From NCBI RefSeq assembly GCF_036241575.1, contig NZ_CP108455.1:7547001-7611000 (forward strand): a stretch of DNA of 64,000 bases, written 5' to 3'. Below are positions 1 through 64,000 of the stretch, piece after piece. The stretch comes from Streptomyces sp. NBC_01267 (lineage in GTDB: Bacteria > Actinomycetota > Actinomycetes > Streptomycetales > Streptomycetaceae). The position numbers were made by a program, and so were the translations under genes. How positions within the stretch are numbered: the stretch's first letter is position 1; each line of letters opens with the position of its first letter. A model generated the notes under the pieces. It ran no database searches. It was not told where the DNA came from and saw only the letters and a program-made list of their open reading frames with translations.

Positions 1-353
1 ACCTTTACCTCGATCGTCGTCCTCGCGCTGCGGAAAACCAGGACTCGCCGGTCGCGCGGTGAGGCCTTCACCTCGACAGGAACCTCCTGCGTGCCGTCGG
101 CCACCACGCTGACCAGCGGCACCGATGTGCCTGCCGCCAGATAGTCGGTGTCACTGCGCAGATCCACCAGGCTGTTCACCCGGCCGGAGTTGCTGAGTCC
201 CACCGACAGGAAGCCCGCGATGATCCGCTGCGCCTGAGACGTCCCACCGGTGCCTGTCTGCACCGCCTGAGCGGTGGCGGCGGCAGGCACCAGCGTCCCC
301 ATCGCCGTGATCGAACTCAGGCCGCTGACAGCCAGAAAGCGACGTCTGTCCAT
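1..353 (-). CDS. Tat-exported protein, N-terminal part (truncated by window edge)
   Basis: The ATG at 353-351 opens a frame that stays open to the window edge, giving about 117 residues. The N-terminus begins MDRRRFLAVSG and continues with a hydrophobic stretch and AAATAQA, a twin-arginine signal peptide with a plausible cleavage site. The mature part reads as an extracellular beta-rich protein (SLVDLRSDTDYL, VPVEVKASPRDRRV), but I recognise no catalytic family. It is divergent from the sugar ABC importer, so a secreted glycan-processing or binding role is a guess from context only. Confidence 0.7.
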   Translation of the reverse strand, partial: MDRRRFLAVSGLSSITAMGTLVPAAATAQAVQTGTGGTSQAQRIIAGFLSVGLSNSGRVNSLVDLRSDTDYLAAGTSVPLVSVVADGTQEVPVEVKASPRDRRVLVFRSARTTIEVK

Positions 354-926
354 ATTTCCTCCGAGGCCGAAGCGAATTTCGTGCCGGAAAGGGGTATCGA
401 CCGGCGGCACCCGCACGGTTCGGGCATTTCCGTGGGATACGAACAGCAAGGGGGACGACGAACGTGCATCCCTGCGGCTGTGCCTGGGTCGAGATCCCTT
501 GCCTCTCCCGGGCGGACGCCCAGCACAAGTGCGACCTAGCGTGCAGCTGACCGCGGGGCGAGTCAAGGCTTAGTTAGGATCTATCTGGAGTTCGATCGCT
601 CGCGTACGGGCTTCCCGGGCAGGCGCAGGAGTGTTCGTCCCGCAGCCGGCCATTCAATGCATCACATCTATCGTGTCAATCCGCGACAGATAGTTGCGCT
701 TTATCCCTTGACACTGTTGTGGACGGACTTCGATACTCAGAGCGCTTTCGATGGAGGAACGCTCGGGGGAGCGGCCACCCTCGAACGCAGTAGGACTCTC
801 CGGGGAGTCCGAAGCATGTGGCGGGATCGGCGGACGGCCGGGAGCGGGATTTCCCCACCTCGTCATGGAACGACAGGGCAGCGACACGCCGCCGCCTCCG
901 AAAGCGACGGGTAAGGGAAGAGACGC
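354..926. promoter_or_regulatory. Divergent promoter region of the sugar ABC importer
   Basis: This 573-bp stretch holds no convincing gene. On the plus strand TTGACA at 708-713 and GATACT at 732-737, 18 bp apart, form a good vegetative-type promoter for the binding-protein gene. Just upstream an imperfect inverted repeat (CTATCGTGTC at 668-677 against GACAGATAG at 685-693) is placed as an operator would be. Its regulator is unknown; the GntR and ROK proteins of this locus are candidates. Confidence 0.5.
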
Positions 927-2219
927 ATGACACGCAAACCGACACTCCTGGGGGCAGCCGCCCTCGCAGGTGCACTGGTCCTGACCGGATGCACGGCCGG
1001 CGGCGCCGGCGGGAGTGCGTCCTCGGGCGACAAAGTCACCCTGACCTTCCTCACCTTCGAAACGCCGAACCTCGATGCGAAGTACTGGGACGCGGCGATC
1101 GCCAGGGCCTCGGCGAAGGTGCCCGGGGTGACCATCAAGAAGCTCGTGTCACCCAGCGCGGACCGCACCGGATACGCGAAGCAACTGGACAGTACGGGCC
1201 AGTTCCCGGACATCATGATCGGCTTGAACCCCGCCGGGTTCGCCGAGGCGCACAAGCTGGCGGCATGGTCGGACAGCGAGCTCGCCACGTACGCCGAGCC
1301 CCACGCCAACACGTACGACGGAAAGGTCTACCAGCTGCCCTATGCCGCCCAGACGACGCTGGTCTACTACAACAAGGGCGACTTCACCAAGGCCGGCATC
1401 GGCGCTCCGCCACGTACCTACGCCGAACTGCTCGCCGACAACGCCAAGTTGAAGGCGAAGGGGATCAATCCGATGGTGGTCGGCGGTGGCGGCAAGGACT
1501 CCTGGGCGGATATGTTCCCGCTGATCTGCACGGTGGCCACCGACGTGTACAAGAAGACCCCGGACTGGCTGTCCCAACGCACGGCGGGCAAAGTCAAGTT
1601 CACCGACCGGGCGTTCGTCACCGCTGCCGGGAAGGTCGCCGACCTGGCCCACAAGGGTTACGTGGACCGGGCGGGGCTGTCGCGTTCCTACGCGGACACC
1701 GAGCAGGCATTCCGCGACGGCAAGGGCGCCATGTACCCGATGGGCAGTTGGTTCTCCGCCTCGGCCGACGCCAAGAAGCCGAGCTTCGACACGGGTGTCT
1801 TCGCATGGCCCACCGACCAGGGAGCGCCTGCGCTCCCTGGCGTCACCGGCGGCGGGATGACGGTGAGTTCCAAGGCGTCAGATGTGAAACTCGCCAAGAA
1901 ATGGGCGAAGGCCTTCATGGAGGACCACAAGAACCTCGACGCCGCCGTCAAGGCCGACGGGCTCATCATCGACATCAAGGGCTACACACCGCCGGACAAC
2001 ATGGGGCCGGTCTACAAAGCGACCGTCGCGGCGTACCGGCAGGCCCAGAAGGCCGACGGGATCGTCAACTCGTTCTCCCAGGAGACCGGCGACGGCTCCA
2101 TGCCGCCCGGTCTGTCCGACAAGGCAGCAGCAGGAGTCCAGAAACTCCTCAGCGGCCGTATGACAGCCGCACAGTTCGGCGCCTACATGGACGAGCAGTG
2201 GGACAAGGCCACCCGGTAA
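927..2219 (+). CDS. Sugar ABC transporter substrate-binding lipoprotein
   Basis: This 430-residue protein is a family 1 extracellular solute-binding protein, anchored outside the membrane and delivering an oligosaccharide or glycoside to the permeases that follow. Its lipoprotein signal ends in the lipobox LTGC (residues 19-22). The mature part has the usual features of sugar-binding proteins, including an early FLTFETPNL segment and a late TGGGMTVSSKASD segment. An SD-like GGGAAGAG lies a few bases before the ATG. It is the first gene of a tight three-gene operon. The ligand cannot be read from sequence; neighbouring hydrolase and dehydratase genes suggest a plant glycoside or sugar acid. 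Confidence 0.93.
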   Translation: MTRKPTLLGAAALAGALVLTGCTAGGAGGSASSGDKVTLTFLTFETPNLDAKYWDAAIARASAKVPGVTIKKLVSPSADRTGYAKQLDSTGQFPDIMIGLNPAGFAEAHKLAAWSDSELATYAEPHANTYDGKVYQLPYAAQTTLVYYNKGDFTKAGIGAPPRTYAELLADNAKLKAKGINPMVVGGGGKDSWADMFPLICTVATDVYKKTPDWLSQRTAGKVKFTDRAFVTAAGKVADLAHKGYVDRAGLSRSYADTEQAFRDGKGAMYPMGSWFSASADAKKPSFDTGVFAWPTDQGAPALPGVTGGGMTVSSKASDVKLAKKWAKAFMEDHKNLDAAVKADGLIIDIKGYTPPDNMGPVYKATVAAYRQAQKADGIVNSFSQETGDGSMPPGLSDKAAAGVQKLLSGRMTAAQFGAYMDEQWDKATR

Positions 2220-3217
2220 TGCGAATCCGCACCCTCACCCGACCGGAAGGTTCGCCTGCCACGCCCGGGAAACCGGGCGCTCCAGGAGGACCGCAGCCGA
2301 CCATTGCCCTGAAGCGGTCGCCACGACGGCCCCGGCAGGCACGTTCGAGAGACGGACTGAGCCGCTTCGCGCTCTTCGCGGTGCCGGGTCTCCTGGTCTA
2401 CCTGGCCCTTGTGCTCGTGCCCATCGGCATCACGGTCGGCTACAGCTTCACCAACAAGAACCCCTTCAACCCGCCGACCCAGTGGGTAGGCCTGTCCAAT
2501 CTGACCAGCCTCTTCTCCGACGACGAATTCCTCAAGGCACTCGGGAACACCGCCCTGGTCACGGCAATCGTGACCGTCGTCACCAACGCGGGCGGACTGG
2601 CTCTGGCCATGCTCCTCGACCGGCGGGGCTGGCTGTACAACGCACTCCGCAGCGTGTTCTTCGTCCCGGTCGTCCTCAGCGCCGTGGTGGTCAGCGTCAT
2701 CTGGCAGGCGATCCTCGTCGACGACGGCCTGCTCAATTCGATGCTGCGTCAGCTGGGGGTGAGCAACCCGCCGGGATGGCTCTCCGATCCGAGCCTGGCC
2801 CTCTACACGGTCTCGTGGGTCATCGCCTGGCAGAGCCTCGGCTTCTGCGTGGTCATCTACCTGGCCGGACTGCAGGGAATCCCACAGGAGTTGCAGGAAG
2901 CGGCGGCGATCGACGGCTGTGGACCATTCATGCGGTTCCGCCATGTCACCTGGCCGATGCTGGCGCCCGCCGTCACCATCAACACGGTGATGTCGCTGAT
3001 CGGCGGATTCAAGGCATACGACCAGATCCAGGTCCTCACCAACGGCGGCCCCGGCCCCGGCACCACATCCACCCTGGCCTTTCAGGTGATCCAGACCGCG
3101 TTCAACGGGAACCACGTCGGCTATGCCTCCGCCATGGCTGTGGCGATGCTGGTCCTGGTAGCGGCTATTTCGGTGATCGCGCTCGGGCTGTTGCAGAAAC
3201 GCGAGGTTTCTTCCTGA
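2219..3217 (+). CDS. Sugar ABC transporter permease 1 (MalF/LacF-like)
   Basis: This 332-residue inner-membrane protein has a long basic, proline-rich cytosolic N-terminus (about 60 residues), then about six membrane helices. The EAA loop that docks the ATPase reads EAAAIDGCGPFMRF. The start overlaps the previous stop in a TAATG junction, so the two genes are translationally coupled. The long open frame upstream of this start is only a shadow of the binding-protein gene. Confidence 0.92.
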   Translation: MRIRTLTRPEGSPATPGKPGAPGGPQPTIALKRSPRRPRQARSRDGLSRFALFAVPGLLVYLALVLVPIGITVGYSFTNKNPFNPPTQWVGLSNLTSLFSDDEFLKALGNTALVTAIVTVVTNAGGLALAMLLDRRGWLYNALRSVFFVPVVLSAVVVSVIWQAILVDDGLLNSMLRQLGVSNPPGWLSDPSLALYTVSWVIAWQSLGFCVVIYLAGLQGIPQELQEAAAIDGCGPFMRFRHVTWPMLAPAVTINTVMSLIGGFKAYDQIQVLTNGGPGPGTTSTLAFQVIQTAFNGNHVGYASAMAVAMLVLVAAISVIALGLLQKREVSS

Positions 3218-3219
3218 TC

Positions 3220-4047
3220 ATGAACGAACCCAGGACTTGGCTCCGTCCGGTTGCCGCACTGCTCGCAGGCATCCTGTTCATCGTGCCGATCTACCTCGTG
3301 CTGGTCAATGTGTTCAAGAACGGTTCGGAGATCGTTTCGAACCCGATGGGTCTGCCGATCCCGCCGACCTTGGACAACATCCACAGTGTGCTGTCCCGAC
3401 CGGACCACCTCTTCTGGTACGGCCTGGTCAACAGCACGGAGGTCACCGTGATCTCCATCCTCGTCATCACCGCGATCTCCGCCATGCTCGGCCACTACCT
3501 GGCGCGGGCGACCGGGGTCCTCGCCAAGGTCGCCATGGTTGCGCTGCTGTGCGGCCTGATGGTGCCGCCGGCGGTCATCCTCACCCCGATCACCGAGGTG
3601 CTCAGGGCTCTTGGCCTCATGAGTACCGTGCCCGGCCTGATCCTGGCGTACGTCGGCTACTACATGCCGTTCGGCGTCTTCGTCTTCGCCGGCTTCGCCA
3701 AGACGATCCCACGCGAAGTGGAAGAGGCAGCGGCCATCGACGGCGCAAGCGCATTTCGTGCCTTCTGGCAGGTGGTCTTCCCCTTGATGCGACCGGCATC
3801 GGCCAGTGTGCTGATCTTCCTCGGCGTCTGGATCTGGAACGACTTCCTCAACCCGCTGATCATCCTGGGTCCGGCCACCGGCACCACGGTGACCGTCGGG
3901 ATCTATCGCGCCATCGGCGAACACCAGGCGGACTTCGGCACGGTCTTCGCCCTCATGTTCCTGGCGACACTGCCCATCCTCGTGTTCTACCTGGCCTTCC
4001 AGAAGCAATTCGTCAAGGGCCTCACGGGTGGAGCGACGAAGGGCTGA
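3220..4047 (+). CDS. Sugar ABC transporter permease 2 (MalG/LacG-like)
   Basis: This 275-residue membrane protein has about six helices and the EAA loop EAAAIDGASAFRAF. The ATG follows the stop of permease 1 after two bases. It completes the importer membrane complex. No ATP-binding subunit follows: a terminator-like hairpin comes about 110 bp later. In streptomycetes such importers are commonly energised by a shared MsiK-type ATPase encoded elsewhere, which is the likely situation here. Confidence 0.93.
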   Translation: MNEPRTWLRPVAALLAGILFIVPIYLVLVNVFKNGSEIVSNPMGLPIPPTLDNIHSVLSRPDHLFWYGLVNSTEVTVISILVITAISAMLGHYLARATGVLAKVAMVALLCGLMVPPAVILTPITEVLRALGLMSTVPGLILAYVGYYMPFGVFVFAGFAKTIPREVEEAAAIDGASAFRAFWQVVFPLMRPASASVLIFLGVWIWNDFLNPLIILGPATGTTVTVGIYRAIGEHQADFGTVFALMFLATLPILVFYLAFQKQFVKGLTGGATKG

Positions 4048-4154
4048 TCGGCCGCAGGACGACGTCGGGCGACCGGCGCACGAAGGCGGCCTGGCCGCTC
4101 GGGCCAGTGTGCTCCGGCTGCTACCGGACCCGGCGTGCTGACAGACGATCTGAT

Positions 4155-4187
4155 CCGAAGCCCGGGGCAAGTGCCCCGGGGCTTCGG
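4155..4187 (+). terminator. Terminator hairpin after the ABC importer operon
   Basis: CCGAAGCCCGGGGCA pairs with TGCCCCGGGGCTTCGG across a two-base loop, with one bulged base. It lies about 110 bp after the last permease stop and fits the end of the importer transcript. No long T-run follows. Confidence 0.7.
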
Positions 4188-4290
4188 CGCAGGCCGGGTC
4201 ACCTGCTCCGCAACAGCAAGGAGCCCACGAGGACCAGGGCCTGCGGCGCTCGGGCTGCGAGCTCTCCAACTGCTGCGGAGAGGATCGAAC

Positions 4291-4620
4291 ATGACCTCGG
4301 ACGACGACATGCTGTGGCGTCGCTGCGCGTACCTGGGTCGCGTCCTGCTGCCACTACTGGACCAGGAGCTGTGGCGTCAGGATCGCGCCGAGAGCGGCTG
4401 CGGTCCTGGGGCATCTGCACGGCGGTGGGGGAACGACTCATCGAGGTCTTCGCGGCCTCGGCCGCCCGCGCTGTCGCGGTGGACGCTTCCTTGTCCGCAG
4501 CAGAGTTCGAGACTCTGCCCGTCGAAATCCTCCGGCTGTACGCCTACAAGGGCGCTCGCCCCAGCCGGCCCAACGGCAGACCACCGGCCTGCGGCAGACC
4601 AAGGGCCGGTAACGGACCGC
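4291..4620 (+). pseudogene. Possible frameshifted small gene of unknown function
   Basis: An ATG at 4291 has a good SD (GGAGAGG at 4277-4283) and begins MTSDDDMLWRRCAYLGRVLL. After about 30 codons its composition turns random. A second frame entered near 4385-4400 then reads coding-like sequence (RLRSWGICTAVGERLIEVFA, then LPVEILRLYAYKGARP). Joining the two gives a plausible protein of about 95 residues, so one base appears gained or lost there. I do not recognise the family. It could be a decayed gene, a sequencing error in a live gene, or chance. Confidence 0.35.
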
Positions 4621-4633
4621 AGGCCGACGGTCG

Positions 4634-5677
4634 TTACCAGCCCGGCTGGTCGAATCCGATGCCGGGGGCTGTGGGGGCTCGGACCAGACCGTCGGCACCC
4701 ACTGCGGGTTCGCGTATGACGGGGTTCGTGTAGACGAGGGACTCGTAGTAGGTGGTGTTGGGTATGGCCATGCAGAGATGGGCGTTGACGATTCCGGTGC
4801 CGTGCACTTCGGCACGCAGTTGGTAGCTGTCGGCGAGGTGGGCGATGCGGAGTGCTCCGGTGATGCCGCCCTTGTACTGTGCGCTGGTCCTGATGCGGCC
4901 CGCGGTGCCTGCGGCGATGAAGTCGCCGGCGTTCAGGTGTGCGCCGTCGGAGGTTTCTGCGACGAGGAGGGGGATGTCGACTTGTTCGGCCAGCCAGCGG
5001 TAGGAGGTGACGCTGAATTCGCGCATGGGTTCCTCGTACCAGAGGTACCCGGATTCGGAGAGGGCGTGGCCGAGGTGGATCGAGTCGGCGAGATCGAATC
5101 CGGCTGATCCGTCGTACATGAGCGGGACGTCGTCGCCGACGTGTGCGCGTAGCCTCTGGCAGAGTGCTGCATCTGCTTTCGGGTCGCCCCAGCCGTGGAG
5201 TTTGATGGCTGCGTAGCCCAGTTCCAGGCACTGGTCGGCTACGTCGAGGTACTCCTCGGTGCTGTTGAAGGTGACTGTGCTCGCGTAGGCGGGTATGGCT
5301 TCGCGGTACGGGCCGAGGAGCCGGTGGACCGGCTGTCCAGTTGCTTTGCCCGCCAGGTCCCACAGGGCTACGTCGACGAGGCCGAGCGCGTAGATCGGAA
5401 GTTCTTCGATGCGGTCGAGTTCCCACAGCCGGTGCCAGAGCAGTTCGCGCATCAGCGGGTCGCGGCCGGTCAGGTCCGCACGGATGCGACGGTTCACCAG
5501 GTCGGAGACGATCACTCCGCGCCGTGTGTGTGCTTCACCCACCAGGCCCTCGTCGGTGTGGACGCGCAGGATCCCGCCCACTACCGCAGGCTCTGAACCG
5601 GGCAGCCCGGCCCGCCACCGGAAGGGCGGCTGGGCGGGCAGGTCGACCATTTCCACGGTCACATCGGTGATTCGCAT
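4634..5677 (-). CDS. Enolase-superfamily (mandelate racemase/muconate lactonizing) enzyme
   Basis: This 347-residue protein has the N-terminal capping domain and the TIM-barrel of the enolase superfamily. These enzymes abstract a proton alpha to a carboxylate to dehydrate, racemise or cycloisomerise acids. Probable metal ligands are Asp189 (MYDGS), Glu215/216 (YEEPM) and Glu241 (AETS). Probable acid/base residues are in KLHG (Lys159, His161) and His292 (VHGTG). This pattern suggests a sugar-acid dehydratase, but the substrate is not deducible. A palindrome at 5761-5775, shared with the GntR gene, lies 84 bp upstream of its start and implies co-regulation. Confidence 0.88.
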   Translation of the reverse strand: MRITDVTVEMVDLPAQPPFRWRAGLPGSEPAVVGGILRVHTDEGLVGEAHTRRGVIVSDLVNRRIRADLTGRDPLMRELLWHRLWELDRIEELPIYALGLVDVALWDLAGKATGQPVHRLLGPYREAIPAYASTVTFNSTEEYLDVADQCLELGYAAIKLHGWGDPKADAALCQRLRAHVGDDVPLMYDGSAGFDLADSIHLGHALSESGYLWYEEPMREFSVTSYRWLAEQVDIPLLVAETSDGAHLNAGDFIAAGTAGRIRTSAQYKGGITGALRIAHLADSYQLRAEVHGTGIVNAHLCMAIPNTTYYESLVYTNPVIREPAVGADGLVRAPTAPGIGFDQPGW

Positions 5678-5760
5678 GGATGTCCTTCACGGCTGGAGGT
5701 CCGGAGTTCAGGAGAGGACGAGGCCGCTGGTCGTCACATTCCGGCCTCGGCACCATTCGT

Positions 5761-5775
5761 ATGTTTCAGATACAT
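5761..5775. promoter_or_regulatory. GntR-type operator upstream of the enolase-family gene
   Basis: ATGTTTCAGATACAT is an inverted repeat of the form ATGTnTCnGAnACAT. The same sequence, identical at 19 of 20 positions over 5761-5780 when read on the opposite strand, occurs at 8234-8253 before the GntR gene. Two copies flanking one locus make this a strong operator candidate. Confidence 0.75.
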
Positions 5776-5970
5776 GATGCGATCCGGGTTAGTGAATCAC
5801 ACTCAAACTCGCGATACCAGGGTCCAGTAGCTCCAGGCTCTTCCCGTCTCGGCTGAGTTGTTCGGTCGAGCCGCCCCGAGCGGCTCCGCCGCCGGTCAAT
5901 GCCGTTGAACCCGCTGTCGCCGCGTCGGGGTTTCCAGGGCCTCGCGCCGTTCAGGCTCGTAAAGGCCTGG

Positions 5971-6405
5971 TCATGTGTCAGATCTATCGTGCGGCCGTAC
6001 CTTCGCCAATGGGCAGGTATCCGGTCCGCAGCCGGTCCCGGCACCGCCGTACGCCCGCGGCCCCCAGGGCCGGTTTCCTCCGGGGCCTGCTCGACGGTCG
6101 TATCGGGCGGTACCGCGGCTCCCGGGGCGGTCAGCACTTCCGCCCCGCACCAGCGAGGAGTTCCACGTCCGCGTGATGGCCACGGGCCGTTCCAGGAAGT
6201 ACAGCCACACCTGTCCCGCGACGAGAAGCAAGAGCGCGACCGCCACCAGAGGTACCGACCACTCCCACAACAGACGCAGTGGCCACGGGACATGATCCGT
6301 CTGACTGGTGGCCTGGTTGGCCGCCATGCCCAACAGCGCCCCGAGCAGCATGAGCAGGACGTCCAGGACGGGGCTTGGCCGGACGACGGTCCACGCATCC
6401 CCCAC
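5971..6405 (-). CDS. Putative small membrane protein
   Basis: From a GTG start this frame encodes 144 residues. Two hydrophobic helices (VLDVLLMLLGALLGMAANQ and VPLVAVALLLLVAGQVWLYF) are followed by a polar glycine/arginine-rich tail. The membrane half looks genuinely coding, while the tail is compositionally loose and could reflect a frameshift after about residue 85. I recognise no family and see no convincing SD. It lies between the enolase-family and oxidoreductase genes, on the same strand. Confidence 0.45.
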   Translation of the reverse strand: MGDAWTVVRPSPVLDVLLMLLGALLGMAANQATSQTDHVPWPLRLLWEWSVPLVAVALLLLVAGQVWLYFLERPVAITRTWNSSLVRGGSADRPGSRGTARYDRRAGPGGNRPWGPRAYGGAGTGCGPDTCPLAKVRPHDRSDT

Positions 6406-6540
6406 CGGAATCGGAGGCCGTCACCGTCCCGGGCCCTCCGGCTCATGCGGCGCTGTGCGGCTCAACTGGCTTCTCCAGGCGGTGCGTTCACCTGCGCATG
6501 CCGAGGCGCTCAGTCACAGACTGATTCACCGGGAGTGGGA

Positions 6541-7710
6541 TCACTGCTGACCGTGTGCGAAGTAGGCGGCCAGGTCCGCCGGTACGGGAGCGATGTCGAC
6601 GGCCTTTCCTCCGTCCCGCAGTGACATGGTGGCCGCGTAGCCGGCGGCCACCGCTTCCCGGGCCGCCACCGGTGAGGTGACGGTGCTCCCGCCCTCCCGG
6701 ACGAACCGCAGGAACTCCGCTACCAGCAGCGGATCGGCACCGCCGTGGGTGCCGGTCGGAGTGTGGACGGGGACCACCAGGTCGGCTTCGGCGCGGTATT
6801 CGGAGCGGCGGTTCCACACCCGGACCTCCGCTCCCTCGGAGTCGCCGAAGTTCTCGATTCGCCCCTCGGTGCCGATCACCGTGTAGTTGCGCCAGTAGTC
6901 CGGTGTGTAGTGGCACTGCTGGTAGCTGGCGAGGACGCCGTTGTCCAGCTGCATCTGCATCATGCTCAGGTCCTCCACGTCCACCACCGGGTTCAGACCG
7001 GTCAGGCCGAGGGGCGGCCAGTTGTCCTTCGACAACCAGTCGATCATCAGCTGCCCGCCGCGGTCCTGGCGCGAGGTGATGTCGCCGTAGACGGTCAGCC
7101 CTCCCATGGCGTTCACGCGCCGGGTGTATCCACCGGCCAGCCAGTGGATGACGTCGATGTCGTGGGCCCCCTTCTGCAGGAGCAGGCCAGTGGTGTTGCG
7201 CCGGTCGGCGTGCCAGTCCTTGAAGTAGAAATCTCCGCCGTGGCCGACGAAGTGGCGGCACCAGATGGCCTTCACCTCGCCGATGGCCCCGCTGTCGATC
7301 AGCTCGCGCATGGCCACCACGACCGGCATGTGCCGCATGTTGTGGCCGATGTACAGCGGGGTCCGGTACGAGCGGGCCGCCGCGAGCAGCCGGTCGCAGC
7401 CCTCGATGCTGATCGCCATCGGCTTGTCCAGGAACACCGGAACACCGGCCGCGAGGAAGTCCAGGCCGATCTCCTCGTGCGTGTGGTCGGGCGTCAGGAC
7501 GAACACGCCGTCGAGCCCGGCATCGAGCAGCTCGTGGTGGTCCGCAGTGGTCCGCACCTGTTCGCCGAAGCGATTCCCGGCCTGTGCGAGCATCCGTGGA
7601 TCGCGGTCGCAGGCCGCGGCCACCACGCTTCCTGAGCCCGGCCGATGGGCCAGCTCGACCAGATCGCTGCGCATGCCCAGTCCGATGGCGCCGAGCTTCA
7701 TGTCGTCCAA
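6541..7710 (-). CDS. Gfo/Idh/MocA family oxidoreductase
   Basis: This 389-residue NAD(P)-dependent dehydrogenase has an N-terminal Rossmann fold beginning KLGAIGLGMRSDLVEL, then the family pattern LTPDHTHEEIGLDFL and the EKP-like motif as LDKPMAI. The C-terminal domain is the GFO/IDH/MocA alpha/beta domain with a GGDFYFKDWH loop. A TTG at 7710 is preferred because AGGGGAG lies about 5 bases before it; the ATG three codons later would be about 14 bases away. Its place beside the dehydratase and GH3 genes suggests oxidation of a sugar, inositol-like or glycoside substrate. Confidence 0.9.
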   Translation of the reverse strand: MDDMKLGAIGLGMRSDLVELAHRPGSGSVVAAACDRDPRMLAQAGNRFGEQVRTTADHHELLDAGLDGVFVLTPDHTHEEIGLDFLAAGVPVFLDKPMAISIEGCDRLLAAARSYRTPLYIGHNMRHMPVVVAMRELIDSGAIGEVKAIWCRHFVGHGGDFYFKDWHADRRNTTGLLLQKGAHDIDVIHWLAGGYTRRVNAMGGLTVYGDITSRQDRGGQLMIDWLSKDNWPPLGLTGLNPVVDVEDLSMMQMQLDNGVLASYQQCHYTPDYWRNYTVIGTEGRIENFGDSEGAEVRVWNRRSEYRAEADLVVPVHTPTGTHGGADPLLVAEFLRFVREGGSTVTSPVAAREAVAAGYAATMSLRDGGKAVDIAPVPADLAAYFAHGQQ

Positions 7711-8318
7711 CGTGCTCCCCTTTCAAGGGATTTCGACAAGTTATGGTTTGCTGTTGTGAGGGCGACGCCCTGGAGGGAATGCCGTGGTGCGGCACGAGGG
7801 CCGGCTCCGATGCGGAGGCCACCGGCGCCCCGGCGGAACCAGTGGCCGGTGATGGGTTCGTCCTGCAGGCCGGCCGGGCCGTCGCAGAGGGGCAGCGGGG
7901 GAGGGCCCTGGGGGGAACGGTGGGATACGGATGTCCGCAGTTCCCCCCCCGGGGGGTGATGAAGGCTGATGTCCTTTTGGCGAGGCGGCGTGGATGAGAC
8001 GGCGGACCGACCGCCGCCGTCCGCTGGACTCCCGGCGCCGGCGCGGTGACATCGGGGGTTCTACTCGCGTCGACGATGTGCTGCGGAGAATCGAGAGTGG
8101 TCGCCCAGGAGCGGTATAACGGCCGGGTAGGGATGGAACGACGTGGAGGAGACGGCGCGACCGGACGCAGGAAAGTCTGGGGTCATCGGATTCTGGCGTC
8201 AAGGGTTTGAATATGATTCACTGAGCCAGTGTTGCATGATGTATCTGAAACATTTGGCCGGCGTCGAGACCAAGGTCTGCCGGACCGGCGGCCTCAAGAG
8301 GGAAGCGAGGCAAAGCCG
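7711..8318. other. Divergent intergenic region, oxidoreductase / GntR regulator
   Basis: About 600 bp separate the two divergent starts and I see no credible gene. It holds a perfect C6G6 block at 7945-7956 and the palindrome GAATATGATTC at 8207-8217. The GntR operator at 8239-8253 lies near the regulator. The long minus-strand open frame here has no coding character. Confidence 0.5.
8239..8253. promoter_or_regulatory. GntR-type operator upstream of its own gene
   Basis: ATGTATCTGAAACAT is the reverse complement of the palindrome at 5761-5775. The match extends to GCATGATGTATCTGAAACAT at 8234-8253 with one mismatch. Its position 66 bp before the proposed TTG start implies autoregulation. Confidence 0.75.
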
Positions 8319-9098
8319 TTGACCCACTCAGAGAAGGCCACCGCGCCGGCCCCTGTGCCTGCGGGCGCGGGAGGCGGCTACCGTCCCGGGTACGAGGTTG
8401 CAGCTGAGCGTGTCCTTGAGTTCATCGTCCGGGAGGGGTTGCAGCCGGGTGACCGGCTGCCCACGGAGAAGGATCTGGCCGATGAGGTGCAGATGAGCCG
8501 GACCGTGGTGCGGGAAGCGGTGAAGATCCTTTCGGCGTTGGGGCGGCTGTCCGTGCAGAAGGGGCGCGGCATCTATGTGGCCGAGCCGGAGCAGTCCTCC
8601 TGGCAGCAGTCGCTCGTCAACTTCTTGCCCGCGGATCTGCGGCAGGTGGACGAGCTCTTCGAGTTCCGCCGCCATCTGGAGACCACCACCACGAACCTGG
8701 CTTCGCAGCGTGCCACTCCCGCGCAGGTCAGGGCCGTGCGCGAAGCTGCGCGCCAGTCCGTGGAGGCGGCGGGGCAGGGTGACATCGATGCTTTCACCCT
8801 TGCCGACGAGGCCTTCCATACCGGTATCGCGGCCGCTGCTGCCAATATGTTCTTCGCGTCGACGGTGGAGGCGATGCGGCGTCTGCAGCGGCAGGTCACG
8901 ACCATAGGGCTGGCCGGCATCGCGGGAGGATCCCTGCGGGTGGCCGCCGAACAGCACGAGGCCATCGCCGAGGCCATCGCTTCCGGAGAGACCAGCCGCG
9001 CCGAAGCGCTGATGGCCGAGCACATCGACATGACCGCCCAGCAGTTCCAGCAGGAGATCTGGCGCCGCGTCGTACCCGGCGACGAGCCCAAGCCCTGA
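8319..9098 (+). CDS. GntR/FadR-family transcriptional regulator
   Basis: This 259-residue regulator has an N-terminal winged helix (YRPGYEVAAERVLEFIVREG, then GDRLPTEKDLADEVQMSRTVVREAVKIL) and a C-terminal all-helical FCD ligand-binding domain (FEFRRHLETTTTNLAS, ADEAFHTGIAAAA). A TTG at 8319 is chosen because GAGG lies 8 bases upstream and because the operator would otherwise sit inside the coding region. FCD regulators usually sense organic or sugar acids and dissociate from DNA on binding. The two shared palindromes make it the probable repressor of the enolase-family gene and of itself. Confidence 0.9.
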   Translation: MTHSEKATAPAPVPAGAGGGYRPGYEVAAERVLEFIVREGLQPGDRLPTEKDLADEVQMSRTVVREAVKILSALGRLSVQKGRGIYVAEPEQSSWQQSLVNFLPADLRQVDELFEFRRHLETTTTNLASQRATPAQVRAVREAARQSVEAAGQGDIDAFTLADEAFHTGIAAAAANMFFASTVEAMRRLQRQVTTIGLAGIAGGSLRVAAEQHEAIAEAIASGETSRAEALMAEHIDMTAQQFQQEIWRRVVPGDEPKP

Positions 9099-9365
9099 AC
9101 CGGCGGACATCCGACCGTAGGACCGGGCGTCCGGAACACCGGCACTGCTGATTCCTGCCGCGATGCTGTGACCGCAGATGTTCCCCGCAGTGCCGGTCCG
9201 TGCGGCCGGTTCGTCGATCACCGAGGCGGCCGACGCCACCATCGGGCCTGTCGCCACCGTCAAGCCTGCCGCCGGGGTCGAACGGCGGCAGGCGCGACGC
9301 CTGCGCCGGTCGGCATCGCCGCAACAGGCTTCTTCCGCCACTGGTCAAAATGATGGTCATTGGTG

Positions 9366-9400
9366 TTGTCAGGTACTTGACTATGCGTCAATTCGGACAA
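9366..9400. promoter_or_regulatory. Nested inverted repeat upstream of the GH3 gene
   Basis: TTGAC-tatgc-GTCAA (9377-9391) is nested inside TTGTC (9366-9370) and GACAA (9396-9400). It lies about 170 bp before the GH3 start in an otherwise empty 467-bp gap (9099-9565). It may be an operator for the ROK protein downstream or another sugar regulator; the assignment is speculative. Confidence 0.4.
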
Positions 9401-9565
9401 CAAACTGCCGAACTGCGGGGCGTGAGGCCTGAGTTGTGTCGGAGTTGCACCGAATGACGTCATCGCTGGTTCAGGTCCGGCACAGGCCCTGGGCTGCCCT
9501 TCATGGCCAAGCCTGATGACACGTCCCGGACGACGCACGACGGACGACGGACGACGGAGGACAGG

Positions 9566-12500
9566 ATGGACGAGCGGAAGCGACGCAGGCTTCGGCGGCC
9601 GAGCGTGGCCGCGGTCTGCGCGATCGCATGCGCGGTGGGGCTGAGCGCCACCTACGGCAGTCCCGCCGTGGCGCAGACCTCGCACATGGCGCCAAGTACC
9701 CCGGCCTACCTGGACACGCACTACTCGTTCCAGGAGCGTGCCGCGGACCTGGTGTCGAGAATGACGCTCCAGGAGAAGGCGCAACAGCTCAGCACGAACA
9801 GCGGGCCCGCCATCCCACGGCTGGGCGTCCAGCAGTACACGTACTGGAGCGAGGGGCAGCACGGCGTCAACAGCCTGGGTGCCGACCAGAACAACGGCGG
9901 GGTGAAGGGAGGCGTGCACTCCACCAGCTTCCCGACCAACTTCGCCGCGTCCATGTCCTGGGACAAGGACCTGATGTACCAGGAGAGCACCGCGATTTCG
10001 GATGAGGCGCGCGGCTTCCTGGACAAGTCCCTGTTCGGCACCGGGCAGAACAATCTGGGTCCCTCCGCCGACGACTACGGCGATCTGACCTACTGGGCCC
10101 CGACGGTCAACCTGGACCGCGACCCGCGGTGGGGTCGCACGGACGAGGCGTTCGGCGAGGACCCGTACCTCGTCGGCCAGATGGCCGGCCAGTTCATCGA
10201 CGGCTACGAGGGCAACAACCAGGACGGCAGCTCGCAGACCGGCTACCTCAAGGTCGCCGCGACCGCCAAGCACTACGCGCTCAACAACGTCGAGGACGAC
10301 CGCACCGGCATCAGCTCCGACGTCAACGACACCGACCTGCGCGACTACTACACCGCCCAGTTCCGCGACCTCATCGAGAACGCGCACGTGTCCGGCCTGA
10401 TGACCTCGTACAACGCGATCAACGGTACCCCGTCCACCTCGGACACCTACACCACCAACGAACTCGCCCAGCGCACCTACGGTTTCAACGGCTACATCAC
10501 CTCGGACTGCGGCGCGGTCGGTACCAACTGGAGGCAGTTCCCCGGTGGCCACGACTGGGCACCGCCCGGCTGGACCACCGACCACGACGCCGACAGCCCG
10601 ACCTGGACCCGGACCGCCACCGGCAGGACCATGTCGGGCCAGGCGGGCGGCCAGGCGTACTCGCTGCGGGCGGGCACCGACCTCAACTGCACCGGCGACG
10701 AGGCCACTACCGCGAACATCGAGCAGGCCATCGACGCCGGCGCGCTCAGCGAGGGCGTCATCGACACCGCGTTGGTGAAGGTCTTCACCATCCGCATGGA
10801 GACCGGTGAGTTCGACCCGGCCGGGAGCGTGAAGTACACCTCGATCACCAAGGACCAGATCGAAAGCCCGGCTCACCAGCAGTTGGCGGCGAAGGTCGCC
10901 GACAACTCGCTGGTGCTGCTGAAGAACTCCGCACCGGCCGCCGCGAGCCCGTTGCTCCCGGTCGACCCGTCGAAGACGAAGAAGGTCGTCATCCTGGGCG
11001 ACATGGCGAACACCACTTCCCTCGGACTGTATTCGGGCGAACCGGATCACACCACGAGCCCGGTGCAGGGCATCACCGACGAGGTGAAGGCCGCCGACCC
11101 GGGCGCCGATGTGGTCTTCGACGCCGCCGGCACCTCCTCGACCTCCACCACCGCGGCGACGCTCAGCGACCGGACGAAGGCCGACATCAAGGCCGCCGAC
11201 CTGGTCGTGATATTCGCCGGTACCAACACGGGCAACGCCGACGAGGGCAAGGACCGCACCAACCTCGCCATGCCCGGCAACTACGACTCGCTGATCGACC
11301 AGACCTCCGCTCTGGGCAACAAGAAGCTGGCGCTGGTCATCCAGTCCGACGGCCCGGTGAAGATCGACGACCAGCAGGCGAAGGTCTCCTCGATCGTCTT
11401 CAGCGGCTTCAACGGCCAGGCCCAGGGCACCGCGCTCGCCGACGTGCTCTTCGGCAAGCAGAACCCGTCCGGGCGCCTCAACTTCACCTGGTACAAGGAC
11501 GAGTCGCAGCTTCCGGACAAGTCCGACTACGGGCTGACCCCCGGTGAGACCGGTGGCCTCGGCCGCACCTACCAGTACTTCACCGGCACCCCCACCTACC
11601 CGTTCGGCTACGGCCTGAGCTACAGCTCCTTCTCCTACTCGCACATCGACGCCGACCACACGCAGATCACTCCGGACGGCTCGGTGAAGATCGGCGTCGA
11701 CGTCAAGAACACCGGCAAGGCTGCCGGCGCGACCGTCGCGCAGCTCTACGCGGCCACGCCGTTCAAGGTCCAGGGTGTCCAGTTGCCGCAGAAGCGGCTG
11801 GCCGGCTTCGCGAAGACCGACGTACTCGAACCCGGCCGGACCCAGCACCTGAACATCACCGTCAAAGCCTCCGACCTGTCGAGCTGGGACGCCGCGAAAT
11901 CACGGCAGACGGTCTACAACGGTCCCTACCAGTTCCAGGTCGGCCCGGACTCCGCGCACCCCGCGGGCACCGCGACCGTACGCATCAGCGGTCGCCTCAC
12001 CCCGAAGGTGCAGACCGTCACGGTGCAGCCGGAGAGCGTCGTCCACAACGCGGGCGACACATTCAGCCTCACCGGCAAGAACCAGTGGATCAAGGACGAC
12101 ACCGACCACTCCAAGGAGCAGCGCGACACGTCGATCACCGCGGACAACGTCGTGGAGGCGGTCAACAACGACCAGTCCTTCGTGAACCTGAACACCACCA
12201 GGCCCACCTACAGGAGTAGTGACACCAAGGTCGCCACCGTCGACAAGAGCGGCACCGTGCACGCGGTCGCCGACGGTGTCGCCACCATCTCCGTCACGGT
12301 CAGTGGGGTGTCCGGCTCGACCCCCGTCGTGGTGCGCAACTCCCTGAAGCTCGGCGCGCCGACGGTCGCCGAGGCCGGTTCCACACTCACCGCGACCACC
12401 ACCTACACCAACGGCTCGGCCGCCGCAGTGAACAACATCAGGGTTGGGCTGACGGCGCCCGACGGCTGGACCGCCACCGCCGACACCCCGGCCACCTTCC

Positions 12501-13216
12501 ACCAGGTCGGCGCAGGAGAGGCCGTCAGCACCACCTGGTCGGTGACCGTCCCGGCCGCCGCCGACCCGGCCTCCTTCACGCTGGGCGCCACCGTCAGCAC
12601 ACCTGGCGGCGACCACACCGCGGATGCGGCGGTCACCGTGCCGTACGCCTCACTGACCGCCGCCTACACCAACCCTGGAATCAGCAGCGACGACAACACC
12701 GGGGCCGGCAACTTCGACGGCGGGGGCGCCAGCCTCTCCAGCCAGGCGCTACAGGCCGTCGGTTGGACTCCCGGCAAGAGCACCGCCCATGACGGGATCT
12801 CCTTCCCGTGGCCGGCCACCGCCGGTACCGGAAGGCCCGACAACGTGGTGGCCGGTGGCCAGGCGATCGAGATCACCGGCACCGGTACCAAGCTGGGTTT
12901 CGTCGGCGCGAGTGCCTTCGGCAGCGCGTCCGGCAGCGGCACCATCACCTATACCGACGGCACCACCCAGAGGTACGCGCTGACTCTCGCCGACTGGTGG
13001 TCGAAGACCGCTTCCCCGGGCAGTGACATCGCAGCCGGCCTGCCGTACCTCAACAACAGCGGCGGGCAGTCGCAGCAGCCCGTGAACATCTATGCCGCGA
13101 CGGTCGACCTGCTGCCCGGCAAGACCGTGCAGGCCGTCACCCTGCCGAACGTCAGCAGCAGCGCGACCGACAAGGTACTCGCCATGCACCTCTTCTCCGT
13201 GGCCGTCGGCGGCTGA
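9566..13216 (+). CDS. Secreted glycoside hydrolase family 3 protein (beta-glucosidase/beta-xylosidase type)
   Basis: This 1216-residue exported enzyme starts at an ATG with GGAGG five bases upstream. A basic, hydrophobic signal ends near SPAVA. The GH3 barrel follows, with the conserved KHYALNN segment and nucleophile Asp314 in GYITSDCGAV. The second GH3 domain and a fibronectin III-like domain run to about residue 800. Then come a bacterial Ig-like segment (KVATVDKSGTVHAVADG, near 886), an NEW3-like domain, and a C-terminal beta-sandwich (about 1035-1216) that looks carbohydrate-binding. It should release monosaccharides from plant glycans or glycosides outside the cell, feeding the nearby importer. 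A terminator hairpin follows. Confidence 0.92.
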   Translation: MDERKRRRLRRPSVAAVCAIACAVGLSATYGSPAVAQTSHMAPSTPAYLDTHYSFQERAADLVSRMTLQEKAQQLSTNSGPAIPRLGVQQYTYWSEGQHGVNSLGADQNNGGVKGGVHSTSFPTNFAASMSWDKDLMYQESTAISDEARGFLDKSLFGTGQNNLGPSADDYGDLTYWAPTVNLDRDPRWGRTDEAFGEDPYLVGQMAGQFIDGYEGNNQDGSSQTGYLKVAATAKHYALNNVEDDRTGISSDVNDTDLRDYYTAQFRDLIENAHVSGLMTSYNAINGTPSTSDTYTTNELAQRTYGFNGYITSDCGAVGTNWRQFPGGHDWAPPGWTTDHDADSPTWTRTATGRTMSGQAGGQAYSLRAGTDLNCTGDEATTANIEQAIDAGALSEGVIDTALVKVFTIRMETGEFDPAGSVKYTSITKDQIESPAHQQLAAKVADNSLVLLKNSAPAAASPLLPVDPSKTKKVVILGDMANTTSLGLYSGEPDHTTSPVQGITDEVKAADPGADVVFDAAGTSSTSTTAATLSDRTKADIKAADLVVIFAGTNTGNADEGKDRTNLAMPGNYDSLIDQTSALGNKKLALVIQSDGPVKIDDQQAKVSSIVFSGFNGQAQGTALADVLFGKQNPSGRLNFTWYKDESQLPDKSDYGLTPGETGGLGRTYQYFTGTPTYPFGYGLSYSSFSYSHIDADHTQITPDGSVKIGVDVKNTGKAAGATVAQLYAATPFKVQGVQLPQKRLAGFAKTDVLEPGRTQHLNITVKASDLSSWDAAKSRQTVYNGPYQFQVGPDSAHPAGTATVRISGRLTPKVQTVTVQPESVVHNAGDTFSLTGKNQWIKDDTDHSKEQRDTSITADNVVEAVNNDQSFVNLNTTRPTYRSSDTKVATVDKSGTVHAVADGVATISVTVSGVSGSTPVVVRNSLKLGAPTVAEAGSTLTATTTYTNGSAAAVNNIRVGLTAPDGWTATADTPATFHQVGAGEAVSTTWSVTVPAAADPASFTLGATVSTPGGDHTADAAVTVPYASLTAAYTNPGISSDDNTGAGNFDGGGASLSSQALQAVGWTPGKSTAHDGISFPWPATAGTGRPDNVVAGGQAIEITGTGTKLGFVGASAFGSASGSGTITYTDGTTQRYALTLADWWSKTASPGSDIAAGLPYLNNSGGQSQQPVNIYAATVDLLPGKTVQAVTLPNVSSSATDKVLAMHLFSVAVGG

Positions 13217-13259
13217 CCCCTGTCGCTGGAAGGGGCCGGCAGCCGCAGCAGACGTAGGT

Positions 13260-13286
13260 CAGGCACCGTGGGGTGCACGGTGCCTG
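13260..13286 (+). terminator. Terminator hairpin after the GH3 gene
   Basis: CAGGCACCGT pairs perfectly with ACGGTGCCTG across a seven-base loop, 43 bp after the GH3 stop, followed by GTTGT. Confidence 0.75.
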
Positions 13287-13442
13287 GTTGTCCCACCAGG
13301 ATCAGGGGAGCAGGTACTGCCTCCTGCCGGGCTGTGCCGCCGCCGACGGCAGCACGGCGAACGGCGGCGGCCGACGAACTCTCTGCCTGAGCTTCACGGA
13401 CAAGGTTCTTGACGGCGGGAACACCGAGAAGGCAGCCTGCGG

Positions 13443-14663
13443 CTGACCATTCGCAACACCCCGGGGGCCACGATCGAAACGCCAGTCAACCTGCGTGAGG
13501 TAGGACGGCTGCGGGTCCTCGAGGCCCTGCACTCCACCACGCACAGCAGCCGTCCCGAGCTGCTCCGGGCCACCGGGCTGTCCCGGGCTACCGTCTCCTC
13601 TCTGATCGCCGACCTGATCTCCGTCGGTCTGGTCATCGAGGACGAGGGACCGGAGGGCCCGGAACCGCGCCGCACCGGCAGACCCGCACAGTCCCTGTCG
13701 TTGGTGCCGACCGCGGGCTATGCGATCGGCGCGGACATCGGTCACCAACACGTCCGGGTGATCCTTTGCGACCTGTTCGGGTCGGTCCAGTGGGAGCACT
13801 GCGTGGCCAAGGAAGTGGACCGGGCGCCCGAGGAGACCCTCGACCTGGTCGCCGCACTGGTCGCGCGCGCCCTCCAGGAGAGCGGGATCGAGCGCTCCCG
13901 GGTGCTGGGGGCAGGGGTCGGTATCGCCTCGCCGGTGGAGAAGGACAGCGGCGCCCTCGGTGCCGAGGGCATCATGTCCGGCTGGGTCGGCATGCGGCTG
14001 ACCGAAGAGCTCGAGCGCCGTACCGCGCTGCCGGTCCGCGTCACCAACGACGCCAACGCCGGCGCCCTCGCCGAGCGGATGTACGGCGCCGGCCGGCAGA
14101 CCGGCGACATGGTCTACGTCCGGCTGTCGGCGGGCATCGGCGCGGGCATCGTCAGCAATGGGCGGCTGCTGCTCGGCGCCCGCGGACTCGCGGGCGAGAT
14201 CGGGCACATCCCGCTCATCGCCGATGGCCTCATCTGCCGCTGCGGCAACCGCGGTTGCCTGGAGACGGTGGCCAGCCCCGTCGCCATCGCCCGCCTGCTG
14301 GCGGACAGTTGGGGCCATCCGGTCGCCGCCCGCGACCTGCCCGGACTCATCGAACAGCGCAACCCGGGCGCCCTGCGAGCCGTTCGCGACGCCGGCGACG
14401 CGGTCGGCCGCGCCCTGTCCAACCTGGTCACCCTCCTCAACCCTCGGCTCATCGTGGTCGGCGGCGACCTCGCGCGCGCGGGCAAGGACATCCTCGAACC
14501 GATGCGCGCCGGCGTGTGCAACCACACACTGCCCTCCGCCGCGGAGAGCGTCGAGATCGTCACCGGCGGTCTCGGCGACGGCGCCGAAGTCCGCGGCGCC
14601 GCCGGTCTCGTCCTCGCCGACGCCCCTCAGCTTCTGTCCGACCGTTCCTGCCGACCAGGCTGA
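13443..14663 (+). CDS. ROK-family transcriptional regulator (probable CTG start)
   Basis: The protein has an N-terminal winged helix (PELLRATGLSRATVSSLIAD) joined to a ROK sugar-kinase-like domain starting GYAIGADIGHQHVRV. The zinc/sugar motif GEIGHIPLIADGLICRCGNR is followed by GCLE. Coding sequence clearly extends upstream of the first in-frame TTG (13701), since the DNA-binding domain lies there, but there is no ATG, GTG or TTG back to the stop at 13410. CTG at 13443, 10 bases after GAAGG, gives 406 residues, a normal length. ROK regulators bind sugars and repress uptake and hydrolase genes; control of the GH3 gene or importer is likely. Confidence 0.85.
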   Translation: MTIRNTPGATIETPVNLREVGRLRVLEALHSTTHSSRPELLRATGLSRATVSSLIADLISVGLVIEDEGPEGPEPRRTGRPAQSLSLVPTAGYAIGADIGHQHVRVILCDLFGSVQWEHCVAKEVDRAPEETLDLVAALVARALQESGIERSRVLGAGVGIASPVEKDSGALGAEGIMSGWVGMRLTEELERRTALPVRVTNDANAGALAERMYGAGRQTGDMVYVRLSAGIGAGIVSNGRLLLGARGLAGEIGHIPLIADGLICRCGNRGCLETVASPVAIARLLADSWGHPVAARDLPGLIEQRNPGALRAVRDAGDAVGRALSNLVTLLNPRLIVVGGDLARAGKDILEPMRAGVCNHTLPSAAESVEIVTGGLGDGAEVRGAAGLVLADAPQLLSDRSCRPG

Positions 14664-14743
14664 ACCGACCTTGGCCCGATGCCACTGGCCCAACGCCGCT
14701 CCTGATGGTGCTCTGCGGGGCGGATGCTTGGGGCCGGCTCCGG

Positions 14744-15562
14744 CTAGCGTTTGATGCCTACGCCTGCCAGCAGGCTGATCTGCGCGTCCGTGACCTCCGC
14801 CCCCTGGGTGGCGGGCCCGGCGGACCGCCAGCGGTGGCAGCAGCATATGCCGGGGGCGACCAGGTCGAGTCCCTCGAAGAAGCGACGGACGTCGCTGTGC
14901 GAACGGAACTGCACCGGAGACCCGGACTTCGTGTAGACCTCCGCGACCTTGTTCCAGGTGACGGGGTCGAAGTCGGGCGTGCAGTGGTTCATGGCGAGGG
15001 CGCTGCCCGCCGGGAGCGGGTCGAGCAGCCGGCGGACGATGGCGTACGGGTCGTGCGGGTCGGTGATGAAGTGCATGAGCGCGTTGAGGGAGAGGGCGAT
15101 GGGCTGGTCGAAGTCCAGGACCCCCGCGTCCTCCACGGCGCTCATCAGCGCATCGGGGTCGGTGATGTCGGCCTCGACGTAGGCCGTGCGTCCCTGTGTC
15201 GTGCTGCGCATGAGGCGTTCGGCGTACTTGAGGACGAGCGGGTCGTTGTCCGCGTACACGATGCGGGCGTCGCGCGCGACGGACTGGGCGACCTGGTGCA
15301 GGTTGGGCTCGGTCGGGATGCCCGTACCGATGTCGAGCCACTGGCGGATGCCGTGCTCCTGCGCCAGGACCCGGGTGGCCCGGTGCATGAACGCCCGGTT
15401 CTCGCGCGCGGTCAGGTAGATGCCGGGGTGGGCCCGGGCGGCGACCAGGGCCGCCTCCTTGTCGATCTCGAAGTGGTCCTTGCCGCCGAGGAAGTAGTCG
15501 TACATCCGGGCCGAGTGTGCCTTGCTCGTGTCGAGATCGCGGCCGGCCTGACTGGTGGTCAT
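14744..15562 (-). CDS. DUF574-type S-adenosylmethionine-dependent methyltransferase
   Basis: This 272-residue protein starts MTTSQAGRDLDTSKAHSARM and carries the family signature MYDYFLGGKDHFEIDKEAA, then the SAM-binding segment WLDIGTGIPTEPNLHQVA and acidic YADNDPLVL. The family is very expanded in streptomycetes and of largely unknown substrate. It stands alone on the minus strand next to the HTH/DUF397 pair, a common kind of neighbour for such regulators. Confidence 0.9.
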   Translation of the reverse strand: MTTSQAGRDLDTSKAHSARMYDYFLGGKDHFEIDKEAALVAARAHPGIYLTARENRAFMHRATRVLAQEHGIRQWLDIGTGIPTEPNLHQVAQSVARDARIVYADNDPLVLKYAERLMRSTTQGRTAYVEADITDPDALMSAVEDAGVLDFDQPIALSLNALMHFITDPHDPYAIVRRLLDPLPAGSALAMNHCTPDFDPVTWNKVAEVYTKSGSPVQFRSHSDVRRFFEGLDLVAPGICCCHRWRSAGPATQGAEVTDAQISLLAGVGIKR

Positions 15563-15644
15563 GTTGCCCCCTTCATGTGTGTGTCGGTCGGTTCGCAGAC
15601 CGGGTACGGGACCGGTGCCGCCGTTCCTTCTGCCCGCCGTCGGA

Positions 15645-15896
15645 TCATCCGGTGGCCAAGTGATCGGCCAGGCCCTCTTTGACCCCGCGGACGAACGCCG
15701 CGATCTCCTCCGGCGTGTAGATCAGCGCCGGTCCGGCCGGGTCGGTGGACTGGCGTACGGCCACGCGGCCGTCGGCGAGTTGTTTCGCCTCGACGCACTG
15801 ACCGCCGTTCGGCCCGCTCCAGGGGTGCTCCCAGCCCTGTTCCCCGAGATTGCGGGCCGGCATGCCGTTGTAGACGCCCTCGTCGGTGATCGTCAT
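15645..15896 (-). CDS. DUF397 (AbaA OrfD-like) small protein
   Basis: This 83-residue protein contains the typical WSGPNGGQCVEAKQLADGRV block and VAVRQSTDPAGPALIYTPEE, then an acidic C-terminal helix. Its ATG overlaps the stop of the upstream HTH gene in ATGA, so the two are translationally coupled. DUF397 proteins partner with WhiJ/BldB-type regulators in development and antibiotic control. A role as partner or antagonist of the adjacent HTH protein is inferred from that pattern. Confidence 0.92.
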   Translation of the reverse strand: MTITDEGVYNGMPARNLGEQGWEHPWSGPNGGQCVEAKQLADGRVAVRQSTDPAGPALIYTPEEIAAFVRGVKEGLADHLATG

Positions 15897-16759
15897 GAGT
15901 ACTCCTTGCGCATGCGGTTCAAGAGCGCCTTGCTGTCCTCGGACGATGTCAGCAGCGCCATGCGGGAATGTGCCTCCAGATGGGAGACGACGTCCGCGCG
16001 CTGGTCCAGGTAGACCGAGGCGGACAGGAGTTCGCTGTAGACAATGTCGGGCAATTCGGGTTCTTCGAACCGGAAGTATGTGAACGGTGCGCACGCTCCG
16101 ACATGCGCGCCCGCGGTGAAGGGCACGATGTCGAGGCTGACGTGCGCGAGATCGGAGACGTCCAGAAGTCGTTCGAGCTGCTCGCGCATGACGTGAGGGC
16201 CGTCCACCACCCGGTGCAGAACGGCTTCCTCCATGACCACCCACAACGTGGGGGCGTCCTCCCGCTCCAGCAGGCTCTGGCGGCGCAGCCGCAGCTCCAC
16301 ACGGCGTGCGAGCTCCTCGTCGCTGCCGTTCGGCATCCCGCCGCGTAGTACGGCGTGCGCGTAGTCGGGGGTCTGCAGAAGACCGGTGACGTACTGGGGT
16401 TCATACGTGCGGAGGATCTTGGCGCTCGTCTCCAGGCTGATGTATGCCGTGAACCAGCTGGGGACGGCATCGCGATAGGAGTGCCACCAGCCGGGCTTGT
16501 TGGCCTGCTCGGCCAGGTCGACGAACTCGTCGATCTCCTGGCGGCCCGCGCCGAAGGTCTCCAGGAGCTTCTCCGCGTAAAGAGGCTTCAGCGCGACCTC
16601 GGCCTTTTCCAGCCGGCGGACCGTCAGGGTCGTCACGCGCAGAGCCTTTGCCGCGTCCTCCAGCGAGGCACCGGCGCCTAGCCGCATTTCCTGCAGCCGA
16701 CGGCCGAGGATCATGCGCAGAACTGTCGGCGCACTGGTGCTGGAACGGGCTTCGCTCAC
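15893..16759 (-). CDS. WhiJ-like helix-turn-helix regulator (XRE plus DUF5753)
   Basis: This 288-residue regulator has an N-terminal XRE helix-turn-helix (LGRRLQEMRLGAGASLEDAA, VTTLTVRRLEKAE) and the C-terminal DUF5753 domain (EPQYVTGLLQTPDYAHAVL, VMEEAVLHRVV, LDIVPFTAGAH). GTG at 16759 is chosen because AGGAGG lies six bases before it; a TTG two codons upstream would abut the SD. It is coupled to the DUF397 gene and divergent from an HATPase gene, the classic WhiJ set of streptomycetes. Confidence 0.92.
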   Translation of the reverse strand: MSEARSSTSAPTVLRMILGRRLQEMRLGAGASLEDAAKALRVTTLTVRRLEKAEVALKPLYAEKLLETFGAGRQEIDEFVDLAEQANKPGWWHSYRDAVPSWFTAYISLETSAKILRTYEPQYVTGLLQTPDYAHAVLRGGMPNGSDEELARRVELRLRRQSLLEREDAPTLWVVMEEAVLHRVVDGPHVMREQLERLLDVSDLAHVSLDIVPFTAGAHVGACAPFTYFRFEEPELPDIVYSELLSASVYLDQRADVVSHLEAHSRMALLTSSEDSKALLNRMRKEYS

Positions 16760-16822
16760 GCCCAACCTCCTGGGAAACCGTCAACAGCGCCATTGTTACA
16801 GCGATTTGATGTTGACGCCAGG

Positions 16823-16850
16823 CTGATAACAGTGCTGCTGAAATTATCAG
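16823..16850. promoter_or_regulatory. Inverted repeat between the WhiJ-like regulator and the HATPase gene
   Basis: CTGATAA (16823-16829) and TTATCAG (16844-16850) form a perfect 7-bp inverted repeat with a 14-bp spacer, in an unusually AT-rich part of the 309-bp divergent gap. It is a candidate operator for the WhiJ-like protein. Confidence 0.4.
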
Positions 16851-17068
16851 GGAGTCGGTTGCAGCATGAGCTCCGTCACGCGCATAGTGGACGGGTGAGC
16901 GGTCAAGTCACAGCAATGGCACGGGATCCGGTCCGGAGAGGGCGTGTGATGTCGATGCCGGCATCAGCACCCCGCTGCCGGGTGCCTGCCCCGGCATACG
17001 CCTCTCACCGCTCGATTCGGTCCCGCATCCCCTCACCGCGCCCTCTGGAAGGCGCTGGAAGGACATTC

Positions 17069-17527
17069 GTGACTCTGTCCACGCCCTCGGCCCCGGCCTC
17101 GACCCCTGCCTTAGCCGGGACCGTGCCGCGCCGGGAGTACTGGTTCGGCCTGCCCGCCCTGCGTACCAGTGCGAGATCCGCCCGCGACACCGTGCGCGAC
17201 CGGCTCCGTGCTTGGAAGCTGCCCGGCGACACATGTTGCGACGCGGTGCTGCTGGTCTCCGAGCTGACCACGAACGCCGTACTCCACACCGGCAGCGGTC
17301 ATGTCCTGTGCGGCCTCACGCTGACCAGCGACGAGCGGCGTCTGCGCATCGAACTTCACGACGAGGGCAGCACCCCGGTCCGCCCGCCCGAGCACCACAT
17401 CGGTCCCGGTGGGGAGAGCGGGCGAGGGCTGCTCATCGTCCAGCAGCTCGCGGACAGCTGGGGCTCCGCACGCTCGACACGGGCCGAAGGGAAGTTCGTC
17501 TGGGCCGAGTTGGCGACCCACCCCTGA
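17069..17527 (+). CDS. HATPase_c_2 anti-sigma-factor-like ATP-binding protein
   Basis: From a GTG with AAGGA five bases upstream, this 152-residue protein has the GHKL ATPase N-box (LLVSELTTNAVLHTGSG), a G1-like ELHDEGS and the G2 region ESGRGLLIVQQLADSWG. Such RsbW/SpoIIAB-like proteins bind sigma factors or anti-anti-sigma proteins and may phosphorylate serines. Divergent placement from the WhiJ-like/DUF397 pair suggests they act in one regulatory set. The frame is open farther upstream, but that part looks non-coding. Confidence 0.85.
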   Translation: MTLSTPSAPASTPALAGTVPRREYWFGLPALRTSARSARDTVRDRLRAWKLPGDTCCDAVLLVSELTTNAVLHTGSGHVLCGLTLTSDERRLRIELHDEGSTPVRPPEHHIGPGGESGRGLLIVQQLADSWGSARSTRAEGKFVWAELATHP

Positions 17528-17718
17528 TGCGGTGGCAAACCGGACGACGCCGCACATGGCGCCGGTCCCGTCGGCGACAGCCCGGATGGAGCGTGACCAG
17601 AACCGGTCGGCCGCGCACAGGGCCGGCCGCTCCGTCCGACGACAGCGAACGTACGGCCTGCTACGTCCCCTTCGCGGGGCGGAACCTCTCCACCCCGATC
17701 CGTCTGCAGAGGGCGCCC

Positions 17719-18099
17719 ATGACTCCCCACGGTGAAACCGCTTCTCCCGTCGTTCTGTACGTGTGCGCCGACCGCGCCCGGGGCGCGGTCGGGGGAGCCG
17801 CGCAGCGCGCGCAGGCGGAGGGTCACGCGTTCGCCCAGGAGCGCGGACTGACGATCGCCGAGGTCGTCACCGACACGTACGGTGAGCCCGATCCGGCCCG
17901 GCGCAGAGGATGGCGGCGGGTGAGACAGCTGGTACAGACGGGCCACGTCACCGCGGTACTCGTCCGCTGGCCCTGCGCCATCGCCCCGGAGTCCGCGCGC
18001 GAACTCCGGCACCGTGAGGCCGACTGGCTCCACGGCCAGGGCGTGCGCGTCCGGTACACCTGGGCGCCCTTGTCGTCACAGGGCTGCGACGTCCGGTGA
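17719..18099 (+). CDS. Degenerate serine-recombinase N-terminal-like protein
   Basis: This 126-residue protein has the resolvase-type fold pattern: VVLYVCADRARGAV, then AQRAQAEGHAFAQERGLTIA, VVTDTYGEPDPARRRGWRRV, and HVTAVLVRWPCAIA. In active recombinases the first strand ends in YxRxS; here the serine position is lost. No DNA-binding C-terminal domain is present. It is probably not a recombinase and may be a co-opted or decaying domain. GAGGG at 17710-17714 serves as SD. Confidence 0.6.
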   Translation: MTPHGETASPVVLYVCADRARGAVGGAAQRAQAEGHAFAQERGLTIAEVVTDTYGEPDPARRRGWRRVRQLVQTGHVTAVLVRWPCAIAPESARELRHREADWLHGQGVRVRYTWAPLSSQGCDVR

Positions 18100-18241
18100 T
18101 GCCAAGCCCTGGCTGATGCGCGGAACCACGCCGGCACCCTGATCGAAGGCTCCGTGCGGCGATAGGGGGAGGTCACGGACGATGACGACGTGGAGAGCGC
18201 CTGCCGGGCATCTGCCCTGGTCAGGCGCCCCTCTTCTGCGT

Positions 18242-19765
18242 CTAGAAGAAGCCCAGCTTCTTCGGCGAGTACGACACCAGAATGTTCTTCGTCTGCTGGT
18301 AGTGGTCGAGCATCATCCGGTGGTTCTCCCGGCCGATGCCCGACTGCTTGTAGCCGCCGAACGCCGCGTGCGCCGGATACGCGTGGTAGCAGTTCGTCCA
18401 GACCCGGCCCGCCTGGATGGCACGGCCCGCCCGGTAGGCGGTGTTCATGTCCCGGGTCCAGACGCCCGCGCCGAGGCCGTACAGCGTGTCGTTCGCCGTG
18501 CTGATCGCGTCGTCGAAGTCCGAGAAGGACGTCACCGCGACGACCGGGCCGAAGATCTCCTCCTGGAAGACCCGCATCCGGTTGTCGCCCTCGAAGATCG
18601 TCGGCTGGACGTAGTAACCGCCCGCCAGCTCACCGTCGTACTCGATGCGCTGCCCGCCGGTCAGGATCTTGGCGCCTTCCTGCTGGCCGATGTCGAGGTA
18701 CGAGAGGATCTTCTGCAACTGGTCGTTGGAGGCCTGCGCGCCGATCATCGTGTCCGTGTCCAGCGGGTGGCCGGGCACGATCTGCTGGGTGCGGGCGATG
18801 CCCGCCTCCAGGAACTCGCTGTAATGGCCACGCTGGATCAGCGCACGCGAAGGGCAGGTGCACACCTCGCCCTGGTTGAGCGCGAACATCGTGAAGCCTT
18901 CGAGCGCCTTGTCCCGGAAGTCGTCGTCCGCCGACCACACGTCGTCGAAGAAGATGTTCGGGGACTTGCCACCGAGTTCGAGGGTGACCGGCTTGATGTT
19001 CTCGGAGGCGTACTGCATGATCAGCCGCCCCGTGGTGGTCTCGCCGGTGAACGCGATCTTCGCGACGCGCGGGCTCGACGCCAGAGGCTTGCCCGCCTCC
19101 GAGCCGAAACCGTTGACGATGTTGACGACCCCGGCCGGCAGCAGATCGGAGACCAGGCTCATCCAGAAGTGGACGGAGGCCGGGGTCTGTTCGGCCGGCT
19201 TGAGCACCACCGCGTTGCCGGCGGCCAGCGCGGGCGCCAGCTTCCAGACGGCCATCAGGATCGGGAAGTTCCACGGGATGATCTGACCGACCACGCCCAG
19301 CGGCTCGTGGAAGTGGTATGCGACGGTGTCGTCGTCGACCTCGCTGAGCGTTCCCTCCTGGGCCCGCAGCGCCCCCGCGAAGTAACGGAAGTGGTCGACG
19401 GCGAGCGGGATGTCGGCCGCGAGGGTCTCGCGTACCGGCTTGCCGTTCTCCCAGCTCTCGGCGACCGCGAGTTCCTCCAGATGCGCCTCCATCCGGTCGG
19501 CGATCTTGTTGAGGATGTTCGCGCGGTCACCCGCCGACGTCCGGCCCCAGGCCGGGGCCGCGGCGTGGGCGGCGTCCAGGGCGCGTTCGACGTCCTCGGC
19601 GGTGCCTCGGGCGATCTCGGTGAAGGGCCGGCCGTTGACCGGGCTCGGGTTCTCGAAGTACTGGCCGCGGGCGGGCGGGACGAACTCCCCGCCGATCCAG
19701 TGGTCGTAGCGCGACTCGTACGTGACGATCGCGCCCTCGGTACCCGGCGCTGCGTAACGGGTCAT
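18242..19765 (-). CDS. NAD-dependent aldehyde dehydrogenase (acetaldehyde/ExaC type)
   Basis: This 507-residue enzyme oxidises an aldehyde to its acid with NAD. The oxyanion-site segment [20 protein letters not shown], general-base glutamate in [15 protein letters not shown] and catalytic cysteine in [11 protein letters not shown] are all intact. The CTC pattern and the C-terminus [12 protein letters not shown] with [14 protein letters not shown] match the ExaC/AldA acetaldehyde dehydrogenases. The next gene on the same strand is a GAF regulator of the type that normally controls such enzymes, so ethanol or acetaldehyde metabolism is likely. Confidence 0.94.
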
Positions 19766-19834
19766 CTCAGTGGCCTCCCGGATTCCGCGCCGCCCGCCGT
19801 CGGACGGCGCCCGGGGCCGACGTTAGGGAGCGCG

Positions 19835-19852
19835 AGGTTGCAACCTGGTTGC
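19835..19852. promoter_or_regulatory. Overlapping palindromes upstream of aldehyde dehydrogenase
   Basis: GGTTGCAACC (19836-19845) overlaps GCAACC-T-GGTTGC (19840-19852), 70-87 bp before the dehydrogenase start. It lies in the 126-bp gap after the GAF regulator gene and is a candidate site for that regulator. Confidence 0.45.
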
Positions 19853-19891
19853 GGCGGCGCTCGGGAGAGCGGCCAGGCCGGGGGCACCCGG

Positions 19892-21145
19892 TCAGGAACG
19901 CTGCCAGGAGTCGAGCTCGTGCACCCGGGCGAGCGCGGACGAGCGCTGGGACACGGGCAGCGAGACGGCGAGGGCGCGCCAGACGGACAGGTCGTCCTCG
20001 CCCCACGGGCTGTACGCCCAGTCCGCCAGCAGCCCCGGATCGCCCCGCGCGATCAGTGCCGAACGCAGCTCGGCCGCCAGCCGCTCGCGCAGCCGGACCA
20101 CCCCGGGTGCCCGGGACCCGGGTAACAACGGACCGGTGTAGGCGCTCATCGCCGAGGTGACCGCGCCGGAGGCCAGTCGGCGTGCCACACCGTCGAAGTC
20201 GGTGTCGACGGGCGCGGTCAGCCGGTAGGGGCGCGAGCGCAGCAGCTCGGGGCCGAGCACCCCGCGCAGCCGGAAGAGCTCCGCGCGCAGGGTGACCGGG
20301 GTCACCGACTCGTCCTCGTACAGCTGCACCAGCAGCTCGTCACCGGTGACGCCCTCCGGACGCCGGGCGAGGAGGGTGAGGATCTCGCTGTGCCGGCGGC
20401 TGAGCGCGGTCTTGCGGCCGTCCGCCACGAGCAGCGCCTCGTCCCGTCCCAGTACGGACACCTGTACGGAGCCCGTGGCGGGCGGCGGCGCCAGCAGCGC
20501 GAGTTGCGACTCCGCGGCCCGCGCCACCGCTCCCACGAAGGCCAGGCTGTGCGGATGGGCGAGCCGGTCGCCGCCCGTGATGTCCACCGCCCCCAGCAGC
20601 CGGCCGGTGACCGGGTCGTGGACCGGTGCCGCCGCGCAGGTCCAGGGGTGGACGGGGCGCTGGAAGTGCTCGGCGGCGAAGACCTGCACGGGACGGTCCA
20701 CGGCGATCGCCGTACCGGGTGCGTTGGTCCCGGTCGCCGACTCCGCCCAGCGGGCCCCCGGGACGAAATTCATCCGGCCCGCCTGCCGCCGGGGCGTGGC
20801 GTGGCCCTCCACCCACAGCAGCCGGCCGTGGGCGTCGCACACCGCGAGCAGGTGTTCTCCGTCCATGGCGTAGGCGCCCATCAGCTCCCGGAACAGCGGC
20901 ATCACGCGGGCCAGCGGATGCCCGTCCCGGTAGGCCGCGAGCCCGTCACCGGACAGCTCGACGCTCGCGGTGCCCTCCCGGCTGACGTGCGCGCGGGCGG
21001 AGCGCTGCCAGGAGTCGGCCACCACCTTCCGTACCGGGTGCTCGACCCGTCCCGCCGCCGCGAACGATTCGTACGCCCCGCGCAGCGCTCTGCGGCGGCG
21101 TGCGGGGTCGGCACCCGCTTCGAGAGCCACCCATGTGTCGGTCAA
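19892..21145 (-). CDS. GAF-domain transcriptional regulator (AcoR-like, no AAA+ domain)
   Basis: This 417-residue protein has the sensory N-terminus of AcoR/AcxR-type activators (VADSWQRSARAHV, then FVPGARWAESATGTNAPGTA and HPWTCAAAPVHDPVTGRLLG). It lacks the sigma-54 AAA+ domain, as expected in this phylum. A C-terminal winged-helix-like region (LSRRHSEILTLLARRPEGVT, LRAELFRLRGVLG) probably binds DNA. It lies directly upstream of the aldehyde dehydrogenase in the same orientation, a recurrent pairing, and should activate it in response to its aldehyde or alcohol. Confidence 0.85.
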   Translation of the reverse strand: MTDTWVALEAGADPARRRRALRGAYESFAAAGRVEHPVRKVVADSWQRSARAHVSREGTASVELSGDGLAAYRDGHPLARVMPLFRELMGAYAMDGEHLLAVCDAHGRLLWVEGHATPRRQAGRMNFVPGARWAESATGTNAPGTAIAVDRPVQVFAAEHFQRPVHPWTCAAAPVHDPVTGRLLGAVDITGGDRLAHPHSLAFVGAVARAAESQLALLAPPPATGSVQVSVLGRDEALLVADGRKTALSRRHSEILTLLARRPEGVTGDELLVQLYEDESVTPVTLRAELFRLRGVLGPELLRSRPYRLTAPVDTDFDGVARRLASGAVTSAMSAYTGPLLPGSRAPGVVRLRERLAAELRSALIARGDPGLLADWAYSPWGEDDLSVWRALAVSLPVSQRSSALARVHELDSWQRS

Positions 21146-21221
21146 CTCGGCCTCCCCGGCCCCCGGGTGCTCCGGACACGGCCCATCGTCACCCCGGCGG
21201 CGGGGCCGGGCAAGCTTCCTG

Positions 21222-21824
21222 TCAGGCGAGGTTGACCAGTCGGATGTAACGGACCCAGTCCCAGTGGGGTCCGGGGTCGGTGTGATCGGTCCCGGGGACC
21301 TCGACGTGCCCGATGATGTGGGTACGGTCCTTCGGAATGCCGTACCGGTCGCAGACGGAGGCGGTCAGGGCCGCCGACTTCGCGTACAGGGCGTCGGTGA
21401 AGTACGCGGGCTGGTCGACCCAGCCCTCGTGCTCGATCCCGACGCTGCGGGTGTTGTAGTCCCAGTTCCCGGCGTGCCAGGCGATGTCGTGCTCACGGAC
21501 GCACTGCGCGACGTATCCGTCGGCGGAGCGCACCACGTAGTGGGCGGTGACCGCTTTCGCCGGGTCCTGGAAGATCGTCAGTGTATTGGCGAAGGTCTCC
21601 TGCGTGACATGGATGACCACCCGGTCGATGGCATAGGCCGAAGGGCGGTTGGAGGCCGTGTAGTTGGCGGTCGACGCGGGTGTCCAGTGGGCGAGGGGGT
21701 AGTCGGTGCCGTCCGTGGAACCCGCTTCGGCGTGGGTGGCGGGCAGCACCACGCCGGCCGTCACCGCGAGCGCCGCGCTCTGGAGGAGTCGTCTGCGGCT
21801 GGGACCTGATCCGTTGCGTGCCAT
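21222..21824 (-). CDS. Secreted N-acetylmuramoyl-L-alanine amidase (amidase_2)
   Basis: The ATG at 21824 has AGGAGA seven bases upstream and begins a 200-residue precursor with a Tat-type signal (SRRRLLQSAALAVTAG) ending near THAEA. The mature domain is a zinc amidase: VVIHVTQ provides the first histidine, SVGIEHEGW the family core and IIGHVEVPGTDHTDPGPHWD the second histidine and later ligand. It should cleave the amide linking peptide to muramic acid in the cell wall. An earlier in-frame start has no SD. Confidence 0.9.
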   Translation of the reverse strand: MARNGSGPSRRRLLQSAALAVTAGVVLPATHAEAGSTDGTDYPLAHWTPASTANYTASNRPSAYAIDRVVIHVTQETFANTLTIFQDPAKAVTAHYVVRSADGYVAQCVREHDIAWHAGNWDYNTRSVGIEHEGWVDQPAYFTDALYAKSAALTASVCDRYGIPKDRTHIIGHVEVPGTDHTDPGPHWDWVRYIRLVNLA

Positions 21825-21920
21825 GTGTCTCTCTCCTTGTGTGGGGGGAACGCGTTGTGTCGGGGAACGCAGAGGCCGGAGGACCGGTGCGCGCACCTGG
21901 GTTTGCGACGTCCGCGCAGG

Positions 21921-22937
21921 TCACGGACGGGGCAGTACGGCGGCGACCTCCCTCAGGTGCCGGTGCAGGCCGCGGTGGGGTTCGCCCGCGGGCAGCCACT
22001 CCTTGCGGATCTTGGCCACGCAGGTGTAGTTGGTGTCGCAGACATTGGCGAGCGGGGCCTCGCCCGCCTGCGAGATCAGTTGGTACGCGTCCAGTTCGGA
22101 CAGTCCGTAATCACGGGACAGCCACTGCACCAGGTCCAACTGCGAGATGCGGAAGGCGTCTTCGAGGGGCCGCGCGGAGCCGGTCGAGAGGAGATGGGTG
22201 TCGGACTCCAGCCGGGGCCAGGGGGTTGCCACACCCTTGAGCAGTTCCACCACCACGACCGTGTTCATGGCGCACTCCACAGCTACCCCGCAGGTCTCGC
22301 CCTCCCCCTGACGGGCATGACCGTCGCCGAGACTGAGCAGCGCTCCCTCGACATTCACCCCGAGGTAACACGTGACGCCCGCGCGCATCTCCGGGGTGTC
22401 CATGTTCCCTCCGTGCGCGTCGGGCACCAGCGCGGACCGTACCTCCAGATTCGCGGGCGCCACGCCGACCGTGCCGTGCATCGGGTCCATCGGCAGGGCG
22501 ATCTCGATGTCGCTGTCCCGCGCCCGGAAGAGGCAGGTACGCCGCTCCCTGTCGAGCTCCCACATCCATACGACCTCGGGCAGCGGCGGCTGCAAGGTGG
22601 CCGTCGTATGCGTGGAGGTCAGCGCCCCGAAGAGCGGGACGGTCGTCGACGCCGCCCAGTCACGGGCCGGTTCGACGGACACGAAGTGCACGGCCACGGT
22701 GTCACCGGGCTCCGCCCCCTCGACGTGGAAGGGGCCGGTCTGCGGATTGAGGAAGGGGAACTCGCAGACCTCGGACACCAGGTCCTTCGTGGAGCGGACC
22801 CGTCCCGCGAAGCAGTCCTCGGTGAACAGGTCGAGGACGGTGCCGGGCGCGATGCGCGCCACCGGGGCCGCCCCGCCGAACGTCCAGGCGTAGTCGCCCT
22901 CCTGGGGCCGTACCTTCAGGATGCGCGGATCGGTCAT
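21921..22937 (-). CDS. Acetamidase/formamidase (FmdA/AmdA family)
   Basis: This 338-residue cytosolic hydrolase releases ammonia from short amides. Family signatures include PFLNPQTGPFHVEGAEPGDT, the histidine/aspartate region IALPMDPMHGTVGVAP, and GGNMDTPEMRAGVTCYLGVN followed by LSLGDGHARQGEGE. Its ATG overlaps the stop of the upstream APC permease in ATGA. Permease and hydrolase together form an amide or amine scavenging operon for nitrogen. Confidence 0.92.
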   Translation of the reverse strand: MTDPRILKVRPQEGDYAWTFGGAAPVARIAPGTVLDLFTEDCFAGRVRSTKDLVSEVCEFPFLNPQTGPFHVEGAEPGDTVAVHFVSVEPARDWAASTTVPLFGALTSTHTTATLQPPLPEVVWMWELDRERRTCLFRARDSDIEIALPMDPMHGTVGVAPANLEVRSALVPDAHGGNMDTPEMRAGVTCYLGVNVEGALLSLGDGHARQGEGETCGVAVECAMNTVVVVELLKGVATPWPRLESDTHLLSTGSARPLEDAFRISQLDLVQWLSRDYGLSELDAYQLISQAGEAPLANVCDTNYTCVAKIRKEWLPAGEPHRGLHRHLREVAAVLPRP

Positions 22938-24415
22938 CGGTTTGCCTCTCCTGTGATCTCCTCGGGGTCCTGCGGTTCGTCCAGGTGGACCCGTCCGGTC
23001 TCCGCCAGCCGTTCCGGATGCCTGCGTGCCAGTACGGCGAGGACCACGACGCCGATCAGCATCCAGCCACCGACGACCGGACCCGCGTACGAGACGGGCG
23101 GTTTCAGCTCCGAGACGAAGTCGAAGGCGGGTATCCCGGCGGCCGTCAGCAGTGCCGGGACGAAAGCGGCGATGCCCAGCAGCGGGAAGAGCAGATGCAG
23201 CACCGGACGGAACGCCTCGCGTCTGCGCCGCAGGAAGTACCCGGCGCAGGCCAGGTTCACCACGATGTACACCCCGATGACCACCGTCACGATGACCGTG
23301 GCGAGCAGGGCGAACGCCGTCACCGGGTCGTAGGCGAGGCCGAGCCCCAGCACCGCGGCCACCGCGACGACGAACTGCACGGCGACACCGACCACCGGGG
23401 ACCGGTGTCGCGGATGGACGCGGGCGAAGGGGCGCGGGAACACCCCGATGCGGCCGAGCGCGAAGGCGGTCCGGGTCGAGACGTTGGAGCACGCGTTGGC
23501 GTTGGCGATGGTCGAGTTGACCACGGCGAGGAAGAGCACCACCCAGAACAGTCCGAACGACGCGCGGGCCACCCCCTCCCAGGAGGCCGCCCCGGACACG
23601 CCGAACCCGGCGAAACGGTCCGGGCCGAAGTACACCGACATGGCGTACGTCGTCAGGACGTAGACCAGACCGATCGCCAGCGCCGCTCCGAGCACCGCCC
23701 GCCGCATGGTCCGTCGCGGGTCCCTGGCCTCCTCGGCGAGGGGCGCCGCCGCCTCGAATCCGGAGAAGGCCAGCACCGTGTAGACCGAACCGGCGAAGAC
23801 GCCGCTGATCCCGGTGTATCCGCTCGCCGTGTGCGAACTGCCGAAGACCGAGAGGGTGTTGGCGTCACCGGCCTTCGCGATCAACAGCACGGCGAAGACG
23901 AGGAAGACGAGCACCTCGAAAATGCCGAGGACCGTGCCGAGGCGGGCGGACGCCCGTACGCCGAAGAAGCCCGCCAGCGCGATGATCGCGGCCCCTGCCA
24001 GTGACCACGGCCACCACAGGTCCGTCGGGAAGGACGCCCACTCCTGGTGCAGGGTGCCGGCCGTGGTGAAGCCGAGCTGGAGCAGCAGGAGGGCTGGTAC
24101 CAGCGCCTCGACGGAGACGTATCCCCATCCGACCAGGAACCCGACCGCCGGGTGCAGTCCCCGCGCGGAGTAGGTCGCCACCGAGCCCGCCGCGGGTAAC
24201 TCCCGTGCCAGCTCGGCGACGCAGGAGGCCGTGAACAGACAGGCGACCAGCGCGACCAGTACGGACAGCGGCAGACTCCCGCCCGCGAAAGCGGCACCCG
24301 ACGGGATGGAGGCGGCGATGGCCGCGGCGGGGGCCATCGCCGTGATGCTCTGGAAGAGGACCTCACGCAGCCCGACGGCATCGCGCCGTAGCCCTGGGTT
24401 CGGTTCCCCCGGCAT
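22934..24415 (-). CDS. APC-family amino acid/amine permease
   Basis: This 493-residue protein has about 12 hydrophobic helices. The first carries the APC substrate-site pattern (FQSITAMAPAAAIAASIPSG). Others include FGVRASARLGTVLGIFEVLV and a VYTVLAFSGFEAAAPLAEEA helix typical of the family. GGAG lies about eight bases before the ATG. It is translationally coupled to the formamidase, so it probably imports the amide, amine or amino acid processed by that enzyme. Confidence 0.92.
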   Translation of the reverse strand: MPGEPNPGLRRDAVGLREVLFQSITAMAPAAAIAASIPSGAAFAGGSLPLSVLVALVACLFTASCVAELARELPAAGSVATYSARGLHPAVGFLVGWGYVSVEALVPALLLLQLGFTTAGTLHQEWASFPTDLWWPWSLAGAAIIALAGFFGVRASARLGTVLGIFEVLVFLVFAVLLIAKAGDANTLSVFGSSHTASGYTGISGVFAGSVYTVLAFSGFEAAAPLAEEARDPRRTMRRAVLGAALAIGLVYVLTTYAMSVYFGPDRFAGFGVSGAASWEGVARASFGLFWVVLFLAVVNSTIANANACSNVSTRTAFALGRIGVFPRPFARVHPRHRSPVVGVAVQFVVAVAAVLGLGLAYDPVTAFALLATVIVTVVIGVYIVVNLACAGYFLRRRREAFRPVLHLLFPLLGIAAFVPALLTAAGIPAFDFVSELKPPVSYAGPVVGGWMLIGVVVLAVLARRHPERLAETGRVHLDEPQDPEEITGEANR

Positions 24416-24523
24416 TCTTCGACTCCCTGTGTCCGTCGGCCGGCACGAGTCCCGCGGGCCATACCGTACGGGCAGAACCAGGCGGGGTGGAAGAGGCCAG
24501 GGCGTGTGACGAGGCGGATCCCC

Positions 24524-24532
24524 AGGTTGCAA
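24524..24532. promoter_or_regulatory. AGGTTGCAA motif upstream of the APC permease operon
   Basis: This nonamer equals the one in the palindromes before the aldehyde dehydrogenase (19835-19843) and sits 109 bp before the permease start in the 137-bp gap behind xylulokinase. It could be a shared half-site, or chance. Confidence 0.25.
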
Positions 24533-24552
24533 TGAATCCTCCATCTCCCTTG

Positions 24553-26007
24553 TCAGGAGGGTGAGTTGAGTGATTCCTGGCGTAGCAGTGGGCCGGCCTC
24601 CGAGAGGGTGGACCCGATCCGGTGCAGAGCTGCCTCGTCCACCGCGAGCGGGGCGAACACGGGCCCGCGCGCGGTGTCCCACCGGCGTGCGACCTCGGCC
24701 GGATCCTCGCCGAGCAGCAGACCGGCGGCCTGCGCCGCCGCGCCCAGCGCGACCAGCTCCTTCGCGTCGGGCACCCGGACGGACCGGCCCGACAGCCGCC
24801 GTACGGTCTCCCGCCACGCCGTGCCCTGCGCGCCGCCGCCTATCAGCAGCAGCGCTGCGGCAGGGTCGGCGTCCGCGTCGAGTACCTGGTCCAGCGCGGC
24901 CAGTAGGGCGAAGACCGCGCCGTCGTAGGCCGCCTGGAGCAGCTGACCGCCCGTGGTGTCGTGGCGCAGCCCGTACAACAGGCCTGCCGCACGCGGCAGA
25001 TGAGGCGTGCGCTCGCCGTCCAGGAAGGGCAGCACCACCGGGCTGCCGCCCGCCTCGACCGCTTCCCGGTCCAGCTGGAGCAGTGCGGCGATCCGGTCGA
25101 CGGCCAGGGTGCAGTTGAGTGTGCAGGCGAGCGGCAGCCAGTCGCCGCGCGCGTCGGCGAAGCCGGACACCGTGCCCGAGGGGTCGACGGGCCGTCGCCG
25201 GGAGACCGCGTACACCGTGCCCGAGGTGCCGAGGCTGAGTACCGGCTGTCCGGGGCGCAGCCCCAGCCCGAGCGCCGCGGCTGCGTTGTCACCGGTCCCG
25301 GGGGCCACCAGGGTGCCCGGAGCGAGCGGGAGGCCGGTCAGCCGGCGTACGCTGCCCGCGGGTTCCGTGGGGCGTACGACGGTCGGCAGCAGGGCGGGGG
25401 AGAGGCGGGCCAGCGAGAGGATCTCCTCGTCGTACGCCTCCGTCGCCGTGGCCCACCAGCCGGTGCCCGACGCGTCGCCGCGATCGGTCGTCCCGTGCCC
25501 GGTGAGCCGTTCGGTGAGGTAGTCGTGCGGCAGGCGGACCGCTGCGGCGGCGCGGGCCGCCTCCGGCTCGTTCTCCAGCAGCCAGGCCCACTTGGTGACG
25601 GTCGTGGCCGGTCCCGGCAGCCCCCCGGTCCGCTCGGCCCAGGTGTCCGGGCCGCCGAGCTCTTCGATGAGGCGCTCGCTCTGCGGCGCGGAGCGGACGT
25701 CGTTCCACAGCAGCGCGGGGCGGACCGGACGGCCTTGTCCGTCGAGTGTGACGAGTCCGTGCTGCTGCCCGCCGATCGCGACGGCGGCGGCCCGGCCGAC
25801 AGCGGGTCCGCACTGCTGGAGCGCGGACATGAGCGCCTGCCACCACTGCTCGGGATCACTCTCCCGCGCGCCGCCGGACCCCGAGACGGAGTGCGGCGCC
25901 TGCCCGCTCGCGACGACCTGCCCGGTCCCGGAGTCGACGACCAGCACCTTGGTGGACTGGGTGGAGGAGTCCACGCCGACGACAAGGGGGCCTTCGGGTG
26001 CTGCCAT
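24553..26007 (-). CDS. xylB: Xylulokinase (FGGY carbohydrate kinase)
   Basis: This 484-residue kinase phosphorylates D-xylulose to feed the pentose phosphate pathway. It begins PLVVGVDSSTQSTKVLVVD, the phosphate-1 motif of the FGGY family. IGGQQHGLVTLD with LLWNDVRSAPQ matches xylulokinase. The second domain has GTGDNAAAALGLGL and LSLGTSGTVYAV, and LLLIGGGAQGTAWRE near the end binds ATP. GGAGA lies eight bases before the ATG; the longer upstream frame crosses a terminator hairpin and is not coding. No xylose isomerase is adjacent. Confidence 0.92.
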   Translation of the reverse strand: MAAPEGPLVVGVDSSTQSTKVLVVDSGTGQVVASGQAPHSVSGSGGARESDPEQWWQALMSALQQCGPAVGRAAAVAIGGQQHGLVTLDGQGRPVRPALLWNDVRSAPQSERLIEELGGPDTWAERTGGLPGPATTVTKWAWLLENEPEAARAAAAVRLPHDYLTERLTGHGTTDRGDASGTGWWATATEAYDEEILSLARLSPALLPTVVRPTEPAGSVRRLTGLPLAPGTLVAPGTGDNAAAALGLGLRPGQPVLSLGTSGTVYAVSRRRPVDPSGTVSGFADARGDWLPLACTLNCTLAVDRIAALLQLDREAVEAGGSPVVLPFLDGERTPHLPRAAGLLYGLRHDTTGGQLLQAAYDGAVFALLAALDQVLDADADPAAALLLIGGGAQGTAWRETVRRLSGRSVRVPDAKELVALGAAAQAAGLLLGEDPAEVARRWDTARGPVFAPLAVDEAALHRIGSTLSEAGPLLRQESLNSPS

Positions 26008-26455
26008 CGGTCGTTCTCCGCTCTGAGGGCCGTTCGCGCGGGCGCTGCTACGGGGGGCATCGTGATGCCTCTGGATACTAATTTGTTCACAGCCGTGACG
26101 AAACAGTCGTGGGAGCCCGTCGACGCCGACGCCCCCGAGCCGTCGAACAGAACGGCGGCGCCTCCCGGGAGGAACGGGAGACGCCGCCGTCATCTCCTGT
26201 ACGGAGATCGAGGATGGTCAGCAGTGGTGGGGCACGTTGCTCTTTGTCGTTGTCCTCGAGTCGATCCCCCCGAACCGGCTTGGATAACGTTGCCGCAGGT
26301 CAGATGTGTGATCAATCGCCCGCGCGGGTGGGTGCGCGGAACTGTGTTCGAGGCGCGTGCGGACCAGCCCCCCGCGCCCCGGCGTCCGCCGCTCTGCCCC
26401 CGGCGTGTTCACCGGGGACCGGAGCCGCACCTGTCCGGCCTTCGCGGTCCCACCC
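26008..26455. other. Intergenic region between xylB and the SWIM gene
   Basis: About 450 bp without a convincing gene. It contains the xylB promoter side (AT-rich around 26075-26100), a strong terminator hairpin at 26152-26190, and a patch of lower GC at 26225-26330. In that patch GGATAACGTTGCC (26282-26294) resembles a LacI-family sugar operator. Short frames here have no usable start and SD together. Confidence 0.4.
26152..26190 (-). terminator. Strong terminator hairpin upstream of xylB
   Basis: ACGGCGGCGCCTCCC pairs with GGGAGACGCCGCCGT with a single mismatch across a nine-base loop. On the minus strand it is followed by TTCTGTTCG, as expected for the end of the SNF2/SWIM transcript coming from the right. 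Confidence 0.7.
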
Positions 26456-27727
26456 CTACGCGTCGGCCACCGCGGCCAGCGCCGCCGCCGGGTCGTGATC
26501 GGCCGGTCCCGCGGGCGTCCATCGTCCGCGCTCCTTGCGGTACGGCCACCAGCGGCCGTCCTGCCCGTAGCGGAGCTGCGCATCGGTCCCCACCACCGTC
26601 CAGCGGTTGCCGTCGGCCCGGAGCCTCGGGCGCGAACCCCCCTCCCAGGCGTGGTCGAGCTGGGCGAGGGCCCGCGTCAGCTCTGTGGGTCCGGGGGCCC
26701 ACCGCTCCTCCAGCACCGACAGCGCTGTCGAACCGCCGCAGCGCCAGGCCCGAACGGCGAGAGCCAGTTCGGCGCGCTCCCGCCCCGAGCCCGTGGCGAG
26801 GCGGGCTGTGATCCGTATGTCCGACGTGCCGGCAGCCATCCGTACAGCGTCCTGCCGCGAAGTCAACTCGCCCTCGACGGGCTGGTGTTCGTGCTCCGGT
26901 GCCAGGGCGTCGGCCAGCAGGGCCGCCGCGCGTGCGGCTGCGTCCGCCGCCAGGAACTCCAGGGCGTCGGGGTCGATCCCCGGGGCCGGGCCCGACTCCG
27001 TGTCGAGGGACGGTGGCTGTCCGGGCTCGTCGGGCACCGGCGGCGGAGAGGGCAGCGGAGGCAGCGTGTCCCAGGCGGCGAACGCCTCGTCGGCCCGCAC
27101 GCCCTCGGGCGCGCGCGGCTCCTCGTGCGCCCCGCCGTCCGCCGGCTGCGCCGCACGGGCGACGCTCCGCACCTGCAACTCGTCGAGCAGCTCGCGCTCG
27201 TCCTTGCCGCGCATCAGCAGCAGTACGAACGGATCCTGGTCCAGAAGCCGTGCCAGCTGATAGCAGAGCGCCGCCGTGTGCGAGCAGTGGTCCCAGGCCT
27301 CACAGGAACACTCCGGCTCCAGATCGCCGATGCCGGGCAGAAGTTCCACCCCGGCCGCCGCCGCGTCCTCCACCAGATGGGGCGGCATCTCCCGGTCCAG
27401 CAGCGCCGCGATGTGGCCCGCGCTGTCGACCGCCATGTCCAGGAAGCGGTCCCACTCCTGCTCCGTCAGCTGTTGCAACAGCACATCACTGCGGTACGGA
27501 GTGGAGTCGGAGCCCCGTACGACAGCGGTGATCCGGCCGGGCCGTACGGACACCGCTCCGACCGCGCCCTCGCGCGCGTATCTGCGGCCCTTCTTCAGCT
27601 GCGCGCCGTCGAGCGCCGTCTCCTCAAGGGCCTTCAGCCAGGCGTGGCCCCACCAGGTCTGCGCGAACCCCCGGCCACCTGCGGGCGCCAGGGCGGCGAA
27701 GGTGCGCCCGGGTGTGTCCGTACTCAT
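26456..27727 (-). CDS. SWIM zinc-finger protein, partner of the SNF2 ATPase
   Basis: This 423-residue protein starts MSTDTPGRTFAALAPAGGRG, with WWGHAWLKALEETALDGAQL and GRRYAREGAVGAVSVRPGRI typical of bacterial SWIM proteins. The zinc motif CxCx(n)CxH is ECSCEAWDHCSH. The C-terminal half is acidic and proline-rich, then compact near the end. Its ATG overlaps the stop of the SNF2 gene in ATGA. SWIM domains bind DNA or protein, so it may be the targeting or accessory subunit of the coupled helicase. Confidence 0.9.
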   Translation of the reverse strand: MSTDTPGRTFAALAPAGGRGFAQTWWGHAWLKALEETALDGAQLKKGRRYAREGAVGAVSVRPGRITAVVRGSDSTPYRSDVLLQQLTEQEWDRFLDMAVDSAGHIAALLDREMPPHLVEDAAAAGVELLPGIGDLEPECSCEAWDHCSHTAALCYQLARLLDQDPFVLLLMRGKDERELLDELQVRSVARAAQPADGGAHEEPRAPEGVRADEAFAAWDTLPPLPSPPPVPDEPGQPPSLDTESGPAPGIDPDALEFLAADAAARAAALLADALAPEHEHQPVEGELTSRQDAVRMAAGTSDIRITARLATGSGRERAELALAVRAWRCGGSTALSVLEERWAPGPTELTRALAQLDHAWEGGSRPRLRADGNRWTVVGTDAQLRYGQDGRWWPYRKERGRWTPAGPADHDPAAALAAVADA

Positions 27728-30612
27728 CGTCGGCTCCCTCGCAGCTCGACCAGGTCCGCCAGCTCGGCGTCGGTCAGTTCGGTCAGTGCGGCCTCGCCCG
27801 AGCCGAGCACCGCATCCGCCAGTTCGCGTTTGCGATGGAGCATGGCGGCGATCCGGTCCTCGACGGTGCCCTCGGCGATCAGCCGGTGCACCTGGACCGG
27901 CTGGGTCTGCCCGATCCGGTACGCCCGGTCGGTGGCCTGCGCTTCGACGGCCGGGTTCCACCAGCGGTCGAAGTGCACCACATGCCCCGCACGGGTGAGG
28001 TTGAGCCCGGTACCCGCAGCCTTCAACGACAGCAGGAACACCGGCACTTCACCGTCCTGGAAGCGGTCCACCATCTCCTGACGGCGCGGGATCGGCGTGC
28101 CTCCGTGCAGGAACAGGGTGGGCACCCCACGAGCCGCCAGATGCTGCTCGATCAGCCGCGCCATCTGCACGTACTGCGTGAAGACCAGCACGCCCGCGCC
28201 TTCGGCGAGGATCGTGTCGAGCAGCTCGTCCAGCAGCTCCAGCTTGCCCGAACGCCCCTCGATCCGGGGCTCGTTCTCCTTGAGGTACTGCGCGGGATGG
28301 TTGCAGATCTGCTTCAGCGCCGTCAGCAGTTTCACCACGAGGCCGCGGCGGGCGAAGCCGTCGGTGCCCGAGATCTCCGCGAGGGTCTCCCGTACCACCG
28401 CCTCGTACAGGCCGGTCTGTTCCCTGGTGAGCGAGACCGCCAGATCGGTCTCGGTCTTCGGCGGCAGCTCGGGCGCGATGCCCGGATCGGACTTGCGCCG
28501 CCGTAGCAGGAAGGGGGCGACCAGCCGGGACAGCCGCTCGGCCGCCCCGGGGTCCTTGCCGCCTTCGACGGCCTGGGCGTACCGGGTACGGAAACTGCCC
28601 AGCTTGCCCAGCAGTCCCGGGGTGGTCCAGTCCAGGATCGCCCACAGCTCGGAGAGGTTGTTCTCCACCGGAGTGCCGGTGAGCGCCACGCGTGCACGAG
28701 CGCCGATGGTCCGCAGCTGCCGGGCCGTGGCGGAGTACGGGTTCTTGACGTGCTGCGCTTCGTCGGCGACGACGAGCCCCCACCCCACGTCGGCCAGCTT
28801 CGCGGTGTCCAGCCGCATGGTGCCGTACGTGGTGAGGACGAACTCGCCGTCCTCAAGGGCCTCCAGGCTCCGTGCGGAACCGTGGAAGCGGCGTACGGCG
28901 GTACCCGGCGCGAACTTCTCGATCTCGCGCTGCCAGTTGCCCATCAGGGAGGCAGGGCAGACCACCAGGGTGGGGCCCGCGGAAGCCTCGTCGCTCTGGC
29001 GGTGCAGATGCAGTGCGATCAAGGTGACGGTCTTGCCGAGGCCCATGTCGTCGGCGAGGCAGGCACCGAGGCCGAGCGACGTCATCCGGTGCAGCCAGTT
29101 CAGCCCGCGCACCTGGTAGTCGCGCAGGACCGCGGCCAGCGCGGCGGGCTGAGGGATCGTCAGCTGTCCGGTGTCCTCCCGGCCCTCGGGGTCGGCGAGC
29201 CGGTCGCGCAACCGGGCCAGCCAGCCCGTCGCGGTGACCTCCACCCGCGCGCCGTCGACTTCGGCCGTACCGGTCAGCGCGGCCCCCAGCGCGTCGATCG
29301 CAGTGACCTTGCGGTCCTGGGTACCGCGAGCGCGCCGGGCCTCTTCGGGGTCGATCAGCACCCACTGGTCGCGCAGCCGCACCACGGGCCTGCTCGCCTC
29401 GGCGACGAGGTCCAGCTCGGCACGGCTCAGCTGCTGACCGCCCAGCGCGAACCGCCAGTTGAAGGCGAGCAGCGCGTCGGCCGACAGCAGAGGGGGCAGG
29501 TCCGACGTGGAGCGCTGTGCGGCGTCGGGCGCGGCGGAGTCCTCGCCCGGCGGACTGTCGGCCGGGCCGATGACGGCGCGCGCGGTGAGCTTGCGCGACA
29601 GCTCCCTGGGCCAGTGCACCTGCACGCCTCCGGCGGCGAGCGCCCGAGCGGCCTCACCGAGCAGCTCGGTGACTTCCTCGTCGGCGAGTTCGACCGTGTC
29701 GGGCACGGCGGCCGACAGCAGAGGGGCGAGGGGCGTCCAGGCGCGCGCGGCCCGGCGCAGTGCGAGCAGGGCGTCCATCCGGGCCCGTGGGGCGAATCCG
29801 GTCGCGGTACCCGACCAGACGTCCGCGGCATCGGCCATCAGGGACGGGTCGCTGACGCTGTGCATCTGCAACACCGCCCGGAAGGCGGGCCCCACAGCCC
29901 CCTCGCCACCTGACGCGGTGAGGCCCGACACCTCCACCCGCAGGGAGATGCGTACGCCCGCGTCCTGGCCTGCCGCGACATCGGCCGCCCAGGCCTGCTG
30001 TTCGGGCAGGTACTGCGGTGCGGCGGTGGCGAAGGCGGCGCCGCCCGCGGCGAAGGGAGCGGCGGGTGTGCGTGGCAGTGCGTCGGCCACGGCATCGAGG
30101 AAGGCGCGTACCAACTCCTCGGGCGCGGGCAGGCGTACGGGCTCCTCCTCGGGGTCCAGCGGCACCGCGTGGGCGGTCGGCGGCATGGCGGCGGCGAGTT
30201 CCCGGACGCGCCGCAGGTCATCGGCGTCGAGGGGGCCGGCCCGCCATGCGTCGTGGCCGGTGGCGCTCAGTCCGGGCAGCAGCCGCCCACGGGCGGCGAG
30301 TTGGAGCGCGAGCACGGCGGCCGAGCCCCAGAAGGCGACAGCCGGTGAGGAGTGTCCGGCAGCGCGACCCCGGGTGAGAACGGGCAGGGCTTCCTGTACG
30401 GTCAGCACCATCGTTCGTACGGAGTACGGGCGTGTGTCGCCGCCGACGACGAGCAGTTCCTCCATGGAGCCGGGGCTCGTGGGCGGCTCGTTGCTATCGG
30501 GGTGCCAGAAGGCGACCCGTCCGGTACGGGCAGGGTCCGCAGGCAGGAAGACCGCGGAGCAGCGGGACAGTTGGGCGATCTCGGAGAGCGTTGCCGTGGG
30601 GAGTCCGTGCAC
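27724..30612 (-). CDS. SNF2/RapA-type DEAD/DEAH helicase
   Basis: The C-terminal half is a complete SNF2 motor. It has DDMGLGKTVTLIALHLHRQ (Walker A, near residue 525), VVADEAQHVKNP (DEAQ box) and ALTGTPVENNLSELWAILDW. In the second lobe are VFTQYVQMARLIEQHL, LSLKAAGTGLNLTRAGHVVH and ATDRAYRIGQTQPVQVHRLI. The N-terminal ~450 residues are a bacterial SNF2-associated region. GTG at 30612 (962 residues) is preferred because the bases just upstream are AT-rich and promoter-like; the frame is open 38 codons farther. It should remodel or translocate on DNA or dislodge RNA polymerase; role unknown. Confidence 0.9.
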   Translation of the reverse strand: MHGLPTATLSEIAQLSRCSAVFLPADPARTGRVAFWHPDSNEPPTSPGSMEELLVVGGDTRPYSVRTMVLTVQEALPVLTRGRAAGHSSPAVAFWGSAAVLALQLAARGRLLPGLSATGHDAWRAGPLDADDLRRVRELAAAMPPTAHAVPLDPEEEPVRLPAPEELVRAFLDAVADALPRTPAAPFAAGGAAFATAAPQYLPEQQAWAADVAAGQDAGVRISLRVEVSGLTASGGEGAVGPAFRAVLQMHSVSDPSLMADAADVWSGTATGFAPRARMDALLALRRAARAWTPLAPLLSAAVPDTVELADEEVTELLGEAARALAAGGVQVHWPRELSRKLTARAVIGPADSPPGEDSAAPDAAQRSTSDLPPLLSADALLAFNWRFALGGQQLSRAELDLVAEASRPVVRLRDQWVLIDPEEARRARGTQDRKVTAIDALGAALTGTAEVDGARVEVTATGWLARLRDRLADPEGREDTGQLTIPQPAALAAVLRDYQVRGLNWLHRMTSLGLGACLADDMGLGKTVTLIALHLHRQSDEASAGPTLVVCPASLMGNWQREIEKFAPGTAVRRFHGSARSLEALEDGEFVLTTYGTMRLDTAKLADVGWGLVVADEAQHVKNPYSATARQLRTIGARARVALTGTPVENNLSELWAILDWTTPGLLGKLGSFRTRYAQAVEGGKDPGAAERLSRLVAPFLLRRRKSDPGIAPELPPKTETDLAVSLTREQTGLYEAVVRETLAEISGTDGFARRGLVVKLLTALKQICNHPAQYLKENEPRIEGRSGKLELLDELLDTILAEGAGVLVFTQYVQMARLIEQHLAARGVPTLFLHGGTPIPRRQEMVDRFQDGEVPVFLLSLKAAGTGLNLTRAGHVVHFDRWWNPAVEAQATDRAYRIGQTQPVQVHRLIAEGTVEDRIAAMLHRKRELADAVLGSGEAALTELTDAELADLVELRGSRR

Positions 30613-30859
30613 AGCGATAGCGCATTCCTCAAATTTGACTACTGTGGGCCGGGATCGCCGAGGGTACCTCACCAGAGGTGCTGCCGGTGACGCCGCCACC
30701 GTGCGGCACGTCCCTCCCCGGTTCACGGTGCAGGCAGCCCACCCCTGCGACGGGGGGCTGGCACCCCTGCTGTGCCGGGTGGTGACGCCATGGTCCCCGG
30801 AGTCTCGAAACCATACGTTTCATGAGGTCAGCGCATGGGCCAACAGACCGGAGACCGAC

Positions 30860-31912
30860 ATGCCAGAGACCGCCTCGATGCTCGCCGAGCCCGAGCAGAA
30901 GACGGGCAGTGACTTCGCCCCCCTGTTGAGGACGGTGAAGGCACATGGACTCCTGGCGCGCCGTACCGGCTGGTACGTCCTCAGCATGAGTACCAATCTG
31001 CTGGCGCTCGCCGCGACGGTCGCCGGCATGGTCCTCGTCGGGGACTCGTGGTGGACGCTCCTGCTCGCGCTCCCGCTGGCGGTCTTCTGGTCGCGCACCG
31101 CCTTCTTCGGGCACGACGCCGGACACGCGCAGATCTCCGGCGACCGCCGGGTGAGCCGGGCGGTCGGGCTCTTCCACAGCAATCTGCTGCTCGGTATGAG
31201 TTACGGCTGGTGGAACGACAAGCACAACCGCCATCACGCCAACCCCAACCACGTGGACAAGGATCCCGACGTCGGTGTCGGTGTCATGGTGTGGACGCAG
31301 AAGCAGGCGGCGGACCGCGAGGGCTTCTCCCGCTGGCTCACCCGCAACCAGGCACAGCTCTTCTTCCCGCTGCTGCTGCTCGAAGGCATAGCTCTGAAGA
31401 TCTACGGATTCCAGACCGTGCTCTCGAAGGACGAGTGCCGCCAGCCCACCCGCGAGCGGGTCGTCGAGGGACTTCTGCTGCTCACCCATCTCGCCGCGTA
31501 CGCCGCGCTGCTACTGACGGTGATGTCACCCGGCAAGGCGGTCGTCTTCGCCCTGGCGCACCACGCGCTGTTCGGGCTGCACCTCGGCATGACCTTCGCA
31601 CCGAACCACAAGGGCATGGAGATGCCCGACCCGGACGGCGACCGCTGGGGACACCTGCAGCGTCAGGTGCTGACCTCGCGCAACGTACGCGGGGGAGTCC
31701 TCACCGACTGGTTCCTCGGCGGGCTGAACTACCAGATCGAGCACCATCTCTTCCCGAGCATGCCGCGACCGCATCTCCGGCTCGCCCAGTCGCTGGTGAG
31801 CGAGCACTGCCGCTCGCTGGGAATTCCGTACGCGCAGACGTCGCTGACCGATTCGTACCGGCAGGCTCTGACCCACATGTACGAGGTCGGCGCACCGTTG
31901 CGCTCCGCGTAG
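30860..31912 (+). CDS. Membrane fatty-acid (acyl-lipid) desaturase
   Basis: This 350-residue integral membrane di-iron enzyme introduces a double bond into an acyl chain. The three histidine boxes are HDAGH (85-89), HNRHH (122-126) and QIEHH near residue 305. Two hydrophobic hairpins lie between them. The QxxHH third box is typical of front-end/delta-6-like desaturases. GGAG lies six bases before the ATG. It may adjust membrane fluidity, for instance in the cold. Divergent from the SNF2 gene. Confidence 0.92.
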   Translation: MPETASMLAEPEQKTGSDFAPLLRTVKAHGLLARRTGWYVLSMSTNLLALAATVAGMVLVGDSWWTLLLALPLAVFWSRTAFFGHDAGHAQISGDRRVSRAVGLFHSNLLLGMSYGWWNDKHNRHHANPNHVDKDPDVGVGVMVWTQKQAADREGFSRWLTRNQAQLFFPLLLLEGIALKIYGFQTVLSKDECRQPTRERVVEGLLLLTHLAAYAALLLTVMSPGKAVVFALAHHALFGLHLGMTFAPNHKGMEMPDPDGDRWGHLQRQVLTSRNVRGGVLTDWFLGGLNYQIEHHLFPSMPRPHLRLAQSLVSEHCRSLGIPYAQTSLTDSYRQALTHMYEVGAPLRSA

Positions 31913-31980
31913 CGGAACTGTTGGGAGCTCCTGTGCGTTTCATGTACAGAGAGCGGCATTGGCCGCTGAGGAGGCGTGCG

Positions 31981-32163
31981 ATGTCCAAACCCGCAATGAT
32001 CGCTGTCGGTGGTGTGGTCCTCGGCGTCATTCTGATCCCACTGATCGGATTCCTGCCTGCACTGCTGGTCCTGGTCGGGGTGCCTGTGGCGGCGTATCTG
32101 CTGCTCGACCCGAGCCAGCGCAGGCGGCTGCGCAGGATCACCCGCAAGGAGATAGGCCGCTGA
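31981..32163 (+). CDS. Small membrane protein
   Basis: This 60-residue protein starts at an ATG with GAGGAGG about six bases upstream. It is one long hydrophobic hairpin (MIAVGGVVLGVILIPLIGFL, ALLVLVGVPVAAYLLLD) with a very basic tail ending RRRLRRITRKEIGR, so the C-terminus should be cytosolic. Function is unknown. It is about 70 bp behind the desaturase and could be co-transcribed. Confidence 0.75.
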   Translation: MSKPAMIAVGGVVLGVILIPLIGFLPALLVLVGVPVAAYLLLDPSQRRRLRRITRKEIGR

Positions 32164-32276
32164 CCGGTCGGCTCGCCCGGCCGCGTCGGCCGCGTCGGTG
32201 AATGCCGGAAGCGCAGCCGACGCGGAAGGGCGGAGTGCGGCCCGGACAGACAGTTTCTGGTCGCGTGGCTGTCGAA

Positions 32277-32309
32277 GCGGCACGGTCCCCGTCAGGCGGG
32301 CCGTGCCGC
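32277..32309. terminator. Terminator hairpin between convergent genes
   Basis: GCGGCACGG pairs with CCGTGCCGC across a 15-base loop that contains the stop codon of the minus-strand gene. It lies about 115 bp after the small membrane protein stop and could stop transcription from either side. Confidence 0.5.
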
Positions 32310-33086
32310 CATTTCGTCCAGCGCCGCGAGCAGACCGGGCAGCTCGGGCCCGCGCCCGACCGGCACCACGTCGCCGGGGCGGTCGTCGAGGAGAACGAAG
32401 GCGATGTCGTCGGTCCTGGCGACCAGGGACCAGCCGGGGCCGTCGGCCCGCAGCGTGCGCGCCCCGCCCGGTGCGAAGGCCGACCGGATACGTCCCAGCG
32501 GCGGCGGGGAGTCCACATAGCCGTGCAACTCCTCGATGACCCGCCGGGCCGGGCCCGACGGACTGCCCCCGGAACCCTCCGCGGCGACGAACGAGATCCC
32601 GTCGCCGATCTGCGCCCGCCAGTCCGCCCACCGCAGGGCGATCTCGTCGGCCCCGAGCCGTCGTTGGGCGGGCCCCCAGGTGTCGGCGCCGGGCGGGGCG
32701 AGCGGCGGGCGGCTGCCCTCCGCCAGTCCTGCGGGGTCGTGCGGTGGGGGCACATCCGGCGCGGCGACCGCGACGTCGAGGGGCCAGCCGGGTAGGGAAA
32801 CGACGATGGACCGGTCGTCCGGCGAGAGGCCGTACTCCATACCGCAGTCCCAGGACGCGATGGCCACCGCGACCAGCGGCACGTCGTCGATCACCACGGT
32901 CCAGCGTGCACCGAGTCCGTCCTGCCCCAGTACCAGCCCGTATCCGCCCGGATGCGGATCGAGACCGAGTGACCCGCACGCCGCCGGGAAGTCGTCGCCG
33001 AGCACACCCGGAAACTGCGCTGGTGTCAGCAGTACCGCGGTCAGCACATACAGTGCGTCCTCGTCGGCAGCGCCCTTCCCGGTCAC
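32292..33086 (-). CDS. Conserved hypothetical protein
   Basis: From a GTG with AGGAGG five bases upstream, this gene encodes 264 residues. It is soluble and acidic, with WTVVIDDVPLVAVAIASWDC and YGLSPDDRSIVVSLPGWPLD near the middle and a C-terminal RTDDIAFVLLDDRPGDVVPV. I recognise no domain. Codon use is normal for the genome. A longer upstream frame is disfavoured because the SD fits only the GTG. Confidence 0.75.
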   Translation of the reverse strand: MTGKGAADEDALYVLTAVLLTPAQFPGVLGDDFPAACGSLGLDPHPGGYGLVLGQDGLGARWTVVIDDVPLVAVAIASWDCGMEYGLSPDDRSIVVSLPGWPLDVAVAAPDVPPPHDPAGLAEGSRPPLAPPGADTWGPAQRRLGADEIALRWADWRAQIGDGISFVAAEGSGGSPSGPARRVIEELHGYVDSPPPLGRIRSAFAPGGARTLRADGPGWSLVARTDDIAFVLLDDRPGDVVPVGRGPELPGLLAALDEMAARPA

Positions 33087-33184
33087 GGCGGCCTCCTGGT
33101 CGATCAGTCGTCGGCGCACCTTAACCAGTGGGTAACCCCGCCGTCGAGAGGAGCGGACGAACCGGCTCCGCCCGGCAGATGCGT

Positions 33185-33787
33185 TCAGCCCTGGTGCACA
33201 GCCACCGCGAGGAACCGGCCGGGTTCGTCGCTGTACGAGGTCAACTGCCAGCCCGCGGAGGCGAGCAGCGGACGCAGCATCGACTCCGCGCGCAGGTCGT
33301 TCGCGCCGAGCTGCCGCCCCTGCCGGGCCGCGAGGGCGGCCCTGCCGATCGGGTGGAAGAGCGCCAATAGGCCTCCAGGCCGGACAACTCGCGCCAACTC
33401 GCGCAGATTTGCCTCCGGCCGCGGCAGATGGGCGATCAGCCCGGCGGCGAACACGGCATCCAGCGCCTGTGTGAGCAGCGGAAGTTGTGCGACGTCTGCG
33501 AGCAGGAGCTGTGCCTCGCGCTGCCGTCCCGCACGTGCGGCGGACGCCAGCATCTCGGGGGTCAGGTCGGCCCCGATGACGAGACCGGCCGGCCCCACGG
33601 CCTCGCGCAGTGCGGGCAGGGCCCTTCCGGTACCGCAGCCCGCGTCGAGGACGGCGTCACCGGGGCGCAGCCCCAGTGCGGCGACAGCAGTGGCGAAGGC
33701 GGGCGCGTCGTCGGGGAAGCGTGCGTCCCAGCCGGCAGCCCGCACGCCGAAGAACTGCTGGACATGTGTGTGGTGGTCATCGGCCAT
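33185..33787 (-). CDS. Class I SAM-dependent methyltransferase
   Basis: This 200-residue protein has the Rossmann methyltransferase motifs: VLDAGCGTGRALPALRE (motif I), VIGADLTPEMLASAAR (motif II), QLPLLTQALDAVFAAGLIAH (motif IV region) and ARVVRPGGLLALFHP (motif VI). It is the short UbiE/methyltransferase-11 type. No SD is visible before the ATG, and GATCAT seven bases upstream could be a -10 box of a leaderless transcript. Substrate unknown. Confidence 0.9.
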   Translation of the reverse strand: MADDHHTHVQQFFGVRAAGWDARFPDDAPAFATAVAALGLRPGDAVLDAGCGTGRALPALREAVGPAGLVIGADLTPEMLASAARAGRQREAQLLLADVAQLPLLTQALDAVFAAGLIAHLPRPEANLRELARVVRPGGLLALFHPIGRAALAARQGRQLGANDLRAESMLRPLLASAGWQLTSYSDEPGRFLAVAVHQG

Positions 33788-33951
33788 GGAGCGATGATCC
33801 CGCAGCCGGTGCCTGGGCGTCCCCTCTCTTCAGTCTCTCTTCAGTACGTGGTTTCGCTTACCATAAAGAGCAGCAAATGGGGCATGTTGGCCCTTCGTTT
33901 TTCCTGAACGGCCGATCGGGTGGGATGCCTCCGGAGCGGAGGAGGAACGAG

Positions 33952-34455
33952 ATGGCTACGAGCCATGCAGTGCGCGCGCCCCGACGCCACTTCGTGCTGG
34001 ACGAGCATCTGCCCGTCGACCACAAACTCAGCCGTGTCTACCGTTTCGGCGCCGGACTCATGGGTCTGGTCCTGGTGGCCTTCGGCATACTGGGCCTGAT
34101 CGACAAGATCGGCTTCTTCAACACCGGCGGCGACATGGTGGCCGGCCTCAACACCAACGGAGCGCTCAGTGTCCTGTCGATCGTGATCGGGGGACTGCTG
34201 CTCGTGGGCGCCGCCATCGGCGGGAACGTCGCATCGATGATGAACATGGTGATCGGCGTGGCCTTCATCGTCAGCGGCTTCGTCAACCTCGCCCTGATCG
34301 GTACCCGTTTCAACTTCCTGGCCTTCCACATGCAGAACGTCCTGTTCAGCTTTGTCGTCGGCCTTCTGCTGATGACGTTCGGCATGTACGGGCGGGTGTC
34401 CGGCGGCCTTCCTCACGACAACCCGTACTGGCGCGCCCGGCACGCGCAACGCTGA
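33952..34455 (+). CDS. DUF4383-type membrane protein
   Basis: This 167-residue protein has a polar N-terminus and four helices (MGLVLVAFGILGLIDKIGFF; LSVLSIVIGGLLLVGAAIGG; VIGVAFIVSGFVNLALIG; VLFSFVVGLLLMTFGMYGRV). The layout and the FNTGGDMVAGLNTNGALSVL loop match DUF4383, a membrane family of unknown function. GGAGGA lies about eight bases before the ATG. It converges on the molybdopterin oxidoreductase with a nine-base gap. Confidence 0.88.
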   Translation: MATSHAVRAPRRHFVLDEHLPVDHKLSRVYRFGAGLMGLVLVAFGILGLIDKIGFFNTGGDMVAGLNTNGALSVLSIVIGGLLLVGAAIGGNVASMMNMVIGVAFIVSGFVNLALIGTRFNFLAFHMQNVLFSFVVGLLLMTFGMYGRVSGGLPHDNPYWRARHAQR

Positions 34456-34464
34456 CGCGCCCGG

Positions 34465-36102
34465 TCATTCCACTGTCACCACCACCGAGTGCCAGCCGGT
34501 CGCGCCGTTCGGGATGGTGCCGACGCGTTTGCCGGTCTGGGTCGCGCCCGTACGGTCGGTCGCGCGGACGGTCAGTGTGTGGGTTCCGGACGAAGTGGGC
34601 TTCCAGGGGAAGGACCACTGGCGCCAGGTGTCCGTGGTGTCCTGAGCGGCCAGATGGGCCTTGCTCCAGGGTCCGTCGTCGATGCGTACCTCGACGCGTT
34701 CGATGCCACGGTGCTGTGCCCAGGCGACTCCGGCGATCATGACGGTGGTGCCCGCCTTGAGGCGGGCGAAGGACTTGGGCGTGTCGATCCGTGACTCCGT
34801 CTTGATGGGTGCCTGCTTGGACCAGCCGTGGTTCACCCAGTAGGGGTTGTAGGCGTCGAACGTGGTGAGTTCGATGTCCTGGATCCACTTGCACGCGGAG
34901 ACATATCCGTACAGGCCGGGGACGACCATCCGGACCGGGAAGCCGTGCGCGAAGGGGAGCGGCTCACCGTTCATGCCGAGGGCGAGCATCGCGTCGCGGC
35001 CGTCCATCAGGTCCTCGACCGGACTCCCGATCGTCATTCCGTCCACGGAGCGGGCCACCAGCTGGTTCGCCGGGCCGCCCCGGGAAGGCGGCTTCACACC
35101 CGCCTCCTTGAGGACATCGGCCAGCCTGACACCGATCCAGCGGGCGTTGCCCACGTACGGCCCGCCGACCTCGTTCGACACACAGGTCAGAGTGATCGTC
35201 CGCTCGATCAGGTCCCGGTGCAGGAGGTCCCTGAAGTCGAGCGTGAGCGGGCGGGTGACGCCCTTGCCGTGAATGCGCAGCTTCCAGCTGTTCGCATCGA
35301 CCTTGGGCACGACCAGTGCGGTGTCGACCCGGTAGAACGTGGAGTCGGGAGTGATGAAGGAACTGACGCCCGGGACCCGGACCTGGGCTCCCTTCGGCAC
35401 GGGAGCCGCCGGGGACGTCGGCCTGGGCAGCCGTACGGCGTTCCGTGACGCGACGGCGTTGTTCCCCTTGGCGTCGTTGAGCGCCCTGCCCAGGATCCCG
35501 GCGCCGGTGGACGCGGCGGCTGCGGCGGTCGCCGCGACGACGAAGCCCCGGCGGTCCCAGCCGGCCTCCGAGGGCGCCGGGTGCCCGGACCTCCGGAAGG
35601 GGAAGGCCGAGGTGAGCCGTCCGGCGAGCCAGTACAGCAGCAGGGCCCCGGCCACCGCGCCGACCACCGAGGGCACCGCGTCCACCAGACCGGTCGAGTC
35701 GGGGCGGGTGGTCGCTGCGGAGGCCCCGACGACACCGAACACCAGCACGCCGCTCGCGCCGACCCGGCGGTTGTACAGCGCCAGGAGTCCGAGGAGCGCG
35801 GCGATGACGGCAAGAACGGCGAGGATGCCGAGCTGGAGCACCAGCTTGTCGTTGGTGCCGAAATGGCGGATCGCCCAGTCCTTCAGCCCCGGGGGAGTGC
35901 GGTCGATGGCTGCGGCGCCCACCGCGACGATCGGCTCCGACTCGGGGCGGACCGCCGCCGACACCAGTTCCGCGACGGCGAGCGCCGCGTAGCCGGCGAG
36001 CAGCCCGGAGAGCGCTGCCAGTGGCAGGCGGATCCACTTGCTGGGTGTTTTCGTCACGCTCTGGTCTTCGGAACCGATGGCCCGCCGGATTGGTTTCCTC
36101 AT
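34465..36102 (-). CDS. Membrane-anchored molybdopterin-dependent oxidoreductase (sulfite-oxidase fold)
   Basis: The N-terminal ~180 residues form about five membrane helices. A Tat-like WDRRGFVVAATAAAAASTGA segment follows, then a sulfite oxidase-type molybdopterin domain with its conserved cysteine in ITLTCVSNEVGGPYVGNARW, plus MVVPGLYGYVSACKWIQDIE. A Mo-co dimerisation (Ig-like) domain ends the protein. The catalytic part faces outside. The substrate is unknown; sulfite, nitrate-like oxyanions or methionine sulfoxide are options. The start is uncertain: ATG 36126, ATG 36102 and GTG 36057 are in frame, none with a good SD. Confidence 0.88.
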   Translation of the reverse strand: MRKPIRRAIGSEDQSVTKTPSKWIRLPLAALSGLLAGYAALAVAELVSAAVRPESEPIVAVGAAAIDRTPPGLKDWAIRHFGTNDKLVLQLGILAVLAVIAALLGLLALYNRRVGASGVLVFGVVGASAATTRPDSTGLVDAVPSVVGAVAGALLLYWLAGRLTSAFPFRRSGHPAPSEAGWDRRGFVVAATAAAAASTGAGILGRALNDAKGNNAVASRNAVRLPRPTSPAAPVPKGAQVRVPGVSSFITPDSTFYRVDTALVVPKVDANSWKLRIHGKGVTRPLTLDFRDLLHRDLIERTITLTCVSNEVGGPYVGNARWIGVRLADVLKEAGVKPPSRGGPANQLVARSVDGMTIGSPVEDLMDGRDAMLALGMNGEPLPFAHGFPVRMVVPGLYGYVSACKWIQDIELTTFDAYNPYWVNHGWSKQAPIKTESRIDTPKSFARLKAGTTVMIAGVAWAQHRGIERVEVRIDDGPWSKAHLAAQDTTDTWRQWSFPWKPTSSGTHTLTVRATDRTGATQTGKRVGTIPNGATGWHSVVVTVE

Positions 36103-36160
36103 GCGGATGAGTGATCCCAGGGGCATTCGGCCCAGCGGCGAGGGGCCGGCGGGCCGGTCC

Positions 36161-36589
36161 TCAATCCGCTACCCGGGCTTGGGCGAGGACCTTCTCGATC
36201 GTCACGCGGACGAGGAGCTCGCCCGGTACGCCGTTGCGGGCGGCGAACTCCGCGGCGCGCTCCGCGCCCATGTACCGGGCTCCGATGCGACCGGCCCAGA
36301 GACCCACCTCGTCCAGGTCCTCACTCAGCGTCGCGCGCCCCTGGATCACCACGAACGCGAACGGCGGCCGGTCGTCGTCCACACACAGCGCGACGCGTCC
36401 GTCGCGTGCGAGGTTGTGCCCCTTGACTGTTCCCCTGCCCGTGTTGAACACGAGGTCCGCGCCGTCGAGGACGAACCAGACAGGCGCGATGTGCGGGCTG
36501 CCGTCCGCCCGTACGGTCGACAGCTTGGCCGTGCGCGTGGACTCCGAGACGAACGCACGCCACTGGTCTTCACTCATCTGCTGTGCCAT
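36161..36589 (-). CDS. PPOX-class F420-dependent oxidoreductase-like protein
   Basis: This 142-residue split-beta-barrel flavin/F420 protein has TRTAKLSTVRADGSPHIAPV, WFVLDGADLVFNTGRGTVKG and VALCVDDDRPPFAFVVIQGR, the usual F420-binding core. The pyridoxamine-phosphate-oxidase-like family reduces small molecules with F420H2 or binds haem degradation intermediates; the substrate is unknown. ATG at 36589 gives the normal family length. It lies about 60 bp upstream of the molybdopterin gene on the same strand. Confidence 0.9.
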   Translation of the reverse strand: MAQQMSEDQWRAFVSESTRTAKLSTVRADGSPHIAPVWFVLDGADLVFNTGRGTVKGHNLARDGRVALCVDDDRPPFAFVVIQGRATLSEDLDEVGLWAGRIGARYMGAERAAEFAARNGVPGELLVRVTIEKVLAQARVAD

Positions 36590-36729
36590 GGCGACATCAT
36601 CGGCCGTCCTGGACGGCATCGCGAACCGAACGCTCCGGGAATGTGTCTTCTTGCCCGGAGCGCGGCAGTGGTGAAGGCTGGCCGTCATACATGGACACGG
36701 GGAACGAATTGAACGGGGAGGGGCGGGAC

Positions 36730-37143
36730 ATGGCGCTGAGCAAGGGACTTGACTGGCTTCTGGACGACCTGACGAACCGGGTCGATCACGTGCGGTACGC
36801 ACTGGTGCTGTCCAACGACGGGCTGGTGACCGGAGCGAGCAAGGAGCTCGCCCAGGAGGACGCGGAACATCTCGCAGCTGTTGCTTCAGGCATGCACAGC
36901 CTCGCCAAGGGGTCGGGGCGGCATTTCCGGACCGGCAGAGTCCGGCAGACGATGGTCGAATTCGACGAAGGAGTCCTTTTCGTCACGGCGGCGGGTGAAG
37001 GAAGTTGCCTCTGCATTCTGGGCACCGCCGACGCGGACATCGGACAGATCGCATACGAGATGACTCTGCTCGTCAACCGGGTCGGCGAGCACCTCGCTGT
37101 TGCTGCCCGGCAGCCCGACGACACCCCCACCGCGCGTTGGTGA
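36730..37143 (+). CDS. Roadblock/LC7 domain protein (CvnB-like)
   Basis: This 137-residue protein is a single roadblock domain: LDWLLDDLTNRVDHVRYALV, LSNDGLVTGASKELAQEDAE, then LAAVASGMHSLAKGSGRHF and FVTAAGEGSCLCILGTADAD. In streptomycete conservons CvnB regulates a small GTPase together with a sensor kinase and two further proteins. Here no histidine kinase, DUF742 or GTPase follows, so this is an orphan. GGAGGGG lies just before the ATG. Confidence 0.9.
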   Translation: MALSKGLDWLLDDLTNRVDHVRYALVLSNDGLVTGASKELAQEDAEHLAAVASGMHSLAKGSGRHFRTGRVRQTMVEFDEGVLFVTAAGEGSCLCILGTADADIGQIAYEMTLLVNRVGEHLAVAARQPDDTPTARW

Positions 37144-37263
37144 GAAGCGGCTGACCTGCGCTGTTCGCCCGGTCCGGAGAGTTGTCCACAGGCCGGGCGG
37201 GCAGCGGCTCCCCTGAGTTACGGTGATTACAGAGAGTATTCGTACCTCATGGGGGAGGGCTTC

Positions 37264-38304
37264 ATGTCGGTAACCGAAGCGGATCGTGGTGCCGTGACCG
37301 CGGCGCTCGCCACATCGGTCGCGTCATTGACTTTCGGTCACGCGGCTCAGCAACTCGGGCTGAGGCGGGGCGAGTTCGATCTGGCCGTGCAGCTCGGGCA
37401 TATCCGGTCCACGCCGGGCGTGGGCGGGGGGCGGCGCCGCGTCACGCGTGACGAGATCGGCCGGCTCCAGTTGCTCAAGGGGTTCCCCGATGCACTGCGG
37501 GAGCGGGTGAGGACGGTGGGTACGGCCGATGCGGCCGGGCTCATCGGTGTCGGCCCGGCCCGCTTCACCAGGCTGGCCAGGGCGGGCTGCTTCACGCCGG
37601 TCAGGTTCTGGCTGAACCGCTACCGCGCGGTGGTCTGGATGTATCTCGCCGAAGAAGTAAGGGAGTTCGCGGCCCGCGAGCCGGAACTGCTCACGGGCCG
37701 TACCCCGGAGGTGCTGCGGGAAAGGCTTGCCGCTGGGGAGGACTGGCGAGCGCGCAACTGGCGTGGGCGCCGTCTGGGGCTGTTGCTGCGACTGGCCGAG
37801 GATCCTTGGGCTCGGGCGGCGGTGGCAGCCGGTGCCCTCGATCCGGTGCAGCTCGCCGAGGTGGTGGATGATCCGTGCGAGCGCGCGTACCTGAGCAGGC
37901 TCCGGCCGCCGGAGCCCGTTCGGGAGCTGCCGGACTCTCCGGTGGCGCGGGAGGTGGTGGAGCGGCTGCTGTCGGCGGACGACCCGGACGAGATCTTGTG
38001 GCATCGCGGGAGCCTGATTCTCGCGCTGGACGAAGCCCGCGCGGACCGGCCGGCTCCCCGTCCGGAGGGGAGTGGTCGTGGAACGGCGGCGATGCCTCGA
38101 TCCGCCGAGGAAGGGCGGGCGAGGGGCCTCCCGGCGAGATGTGGCCCCGGGCCCCGGAACGGCCGCCGACCCGGTGCGTCGCACCGTGGCCTGACGGGCA
38201 GGCCCGAAGCCCGCGGCGGGCGGCGTCCGTCCCTGTTGGATGATCACCACTTCCCGTCACCACTTCCCGCTTCGACACCGGAATCAGTGACAACCCCAGG
38301 TTGA
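37264..38304 (+). CDS. DUF6397-like hypothetical protein
   Basis: This 346-residue protein begins at an ATG with GGAGG four to five bases upstream. The N-terminal half contains helix-turn-helix-like segments (LTFGHAAQQLGLRRGEFDLA, RRVTRDEIGRLQLLKGFP, GVGPARFTRLARAGCFTPV) that match a family I know as DUF6397. The last 80 residues are low-complexity, Pro/Arg/Gly-rich and probably disordered. A DNA-binding role is plausible but unproven. Its stop codon lies inside the operator region of the next gene. Confidence 0.75.
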   Translation: MSVTEADRGAVTAALATSVASLTFGHAAQQLGLRRGEFDLAVQLGHIRSTPGVGGGRRRVTRDEIGRLQLLKGFPDALRERVRTVGTADAAGLIGVGPARFTRLARAGCFTPVRFWLNRYRAVVWMYLAEEVREFAAREPELLTGRTPEVLRERLAAGEDWRARNWRGRRLGLLLRLAEDPWARAAVAAGALDPVQLAEVVDDPCERAYLSRLRPPEPVRELPDSPVAREVVERLLSADDPDEILWHRGSLILALDEARADRPAPRPEGSGRGTAAMPRSAEEGRARGLPARCGPGPRNGRRPGASHRGLTGRPEARGGRRPSLLDDHHFPSPLPASTPESVTTPG

Positions 38305-38335
38305 CACCCGCCTACTGTCAACCTAAGGTTGACAC
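38288..38335 (+). promoter_or_regulatory. Leaderless promoter with overlapping palindromic operator, Clp-N/HTH gene
   Basis: TTGACA (38301-38306), a 17-bp spacer and TAAGGT (38324-38329) place the transcription start at or next to the ATG at 38336, so the mRNA should be leaderless. The perfect palindrome GTCAACCT-A-AGGTTGAC (38317-38333) covers the -10 box up to the start. An upstream imperfect copy (ACAACC then AGGTTGAC, 38290-38305) covers the -35 box. This is a textbook repressor site. Confidence 0.7.
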
Positions 38336-39076
38336 ATGGTGAATCCAACTCCCATGGCGAATCCGGTCCGGCTCGACGACCTGATCGAGGCCATCAAGAA
38401 GGCTCACTCCGACGCACTGGAACAGCTGACCGACGCAGTCATCGCCGCCGACCACCTGGGCGATGTGGCCGACCACCTGATCGGCCACTTCGTGGATCAG
38501 GCGAGGCGCTCGGGCGCCTCCTGGACGGACATCGGCAAGAGCATGGGTGTGACCAGGCAGGCGGCTCAGAAGCGGTTCGTCCCCAAGGCGGGCGGCGAGG
38601 CGCCACCTCTCGACCTCAGCCAGGGGTTCGGCCGATTCACGGACCGGGCGAAGAACGTCGTGATGGCGGCGCAGAACGAGGCCCGAGCGGCCGGCCACGC
38701 CGAAATCGGTCCGGCGCATCTGGTGCTGGGGCTCCTGACCCAGCCGGAGGCCCTCGGTGCCCAGGCGATCGTGGCGCAGGGCGTGCGGTTGGACGACCTG
38801 CGCCAGGCCGTGACCGCCACTCTGCCGCCTGCGGTCGACGAGGTGCCCGATCTCGTTCCTTACGACGCGGGCGCGCGGAAGGTGCTGGAGCTGACCTTCC
38901 GGGAAGCCTTGCGGCTCGGGCACAACTTCATCGGTACCGAGCACGTCCTGCTCGCGCTCCTCGAATTCGAGGACGGTAACGGGGTGCTCGCCGATACGGG
39001 TGTCGACAAGGCCGCCACCGAGGTTCAGGTGGCCAGCTGGCTGGCGTCCTTGGCGGTCGCCCACGAGAAGAAGTGA
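38336..39076 (+). CDS. Clp N-terminal-domain protein with helix-turn-helix
   Basis: This 246-residue protein combines an N-terminal helix-turn-helix-like region (ASWTDIGKSMGVTRQAAQKR, residues about 60-80) with two Clp-N repeats (FTDRAKNVVMAAQNEARAAG, EIGPAHLVLGLLTQ; then LGHNFIGTEHVLLALLEF). It has no AAA+ domain, so it is not a Clp ATPase. It may sense misfolded protein or adaptors through the Clp-N fold and control transcription. The operator overlapping its own leaderless promoter suggests autoregulation. Confidence 0.88.
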   Translation: MVNPTPMANPVRLDDLIEAIKKAHSDALEQLTDAVIAADHLGDVADHLIGHFVDQARRSGASWTDIGKSMGVTRQAAQKRFVPKAGGEAPPLDLSQGFGRFTDRAKNVVMAAQNEARAAGHAEIGPAHLVLGLLTQPEALGAQAIVAQGVRLDDLRQAVTATLPPAVDEVPDLVPYDAGARKVLELTFREALRLGHNFIGTEHVLLALLEFEDGNGVLADTGVDKAATEVQVASWLASLAVAHEKK

Positions 39077-40398
39077 GTCGGCTCCGTGAGCCGTTCCCGG
39101 AGCCGCTCCGGGTTTATGAACCACCCGTCCGTAAACCGGAGCCAAAGCCTGCGGTTCTGATGTCGCCTCCCACCGGCTACGGTTCTGGTGTGGTGATCAA
39201 CGGGGACGACAGGACACCGGGAACCGCGCTGCTGCTCGCAGCCGCTCCGGAGGGCAAAGGCCGTCTGACAGACGCGACATCGGTGCTGGCGACGCTCGCC
39301 GTGGTGCCCCCGAGCGTGCTCACCGGCACCGAGGTCGCGACCGTCGTCGAACTAGCGGATCCGAGGGAGCCGCAGACCGTGCTGACCAGGGTGCGCGCCG
39401 TCGCGGCGACCCCCGGCCCGCTTTTCCTGTACATCGCGGGACAACTGCAACTCGACCGTAAACAACGCCTGATTCACCTGGCGCTCGCCCGTACGACGCC
39501 GACGACCGTGCGTTACACCGGCCTGCCGTGGCACTGGCTGGCGACCGAACTCGGAATCCGGCCGCCGGGCAGCACGACGGTGGTCGTGGACCTGGTGGCC
39601 GACGCCGAAGCCTGGCAGCAGCTCACCGGTGGCGGTATCGGTCTGGGCCCCGGGGTCCGGATGTACGGGCGTGTCGCGCCGCCGCCCGGACGCCGTACGA
39701 CCGGCGCCCCCGGCTATCTGAAGGCCATGGCCGAGATCTGGCGCAGCGGGGCCCGACCGCCGATGGACCAACTCCACGAACTGGCCGTGGCACAGAGCGG
39801 ATCCGAAGGCGCCCTGCTGTTCGGCCCGGCACCGGGCGCCCCGTCGGCCCCCGCGTTCGGTGTGGAGCAGCCGAGCGCACGAGCGGCCGTCCCGCCGCAG
39901 GTCAGCAGGGACGCCGCCGCAGGGGCGCCACCGCCCACCGCCGTAGCTGCCACGCCCGATCCGCACCCGGCGATCCTCTCGGCGGCCCACGCGGGTCGGC
40001 ACACCGAGGCCGCCGCCGCAGCCGCCGCCTGGGAGAGCGAGGCGCTGCGCACATACGGACCGGGCTCCGGGCAGGCACTCCACTGGCTGGAGGTGCGGGC
40101 CGACCTCGCCCACCTCGCCCAGGACGCCGCCCGCAGCTGTGAGTTGTGGATGATGGCCGCCGGTGCGCGTCTCTCCGGTGGACAGGCCGAGAACGACCCC
40201 GAGGTCGAGGCGGCCGTGGACCGGGCGCACCACGAATGGGGCCAGATAACGGAGGCGGGGCGGGCCCATGAGCTCGCCGCGGACCTCGTCGAGCTGCGCC
40301 GCCGGGTTCCCGGACGTCAGCGTGGGGCCCTTCAGCTGCTGGAGAGCCGCCTGGAGCAGCTGCAGATCCGCAGCACCGGGGCCTCCCGGCAGAAGTAG
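39073..40398 (+). CDS. Conserved hypothetical protein with C-terminal helical repeats
   Basis: A GTG at 39073 overlaps the stop of the Clp-N gene (GTGA), giving 441 residues; ATG 39160 and GTG 39190 are alternatives, since the first 30 residues are proline-rich. The first domain (VVINGDDRTPGTALLLAAAP, GPLFLYIAGQLQLDRKQRLI) resembles a caspase-like or nucleotide-hydrolase alpha/beta fold, but I see no clear catalytic dyad. A disordered linker follows, then a tetratricopeptide-like helical end (HAGRHTEAAAAAAAWESEAL, ALHWLEVRADLAHLAQDAAR). Coupling suggests work with the Clp-N protein. Confidence 0.75.
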   Translation: MSRLREPFPEPLRVYEPPVRKPEPKPAVLMSPPTGYGSGVVINGDDRTPGTALLLAAAPEGKGRLTDATSVLATLAVVPPSVLTGTEVATVVELADPREPQTVLTRVRAVAATPGPLFLYIAGQLQLDRKQRLIHLALARTTPTTVRYTGLPWHWLATELGIRPPGSTTVVVDLVADAEAWQQLTGGGIGLGPGVRMYGRVAPPPGRRTTGAPGYLKAMAEIWRSGARPPMDQLHELAVAQSGSEGALLFGPAPGAPSAPAFGVEQPSARAAVPPQVSRDAAAGAPPPTAVAATPDPHPAILSAAHAGRHTEAAAAAAAWESEALRTYGPGSGQALHWLEVRADLAHLAQDAARSCELWMMAAGARLSGGQAENDPEVEAAVDRAHHEWGQITEAGRAHELAADLVELRRRVPGRQRGALQLLESRLEQLQIRSTGASRQK

Positions 40399-40470
40399 AA
40401 AACACCTGCGGGCCCGACTCATGGGGGAACACGTACCTTCTCGGGGCCGGGTTTCGTACAACCAGAAGAC

Positions 40471-40545
40471 CCGAATCCGTACGCCCAGAATCCGTACGCC
40501 CAGAATCCGTACGCCCCGAATCGGTATGACCCGAATCCGTGCGAC
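40471..40545 (+). repeat. Five 15-bp tandem repeats before the SnoaL-like gene
   Basis: Units: CCGAATCCGTACGCC, CAGAATCCGTACGCC twice, CCGAATCGGTATGAC, CCGAATCCGTGCGAC, back to back. The unit is five codons, and in the frame shared by both flanking genes it reads PNPYA, QNPYA, QNPYA, PNRYD, PNPCD. That resembles the proline/tyrosine repeats at the N-termini of many streptomycete membrane proteins. Only a TAG at 40396-40398 separates this frame from the upstream gene. Confidence 0.9.
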
Positions 40546-40557
40546 GAGGGAGTCACC

Positions 40558-40908
40558 ATGTCACAGCAGCCGAATGCAGATGTCGTGCGCAAGTGCCTGG
40601 AGAGCTATATCGCTCAGGACCGCGCAGCGGCCGAGAAGCTGATCGCGGAGAGTTTCGTCTTCACCAGCCCGCAGGACGACCGCATCGACAGGGCGGCGTT
40701 CTTCGAGCGTTGTTTCCCCACGGCGGACCGTCTGCGGTGGCAGGAGATCCGCACGGTCGTACCCGCCGGTGGCGACGGCGTCTTCATCATGTACGAATAC
40801 GAGCTCAAGACCGGCGAACGCCATCGCAACGTGGAGTTGAGCACGGTACGGGACGGGCAACTCGTCGAGACACAGGTCTTCTTCGGGGGGCGCGTCCCGA
40901 AGTCCTGA
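40558..40908 (+). CDS. SnoaL-like (NTF2 fold) protein
   Basis: This 116-residue protein has the NTF2/SnoaL pattern: VVRKCLESYIAQDRAAAEKL, then SFVFTSPQDDRIDRAAFFER, and a beta-sheet ending LSTVRDGQLVETQVFFGG. Such cone-shaped proteins act as small-molecule isomerases, hydrolases or binding domains; no catalytic residues can be assigned here. GAGGGAG lies six bases before the ATG, which decides the start even though the frame is open through the upstream repeats. Confidence 0.85.
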   Translation: MSQQPNADVVRKCLESYIAQDRAAAEKLIAESFVFTSPQDDRIDRAAFFERCFPTADRLRWQEIRTVVPAGGDGVFIMYEYELKTGERHRNVELSTVRDGQLVETQVFFGGRVPKS

Positions 40909-40936
40909 AGTGTTGCCCCCCGAAGGGATTCCGAAA

Positions 40937-41443
40937 GTGACGACCGAACGAACAGGGCCGCCTCTCATCGCGGGGGAGCGGGAGATGCTGCGCGCTTTTC
41001 TCGACTTCCACCGCGCGACTCTGGCGATGAAGTGCGACGGTCTCACCGACGACGAGCTGCGCCTCAAGTCGATGCCGCCGTCGGCGCTTTCACTTCTCGG
41101 CCTCGTGAGGCACATGGCCGAGGTGGAGCGCACCTGGTTCCGCCGGGTGGTGAACGGCGAGGACATTCCCCTCGTGTGGTCGGACGACGAGGACTTCCAG
41201 GTGGCGTACGACGCGACCGGGTCCACCCGTGCCGAGGCGTTCGGCGCCTGGCAGTCGGAGGTGGAGCACGCCCGGCGCATCGAGCGGGACGCCGAGTCGC
41301 TCGATGTGACGGCGCACAACGCCAGATGGGCCGAGGACGTCTCCCTGCGGCTGGTCATGCTGCACATGATTCACGAGTACGCCCGGCACAACGGTCACGC
41401 CGACTTCCTCCGCGAAGGGGTCGACGGGACGGTCGGGGCCTGA
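40937..41443 (+). CDS. DinB-superfamily (DUF664) protein
   Basis: From a GTG with GAAGGGA eight bases upstream, this encodes a 168-residue four-helix protein. It has REMLRAFLDFHRATLAMKCD, LSLLGLVRHMAEVERTWFRR (first metal histidine) and LRLVMLHMIHEYARHNGHAD (two later histidines). In actinomycetes these DUF664 proteins are probable mycothiol-dependent S-transferases or isomerases. The 28-bp gap suggests an operon with the SnoaL-like gene. Confidence 0.88.
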   Translation: MTTERTGPPLIAGEREMLRAFLDFHRATLAMKCDGLTDDELRLKSMPPSALSLLGLVRHMAEVERTWFRRVVNGEDIPLVWSDDEDFQVAYDATGSTRAEAFGAWQSEVEHARRIERDAESLDVTAHNARWAEDVSLRLVMLHMIHEYARHNGHADFLREGVDGTVGA

Positions 41444-41762
41444 TCCCGCGGGATTGAGGAAGTCTTTGCCCGTGGCTTGAACATGCCCTTCCGTCGTGCG
41501 GACGTACGGCCACCCGCCGGGAACAACACGGATTCCGCTTCCGGCCGGTGCCGCCGTCGGTTGCCCCGGACGGCTGAAATGCCCGGGTAGCCGACGGCAG
41601 CCGTGTTAACGGCGCGTTGACTGCATGCAGTCGTGTGACACACGCTCGTCACATAGGTGCTGATTACAACTGACCCGGTCCGGGGCACCTCTCACTCGTG
41701 GATCCGCTGCTCATCGCGGGGGTCCGGTGCTCCGGCCCGGGATCGGAAGCAGGAGGAATCAC
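41444..41762. promoter_or_regulatory. Upstream region of asparagine synthetase with two palindromes
   Basis: No gene is seen in these 319 bp. GACTGCATGCAGTC (41619-41632) is a perfect 14-bp palindrome overlapping a TTGACT (-35-like) element. It is directly followed by GTGTGACACAC (41633-41643), a second perfect palindrome. A matching -10 box is not obvious. AGGAGG seven bases before the ATG is the asnB ribosome-binding site. Confidence 0.45.
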
Positions 41763-43604
41763 ATGTGTGGCATCACCGGCTGGGTCTCCTTCGACCGCGA
41801 TCTGCGCGCCGAGTCCGGGACGTTGGACGCGATGACGGAGACGATGTCCTGCCGTGGCCCGGACGACCGCGGCACCTGGATCAGCGGCCCGGCGGGCCTC
41901 GGACACCGCCGCCTGGCCATTATCGACCTGCCGGGCGGACTTCAGCCGATGACCGTGGAGACACCGCAGGGCGACGTCGCGATCGTCTACTCGGGAGAGG
42001 CGTACAACTTCACCGAGCTGCGCCGTGAACTCACCGGACGCGGCCATCGGTTCACCACCGAATCCGACACGGAGGTCGTACTCCACGGCTATCTGGAGTG
42101 GGGCGAAGGTGTCGCGGAACGGCTCAACGGCATGTACGCCTTCGCCGTCTGGGACAGCCGTCACCAGAAGCTCGTGATGATCCGCGACCGTATGGGCATC
42201 AAGCCGTTCTACTACTACCCGACCCCGGACGGAGTGCTGTTCGGCTCCGAGCCGAAGGCGATACTCGCCAACCCGCTGGCGCGGGCCAAGGTCGGACTCG
42301 ACGGTATGCGTGAGCTCTTCGCCATGGTCAAGACTCCTGGTCACGGCTTCTGGGAGGGCATGCACGAGGTCGAACCGGGCACCGTGGTGACCGTTGACCA
42401 CGGCGGCCTGCGCCGCCATGTGTACTGGTCCCTGGAGACCCGGCCGCACACCGACGACAAGGACGCGTCGATCGCCAAGGTGCGTGAACTCCTCGACGAC
42501 ATCGTCCGCCGTCAGCTCGTGTCCGACGTGCCGCGCTGCACGCTGCTCTCCGGCGGTCTCGACTCCTCCGCGATGACCGCCATCGCGGCCCGCCAGCTCG
42601 CCGAGACCGGCGAGACGGTCCGCAGTTTCGCCGTCGACTTCGTCGGACAGGCGGAGAACTTCGTCGCCGACGAACTGCGTGGCACCCCCGACACCCCCTT
42701 CGTCCACGATGTGGCACGTGCTTCCCGTACGGACCACAGCGACATCGTGCTCGACTCGAACGCGCTGGCCGACCCGGATGTGCGCTCCCACATGATCCGG
42801 GCCCGCGACATGCCTATGGGCTTCGGCGACATGGACGCCTCCCTGTACCTGCTCTTCCGCGCCATCCGGGAGCAGTCGACCGTCGCACTCTCGGGGGAGT
42901 CGGCCGACGAAGTCTTCGGCGGTTACCTCCAGTTCTTCGACGAAGAGGCCAGGAACGCCGACATGTTCCCCTGGCTGGTGCGCTTCGCCCAGCACTTCGG
43001 GGACGACGCCGGTGTGCTGCGCCCGGATGTGACAGCCGCGCTCGACCTTCCGTCGTTCATCCGTGAGAGCTACGCGGGTGCGGTGTCGGGCATCGAACGG
43101 CTCGGCGGCGAGAGCGACTTCGAGTACCGGATGCGCAAGATCTGCCATCTGCACCTCACCCGGTTCGTACGGATCCTGCTCGACCGCAAGGACCGGGCGA
43201 GCATGGCGGTCGGCCTGGAGGTCCGGGTTCCGTTCTGTGACCACCGCCTGGTGGAGTACGTGTACAACGCCCCCTGGTCCCTCAAGTCCTTCGACGGCAG
43301 GGAGAAGAGCCTGCTGCGGGAGGCGACGGCGGACGTCCTGCCGAAGTCGGTCTACGACCGGGTGAAGAGCCCGTACCCCTCCACCCAGGACCCCAAGTAC
43401 GCCATCGCTCTCCAGGAGCATGCCAAGGAACTGCTGTCCAACCCGTCCCACCGGGTCTTCGAGCTCGTCGACGCGGAGCGGGTACGCCGCGCCGCGGGCC
43501 GCGAGGTCCCGCAGATCACCCAGGCGTCCCGGCGAGGTCTGGAGCGGACTCTCGATCTCGCGCTCTGGCTCGACCTGTACAACCCGGAGCTGACGCTCTC
43601 CTGA
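41763..43604 (+). CDS. asnB: Asparagine synthetase (glutamine-hydrolysing)
   Basis: This 613-residue enzyme makes asparagine from aspartate, ATP and glutamine. It starts MCGITGWVSFDRDL, so Cys2 becomes the N-terminal nucleophile of the glutaminase domain after Met removal. RGPDDRGTWISGPAGLGHRR and EAYNFTELRRELTGRGH are standard glutaminase segments. The synthetase domain has the pyrophosphate loop LLSGGLDSSAM and LSGESADEVFGGYLQF. AGGAGG lies seven bases upstream. No biosynthetic cluster surrounds it, so a primary metabolic or stress role is most likely. Confidence 0.95.
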   Translation: MCGITGWVSFDRDLRAESGTLDAMTETMSCRGPDDRGTWISGPAGLGHRRLAIIDLPGGLQPMTVETPQGDVAIVYSGEAYNFTELRRELTGRGHRFTTESDTEVVLHGYLEWGEGVAERLNGMYAFAVWDSRHQKLVMIRDRMGIKPFYYYPTPDGVLFGSEPKAILANPLARAKVGLDGMRELFAMVKTPGHGFWEGMHEVEPGTVVTVDHGGLRRHVYWSLETRPHTDDKDASIAKVRELLDDIVRRQLVSDVPRCTLLSGGLDSSAMTAIAARQLAETGETVRSFAVDFVGQAENFVADELRGTPDTPFVHDVARASRTDHSDIVLDSNALADPDVRSHMIRARDMPMGFGDMDASLYLLFRAIREQSTVALSGESADEVFGGYLQFFDEEARNADMFPWLVRFAQHFGDDAGVLRPDVTAALDLPSFIRESYAGAVSGIERLGGESDFEYRMRKICHLHLTRFVRILLDRKDRASMAVGLEVRVPFCDHRLVEYVYNAPWSLKSFDGREKSLLREATADVLPKSVYDRVKSPYPSTQDPKYAIALQEHAKELLSNPSHRVFELVDAERVRRAAGREVPQITQASRRGLERTLDLALWLDLYNPELTLS

Positions 43605-43612
43605 GCCGCACC

Positions 43613-43643
43613 TGTGGGCGGCCGGGTCGAATGGCCGCCCACA
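43613..43643 (+). terminator. Terminator hairpin after asnB
   Basis: TGTGGGCGGCC pairs perfectly with GGCCGCCCACA across a nine-base loop, starting nine bases after the asnB stop. Confidence 0.8.
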
Positions 43644-43868
43644 GATGGCGCTCCAGCGCTGTTCCCGGTTGATCCGGTCCTCGTGGGGGAGGTGAAAGAC
43701 CCAGGTCAGGGCGGTGTGGTGGCTGCGCGTTGCGAATTCACCCGGATGGGGTGACCCTGGTGGAAGTCAGAGTGTGTTCATCCCATTACTTTCGGTGTCC
43801 TCGGGGCTGTCATGTCAGACGAGGTGAGGTCGGCCCATCGCCGCTCACCCTGATGAGGAGACGCAGTC

Positions 43869-44408
43869 GTGATCACTGAAGCACCTCGCGAGTACGTACT
43901 GGACCTGGAAGCAACACCCGCCCGGGTGCCGCAGGTCCGGCGTATCGTCGCAGCGCATCTTCGCCACTGGCAGCTCGAAGAGCTGATCCAGCCGGTCAGT
44001 CTGGGCGTGTGTGAACTGCTCACCAACGTCCATCGGCACGCGGGTGAGGACAAGCACTGCACCCTGGAACTGCGCTGGACCGGCCGGAACCTGACCGCTG
44101 CCGTGCTGGACGCCAGCCCGCAGCTGCCGCAGCTGCGCTGCGCCAGCCCGCTGGTCACACTCGGCACGGGGCTGCCGATGGTCGCCACCCTCAGCGACAG
44201 CTGGGGCACGCACGCCACCGAGGACGGCAAGGTCGTGTGGTTCACGGTCCGTACCGAAGCGGCCGTCGGGCATCCCTGTGGCCCCCGTACGCCCACCCCG
44301 GCCGTCTCCGCGGCGGCGCTCCAGAGTCTGACGGCCGACAGCCCCGAGCTGCCGCAACGGCGGGTCGAGGACGTGCGGTTCGCGGAGCTCGTGGACACCA
44401 CCTCCTAG
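43869..44408 (+). CDS. HATPase_c_2 anti-sigma-factor-like ATP-binding protein (second copy)
   Basis: From a GTG with GAGGAG eight bases upstream, this 179-residue protein has the GHKL N-box LGVCELLTNVHRHAGED, a core AAVLDASPQLPQLR and the G2-like VTLGTGLPMVATLSDSWGTH. It has an extra C-terminal tail of about 45 residues, which the copy at 17069 lacks. It should bind or phosphorylate a sigma-factor antagonist. No sigma factor or anti-anti-sigma gene is adjacent. Confidence 0.88.
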   Translation: MITEAPREYVLDLEATPARVPQVRRIVAAHLRHWQLEELIQPVSLGVCELLTNVHRHAGEDKHCTLELRWTGRNLTAAVLDASPQLPQLRCASPLVTLGTGLPMVATLSDSWGTHATEDGKVVWFTVRTEAAVGHPCGPRTPTPAVSAAALQSLTADSPELPQRRVEDVRFAELVDTTS

Positions 44409-44544
44409 CCGGTCGACGGCCTCCGTGGTGCTCACCGCACCGCGGGGGCCGTGCTGATTCCCACCGTGCCCTGCGTAGGCAGTTCAGCCGCGCAGGGCAC
44501 GTGTGGTGCCGGGCGGCCCGTTCACGACGGCCCTGGAGGGTGGA

Positions 44545-45042
44545 TCACCCCTCGGCGGCGTCCTGTTCGCGGAGCAGCCCGGCCACCGCACGGCCGAAGA
44601 GCAACCGGCCCGACCACGCGGTGAGCCCGTCGAACATCCTCGGCAGCCCGGCGATACGGAGTTCCTCGCGCCACACGACCCGGCACCCGGTATCCGTGGG
44701 AATCACCTCGATCTCGGCCCGGCCCAGCACGACCCTGCCGCGCTTCTCCAGACGGCAGACCCCCGCGCGGCCGGGGACCGGCGGCTCCCAGCGCACCACC
44801 TCCATCGGATCGTCGAACCCGACCCGGCCCAGTCCGGTACGCGCCACGAATCCGGTCCCGGTTCCGGCCGGACCCGGGGTGACGACTCTGATCCTGGTCA
44901 GCGGTACATGTGCCGCGTGCAGCTCCCACCGGGTGAGCCTGTGCCAGGCCTCGTCCGGGGACAGCGCACTGAACCGTTCGATGCGGAAGCCGGTCACGCG
45001 CGGGCCCGGGGCGGGCCGGAACTGGGGCATGGGCGCAGTCAC
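44545..45042 (-). CDS. SRPBCC-family (polyketide cyclase/START-like) protein
   Basis: This 165-residue protein starts MTAPMPQFRPAPGP and has the helix-grip pattern FRIERFSALSPDEAWHRLTR, FVARTGLGRVGFDDPMEVVR, IEVIPTDTGCRVVWREELRI and LFGRAVAGLL at the C-terminal helix. It should bind a hydrophobic ligand in a deep pocket. No polyketide genes are nearby, so cyclase activity is not implied. Confidence 0.85.
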   Translation of the reverse strand: MTAPMPQFRPAPGPRVTGFRIERFSALSPDEAWHRLTRWELHAAHVPLTRIRVVTPGPAGTGTGFVARTGLGRVGFDDPMEVVRWEPPVPGRAGVCRLEKRGRVVLGRAEIEVIPTDTGCRVVWREELRIAGLPRMFDGLTAWSGRLLFGRAVAGLLREQDAAEG

Positions 45043-45118
45043 TCCGTGGTCGTTCGAGCTCGATGGGCCCGCCCCACGCCAGGTGTACTGCCGGGTGAGG
45101 AGGCGGGGTCACAGCCAA

Positions 45119-45177
45119 CCGCACGACGGAGGGTGGTGCGGCTCCGCAGGGGAGCCGCACCACCCTCCGTCGTGCGG
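45119..45177. terminator. 27-bp perfect inverted repeat, likely terminator
   Basis: A 27-bp arm at 45119-45145 is perfectly complementary to 45151-45177 around the five-base loop GCAGG. The core is GGTGCGGCTCC against GGAGCCGCACC. It lies between the SRPBCC gene and the end of the PRC-barrel gene, both on the minus strand, so it should stop the latter and insulate the former. Confidence 0.8.
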
Positions 45178-45225
45178 GGCCGACCGTGCCGCCGGGGCCG
45201 GTCCGGAACGCGTCGGGCCGACGGC

Positions 45226-46215
45226 TCAGTGGCCGGTGCCCTTCATGTCGCCGTGTTCCTGCGTGCCCTGACCGTCGTCGTACTGGATCTGCTCCTTGCG
45301 GACCTCCGCGGAGACTTCCTTCTGCTCCGTGACCTTCTCCGTCTCCATCCGGACCCGTTCGACGGCCACGGCCTCCTTGCGGATGACCGGCCGTTCCGCG
45401 TGCAGGATCACTTCGGATTCGGCCTCACCGATGCGAGCCCGTTCGGCGGCGGTGCGGTCGCTTTCCTTGATCGGTTCACGCACCACATGGACCTCTTCGT
45501 GGCTGACCGGGACGGTGGTCGTCACGTTCTCCGTGACCACCACCTTGCGCAGCCGCGCCCGCCCCGACACATGCTCTTCGGTGGCGACCCGCAGCTGTTC
45601 CTCGGAGCGGATGAGCTCCTCGTTGGCGCCGGCCTTCTCCATGTCGGCGTCCGCGCCCGCGCGCGCGCTCATCGCGGCTGCGCTGCTCTGGCCGCCTCGC
45701 GCGCCGGTGGTGGTGCTGGTGGGGGAGTTGAGCCCGCCGTACATGCCGCCGGCGCTCTGGGCCGGCTTCGCCGCACGGGTGTCCGTGCCCTCGGTGGCCT
45801 TCGCCGTCCCGCGAGTGCCCGCGGTGTCCGCGGCCTCCCCGTGCATGGGGCTGGTGGCCCGCTTGTTGCTCACGCCCGCGACGCCGCCGGCCACTCCCGG
45901 ATGGGTGAGCCCGTAGTGCTCGTACAGCTCCTGCTCCTGGGCGAGATCGAGGTGCTGCTCGGCGTCCAGGCGCGGGGCGCCCTTGACGAGTTCCTTCGCG
46001 TGGGGGATGTGCAGGGCGTTCTCCTCACGCCGGGCACCTTCGAGGGGGATGAAGGTTTCCTTGGTGCCGAACAGGCCGGTCTTCACGGTCGCCCACTCGG
46101 GACGACCGCTCTGGTCGTCGAGGTAGACCTGCTCGACGCCGCCGATCTTGTCCCCGGTGATGTCGTAGACCATCAGGCCGGTCAGTTCATCGGGGCTGCG
46201 GAAGTCGGCTGCCAT
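45226..46215 (-). CDS. PRC-barrel and DUF2382 stress-type protein
   Basis: This 329-residue protein has an N-terminal PRC-barrel (DELTGLMVYDITGDKIGGVE, WATVKTGLFGTKETFIPLEG). A low-complexity Ala/Gly/Thr linker follows, then a C-terminal DUF2382/YsnF domain (LRVATEEHVSGRARLRKVVV, VPVSHEEVHVVREPI, AVERVRMETEKVTEQ). The family is common in stress regulons of soil actinomycetes and may associate with membranes or RNA. Biochemical function is unknown. Confidence 0.92.
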   Translation of the reverse strand: MAADFRSPDELTGLMVYDITGDKIGGVEQVYLDDQSGRPEWATVKTGLFGTKETFIPLEGARREENALHIPHAKELVKGAPRLDAEQHLDLAQEQELYEHYGLTHPGVAGGVAGVSNKRATSPMHGEAADTAGTRGTAKATEGTDTRAAKPAQSAGGMYGGLNSPTSTTTGARGGQSSAAAMSARAGADADMEKAGANEELIRSEEQLRVATEEHVSGRARLRKVVVTENVTTTVPVSHEEVHVVREPIKESDRTAAERARIGEAESEVILHAERPVIRKEAVAVERVRMETEKVTEQKEVSAEVRKEQIQYDDGQGTQEHGDMKGTGH

Positions 46216-46521
46216 CTGTGATCACTCCCTTGTACGTGGTCCGGCAGAGGCTCGGACGGCCCCGCCCGCGGATGCACGCGTTCTTCCATCGGGTCCTCAT
46301 TTCCGCCTCCCGGCAACCACGAACGGGCCTGTACGACTGCCGCCGGGGGCGGGAGGCGCGGTTGGCGCACTCTCGGGCCCCTCTTGCGAAGATGGCGCCG
46401 CGTTAGGCCATCCGAGTGAAACGCGGAGGGTTTCTGGTTTGCACTGTCGTGCCAAGGTGCTCCGGACGTCTGGCGTTGTGCCCGCTGCCGAAAGCGGCGA
46501 GCATGGGCTCGGAGGTCGATC
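46216..46521. other. Divergent intergenic region, PRC-barrel / DUF1275 genes
   Basis: These 306 bp contain the promoters of the two flanking genes. I see no gene, hairpin or repeat that stands out. Confidence 0.4.
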
Positions 46522-47304
46522 TTGCAGAAGTCAGGTACCGGCCGGCGGTCGGACGCCGTGGTGCTGCCCCTTCTCGCGGCGGCGTCGGGAGCCGTGGACG
46601 CACTGGCCTTCATCGCTCTGGGGCATGTCTTCGCAGGAGTGATGACCGGAAATCTGATCCTGATGGCGATCGGTTTCGGCAGTGGTTCTCCGGGGGACGC
46701 GGCCTTTCCGCTGGCCGCGCTGGCGGGCTTCTCACTGGCCGTGAGGGGCGGCGGCTGGTTCTGCCGGAGCGAAGGCCGCCGGGGCCGCCGGATCGAGGGC
46801 GCCCCCGGCCCGAGCCCTGCCTCACGTCCTGGGCCCGGCCTGAGCCCTGCCTCTCGTCCCGGCCCCGGCCTCGGCCCCGGCACGGGAGCAGCGCGAAGCG
46901 GCTGGACGCTCAGGGTGTATGCCTGCCTCGCCGTCGAAGTCGTCCTGCTCGCCTCCGTGGGCGTTGTCTGGGCGGCTGTCGGCGGACACCCGGACGGTGC
47001 CGGACGTGGTGCGCTGATCGCCGTACTGTCCGTGGCGATGGGCCTCCAGACCGCCGCGATGCTCGCCGCAGGTCCGGCGGGGGCTCCGACCACGTACTTC
47101 ACCGGCACGCTCAGCTCCCTTCTGACGCATCCGGCGGGCGGCGGCCGGGCCGGGGCCCGGCTCGCCGCTCTGGTGGCCGGCGCGGTGTGCGCAGCAGCGC
47201 TCCGTACCTGGGCCCCGGCCTGGGCGGCGCTGCCGCCACCCCTGCTGGCTGTGGCGGCGCTGTCGCTCGCACTGCCGGTCCGCCCGAACGAACGGCTGCT
47301 GTGA
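46522..47304 (+). CDS. DUF1275 (YoaK-like) membrane protein
   Basis: From a TTG with GGAGG six to seven bases upstream, this 260-residue protein has about six helices. The family start is seen in AAASGAVDALAFIALGHVFA, then GVMTGNLILMAIGFG. A Gly/Pro/Ser/Arg-rich insertion near residues 92-120 contains an imperfect tandem repeat (PSPASRPGPGL, LSPASRPGPGL) and looks like a local expansion in a cytosolic loop. Function unknown, perhaps transport. Confidence 0.85.
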   Translation: MQKSGTGRRSDAVVLPLLAAASGAVDALAFIALGHVFAGVMTGNLILMAIGFGSGSPGDAAFPLAALAGFSLAVRGGGWFCRSEGRRGRRIEGAPGPSPASRPGPGLSPASRPGPGLGPGTGAARSGWTLRVYACLAVEVVLLASVGVVWAAVGGHPDGAGRGALIAVLSVAMGLQTAAMLAAGPAGAPTTYFTGTLSSLLTHPAGGGRAGARLAALVAGAVCAAALRTWAPAWAALPPPLLAVAALSLALPVRPNERLL

Positions 47305-47405
47305 GCGGCCGTCCGGCGGGGCGCCACCTGTCACGGTCCCCGATGGTGCCCGGCCGCCGGACCGGGGTACGGGACGGACGGTGCCGGCTTCCGGTGCCGG
47401 ATTCC

Positions 47406-47460
47406 GGTCACGTTTCTGATCACGTTCCCGATCACGTTCCCGATCACGTTCCTGATCACG
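47406..47460 (+). repeat. 12-bp tandem repeats before the DUF6629 gene
   Basis: GATCACGTTCCC at 47418 and 47430 and GATCACGTTCCT at 47442 are flanked by a diverged copy (GGTCACGTTTCT, 47406) and a partial one (GATCACG, 47454). The array ends at the SD (GGGGAGG) of the next gene. The repeat may affect the promoter or leader of that gene. Confidence 0.85.
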
Positions 47461-47470
47461 GGGAGGCGCC

Positions 47471-48112
47471 ATGTGCTGGAGTCCGACGGCCGATGTGGTG
47501 GCGGGCTCCTGTATCGCCGCGGTCGGAGTGGCCTGTCTGACACAGGTGCGCCGGATCCGGGATCTGCCACTGGCGGCCCTGCCGTTGCTGTTGGGGATCC
47601 ACCAGATCATCGAGGCGGCCGTCTGGAACTCCGGTGGTGGCGCGGGCCCGGCCACCACGGCCTGGGCGGTCATCGCGCTGCCACTGCTCGCGATGTGGGT
47701 GCCGGCGGGCGTACTGCTCGCCGCACCGCCACCCGCGCGGCGCCGTCTCCTGGTGCCCGCCGCGGCCGGGCTCGCCACCGGCATCACCCTCGCGTTCTGC
47801 GTCGCGGTCCGGCCCGTCACGGCCGAGGTCCGTGGCCACACCCTCGGATACGTCGTCGATCTGCCGCTTCCGTGGCTGATCGTCGTCGGCTACCTGCTGG
47901 CCACCGTCGGATCTCTGCTGCTCGCGGGTGATCCGCTGCTGCGGTTGTTCGGCGCTGTCGTCGCGGCCGGGGCAGCGGTCTGTTTCCTGCTCTGGAAGCT
48001 GGAATTCGTCTCCACCTGGTGTGCCTTCGCCGCGGTGTCCGCCGTGATCGTGCTCGGCTGGGTCCGGCGCGGCCCCCGGAACCCCGCAGCCGGTGGGCTC
48101 CGTACCCGCTGA
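47471..48112 (+). CDS. DUF6629-type membrane protein
   Basis: This 213-residue protein starts MCWSPTADVVAGSCIAAVGV, the typical start of this family, and has about seven hydrophobic helices. IHQIIEAAVWNS and LEFVSTWCAFAAVSAVIVL are characteristic. GGGGAGG lies a few bases before the ATG, directly behind the 12-bp repeats. Function is unknown. Confidence 0.85.
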   Translation: MCWSPTADVVAGSCIAAVGVACLTQVRRIRDLPLAALPLLLGIHQIIEAAVWNSGGGAGPATTAWAVIALPLLAMWVPAGVLLAAPPPARRRLLVPAAAGLATGITLAFCVAVRPVTAEVRGHTLGYVVDLPLPWLIVVGYLLATVGSLLLAGDPLLRLFGAVVAAGAAVCFLLWKLEFVSTWCAFAAVSAVIVLGWVRRGPRNPAAGGLRTR

Positions 48113-48209
48113 GAGCGGACTTCCGCTCCCCGCGCCCGGTCCGGATGCGCCCTGGGCCAAGTGCGCACACCCTGGAGTGGCGGGGGAAACGCAGCGAGGA
48201 GGACAACTC

Positions 48210-48404
48210 ATGTCCATGTTGGACAAGCTCAAGCAGATGATGAAGGGCCATGAGGACCAGGCAGGGAAGGGGGTCGACAAGGCGGGAGACGCCGTCGACA
48301 AGAAGACCGACGGCAAGTACACCAGTCAGGTCGACAAGGCCCAGGACCAGGTCAAGAACCAGTTCGGCGCCAAGGGTGACCAGAGCGATCCGCCGAAGAC
48401 CTGA
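48210..48404 (+). CDS. Rv0909/MT0933 antitoxin-family small protein
   Basis: This 64-residue, highly charged, helical protein has the family pattern MLDKLKQMMKGHEDQAGKGV, DKAGDAVDKKTDGKYTSQVD and KAQDQVKNQFGAK. Mycobacterial homologues are called antitoxins, but no toxin gene is adjacent here. In streptomycetes such proteins are often orphans and may be stress proteins. GAGGAGGAC lies six bases before the ATG. Confidence 0.85.
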   Translation: MSMLDKLKQMMKGHEDQAGKGVDKAGDAVDKKTDGKYTSQVDKAQDQVKNQFGAKGDQSDPPKT

Positions 48405-48512
48405 CCGCGCCGCTCCGCGCCCGCCTCGTTCGCTGCCTACGGCGACCTCGGCCCCGGGCGGTGGGATCCGGTACATCCGGGTTCCGCCGCCCGGGGCCGC
48501 TGTACGCCGGGC

Positions 48513-49286
48513 TCACTCGGCGAGTTCGCCCTTGACGGACGAGACGCTCAGCACCCCTTCGAACTCGGACAGCTCCGCCACCAGCTGGTGCACACTGCCG
48601 GTCCCCTCGACGTCCATGTGCACGAACGCGGTCCCGGCCTCGTCGTGCCGCAGTTCCGTGTCCTGCGGTGCTTTTTCGTCGCTGCGGTCCACGCGTACCT
48701 GAACGACCTGGAATCCCTGGGCAGTTGCGCGTTCCAGGATTCGGGTCAGCACGCTGGTGCCGATCGTGTACGCCAGATGCAGCCGGGTCTGCTCCGAGGT
48801 CGCGATGGAGGGGATGCGCCGGGTCAGCCACGGGTAGCCCTGGGCGACGAGGAAGTGGACCACGGTCGCGCCGACAGCCAGCAGGGCGAGCCCCCCGCCG
48901 CAGGCCATCCCGATGGCGCAGGTGAGCCAGACCGTGGCAGCCGTGGTCAGCCCCCGTACGGCGTCCCGGCGTACGAAGATGAGGCCGCCGCCGATGAAGC
49001 CGATCCCGGAGACCACCTGGGCCGCGACCCGTGACGGGTCGAAGGAGACGTTGTTCAGGGCGAGAACCGCGTTGAAGCCGTGCTGCGACACCTCCATGAA
49101 CAGGGCGCTTCCCACTCCGACCAGGGTGTGGGTACGCAGTCCCGCGCTCTTCTGTCTGGTGGCTCGTTCGGCGCCGATGAGCGTCGACAGCAGGAGAGCC
49201 AGGCCCAGTTCGGCGAACTGACGAGCTCCCTGACCTGCGCCGGGATCGAACAGGGGCAGGGCTACGGCTTGCAACAGACCCTCCAT
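48513..49286 (-). CDS. mgtC: MgtC-family membrane protein
   Basis: This 257-residue protein has four to five helices in the MgtC/SapB domain (LGLALLLSTLIGAERATRQK, GLRTHTLVGVGSALFMEVS, VVSGIGFIGGGLIFVRRDAV, GLTTAATVWLTCAIGMACGG). A soluble C-terminal ACT-like domain follows. MgtC proteins aid growth at low magnesium by modulating ATP synthase or magnesium homeostasis and are not themselves transporters. It is divergent from the chitinase gene. Confidence 0.93.
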   Translation of the reverse strand: MEGLLQAVALPLFDPGAGQGARQFAELGLALLLSTLIGAERATRQKSAGLRTHTLVGVGSALFMEVSQHGFNAVLALNNVSFDPSRVAAQVVSGIGFIGGGLIFVRRDAVRGLTTAATVWLTCAIGMACGGGLALLAVGATVVHFLVAQGYPWLTRRIPSIATSEQTRLHLAYTIGTSVLTRILERATAQGFQVVQVRVDRSDEKAPQDTELRHDEAGTAFVHMDVEGTGSVHQLVAELSEFEGVLSVSSVKGELAE

Positions 49287-49374
49287 ACCGTGTCGGAACG
49301 ACTGGGTCCGACCCTAAGGCCTGGCTCGCCGAAGACTCCCGCCGCCACCGGGCTTGCCTGTCGTGCACCAGTCT

Positions 49375-49416
49375 TGGTCTAGACCCTTGACAGGTCCAGA
49401 CCAAGGCGTTTGAGTT
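49375..49416 (+). promoter_or_regulatory. Chitinase promoter with two DasR-type (dre) repeats
   Basis: TGGTCTAGACCC (49375-49386) and AGGTCCAGACCA (49392-49403) are the paired 12-bp repeats known from streptomycete chitinase promoters and bound by the N-acetylglucosamine repressor DasR. TTGACA (49387-49392) sits between them as a -35 box, with a weak -10 near TGAGTT (49411-49416). Confidence 0.75.
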
Positions 49417-49474
49417 CCCTCACCCCCACAAGCGGACATCGTTGTCGCGATGTGCCGCACGAAGGAGTGATCAC

Positions 49475-50359
49475 GTGTCACGACGCATCACGGCTCTGCT
49501 CACCGCCCTGGTGGCGGCCATCGGATTCGCGGTCTTCCTGCCGATGACATCGGCATCGGCAGCGACGTGTGCCACGGCGTGGAATTCCTCGTCCGTGTAC
49601 ACCGGCGGACTGGTCGCCTCGTACAACGGCCACAACTGGTCGGCGAAATGGTGGACCCAGAACGAGACCCCGGGCACCTCCGACGTCTGGTCGGACCAGG
49701 GTGCCTGCGGTGACGGCGGTACCGAGCCGCCCACGAACTCCGGCTTCGTCGTCAGCGAGGACCAGTTCAACCAGATGTTCCCGAACCGGAATTCCTTCTA
49801 CACCTACAGCGGACTGACCGCCGCCCTCAGCTCCTACCCGGCCTTCGCGAACACCGGCAGCGACACGGTCAAGAAGCAGGAAGCGGCTGCCTTCCTCGCC
49901 AATGTCAGCCACGAGACCGGCGGCCTCGTCTACGTCGTCGAGCAGAACACCGACAACTACCCCCACTACTGCGACACTTCGCAGCCCTACGGCTGCCCGG
50001 CGGGCCAGGCGGCCTACTACGGGCGCGGACCGATCCAGCTCAGCTGGAACTTCAACTACAAGGCGGCGGGCGACGCTCTGGGGATCGACCTGCTGGACAA
50101 TCCCGGCCTGGTGCAGACCGACGCGTCCGTGGCCTGGCAGACCGGCCTCTGGTACTGGAACACCCAGACCGGCCCCGGCACGATGACCCCGCACAACGCG
50201 ATGGTCAACGGCGCCGGATACGGTGAGACCATCCGCAGCATCAACGGCAGCATCGAGTGCAATGGCGGCAACCCGGCCCAGGTGCAGAGCCGGATCGACG
50301 CCTACCAGCGGTTCGTCGGGATTCTGGGCACCACCGCGGGATCCAACCTGAGCTGCTGA
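49475..50359 (+). CDS. Secreted GH19 chitinase with N-terminal chitin-binding domain
   Basis: From a GTG with AAGGAG seven bases upstream, this 294-residue precursor has a signal ending near SASAA. A CBM5/12 chitin-binding domain follows (about 31-79; AWNSSSVYTGGLVASYNGHN, WSAKWWTQNETPG). The GH19 catalytic domain is the loop-poor bacterial type, with catalytic Glu147 (VSHETGG) and Glu156 (YVVEQN), nine residues apart, and AYYGRGPIQLSWNFNYKAAG. It hydrolyses chitin to oligomers and is probably de-repressed by glucosamine metabolites through the upstream dre sites. Confidence 0.94.
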   Translation: MSRRITALLTALVAAIGFAVFLPMTSASAATCATAWNSSSVYTGGLVASYNGHNWSAKWWTQNETPGTSDVWSDQGACGDGGTEPPTNSGFVVSEDQFNQMFPNRNSFYTYSGLTAALSSYPAFANTGSDTVKKQEAAAFLANVSHETGGLVYVVEQNTDNYPHYCDTSQPYGCPAGQAAYYGRGPIQLSWNFNYKAAGDALGIDLLDNPGLVQTDASVAWQTGLWYWNTQTGPGTMTPHNAMVNGAGYGETIRSINGSIECNGGNPAQVQSRIDAYQRFVGILGTTAGSNLSC

Positions 50360-50377
50360 CCTGCGTGCAGCGACCGG

Positions 50378-50408
50378 ACGGGCGGGGCGGAGTCGGCTCC
50401 CCGCCCGT
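50378..50408 (+). terminator. Terminator hairpin after the chitinase gene
   Basis: ACGGGCGGGG pairs with CCCCGCCCGT, with an inner GGAG/CTCC stem also possible. It starts 18 bases after the chitinase stop. Confidence 0.7.
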
Positions 50409-50558
50409 TCGCGCGTCCGGGTTCGCGCGAGCGGGCCGTGCCGGTGGGGCGGAGCTCAGGCATCCGGCCCGCCCGGACGTACAGCCCCAGGACTCGGACG
50501 ATGAGACACCTGAAGGTGTCCGTTGACAGGGGCAGGCGGGCCCAGCAGGATACGGGGC

Positions 50559-50633
50559 ATGCATGTGATGCACCCCGGCGTGGTCTGCCGCTACGTGGAC
50601 TACCGGCGCACCTCCAGCGCCCTCTGTCGCTGA
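50559..50633 (+). CDS. Cysteine-type leader peptide upstream of the flavin reductase
   Basis: A 24-codon frame starts MHVMHPGVVCRYVDYRR and ends TSSALCR before TGA, with AGGA eight bases before the ATG. The C-terminal SALCR with a penultimate cysteine codon matches the putative leader peptides of actinobacteria that precede sulfur-metabolism genes. There, slow translation at cysteine codons is thought to control downstream transcription. Cysteines fall at codons 10 and 23. A hairpin follows at 50641-50670, and the next gene is an FMN reductase. Confidence 0.7.
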   Translation: MHVMHPGVVCRYVDYRRTSSALCR

Positions 50634-50966
50634 ACCCACCGCCGTAGCGGGCCTCTTGGCCCTACGGCGCCCCGGCCCGCTCCGCCGTCGCGGAGATGGC
50701 GTGCGGCCGTTCACCGGCCCCCTCGTTGACGTCCACCGCAGTGCGTCAGCCCACCACGCGGGTCACCCGACGCCGACGGCAGCCGTACGCATCCGGCGTC
50801 GGCCTTCCTGTCACTCCCGCTTTTCGAGCGCCCGCTGCCCGGCGTGACCGCTGCCCGGCGTGGCCGCTGTGCCGTGCCTGCGTCGGCGCCGGCCTGCCCG
50901 CACCGAACTCCGGATCCGGCCCGTGGAACAGCACCCCTACCATCGACACCCCGAGAGGGACGCGGT
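50634..50966 (+). promoter_or_regulatory. Leader/attenuator region of the flavin reductase gene
   Basis: This 333-bp untranslated stretch begins with a hairpin (GCCGTAG then GGGCC against GGCCCTACGGC, about 50641-50670, two-base bulge) eight bases after the leader stop. It is placed so that a stalled ribosome could alter its folding. No other gene is visible. Confidence 0.45.
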
Positions 50967-51491
50967 ATGACCGTCTTCGCTGAACGATCCGCACAGTCCG
51001 CCGGGAGCCCGGCCCCCGACGAGATACTCCGCCGCACCCTCCGGAGGCACGCGGCGGGAGTCACGGTGATCACGGTGCCGGGCCCGGCCGGTTTCACCGC
51101 GACCTCCTTCACCTCGGTCTCGCTGGAACCGGCCCTGGTCTCCTTCTGCCTGGGCCTCTCGGCATCCACCAGCGCCGCTGTACGGAGTGCCGAGCGCTTC
51201 GCCGTCCATGTCCTCGGCCCGCAGAACACCACGCTGGCGCGGCAGTTCGCCCGCAGCGGCATCGACCGTTTCACCGGCGCCGACTGGACGGCGGAGCCTG
51301 ACGGGCTGCCGCTGCTCGATGCCGTTCCGGCCTGGCTCACCGCACGGGTGACGCTGCGGGAGCGCATCGGTGACCATCTCTTCGTCGTGGGAGAGGTCGA
51401 GACCGGCGGCAGCCGCAGCGAGGAGGCGGGGCTGGTCCACCACGAGGGTGCCTTCGCCGCTCCGGATCCACTGGAGGCGCACCGCGGGTAG
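50967..51491 (+). CDS. Flavin reductase (FMN-binding split barrel) family protein
   Basis: This 174-residue protein starts MTVFAERSAQSAGS. It has LRRHAAGVTVITVPGPAGFT, ATSFTSVSLEPALVSFCLGL and FAVHVLGPQNTTLARQFARS, the core of NAD(P)H:flavin reductases that supply FMNH2 to two-component monooxygenases. GAGAGGGA lies before the ATG. The cysteine-type leader peptide upstream suggests a job in sulfur assimilation, for example supporting a sulfonate monooxygenase; that partner is not in this window. Confidence 0.9.
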   Translation: MTVFAERSAQSAGSPAPDEILRRTLRRHAAGVTVITVPGPAGFTATSFTSVSLEPALVSFCLGLSASTSAAVRSAERFAVHVLGPQNTTLARQFARSGIDRFTGADWTAEPDGLPLLDAVPAWLTARVTLRERIGDHLFVVGEVETGGSRSEEAGLVHHEGAFAAPDPLEAHRG

Positions 51492-51504
51492 TCCGCAGAC
51501 AGCT

Positions 51505-51539
51505 GTGTCGCCGCTCCGTGGAATCCGGAGCGGCGACAC
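51505..51539. terminator. Bidirectional terminator, flavin reductase / DEAD helicase
   Basis: GTGTCGCCGCTCCG pairs perfectly with CGGAGCGGCGACAC across a seven-base loop, between convergent stops at 51491 and 51569. Confidence 0.85.
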
Positions 51540-51568
51540 GTGGCTGTTCGGCTACCGCGGGTTCTGGC

Positions 51569-53101
51569 TCAGGCGGCGTTCTTGAACGGCTGCGGCGGAT
51601 TGCCCGAGCGACCACGGGGCGAGCCGGACGAGCGCCGGGCCTGAGCGGGTCGGCTGCGCCGTCCGCGGGCCGACGACGAGCTGCCCTTCGCGCGTTCCGC
51701 GACCGGCGAGGAGATGGTGACAGGCACACCCGAGGGAGCCTGTGCGCCGGTGATACGGCTCAGCTCGGCCTCCCCGGACCGCACCTGCGCGATGTGCGGG
51801 GTGATCCCGGCGTCCGCCATCAGACGGCTCATCTCACGGCGCTGGTTGGGCAGCACCAGAGTGACGACACTGCCGGACTCCCCGGCACGGGCGGTACGCC
51901 CGCCACGGTGCAGGTAGTCCTTGTGGTCGCTGGGCGGGTCGACGTTGACGACCAGGTCCAGATTGTCGATGTGGATGCCGCGGGCCGCGACGTTGGTGGC
52001 CACCAGCACGGTGACATGGCCGGTCTTGAACTGGGCGAGGGTACGGGTGCGCTGCGGCTGGGACTTGCCGCCGTGCAGCGCCGCGGCCCGTACGCCGCTG
52101 TTCAGGAGGTGCTTGGTGAGCTGGTCCACGGCGTGCTTGGTGTCGAGGAACATCAGCACCCGGCCGTCCCGGGCAGCGATCTCGGTGGTGGTCGCGTACT
52201 TGTCGGTGCCGTGGATGTGCAGCACATGGTGCTCCATCGTGGTCACCGCGCCGGCCGACGGGTCGACCGAGTGCACCACCGGGTCGTGCAGGTAGCGGCG
52301 GACCAGAAGGTCGACGTTGCGGTCCAGGGTGGCCGAGAACAGCATCCGCTGGCCTTCGGGACGTACCTGGTCGAGCAGTTCGGTGACCTGCGGCATGAAG
52401 CCCATGTCGGCCATCTGGTCGGCCTCGTCCAGCACGGTGATGCCGACCCGGTCGAGGCGGCAGTCCCCACGCTCGATGAGGTCCTTGAGCCGGCCGGGGG
52501 TCGCGACGACGATCTCGGCCCCACCGCGCAGGGCGCTCGCCTGCCTGCCGATCGACATACCGCCCACCACGGTGGCGAGGCGCAGCCTCAGCGAACGGGC
52601 GTAGGGCGTCAGAGCGTCGGTGACCTGCTGGGCCAGCTCACGGGTGGGGACCAGGACCAGGGCCAGCGGCTGGCGGGGCTGGGCCCGCTGTCCGGCGGTA
52701 CGGGCGAGCATGCCCAGGCCGAAGGCGAGGGTCTTGCCCGATCCGGTGCGCCCGCGGCCCAGGACGTCCCGGCCGGCCAGCGAGTTCGGCAGCGTGGCGG
52801 ACTGGATGGGGAACGGTTCGGTCATCCCCAGACCGGCGAGCGTCTTCAGCAGCTCGGACGGCATCTCCATGTCGGCGAACGACGCGGCCGGCGGCAGGGC
52901 CGGGGTGAGGGTGACAGGCAGGGCGAACTCGCCCTGCTGAGCGGCGGGCCGGCGGCCCCGGCCACCGGAACGGTTGGGTGCACCGGACCGGCCGGACCCC
53001 CCCGAGCGGCTCGGGGCCTGGGAGCGGAAGCCGCCCCGGCCGGAGCCACCACCGGTGCGGGTACGGGAATAACGGTCGTTCGTGCGCGCTGTGCGGTCCA
53101 T
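51569..53101 (-). CDS. DEAD-box RNA helicase
   Basis: This 510-residue helicase has a Gly/Arg/Ser-rich N-terminal tail (about 70 residues), then all core motifs: Q-motif (GMTEPFPIQSATLP), RGRTGSGKTLAFGL (Walker A), PTRELAQQ, ATPGRLKDLI, LDEADQMADMGF (DEAD), MLFSATLD, and VATNVAARGIHIDNLDLVVN with HRGGRTARAGESG. The C-terminal tail is again basic and disordered. ATG at 53101 has GGAGG about seven bases upstream. With a cold-shock gene next upstream on the same strand, it probably unwinds mRNA structure at low temperature. Confidence 0.95.
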   Translation of the reverse strand: MDRTARTNDRYSRTRTGGGSGRGGFRSQAPSRSGGSGRSGAPNRSGGRGRRPAAQQGEFALPVTLTPALPPAASFADMEMPSELLKTLAGLGMTEPFPIQSATLPNSLAGRDVLGRGRTGSGKTLAFGLGMLARTAGQRAQPRQPLALVLVPTRELAQQVTDALTPYARSLRLRLATVVGGMSIGRQASALRGGAEIVVATPGRLKDLIERGDCRLDRVGITVLDEADQMADMGFMPQVTELLDQVRPEGQRMLFSATLDRNVDLLVRRYLHDPVVHSVDPSAGAVTTMEHHVLHIHGTDKYATTTEIAARDGRVLMFLDTKHAVDQLTKHLLNSGVRAAALHGGKSQPQRTRTLAQFKTGHVTVLVATNVAARGIHIDNLDLVVNVDPPSDHKDYLHRGGRTARAGESGSVVTLVLPNQRREMSRLMADAGITPHIAQVRSGEAELSRITGAQAPSGVPVTISSPVAERAKGSSSSARGRRSRPAQARRSSGSPRGRSGNPPQPFKNAA

Positions 53102-53471
53102 AGGGATCCTCCCTCGATGTGGCACGTATCGAGGAATTCTCAGCGGAGAATACAGAGCCGAAGAATCGCAAGAACGAGCCGAAGAAAATAACGAAATCCA
53201 AGCCGGCCGGTTCGGTGAAGAGCCGGGGCGGAGAGATCGAAATAGCCAGCACCTGCCGAACAGGCGGCTGGAATGCTGGCTCGTAAGGCTCAGGCGGGCC
53301 TTCGTCCGTTCTGTGGGAGCGACGGGCGGTGCACCCGGGCCCGTACAGGACCACGGTGCACGCCTGGTGCCGGGCCGACTCCGGAACCGTAACAGCGAAC
53401 CGGGTGCGGCCTGGACAAAGCAACGAGCTGGGCCCGCACCCCAAGGTGCGGGCCCAGCTGCGTTTCGTGCG
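53102..53471. other. Intergenic region between cspA and the DEAD helicase
   Basis: These 370 bp hold the cold-shock terminator (53426-53459) and the helicase promoter/leader. The leader stretch 53130-53240 is unusually A-rich for this genome on the plus strand, consistent with a long, weakly folded 5' leader. No gene is seen. Confidence 0.4.
53426..53459 (-). terminator. Rho-independent terminator of the cold-shock gene
   Basis: AGCTGGGCCCGCACC pairs perfectly with GGTGCGGGCCCAGCT (15 bp) around a four-base loop. On the minus strand CGTTGCTTTGTCC follows, giving a U-rich tail. It starts 13 bases after the cspA stop. Confidence 0.9.
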
Positions 53472-53675
53472 TCAGGCGGGAACGATGTTCTCGGCCTGGG
53501 GGCCCTTCTGGCCCTGCGTGACGTCGAAGGTCACCTTCTGGCCTTCCTGGAGCTCGCGGAAGCCCTGGGCGGCGATGTTCGAGTAGTGGGCGAAGACGTC
53601 AGCGCCGCCACCCTCCTGCTCGATGAAACCGAAACCCTTTTCCGCGTTGAACCACTTAACGGTGCCAGTAGCCAT
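53472..53675 (-). CDS. cspA: Cold-shock protein (CspA family)
   Basis: This 67-residue OB-fold protein starts [20 protein letters not shown] (RNP-1, KGFGFI) and continues with DVFAHYSNI (RNP-2). It binds single-stranded RNA and DNA and keeps mRNA unstructured. AAGGAG lies upstream of the ATG. A long, lower-GC 5' region (53676-53860) without genes precedes it, as in other cold-shock genes whose leader acts in temperature response. Confidence 0.97.
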
Positions 53676-53982
53676 GTCAAACTCTCCTTCGGGGCAAAAA
53701 TGCCCGGAGGCCCGCACTGTGCGAACCCCACGTCGCCGCGATGATTACCACGTCCGGAAATATCCGGAAATACAAAAGTGCGCTCACCGGCACAGAAAGC
53801 CAGTGAGAGCACTTGAAGTCTTTGGGAACCACAACTGCAACTGGTAACGACAGTAGCACGTTGTGCGTCGCGAGGTGGGGCGGGCTTTCTCGGCACGGCC
53901 TCCGACTGGCCAAACCTCAACACGCAGCACTTCAAATTCTGCACCGGCAGAAATAGATATTCGGCCGCTGTTGGGCAGGGGT
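53676..53982. promoter_or_regulatory. Promoter and long 5' leader region of the cold-shock gene
   Basis: This 307-bp gap is less GC-rich than its surroundings. It should contain the cspA promoter and a long 5' leader on the minus strand. I cannot fix the promoter boxes. The ligase stop lies at its right edge. Confidence 0.4.
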
Positions 53983-55047
53983 TCACCCGGTGAGGATGTC
54001 CGGCAGGCGATAGCCGGCCGGCTCGTCCAGCTGCGTGTACGTACAGCTTTCCGGGGCCCGGTCGGGCCGCCACCGGCGCCACTGGGTGGTGTGCCGGAAC
54101 CGCACCCCGTTCTCCATGTGGTCGTAGGCCACCTCCAGCACCCGCTCGGGGCGCAGCGGAACCCAGGAGAGATCCTTCTTCCCGCTCCAGCGGCTCGGGG
54201 CCCCGGGCAGCCGGGCGCTCTCGTGTGCGGACTCCTCGGCCCAGGCGGCCCAGGGGTGGGCGTCGGCGGAGTCCATCCGCAACGGCTCCAGTTCGGTGAC
54301 CAGTTCCTCGCGGCGCTTCATCGAGAAGGCCGCGCAGACACCGACGTGCTGGAGAATGCCGTCGGCGTCGTACAGACCGAGCAGCAGCGAACCGACGACC
54401 GGGCCGCTCTTGTGAAGGCGGTATCCGGCCACGACGACGTCCGCCGTGCGCTCGTGCTTGATCTTGTACATCAGCCGTTCGTTCGGCCGGTACGGCAGAT
54501 CCAGCGGTTTGGCGACCACCCCGTCGAGCCCGGCGCCCTCGAAGGTGCGGAACCACTCCTCGGCCACGGCGGCATCGGTGGTGGCCGGGGCGACATGGAC
54601 CGGAGCCCCGGCCGGGGAGAGCGCCGTCACCAGCCGGCGCCGACGGTCGGCCTGGGCGGTTCCCATCAGGGACTCGTCCCCCAGGGCCAGCAGGTCGAAG
54701 GCCATGAAGGAGGCCGGGGTCCGCTCTGCGAGGAGCTTCACCCGGGACTCCGCGGGGTGGATCCGTTCCGTGAGGGCGTCGAAGTTCAGCTGCCCGTCCC
54801 GGACGATGACGATCTCGCCGTCCAGCACGCACCGCGGCGGAAGATTCCGCAGCAGCGCGTCGGCCAGCTCGGGGAAGTACCTGGTGAGCGGTTTGCCCGT
54901 GCGGCTGCCCAGCTCGATCTCCGGACCGTCCCGGAAGACGATCGCCCGGAAGCCGTCCCATTTCCCCTCGTACTGCATACCGGGTGGGATCTTCTTCACG
55001 GACTTGGCGAGCATCGGCTTGACGGGCGGCATCACCGGCAGATCCAT
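53983..55047 (-). CDS. ATP-dependent DNA ligase (stand-alone LigD ligase domain/LigC type)
   Basis: This 354-residue ligase has the adenylation lysine Lys29 in YEGKWDGFRAIVFRDG, then LDGEIVIVRDGQLNFDALTE, FMAFDLLALGDESLM and GVVAKPLDLPYRPNERLMYK (motif IV/V). An OB-fold with the C-terminal WVPLRPERVLEVAYDHMENG completes it. It seals nicks, probably in end joining. ATG at 55047 has no SD. It is divergent from the polymerase-domain gene at 55122. Confidence 0.93.
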   Translation of the reverse strand: MDLPVMPPVKPMLAKSVKKIPPGMQYEGKWDGFRAIVFRDGPEIELGSRTGKPLTRYFPELADALLRNLPPRCVLDGEIVIVRDGQLNFDALTERIHPAESRVKLLAERTPASFMAFDLLALGDESLMGTAQADRRRRLVTALSPAGAPVHVAPATTDAAVAEEWFRTFEGAGLDGVVAKPLDLPYRPNERLMYKIKHERTADVVVAGYRLHKSGPVVGSLLLGLYDADGILQHVGVCAAFSMKRREELVTELEPLRMDSADAHPWAAWAEESAHESARLPGAPSRWSGKKDLSWVPLRPERVLEVAYDHMENGVRFRHTTQWRRWRPDRAPESCTYTQLDEPAGYRLPDILTG

Positions 55048-55121
55048 ACGTCGATTCTGCGGTCGCACCGGGCGTCGCGCCCGATATGCGCACCAGGTGT
55101 CCTGCGCCTAGCGTGACGCGC

Positions 55122-56138
55122 ATGGGTGCAGCAGTGGAGCTCGAAGCGGGGGAGCGGACCGTACGTCTGTCCAGCCCCGACAAGATCTACTTTCCTGAGC
55201 GGGGCTACACGAAGCTCGATCTCGCCCGCTACTACCTCACCGTCGGCGCGGGCATCACCCGCGCCCTGCGGGACCGCCCCACCACGCTCCAGCGCTACCC
55301 GGACGGGCTGTCCGGCGAATCGTTCTACCAGAAGCGCGCGCCGAAGAACCTTCCTGACTGGATCCCGACCGGCACGGTCACCTTCCCCAGCGGACGCACG
55401 GCGGACGAGATCTGCCCCACCGAACCGGCCGCCGTGCTGTGGGCCGCGCAGTTCGCGACCTTCACCTTCCACCCCTGGCCGGTGCGCAGGCAGGACCCGG
55501 ACCATCCCGACGAACTCCGTATCGACCTCGACCCGCAACCGGGCACCGACTTCACCGACGCCGTGCGCGCGGCGCACGAGCTCCGGTCCGTGCTCGACGA
55601 ATTCGGCGGACTGCGTGGCTGGCCCAAGACGTCCGGCGGGCGCGGGCTCCATCTGTTCGTGCCCATCGAGCCGCGGTGGACCTTCACCGAGGTGCGGCGG
55701 GCCGTCATCGCCTGCGGCCGGGAACTGGAGCGGCGCATGCCGGAGCGGGTGACCACGGCCTGGTGGAAGGAGGAACGGGGCGAGCGCATCTTCGTGGACT
55801 TCAACCAGACGGCCCGTGACCGCACGATCGCCTCCGCCTACTCGGTCCGCCCCCACCCCCGTGCGCAGGTCTCGGCCCCGCTGCGCTGGGAGGAGGTGGA
55901 CGATGTGCGCCCCGCTGATTTCGACATCGCCACCCTGCCCGAGCGTTACGCCGAACTCGGCGATGTGCACGCGGACATGGACGACCACGCCTTCCGGCTG
56001 GACGCCCTGCTCGAACTCGCCGACAAGGACGAACAGGACCGGGGGCTCGGCGACCTGCCGTATCCGCCGGAGTACCCGAAGATGCCGGGCGAGCCCAAAC
56101 GCGTCCAGCCCAGCCGCGCCAAGCACCACGAGGAGTAG
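55122..56138 (+). CDS. ligD: LigD-type polymerase/primase (stand-alone PolDom)
   Basis: This 338-residue archaeo-eukaryotic primase-type polymerase has the catalytic pair Asp135/Asp137 in ELRIDLDPQPG, the phosphate-binding region LSGESFYQKRAPKNLPDWIP, and TSGGRGLHLFVPI with FVDFNQTARDRTIASAYSVR. It inserts ribonucleotides or nucleotides at broken ends. TAGCGT at 55109-55114, seven bases before the ATG, suggests a leaderless transcript. Ligase and polymerase are separate divergent genes here rather than one fused LigD; no Ku gene is visible. Confidence 0.93.
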   Translation: MGAAVELEAGERTVRLSSPDKIYFPERGYTKLDLARYYLTVGAGITRALRDRPTTLQRYPDGLSGESFYQKRAPKNLPDWIPTGTVTFPSGRTADEICPTEPAAVLWAAQFATFTFHPWPVRRQDPDHPDELRIDLDPQPGTDFTDAVRAAHELRSVLDEFGGLRGWPKTSGGRGLHLFVPIEPRWTFTEVRRAVIACGRELERRMPERVTTAWWKEERGERIFVDFNQTARDRTIASAYSVRPHPRAQVSAPLRWEEVDDVRPADFDIATLPERYAELGDVHADMDDHAFRLDALLELADKDEQDRGLGDLPYPPEYPKMPGEPKRVQPSRAKHHEE

Positions 56139-56180
56139 CGCACAGCCGCGGACCCCGGCCGGGGTCCGCGGCTGTGCGCT
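56137..56180. terminator. Bidirectional terminator, LigD polymerase / NADH dehydrogenase
   Basis: A 20-bp arm (56137-56156, AGCGCACAGCCGCGGACCCC) is perfectly complementary to 56161-56180 around GGCC, which is itself self-complementary. It begins inside the polymerase stop codon and ends 13 bases before the convergent stop. Confidence 0.88.
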
Positions 56181-56193
56181 CCGGGGGGATCCG

Positions 56194-57555
56194 TCAGCCG
56201 CGGGCGTGGAGCGACGCCGTGTGCTCGCGGATCTGTTCCCGCGTGAGATACGAGTCCGTGTACTCGAAGTCGCGCAGCGTGGCGGGCTTCTGGGACTGGA
56301 ATCCGGTGCGTACGAAGTCGTCCCCGGCGATGGCGTTGATCAGCCAGTTGGTCATCACCCGGGTCTTGGCGACGTTCGTCCGCAGCGCTGTCCAGTGGTA
56401 GCCGCGGGCCACGGCCTGCGCCGACAGCCCGTGCAGTTCGATACCGAGCGGCTTGGACACCGCGTCCGTGCCGCCCAGGTCGACGACGAGCCCCATGTCC
56501 TTGTGGACGTAGGGCTGCAGCGGCTGGTGCCGCAGGGTGGCCACGAGGTTTTCCGCGAGCCTGCGGCCCTGGCGCATCGAGTGCTGCGCGGTGGGCGGGC
56601 AGATGGCCCCGTCCCCCTTGGTGAGGTCCGGGACCGCAGCCGCGTCGCCGAGCGAGAAGACACCGTCGAATCCCGGCAGGTTCATCTCCGGCGTGACCGC
56701 GAGGCGTCCGCGTACCGTCTCCGCGCCGAGGGTGGCGATCAGCGGGCTGGCGGTGACACCCGCGGTCCAGATCAGGGTGCGGCACGGCAGGACCCGGCCG
56801 TCGGTGAAGGTCACCTGGTCCTCCCGGGCCTCGGCGACCGACACGCCGAGGGAGACCTCGATGCCGCGCCCGCGCAGCACTTCGAGCGCGCTGAGCCCCA
56901 GTTTGTCGCCCAGTTCGGGCATCAGCTTCGGGGCGATGTCGATCAGATGCCACTTGATCAGCTTCGGATCGATGCGCGGATAGTGCTTGACGGCGTTGGT
57001 GGTGAGCCGCTGCAGACAAGCAGCCGTCTCGGTACCGGCGTAGCCGCCGCCGACCACCACGAACTGCAGCCGGGAGGCGCGCTCGGCCTCGTCGTGGCTG
57101 GCGTCCGCCAGGTCCAGCTGGGCGATCACGTGGTCGCGGATGTACGCGGCTTCCGCGAGCGTCTTCATCCCGCGGGCGTTGTCGGCCAGCCCGGGGATGT
57201 CGAAGGTGCGGGTGACGCTGCCGGGGGACAGCACGATGTAGTCGTACGGCTCGTTGACGATCTCGCCGGTGATCTTGCGGACCACGCAGACCTTCGCGTC
57301 GGTGTCCACCCCGATGGCGCCGCCGGGGATGATCCTGGTGCGGTGCTTCTGGCTGCGGCGCAGCGACACGGCGACCGACTGCGGAGTGAGAACACCCGAC
57401 GCGACCTGGGGGAGCAACGGCAGGTACAGCTGGTACGAGAAGGGCGCCACCAGTGCGATCTGCGCCTCTCCCACGGAGAGCCTGCGCTCCAGACGGCGTA
57501 CGCACTCCACTCCGGCGAAACCTGCGCCCACTACGAGAATCCTGGGTCGTCCCAC
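56194..57555 (-). CDS. Type II NADH dehydrogenase (FAD-dependent)
   Basis: This 453-residue flavoprotein oxidises NADH and reduces quinone at the membrane without pumping protons. It has the FAD Rossmann motif ILVVGAGFAGVECVRRLE, the NADH Rossmann motif LQFVVVGGGYAGTETAACLQ, the FAD segment FDGVFSLGDAA and a C-terminal amphipathic tail. GTG at 57555 has AAGGGA about nine bases upstream. The family overlaps ferredoxin/rubredoxin reductase-like enzymes, but length and motifs favour NDH-2. Confidence 0.92.
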   Translation of the reverse strand: MGRPRILVVGAGFAGVECVRRLERRLSVGEAQIALVAPFSYQLYLPLLPQVASGVLTPQSVAVSLRRSQKHRTRIIPGGAIGVDTDAKVCVVRKITGEIVNEPYDYIVLSPGSVTRTFDIPGLADNARGMKTLAEAAYIRDHVIAQLDLADASHDEAERASRLQFVVVGGGYAGTETAACLQRLTTNAVKHYPRIDPKLIKWHLIDIAPKLMPELGDKLGLSALEVLRGRGIEVSLGVSVAEAREDQVTFTDGRVLPCRTLIWTAGVTASPLIATLGAETVRGRLAVTPEMNLPGFDGVFSLGDAAAVPDLTKGDGAICPPTAQHSMRQGRRLAENLVATLRHQPLQPYVHKDMGLVVDLGGTDAVSKPLGIELHGLSAQAVARGYHWTALRTNVAKTRVMTNWLINAIAGDDFVRTGFQSQKPATLRDFEYTDSYLTREQIREHTASLHARG

Positions 57556-58033
57556 GGTGTTCGTCCCTTCTCAGGTCTGCACGGTCGTCCCCTCCCCGCC
57601 TGCCCCCTCAACCGCTGCCTGGCACAGCCCATCTTCGCGGGCCGGACGGCAGTCCGCCTGCTGGGCACGGCGGAAGGGTTCCGGGGCCGGGCGCGTCCGG
57701 AGCGGAATCCGGGCTTGTCCGTGGGACGTACACTCCAGACATGGGTCACACATGTGCGGTGAGGGAGTGCCTGCGACAGGCTCCCCGCCCGCTCGGCCCC
57801 AGCGCGCCCAGGGCGCGGTGCCGCGCGTTGCACGGCCACGGCTAGCCGGCTCTCCGCCGCCGTTCGCCCTTTCTCCTCCGCCCCGCGCACGGGGGCTTCC
57901 GCACCGCCAGGCTGCCCGCTCGGCAGCAACCCGCAGCATCCCGCACCACTCACGCGGCTACTCGACGTATCGGCGGCATCGCTCCTGGCGACGGTCGCCG
58001 GGCCGGGCTGCCGCACTCTCGAAAGGACCCCCC
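57556..58033. other. Divergent intergenic region, NADH dehydrogenase / MurE-like gene
   Basis: This 478-bp gap holds the promoters of both flanking genes and one candidate short leaderless frame at 57741-57845. Nothing else stands out. Confidence 0.4.
57741..57845 (+). CDS. Candidate short leaderless frame
   Basis: ATG at 57741 lies seven bases after TACACT (57729-57734), a good -10 box, so a transcript could begin at the ATG. The 34-codon frame (MGHTCAVRECLRQAPRPLG...) has three cysteines and GC-biased third positions. No homologue is known to me and no -35 box is evident. It could be a chance frame in the leader of the MurE-like gene. Confidence 0.3.
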   Translation: MGHTCAVRECLRQAPRPLGPSAPRARCRALHGHG

Positions 58034-59524
58034 GTGAAGTTGAGCGAGTTGCTGGCCGGGCACGACCACGAGGTTCTTCTCGGCGATCCCGGGACGGACA
58101 TCACCGCGGGAGCCTGCTTCGACGCCCACCGCGCCTCACCCGGTTCGCTGTACATCGCGGTGCCCGGTCACCGCGAAGGGGGCCCCGAGGCCGTCGGCTC
58201 GGCACTGGCACGCGGAGCCGTGGCGGTACTGGTGGAGGACGCGGCTCCGGATCTCCCCGCGGTGTCCTGGGCATCCGCCGGCGACGCGTGTGTCGTACGG
58301 GTCGCGGACACCCGCACGGCGGCGGCGGTCGTCACCTCCCGCTATTACGGCGAACCGGGTCGGGACATGGACATGGTGGCCGTCACCGGTACCAACGGGA
58401 AGACCTCCGTCTCCTCCATGGTGGAGTCCGTGCTGCGGGGCGCCGAGGGCGTACGGGCCGGGGTGATCGGGACCGCGGGCAGCAGAATCGGGGACGAACT
58501 GATCCCGATGCCGCGCTCGGTGCTGACCACACCGGAGTCGCCCGACTTCCAGTACCTGCTGGGTCACATGCGCGACCACGAGGTGGGGACCGTGGTCCTG
58601 GAAGCGACCTCGATGGGCCTGCTCCAGCACCGGGTGGACCAGGCGTTCATCGACGTGGGGATCTTCACCAACCTGACGCAGGACCACCTGGACGACCACG
58701 GCACCATGGAGAACTACCGGGACGCCAAACTGAAGCTGTTCCAGGGGCTGTGCCGGCGGGCGGTGGTCAACGCCGACGACCCGGTGGGTGCCTCGATCCT
58801 GGCGATGATGCCCGGCGCGGTCACCACCTACGCCCTGGACACCGAGGCCGACTACCGGGCCACCGATCTGAGCATGGACGCCTTCGGTACCCGGTTCACC
58901 CTCCACCACGCGGGCAGCAAGTACCCCGCGGGTGTCCCGGTGCCGGGACGCTTCTCGGTGTCCAACGCCCTGGCGACCGTGGCTGCCTGTCATGCGCTGG
59001 GCCATGACCTGGCCGGGCTGATCGCCGCACTCGACCGGATGCCTCCGGTGCCGGGGCGGCTGGAACGCTTCGAGACCGCCCGTGGCGCGGCGGTCATCGT
59101 GGACTACGCGCACTCGCCGGACTCCCTGGACAAGGTGCTCTCCGCGATCCAGGACTTCGCGACGGGCCGCGTGATCACCGTCTTCGGCTGCGGTGGCGAC
59201 CGGGACGTCACCAAGCGCGCGGAGATGGGGGCGATCGCCGGAACCCGCTCCGACCTGTGTGTCCTCACCTCGGACAACCCGCGGAACGAGGACCCCGAGG
59301 CGATCATGGACCAGATCGCCCCCGGTCTGCTGGCCACCGGAACCCGATTCGAGCGGATCGCCGACCGCCGCAAGGCGATCGCCTTCGCCCTGTCCGGGGC
59401 CGGACAGGGCGACATCGTGCTGGTCGCGGGGAAGGGCAGCGAGCCGTACCAGATCGTCGGGGAACAGCTGATCCCGTTCAGCGACATGGCCACGGTGCGC
59501 GAACTGGCCTCGGCGCAGGAGTAG
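58034..59524 (+). CDS. MurE-like Mur ligase (UDP-MurNAc-tripeptide synthetase family)
   Basis: From a GTG with AAAGGA seven bases upstream, this 496-residue ligase has an N-terminal Mur domain, the ATP loop MVAVTGTNGKTSVSSM (119-124) and VVLEATSMGLLQHRVDQAFI. The carbamylated-lysine region reads NYRDAKLKLFQ, and the C-terminal domain has TSDNPRNEDPEAIMDQI. The DNPR motif is that of diaminopimelate-adding MurE. No other division/cell-wall gene is adjacent, so this is probably a second, non-dcw copy with a specialised substrate. Confidence 0.9.
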   Translation: MKLSELLAGHDHEVLLGDPGTDITAGACFDAHRASPGSLYIAVPGHREGGPEAVGSALARGAVAVLVEDAAPDLPAVSWASAGDACVVRVADTRTAAAVVTSRYYGEPGRDMDMVAVTGTNGKTSVSSMVESVLRGAEGVRAGVIGTAGSRIGDELIPMPRSVLTTPESPDFQYLLGHMRDHEVGTVVLEATSMGLLQHRVDQAFIDVGIFTNLTQDHLDDHGTMENYRDAKLKLFQGLCRRAVVNADDPVGASILAMMPGAVTTYALDTEADYRATDLSMDAFGTRFTLHHAGSKYPAGVPVPGRFSVSNALATVAACHALGHDLAGLIAALDRMPPVPGRLERFETARGAAVIVDYAHSPDSLDKVLSAIQDFATGRVITVFGCGGDRDVTKRAEMGAIAGTRSDLCVLTSDNPRNEDPEAIMDQIAPGLLATGTRFERIADRRKAIAFALSGAGQGDIVLVAGKGSEPYQIVGEQLIPFSDMATVRELASAQE

Positions 59525-59637
59525 TTCAGAGGCGGCACGCCGCACCGTTGTCGTGGGCCGCGGCTCCGGGACCGGCGGCCGACCGCCCCTCCCGTGTCGA
59601 TCGGCGCGGGTCGTCCGTGGGGCTCTACGTTGGTGCC

Positions 59638-60438
59638 ATGACGTCTCCGAGTTACGAGCGGCACTGCGCCGAGATCACCGTGCAGAGCGATCTGCTGAGA
59701 GCCTGTATCGAGGGGGCGGACCTCACGGTTCCGGTGCCGTCCTGCCCCGGCTGGCACCTCGGCCGACTGGTACGGCATCTCGGTGAGGCCCACCGCTGGG
59801 TCGAGGAGATCGTACGGACCAGGGCGCAGCAGCCACTCCCCGACACCGCACTCCGGGAAGAGCCCGCCGGTCCCGGCGACGAGCAGCCCGCCGACCTCGG
59901 CGCCTGGCTCGTGGAGGGCGCGAAGCGGCTGGTCGAGACGCTGCGTGAAGCGGGCCCGGACGCGCAGTTGTGGACGCCGGTGTCCGGCTCCGGGGGAAGC
60001 AGCGCGTTCTTCGCCCGCCGCATGGCCCACGAGACGCTGATCCACCGGGCGGACGCCGCACTGGCCGTCGGCGCGGAGTTCACCGTCGAGGCGGACGTGG
60101 CCGTCGACGCCCTCGACGAGTGGATGGAACTCGGGTCCCTGCCCCAGCTCTTCGAGATCCACCCGGAGCAGCGCGAACTCCTCGGCCCCGGGCGGACCTT
60201 GCACTTCCACGCCACCGACACCGCCCCGGAGCTCAAAGCCGAGTGGGTGGTCGACCTCACCGGGGACACCGTCACCTGGCGCCGGGCTCATGAGAGGGCG
60301 GCCGTCGCGGTCCGCGGACCGCTGACCGACCTGCTGCTGACCGTCTACCGGCGACGCCCGGCCCGGGGCGGCAGCGTCGACGTGCTCGGCGACGGTCACT
60401 TGCTCGACTTCTGGCTGGAGCGGGTGAGTTTCGGCTGA
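59638..60438 (+). CDS. Maleylpyruvate isomerase-type mycothiol-dependent protein
   Basis: This 266-residue protein has the DinB-like N-terminal helical domain (CPGWHLGRLVRHLGEAHRWV with its histidines, FFARRMAHETLIHRADAAL) and a C-terminal sterol-carrier-like domain (LTGDTVTWRRAHERAAVAVR, GPLTDLLLTVYRRR). The family includes mycothiol-dependent maleylpyruvate isomerase. TACGTT (59626-59631), seven bases before the ATG, with no SD, suggests a leaderless mRNA. It is coupled to the next gene by TGATG. Confidence 0.9.
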   Translation: MTSPSYERHCAEITVQSDLLRACIEGADLTVPVPSCPGWHLGRLVRHLGEAHRWVEEIVRTRAQQPLPDTALREEPAGPGDEQPADLGAWLVEGAKRLVETLREAGPDAQLWTPVSGSGGSSAFFARRMAHETLIHRADAALAVGAEFTVEADVAVDALDEWMELGSLPQLFEIHPEQRELLGPGRTLHFHATDTAPELKAEWVVDLTGDTVTWRRAHERAAVAVRGPLTDLLLTVYRRRPARGGSVDVLGDGHLLDFWLERVSFG

Positions 60439-61328
60439 TGGACGACCAGCACCAGCACGGGACACACTCCGGCGGCCGGGGCGCGGCGCCGGGCCCCGCG
60501 GCAGAGGACAGCAGGAACGCACGGCCGACATCGGCGTTCCACACGGACAACATCACCGACTCCATGACCGACCGGCTGGTCGGGGCACTGGACGCCCAGG
60601 CGGCAAGCGCGGGCGTGCGCCGGTTGCGTGAATGGGCACACGCCGGACTCGCCGTGCGGCCCGGCGAGCGGGCGCTCGACATCGGATCAGGGACCGGGTC
60701 GGAGACCAGGGCGCTCGCCGAGGCGGTGGGCCGGAGCGGAGAGGCGACCGGAGTGGAGCCGAACCCCGGCCTGCGGACGGTCGCCGGACAGCGCGCGGCA
60801 GCGACGGACAGCACGGCCCGATTCGTGCGCGGCGACGCGTCGGCGCTCCCCGTGGATGATGCCGCCGTCGATGTGGTCTGGTGCGAGCGGGTGTTCCAGC
60901 ACCTCTCGGAGCCCGACAGGGCAGCGGCCGAGATCGCCCGTGTACTGCGGCCGGGAGGACGTGTTGCCCTTCTCGACACGGACTGGGCGACCACGATCCT
61001 CTACCCGGGCGAGGCCGAGGTCGTCGCCGTCCTGACGGGCGGCGCCCTCGCCGCGGCAGCGAATCCGCACGCCGGGCGGAAGCTGATGGGCCAACTCGCC
61101 GCGACGGGACTGGAGATCGACGACCTCGGCTCGCAAGCCCTCATCCAGGACCCCCGGAAGGTCAGCTGGCCGCTCATCCGGGCGCTCGCGGAGAAGGCCG
61201 TGCAGGAAGAGCTGATCACCGGGCGACAGCGGGACCGTCTGTACGCCGACCTCACGGCAGCCGCCGAGCGCAGCGCTCTGCACATGTCCGTGACGATGTT
61301 CGGCGTCATCGCGCACCGCCCCGGCTGA
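60438..61328 (+). CDS. Class I SAM-dependent methyltransferase
   Basis: This 296-residue protein overlaps the previous stop by one base (TGATG). A polar 40-residue N-terminus precedes the Rossmann motifs GERALDIGSGTGSETRALAE, TGVEPNPGLRTVA and VDVVWCERVFQHLSEPDRAA, then IARVLRPGGRVALLDTDW. The C-terminal helical domain probably binds the acceptor. Coupling to the mycothiol-type protein suggests one pathway; the substrate is unknown. Confidence 0.9.
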   Translation: MDDQHQHGTHSGGRGAAPGPAAEDSRNARPTSAFHTDNITDSMTDRLVGALDAQAASAGVRRLREWAHAGLAVRPGERALDIGSGTGSETRALAEAVGRSGEATGVEPNPGLRTVAGQRAAATDSTARFVRGDASALPVDDAAVDVVWCERVFQHLSEPDRAAAEIARVLRPGGRVALLDTDWATTILYPGEAEVVAVLTGGALAAAANPHAGRKLMGQLAATGLEIDDLGSQALIQDPRKVSWPLIRALAEKAVQEELITGRQRDRLYADLTAAAERSALHMSVTMFGVIAHRPG

Positions 61329-61605
61329 GATGCGCCCCGCCTCGGCAGTACGTAACCGGGGCGGGGCTTCGAATGCGCACCTTCGCCGCTGTCCCGGTGG
61401 GTCTGCCGATAGGTAACTTCGGCCCTGTGCGCCGACGTCCGGTGCGACAGGTGATCCACCGCGACCGCTGGTAGGGCCACCGAGCCGTGCCGGGGAGCGG
61501 GCGGACCGGCGCCGCCCACGGGCCGGTATCCTGCGGGGTCATGAAGATCAACACCGTTCGGGGTCCCAGGGACCTTCCCCTCGCGGAGCCGGCGCGGGCC
61601 GCCGT

Positions 61606-62175
61606 ATGAGCAGCACTGTGGCCCGCACCGTCACCGATGTGCTCCAGCCCCGCAACGTCCTCCTCGTGGGCATGCCCGGCATCGGCATCGCCGCCGCGGG
61701 CGACTGGACCGGCATCCCCTGGGGGCTTCTCGGGGCTCTCTGCGCGGGTATCGTCCCTGCCGCGTTCATCGAGTGGGAGCGCCGGCGCGGCACGTGGGGC
61801 GACCGGCACGTGGTCGACCGCAGGCAGCGCGCTCCGATCTTCTTCGTCATTCTCGGTTCGATCGGCACCGGCTCGGCGTTGATGCTCGCCGGTGGGGCAC
61901 CCCGGGGTGTCCTCGTGGCGATGCTGGCCCTGTGGGCCATGACCGTTGTGCTGCTGGCCGTCAACACCGTCTGGAAGATCAGCGTCGACTCGGCGGTGGT
62001 CTCCGCGGTGGTCGCGATGCTCGGCGCCGTCCACTCGGTGTGGTGGATCGGCGGGTACGCGCTGGTGCTCGCCGTGTGCTGGTCACGTGTCGCACTGGTC
62101 TACCATTCCGTGGCGCAGACGGTTGCCGGTGCCTCGCTCGGCGCGGTCACGGCTGCCGCGTTCGCCCTCGGTTGA
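61606..62175 (+). CDS. PAP2-like integral membrane protein
   Basis: This 189-residue protein has about five helices. The C-terminal part reads VWKISVDSAVVSAVVAMLGA and CWSRVALVYHSVAQTVAGAS, which resembles the PAP2 phosphatase motifs KxSxH and SRVxLxxHxxxDV. The aspartate in KISVD replaces the usual histidine position and the last motif is altered. It is therefore either a divergent lipid-phosphate phosphatase or an inactive relative. Confidence 0.75.
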   Translation: MSSTVARTVTDVLQPRNVLLVGMPGIGIAAAGDWTGIPWGLLGALCAGIVPAAFIEWERRRGTWGDRHVVDRRQRAPIFFVILGSIGTGSALMLAGGAPRGVLVAMLALWAMTVVLLAVNTVWKISVDSAVVSAVVAMLGAVHSVWWIGGYALVLAVCWSRVALVYHSVAQTVAGASLGAVTAAAFALG

Positions 62176-62271
62176 GTCTCGTCCGGCCGGGCCCGCCGAG
62201 CTGCCTCCGGGCCCGTCGGTGGAAATGGCGGACGTGTCCTGACGGGGCGAACTCCCCTTTCCCGGAACCGT

Positions 62272-62308
62272 TTTGGAGATCCGGGGGGTAGCTCCGTACG
62301 ATCCGGTG
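62272..62308 (+). promoter_or_regulatory. Leaderless promoter of the von Willebrand A gene
   Basis: TTGGAG (62273-62278), an 18-bp spacer and TACGAT (62297-62302) put the transcription start at the ATG at 62309. No SD is present. Confidence 0.5.
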
Positions 62309-63574
62309 ATGATCATGAGAAAACGGCTGGCAGCCGGGGCGTGTCTGCTCCTGGCGGCCCTGGCAGCCGGAGCCTTCCCCACCGGCGCCGCCGCCGGCGA
62401 ACCGTCCGACAAGCCGTCACCGAAGGTCGAGCTGGTGCTCGACGTCAGTGGCTCGATGCGCACACGTGACATCGACGGCGGATCACGGATGGCGGCGGCG
62501 AAGCAGGCGTTCAACGAAGTACTCGACGCGGTGCCCGAGCAAGTGCAACTGGGCATACGCACGCTGGGTGCCGACTACCCCGGCAACGACCGGAAGACCG
62601 GGTGCAAGGACACCCGCCAGCTCTACCCGGTGGGACAACTCGACCGGACCGAGGCGAAGACGGCGGTGGCCACCCTCGCCCCCACCGGCTGGACACCGAT
62701 CGGGCCGGCCCTGCAGCAGGCCGCCGGAGACCTCAAGGGCGGTGAAGCGACCCGCCGCATCGTGCTCATCTCCGACGGCGAGGACACCTGCGCGCCGCTC
62801 GACCCGTGCGAGGTCGCCCGGGACATCGCGGCCCAGGGGATCCATCTGGTCGTCGACACACTGGGCCTGGTGCCCGACGCCAAGACCCGCAAGCAACTGA
62901 CCTGCATCGCGGAGGCCACCGGAGGTACGTACACCTCCGTGCGGCACACCGATGAACTCTCAGGACGCGTGACGCAGTTGGTCGACCGCGCGGCCGATCC
63001 GGTGGCCACCCCGGTGGCCACCGAAGGCGCGGACAGCTGCACCGGAGCTCCGCAGCTGAAGGCCGGTCTGTACAGCGACCGGGAGAAGTTCGCCGAACAC
63101 CGCTGGTACCGGGTGGATGTCCGGCCCGGCCAGGAACTGCGTGCCTCGGTCAGCGTCGCCGCCGACCGGGCCGTCAACAACGACTACGGCGTTCTGCTGC
63201 GGGCGGTGACGCTCCACGGACGGGAGATCGTACGGGGGCAGGAATCCGGCACCGGCCGTACCGATGTGATCTCGTCCGGTCTGCGTTACCCCAAACCCCC
63301 GGCGGACTCGGACGATTCGCAGCCCCCGGCGGAGACGGTCTGTCTCCAGGTCAGCAACTCCTTCTCGGCTCCGGCTTCGGTCAAGACCGCGCCCGGTCTG
63401 CCGGTCGAGCTGAACATCGCCGTGGTGGACGCACCCGACGCGGCGTCCGACGTGGCAGCCTTCGGGCTCGGCCGCGGCTGGTGGCTGCTCGGCGTCCTGG
63501 CACTCACCGGCCTGGTCTCGGGTGTCCTGTTCGGCTGGATTTCACGCTGGCGTCTCGCCGGGAGGACCAACTGA
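62309..63574 (+). CDS. Secreted/membrane-anchored von Willebrand factor A protein
   Basis: This 421-residue protein has a signal peptide (MIMRKRLAAGACLLLAALAA ending near GAAAG) and a VWA domain with an intact MIDAS: VELVLDVSGSM (DxSxS), the threonine near GWTPIGPAL and the aspartate in VLISDGEDTCAPLD. An extracellular beta-rich domain and a C-terminal membrane helix (WWLLGVLALTGLVSGVLFGW) with a basic tail follow. It probably mediates metal-dependent protein contacts outside the membrane. ATG 62315 is an alternative start. Confidence 0.9.
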   Translation: MIMRKRLAAGACLLLAALAAGAFPTGAAAGEPSDKPSPKVELVLDVSGSMRTRDIDGGSRMAAAKQAFNEVLDAVPEQVQLGIRTLGADYPGNDRKTGCKDTRQLYPVGQLDRTEAKTAVATLAPTGWTPIGPALQQAAGDLKGGEATRRIVLISDGEDTCAPLDPCEVARDIAAQGIHLVVDTLGLVPDAKTRKQLTCIAEATGGTYTSVRHTDELSGRVTQLVDRAADPVATPVATEGADSCTGAPQLKAGLYSDREKFAEHRWYRVDVRPGQELRASVSVAADRAVNNDYGVLLRAVTLHGREIVRGQESGTGRTDVISSGLRYPKPPADSDDSQPPAETVCLQVSNSFSAPASVKTAPGLPVELNIAVVDAPDAASDVAAFGLGRGWWLLGVLALTGLVSGVLFGWISRWRLAGRTN

Positions 63575-64000
63575 TGCGGATCACCCGGATACTTCCTCAG
63601 GCCGCGTTGGCCGGTCTGGCGCTCTTCGCCACGGCGGGGACGGCCGCGGCCGACACCCCGTCCCCGAGTCCCTCCTCGTCGTCGGACAGCAACGGCGCGC
63701 CGTCGGAGGCGGGCACCGCGTTCCGTACGGCGACGGTCGTCGCACAGGGGCAGCACGCCACCGCGAGCGCCTCCACCGGTGACTACCTCTACTGGGTCTT
63801 CCCCGCAGACTCGGGCCAGGCCGCGACGGTGACCGCCACGGTGAAGCTGCCGGAGGCGGCTAGCCGCCACGGCGCGTCCACCTGGCAGGTCGATGTCTAC
63901 GACGGGCTGCGCCGACGCCAGTCCTGCATGTACGGCAGCCAGACCCGAGTGGCCGCCGCGGACGCCGAGTCCGTCACGCTCACCTGTCACCTGCGGACGG
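63574..64000 (+). CDS. Exported protein partner of the VWA protein (truncated by window edge)
   Basis: This gene overlaps the VWA stop by one base (TGATG), with GGAGGA about six bases upstream, and runs off the window after 142 codons. It begins MRITRILPQAALAGLALFAT, a signal peptide ending near AAADT, followed by a Ser/Pro-rich linker (PSPSPSSSSDSNG) and a beta-rich domain (YLYWVFPADSGQATTVTATV, STWQVDVYDGLRRRQSC). No family is recognised. Its beta domain resembles the extracellular part of the VWA protein, so the two probably act together. Confidence 0.8.
   Translation, partial: MRITRILPQAALAGLALFATAGTAAADTPSPSPSSSSDSNGAPSEAGTAFRTATVVAQGQHATASASTGDYLYWVFPADSGQAATVTATVKLPEAASRHGASTWQVDVYDGLRRRQSCMYGSQTRVAAADAESVTLTCHLRT

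Follow-up and report, generated by a model that had tools for sequence, protein, structure and literature searches.

Putative operators of an FCD-type GntR regulator around a predicted sugar-acid pathway in Streptomyces sp. NBC_01267

Regulators of the GntR family carrying an FCD domain mostly act as repressors whose metal site serves to sense carboxylates, and some of them, like GlcC and FadR, are also able to activate. The E. coli site of FadR has a TCnGA centre. Repression by gal-type looping employs operators on either side of the promoters, and an oxidative L-fucose pathway with an L-fucono-1,5-lactonase is known from Burkholderia. Here, a locus with partial likeness to these systems is described from a 64,000-nucleotide stretch of DNA (the window; G000:C1:7547001-7611000 of the 8.07-Mb genome). 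No description of this predicted GntR regulon was found in searches of open-licence papers.

The regulator and its putative operators

The gene gntR (8319..9098, plus strand; TTG start chosen from the orthologue alignment) encodes an FCD-type GntR regulator by its domains (PF00392, 53.7 bits against a cutoff of 27; PF07729, 88.2 bits against a cutoff of 24.3). Residues D163, H167, H213 and H235, which we take for the Asp and the three His of the FCD metal site, are invariant in 10/10 orthologues, and the helix region around SRTVVREAVK is invariant within the orthologue group. Close orthologues (at least 83% identity) occur in 4 of 199 Streptomyces genomes (including the own one), the next best match being 48% identical; 13 GntR-like matches were scored in the own genome.

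Two palindromes occupy the positions given by the initial annotation. ATGTTTCAGATACAT (5761-5775) lies upstream of the enolase-superfamily (MR_MLE) gene ENO, a probable acid-sugar dehydratase (4634..5677, minus strand; PF13378, PF02746), and ATGTATCTGAAACAT (8239-8253) lies upstream of gntR. The reported match over 20 bases with one mismatch was also reproduced, with both copies reading GCAT[G/C]ATGTATCTGAAACAT gene-ward. As cores, they belong to the sites termed O1 (5759..5777, minus strand, at ENO; 8237..8255, plus strand, at gntR), with gene-ward sequences GCATGATGTATCTGAAACAT at gntR and GCATCATGTATCTGAAACAT at ENO. In the 8,069,363-bp genome, ATGTNTCNGANACAT has two perfect places, both being the palindromes of the window, and two more with one mismatch, while 0.035 copies are expected from the window base composition and the reversed-pattern control gave none. 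With two exact places genome-wide, the hundreds of random copies feared as evidence against a regulon are absent. Of the one-mismatch places, that at G000:C1:7779483 falls within a reading frame of 3709 codons and was discarded.

A window-only search allowing two mismatches returned three matches, a number equalled by 3/100 shuffles; the weight thus rests on the exact match and the genome-wide rarity. Similarly, GATRTATCNGAAACAT with up to two mismatches gave 37 hits in 11 carrier genomes (reversed controls, 6 in total), 25 of them within 25 kb of gntR and none of these 25 in G047 or G397. Since 60 relatives chosen regardless of the cluster yielded 119 hits with up to two mismatches, none exact, such hits alone are weak, and it is the exact core and the clustering that carry the argument. 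Chance or random scatter of the sites was rejected on the basis of genome-wide rarity together with clustering near gntR. Palindromes of the form ATGTATCSGATACAT in other genomes probably belong to another system, because five regions inspected had no match to the reference proteins.

The orthologue scan of genome contigs gave 11 loci, and ten sister genomes were compared, with loci of one genome merged and a same-species record (L035) left out: S. niphimycinicus (L036/L082), G165 (L006/L083), NBC_01306 (L037), Embleya (L038), Kitasatospora (L039), Wenjunlia (L040/L045), S. aculeolatus (L041), S. antnestii (L042/L044), Yinghuangia (L043) and G047 (L084). Orthologous gntR genes are preceded at the same position by the O1 consensus TGATRTATCnGAAACAT, which is weak in L041/L084; L039 has two GntR copies, the first without and the second with O1. 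ENO has its own O1 in the window, L037, L038, L082 and L083 (five loci, four lineages), where it lies neither directly behind gntR (as in L039, L043 and L044) nor divergent from the importer (as in L041/L084). L045, whose sequence lacks the ENO upstream region, did not enter this comparison.

O1 forms part of a larger control module, which in a 16-module alignment reads CCTGGcgTCaaGnGTtTGnaTnTGATTCACTga, followed by the operator. The module element is GTTTGAGTGTGATTCACTAA before ENO (5789..5808, minus strand) and GTTTGAATATGATTCACTGA before gntR (8205..8224, plus strand). The upstream regions of gntR and ENO in the window are alike over this module of about 90 bp, and are therefore probably of shared ancestry. 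This likeness is longer than the 20 bp noted initially. In the own genome, the element GTTTGNNTNTGATTCACYNA has three exact places, namely gntR, ENO and G000:C1:419610-419629, all at regulon genes, and two further places with two mismatches. Allowing up to two mismatches, it was found in 7/8 sister genomes (G397 being without it) with nine occurrences, every one at gntR or ENO, and the reversed control gave one hit. As one exact pattern, element plus operator occurs in 4/392 Streptomyces genomes, namely the own genome, that of the same species, G150 and G165; each either has the GntR orthologue or belongs to the same species. Both the core of the operator and the boxes of the promoter are conserved in Streptomyces, Embleya, Kitasatospora, Wenjunlia and Yinghuangia.

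Promoters, distal operators and importer sites

On the module strand opposite to gntR or ENO lies a predicted divergent promoter, TTGACG-N17-CAGACT, whose -35 is abutted by the module element. With divergent genes assigned from the locus maps, this promoter is intact in 10/12 modules having a divergent gene and in 0/4 without one (Fisher p 0.008; 0.011 after merging L082/L083). Both boxes are kept or lost jointly in 16/16 modules, and the exceptions with a divergent gene and absent boxes are the gntR modules of L038 and L041. In the window, the promoter is retained at gntR (8174..8202, minus strand), facing the Gfo/Idh/MocA oxidoreductase gene GFO (6541..7710, minus strand; PF01408, PF02894, PF22725), and lost at ENO. 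O1 ends 34-35 nt before the divergent -35 in 10/10 modules with the promoter. A consensus promoter scanner detected the importer promoter and missed the divergent one.

For 17 O1 sites, the region 60-350 bp upstream was searched for distal operators (O2), using leave-one-out matrices and 200 shuffles. They were detected at 16/17 sites, each with p 0.005 (the floor of 200 shuffles), while the window gntR had none at 60-350 bp upstream of its O1 (p 0.56). O2 is GATAGATCTGATACAT-like and lies beyond the divergent promoter, near +130 of the predicted divergent start by calculation. The O1-O2 distances are 161-250 bp (212 in five), with one of the 16 (L044) in opposite orientation; O2 of ENO in the window (5971..5989, minus strand) is 212 bp from O1. 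Helical phasing (10.5 bp per turn) shows weak clustering (Rayleigh p 0.013), which only hints at looping, since several rows are close relatives.

The ABC importer comprises a solute-binding protein (927..2219; PF13416) and two permeases (2393..3217 and 3217..4047; both PF00528), all on the plus strand. The initial annotation had found no further operator copy before it, which holds for exact copies and fails for degenerate ones (655-673 and 688-706). Operator A (CGATAGATGTGATGCATTG; 655..673, minus strand) ends 34 nt before the -35 of the predicted importer promoter TTGACA-N18-GATACT (708..737, plus strand; 10/12 consensus bases, shuffles mean 0.0), and the operator-like site B (GGATAAAGCGCAACTATCT; 688..706, minus strand) lies 1 nt before it, with a score of 8.0, weak alone. 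With a matrix trained without importer sites, 8/9 importer upstream regions exceeded mononucleotide shuffles (p 0.005 in seven, 0.040 in L082), the L043 homologue having no site (p 0.82). Such degenerate and yet conserved sites support the importer as a putative regulon member. Upstream of GH3, ROK and three L068 genes, nothing exceeded shuffles (p 0.11-0.90).

The promoter form TTGAC-N17/18-NATACT is kept in 8/9 importer loci, L043 being without it, and in 8/8 of these promoters a site lies 33-35 nt from the -35, equalling the O1 gap at the divergent promoters. Scores of these sites are 22.0, 12.3, 30.9, 18.5, 25.3, 9.1, 6.5 and 28.2. They are outscored by an overlapping copy at 42-43 nt in L038/L044 and by the second site (1 nt) in L082/L083; in the scan against shuffles, the best site of L083 was a different one, 507 bp upstream. 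The second site-like sequence ranks among the three best in 7/8 importer regions, L044 excepted (scores 3.0-16.4).

Gene partners, second locus and putative pathway

In all ten sister genomes, GntR is accompanied by ENO (79-92% identical) and GFO, and in 9/10 by the importer (66% identical in Yinghuangia), which was not found in the Kitasatospora stretch. Gene order is shuffled despite this shared partnership; in Wenjunlia, ENO, GFO and the importer lie beside a GntR-match fragment on a contig (L045) apart from the full gntR. GFO had been overlooked as a constant partner of GntR.

The claim of a small GntR regulon around a sugar-acid pathway, tied to a sugar importer and a secreted GH3 enzyme, stands in part. 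Operator conservation, gene partnership and the importer speak for such a putative regulon, while the GH3 tie was not borne out. The secreted GH3 gene (9503-13216, plus strand) has no site upstream (p 0.64) and is a poorly conserved partner, present among sister clusters in L037 only, where it is 60% identical and adjoins ENO. ROK (13701-14663, plus strand) was likewise dropped as a member, no site being found upstream (p 0.90).

A second module lies at 0.42 Mb (L067), 7.1 Mb away, upstream of an oligopeptide-type permease gene accompanied by two ATPase genes and GH35. An O2-type site is 210 bp from its O1, and a further one lies 568 bp before a secreted-protein gene of the same family as the gene at the left edge of the window; the site before this gene is only 11 nt from its TTGACG, an exception to the 33-35 nt geometry. 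The L067 O1, ATGTATAGGAGACAT, is degenerate, which need not be decay, since a nearly identical variant precedes ENO in L037. In G165 and G150, Opp transport genes (86-91% identical) and ENO diverge around one module, with GH35 (89%) beyond. This arrangement suggests that the ENO region of the window and the 0.42-Mb locus arose from a single ancestral divergent region that was split in two; they now lie near opposite ends of the chromosome contig. The predicted regulon extends to this locus, with its oligopeptide-type importer, GH35 and secreted GH36/101/129-like protein.

The secreted family is represented in the window by the N-terminal 117 residues of an ‘Ig domain-containing’ protein (1..353, minus strand), which continues beyond the window edge and is divergent from the importer. 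Its translation starts with MDRRRF, with a Tat-like signal as judged by eye, and tblastn matched it to the L041 protein with 56% identity across 117 aa. A structural model of the latter (mean pLDDT 88.2) appears to resemble GH36, GH101 and GH129 about equally at ~10% identity, and its barrel part had no sequence match to solved structures at a convincing E-value. Pfam gave He_PIG and one sub-cutoff domain only. Glycosidase families beyond those listed in the fold search may match as well. D515 and E549, invariant in 37/37 members, might be catalytic. Source records mostly label the family ‘Ig domain-containing protein’, and protein name searches gave no function for it or for ENO. This protein, starting at 353 on the minus strand, had escaped the initial annotation along with the distal operators, the importer sites and the 0.42-Mb locus.

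ENO falls below every NCBIfam equivalog cutoff, the best being talarate/galactarate dehydratase (122.7 bits against a cutoff of 500), and its nearest structures are 1rvk, 4hcd and 4mmw. Sister clusters contribute a lactonase-like amidohydrolase (L039, L043, L044, L045, L082 and L083), an aldo-keto reductase whose nearest structures are L-galactose dehydrogenases (L038, L039, L044, L045, L082 and L083), a RhaM-type mutarotase (L043 and L044), an SDR (L039, L043 and L044) and GH35 (L036, L040, L044 and L083). The L044 amidohydrolase scores 235.8 bits against the L-fucono-1,5-lactonase equivalog (cutoff 400), with 4dlf as its nearest structure. Lactonase and aldo-keto reductase genes are absent from the window, and their best own-genome homologues lie 174-180 kb off without operators, the nearest lactonase copy at 174 kb. 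The L068 locus (own-genome aldo-keto reductase and lactonase, with an alpha-L-fucosidase ~3.7 kb off) was rejected as a member, being without a site. The pathway would run from an aldose via lactone and aldonate to a 2-keto-3-deoxy acid, and an L-fucose/L-galactose-type sugar is the favoured, though tentative, candidate for the substrate.

Mode of regulation and comparison with known systems

Taken as a whole, the data make it probable that the O1 sites are operators of the neighbouring GntR within a looping-repressed catabolic regulon for one sugar, a conserved switch set probably governing its uptake and breakdown. GntR would govern its own gene, the ABC importer, ENO and GFO, and also the 0.42-Mb oligopeptide-type importer, GH35 and the secreted GH36/101/129-like protein. 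The strong site O1 (ATGTATCnGAAACAT) stands about 82 bp ahead of gntR or ENO. Dimers bound to it and to O2 would loop the DNA so as to repress the promoters and shut off gntR and ENO, until the FCD pocket takes up a lactone or sugar acid from the pathway and GntR is released. Looping is suggested because the operators flank the divergent promoter, and for this part of the reading the balance tips slightly in favour. Counting against the main reading are the missing O2 of the window gntR, the L043 importer homologue without a site, the first L039 GntR copy without O1, the weak O1 of L041/L084, the two modules (gntR of L038 and L041) that lack promoter boxes in spite of a divergent gene, the weak phasing, the operator form, and the absence of the lactonase and reductase genes from the window. 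Furthermore, a fixed operator distance upstream of -35 is no less compatible with activation than with repression. GntR may be an activator or dual regulator in contact with RNA polymerase at the promoters of the importer, GFO and Opp, with O1 serving autoregulation at gntR and ENO; its operator (near -80) would then be spaced from the element (near -47) by about three helical turns. The fixed gap in 18 promoters (10 divergent, 34-35 nt; 8 importer, 33-35 nt), the second site-like sequence 1 nt from the importer -35 in 7/8 regions, where it is among the three best, and the activating FCD regulators GlcC and FadR favour this reading. Nevertheless, we consider it rather unlikely. The geometry is not universal, given the 11-nt exception at the 0.42-Mb secreted-protein gene, the 33-35 nt site is weak in L082/L083 (9.1 and 6.5) and surpassed by the 42-43 nt copy in L038/L044, and the downstream O2 together with O1 near gntR and ENO suits repression.

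A different regulator, for example another GntR paralogue, might bind the sites with GntR as a passenger, the own genome having 13 GntR-like matches and binding by GntR being predicted only. Among 17 paralogue loci (L009-L025; 39-49% identity), an upstream palindrome lies within two mismatches of ATGAATCNGATTCAT in 9/17 and within one in 5/17, which suggests a sister operator class; paralogues of 45-49% identity elsewhere carry a related palindrome upstream. This explanation is improbable, as the O1 sequence tracks the GntR orthologue group with its invariant helix region, and the exact element-plus-operator pattern is confined to the 4/392 Streptomyces genomes that carry the orthologue or are of the same species. 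Lastly, the likeness of the O1 sites could stem from recent duplication or chance without any regulatory role, as the probable shared ancestry of the 90-bp upstream regions would allow. The conservation of operator core and promoter boxes across five genera, and the loss of the divergent promoter where the divergent gene is gone, make this highly improbable.

Returning to GntR as the regulator of O1, a more far-reaching and doubtful proposal is that an FCD GntR whose operators form a separate class (TATCnGATA-like core), with a fixed array of sites at about -80, -47 and +130, acts as an activator or as a loop-forming dual regulator of divergent promoters, for a new sugar pathway fed by an undescribed secreted glycosidase family, the regulon being split between the chromosome ends. 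With two exact sites in 8 Mb, the operator specificity of the predicted regulon is very high, and its promoter geometry is open to testing. The regulon also links orphan parts, namely an ENO subgroup without a known substrate, its GFO partner and a secreted glycosidase-like family, and the ligand freeing GntR would name the pathway.

With the oxidative L-fucose pathway, the sister clusters share a lactonase-like amidohydrolase, an aldo-keto reductase, a RhaM-type mutarotase, an SDR and a relative of acid-sugar dehydratases. They differ in that no family reaches an equivalog cutoff and that GFO and two importers are extra, and the window lacks the lactonase and reductase. The secreted partner, at ~10% identity, stands apart from the GH36, GH101 and GH129 glycosidases. 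As in gal-type looping, two operators flank a divergent promoter, whereas the regulator family and the spacing of 161-250 bp differ, and looping here is predicted. Like the FadR/FCD subfamily, the regulator combines a GntR winged helix with an FCD domain and has a palindromic operator before its own gene, and the O1 centre is TCnGA, as in the E. coli FadR site. Operators of the FadR subfamily typically have GT and AC 2-3 nt apart, with exceptions including NanR and BioR (PMC4494728). Compared with this form, O1 has GT and AC 7 nt apart and O2 is without GT; in view of these exceptions, the odd spacing lowers the case for a typical operator, not FCD membership by domains. Unlike those of the FadR subfamily, the putative sites here are paired and anchored to promoters.

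Palindromes beside gntR paralogues and elsewhere

Palindromes resembling ATGAATCnGATTCAT, with at most one mismatch, lie 60-93 bp upstream of gntR paralogues in loci L011, L012, L017, L020 and L022 (GntR paralogues at 45-49% identity), and probably represent a sister operator class. Operator-like sites with 1 or 2 mismatches are also located outside the clusters at three places, namely G165:C1:11392209-11392224, G399:C1236:12867-12882 and, in the genome of NBC_01267 itself, G000:C1:7540070-7540085; no close regulon proteins were found within 1.5 kb of the G165 and G399 sites. A further palindrome, TGTATCnGATACA, accompanied by partial repeats close by, occurs in five loci of other Streptomyces genomes (L148, 4392; L149, 4457; L150, 4659; L151, 4354; L152, 4539), where the surrounding genes bear no relation to the GntR cluster.

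Aldo-keto reductase and lactonase homologues in the own genome

Homologues of the sister-cluster aldo-keto reductase (64%) and lactonase (65%) are encoded in the own genome at ~7.365-7.373 Mb (G000:C1; L068 3144-11121), with an alpha-L-fucosidase gene (PF01120) ~3.7 kb from them. No operator was found at the L068 genes.

Neighbouring and paired genes in other strains

In strain NBC_01306, an ATP-grasp ribosomal peptide maturase gene (L037 2951-3976), whose product matches TIGR04187 above cutoff, lies a few kb from the GntR cluster. The secreted GH36/101/129-like family is represented by two adjoining copies each in S. niphimycinicus (L082 13838-18040) and G165 (L083 3-4656), of which one is 81-82% and the other 57% identical to the secreted protein of the 0.42-Mb locus, the second locus of the predicted regulon in NBC_01267.
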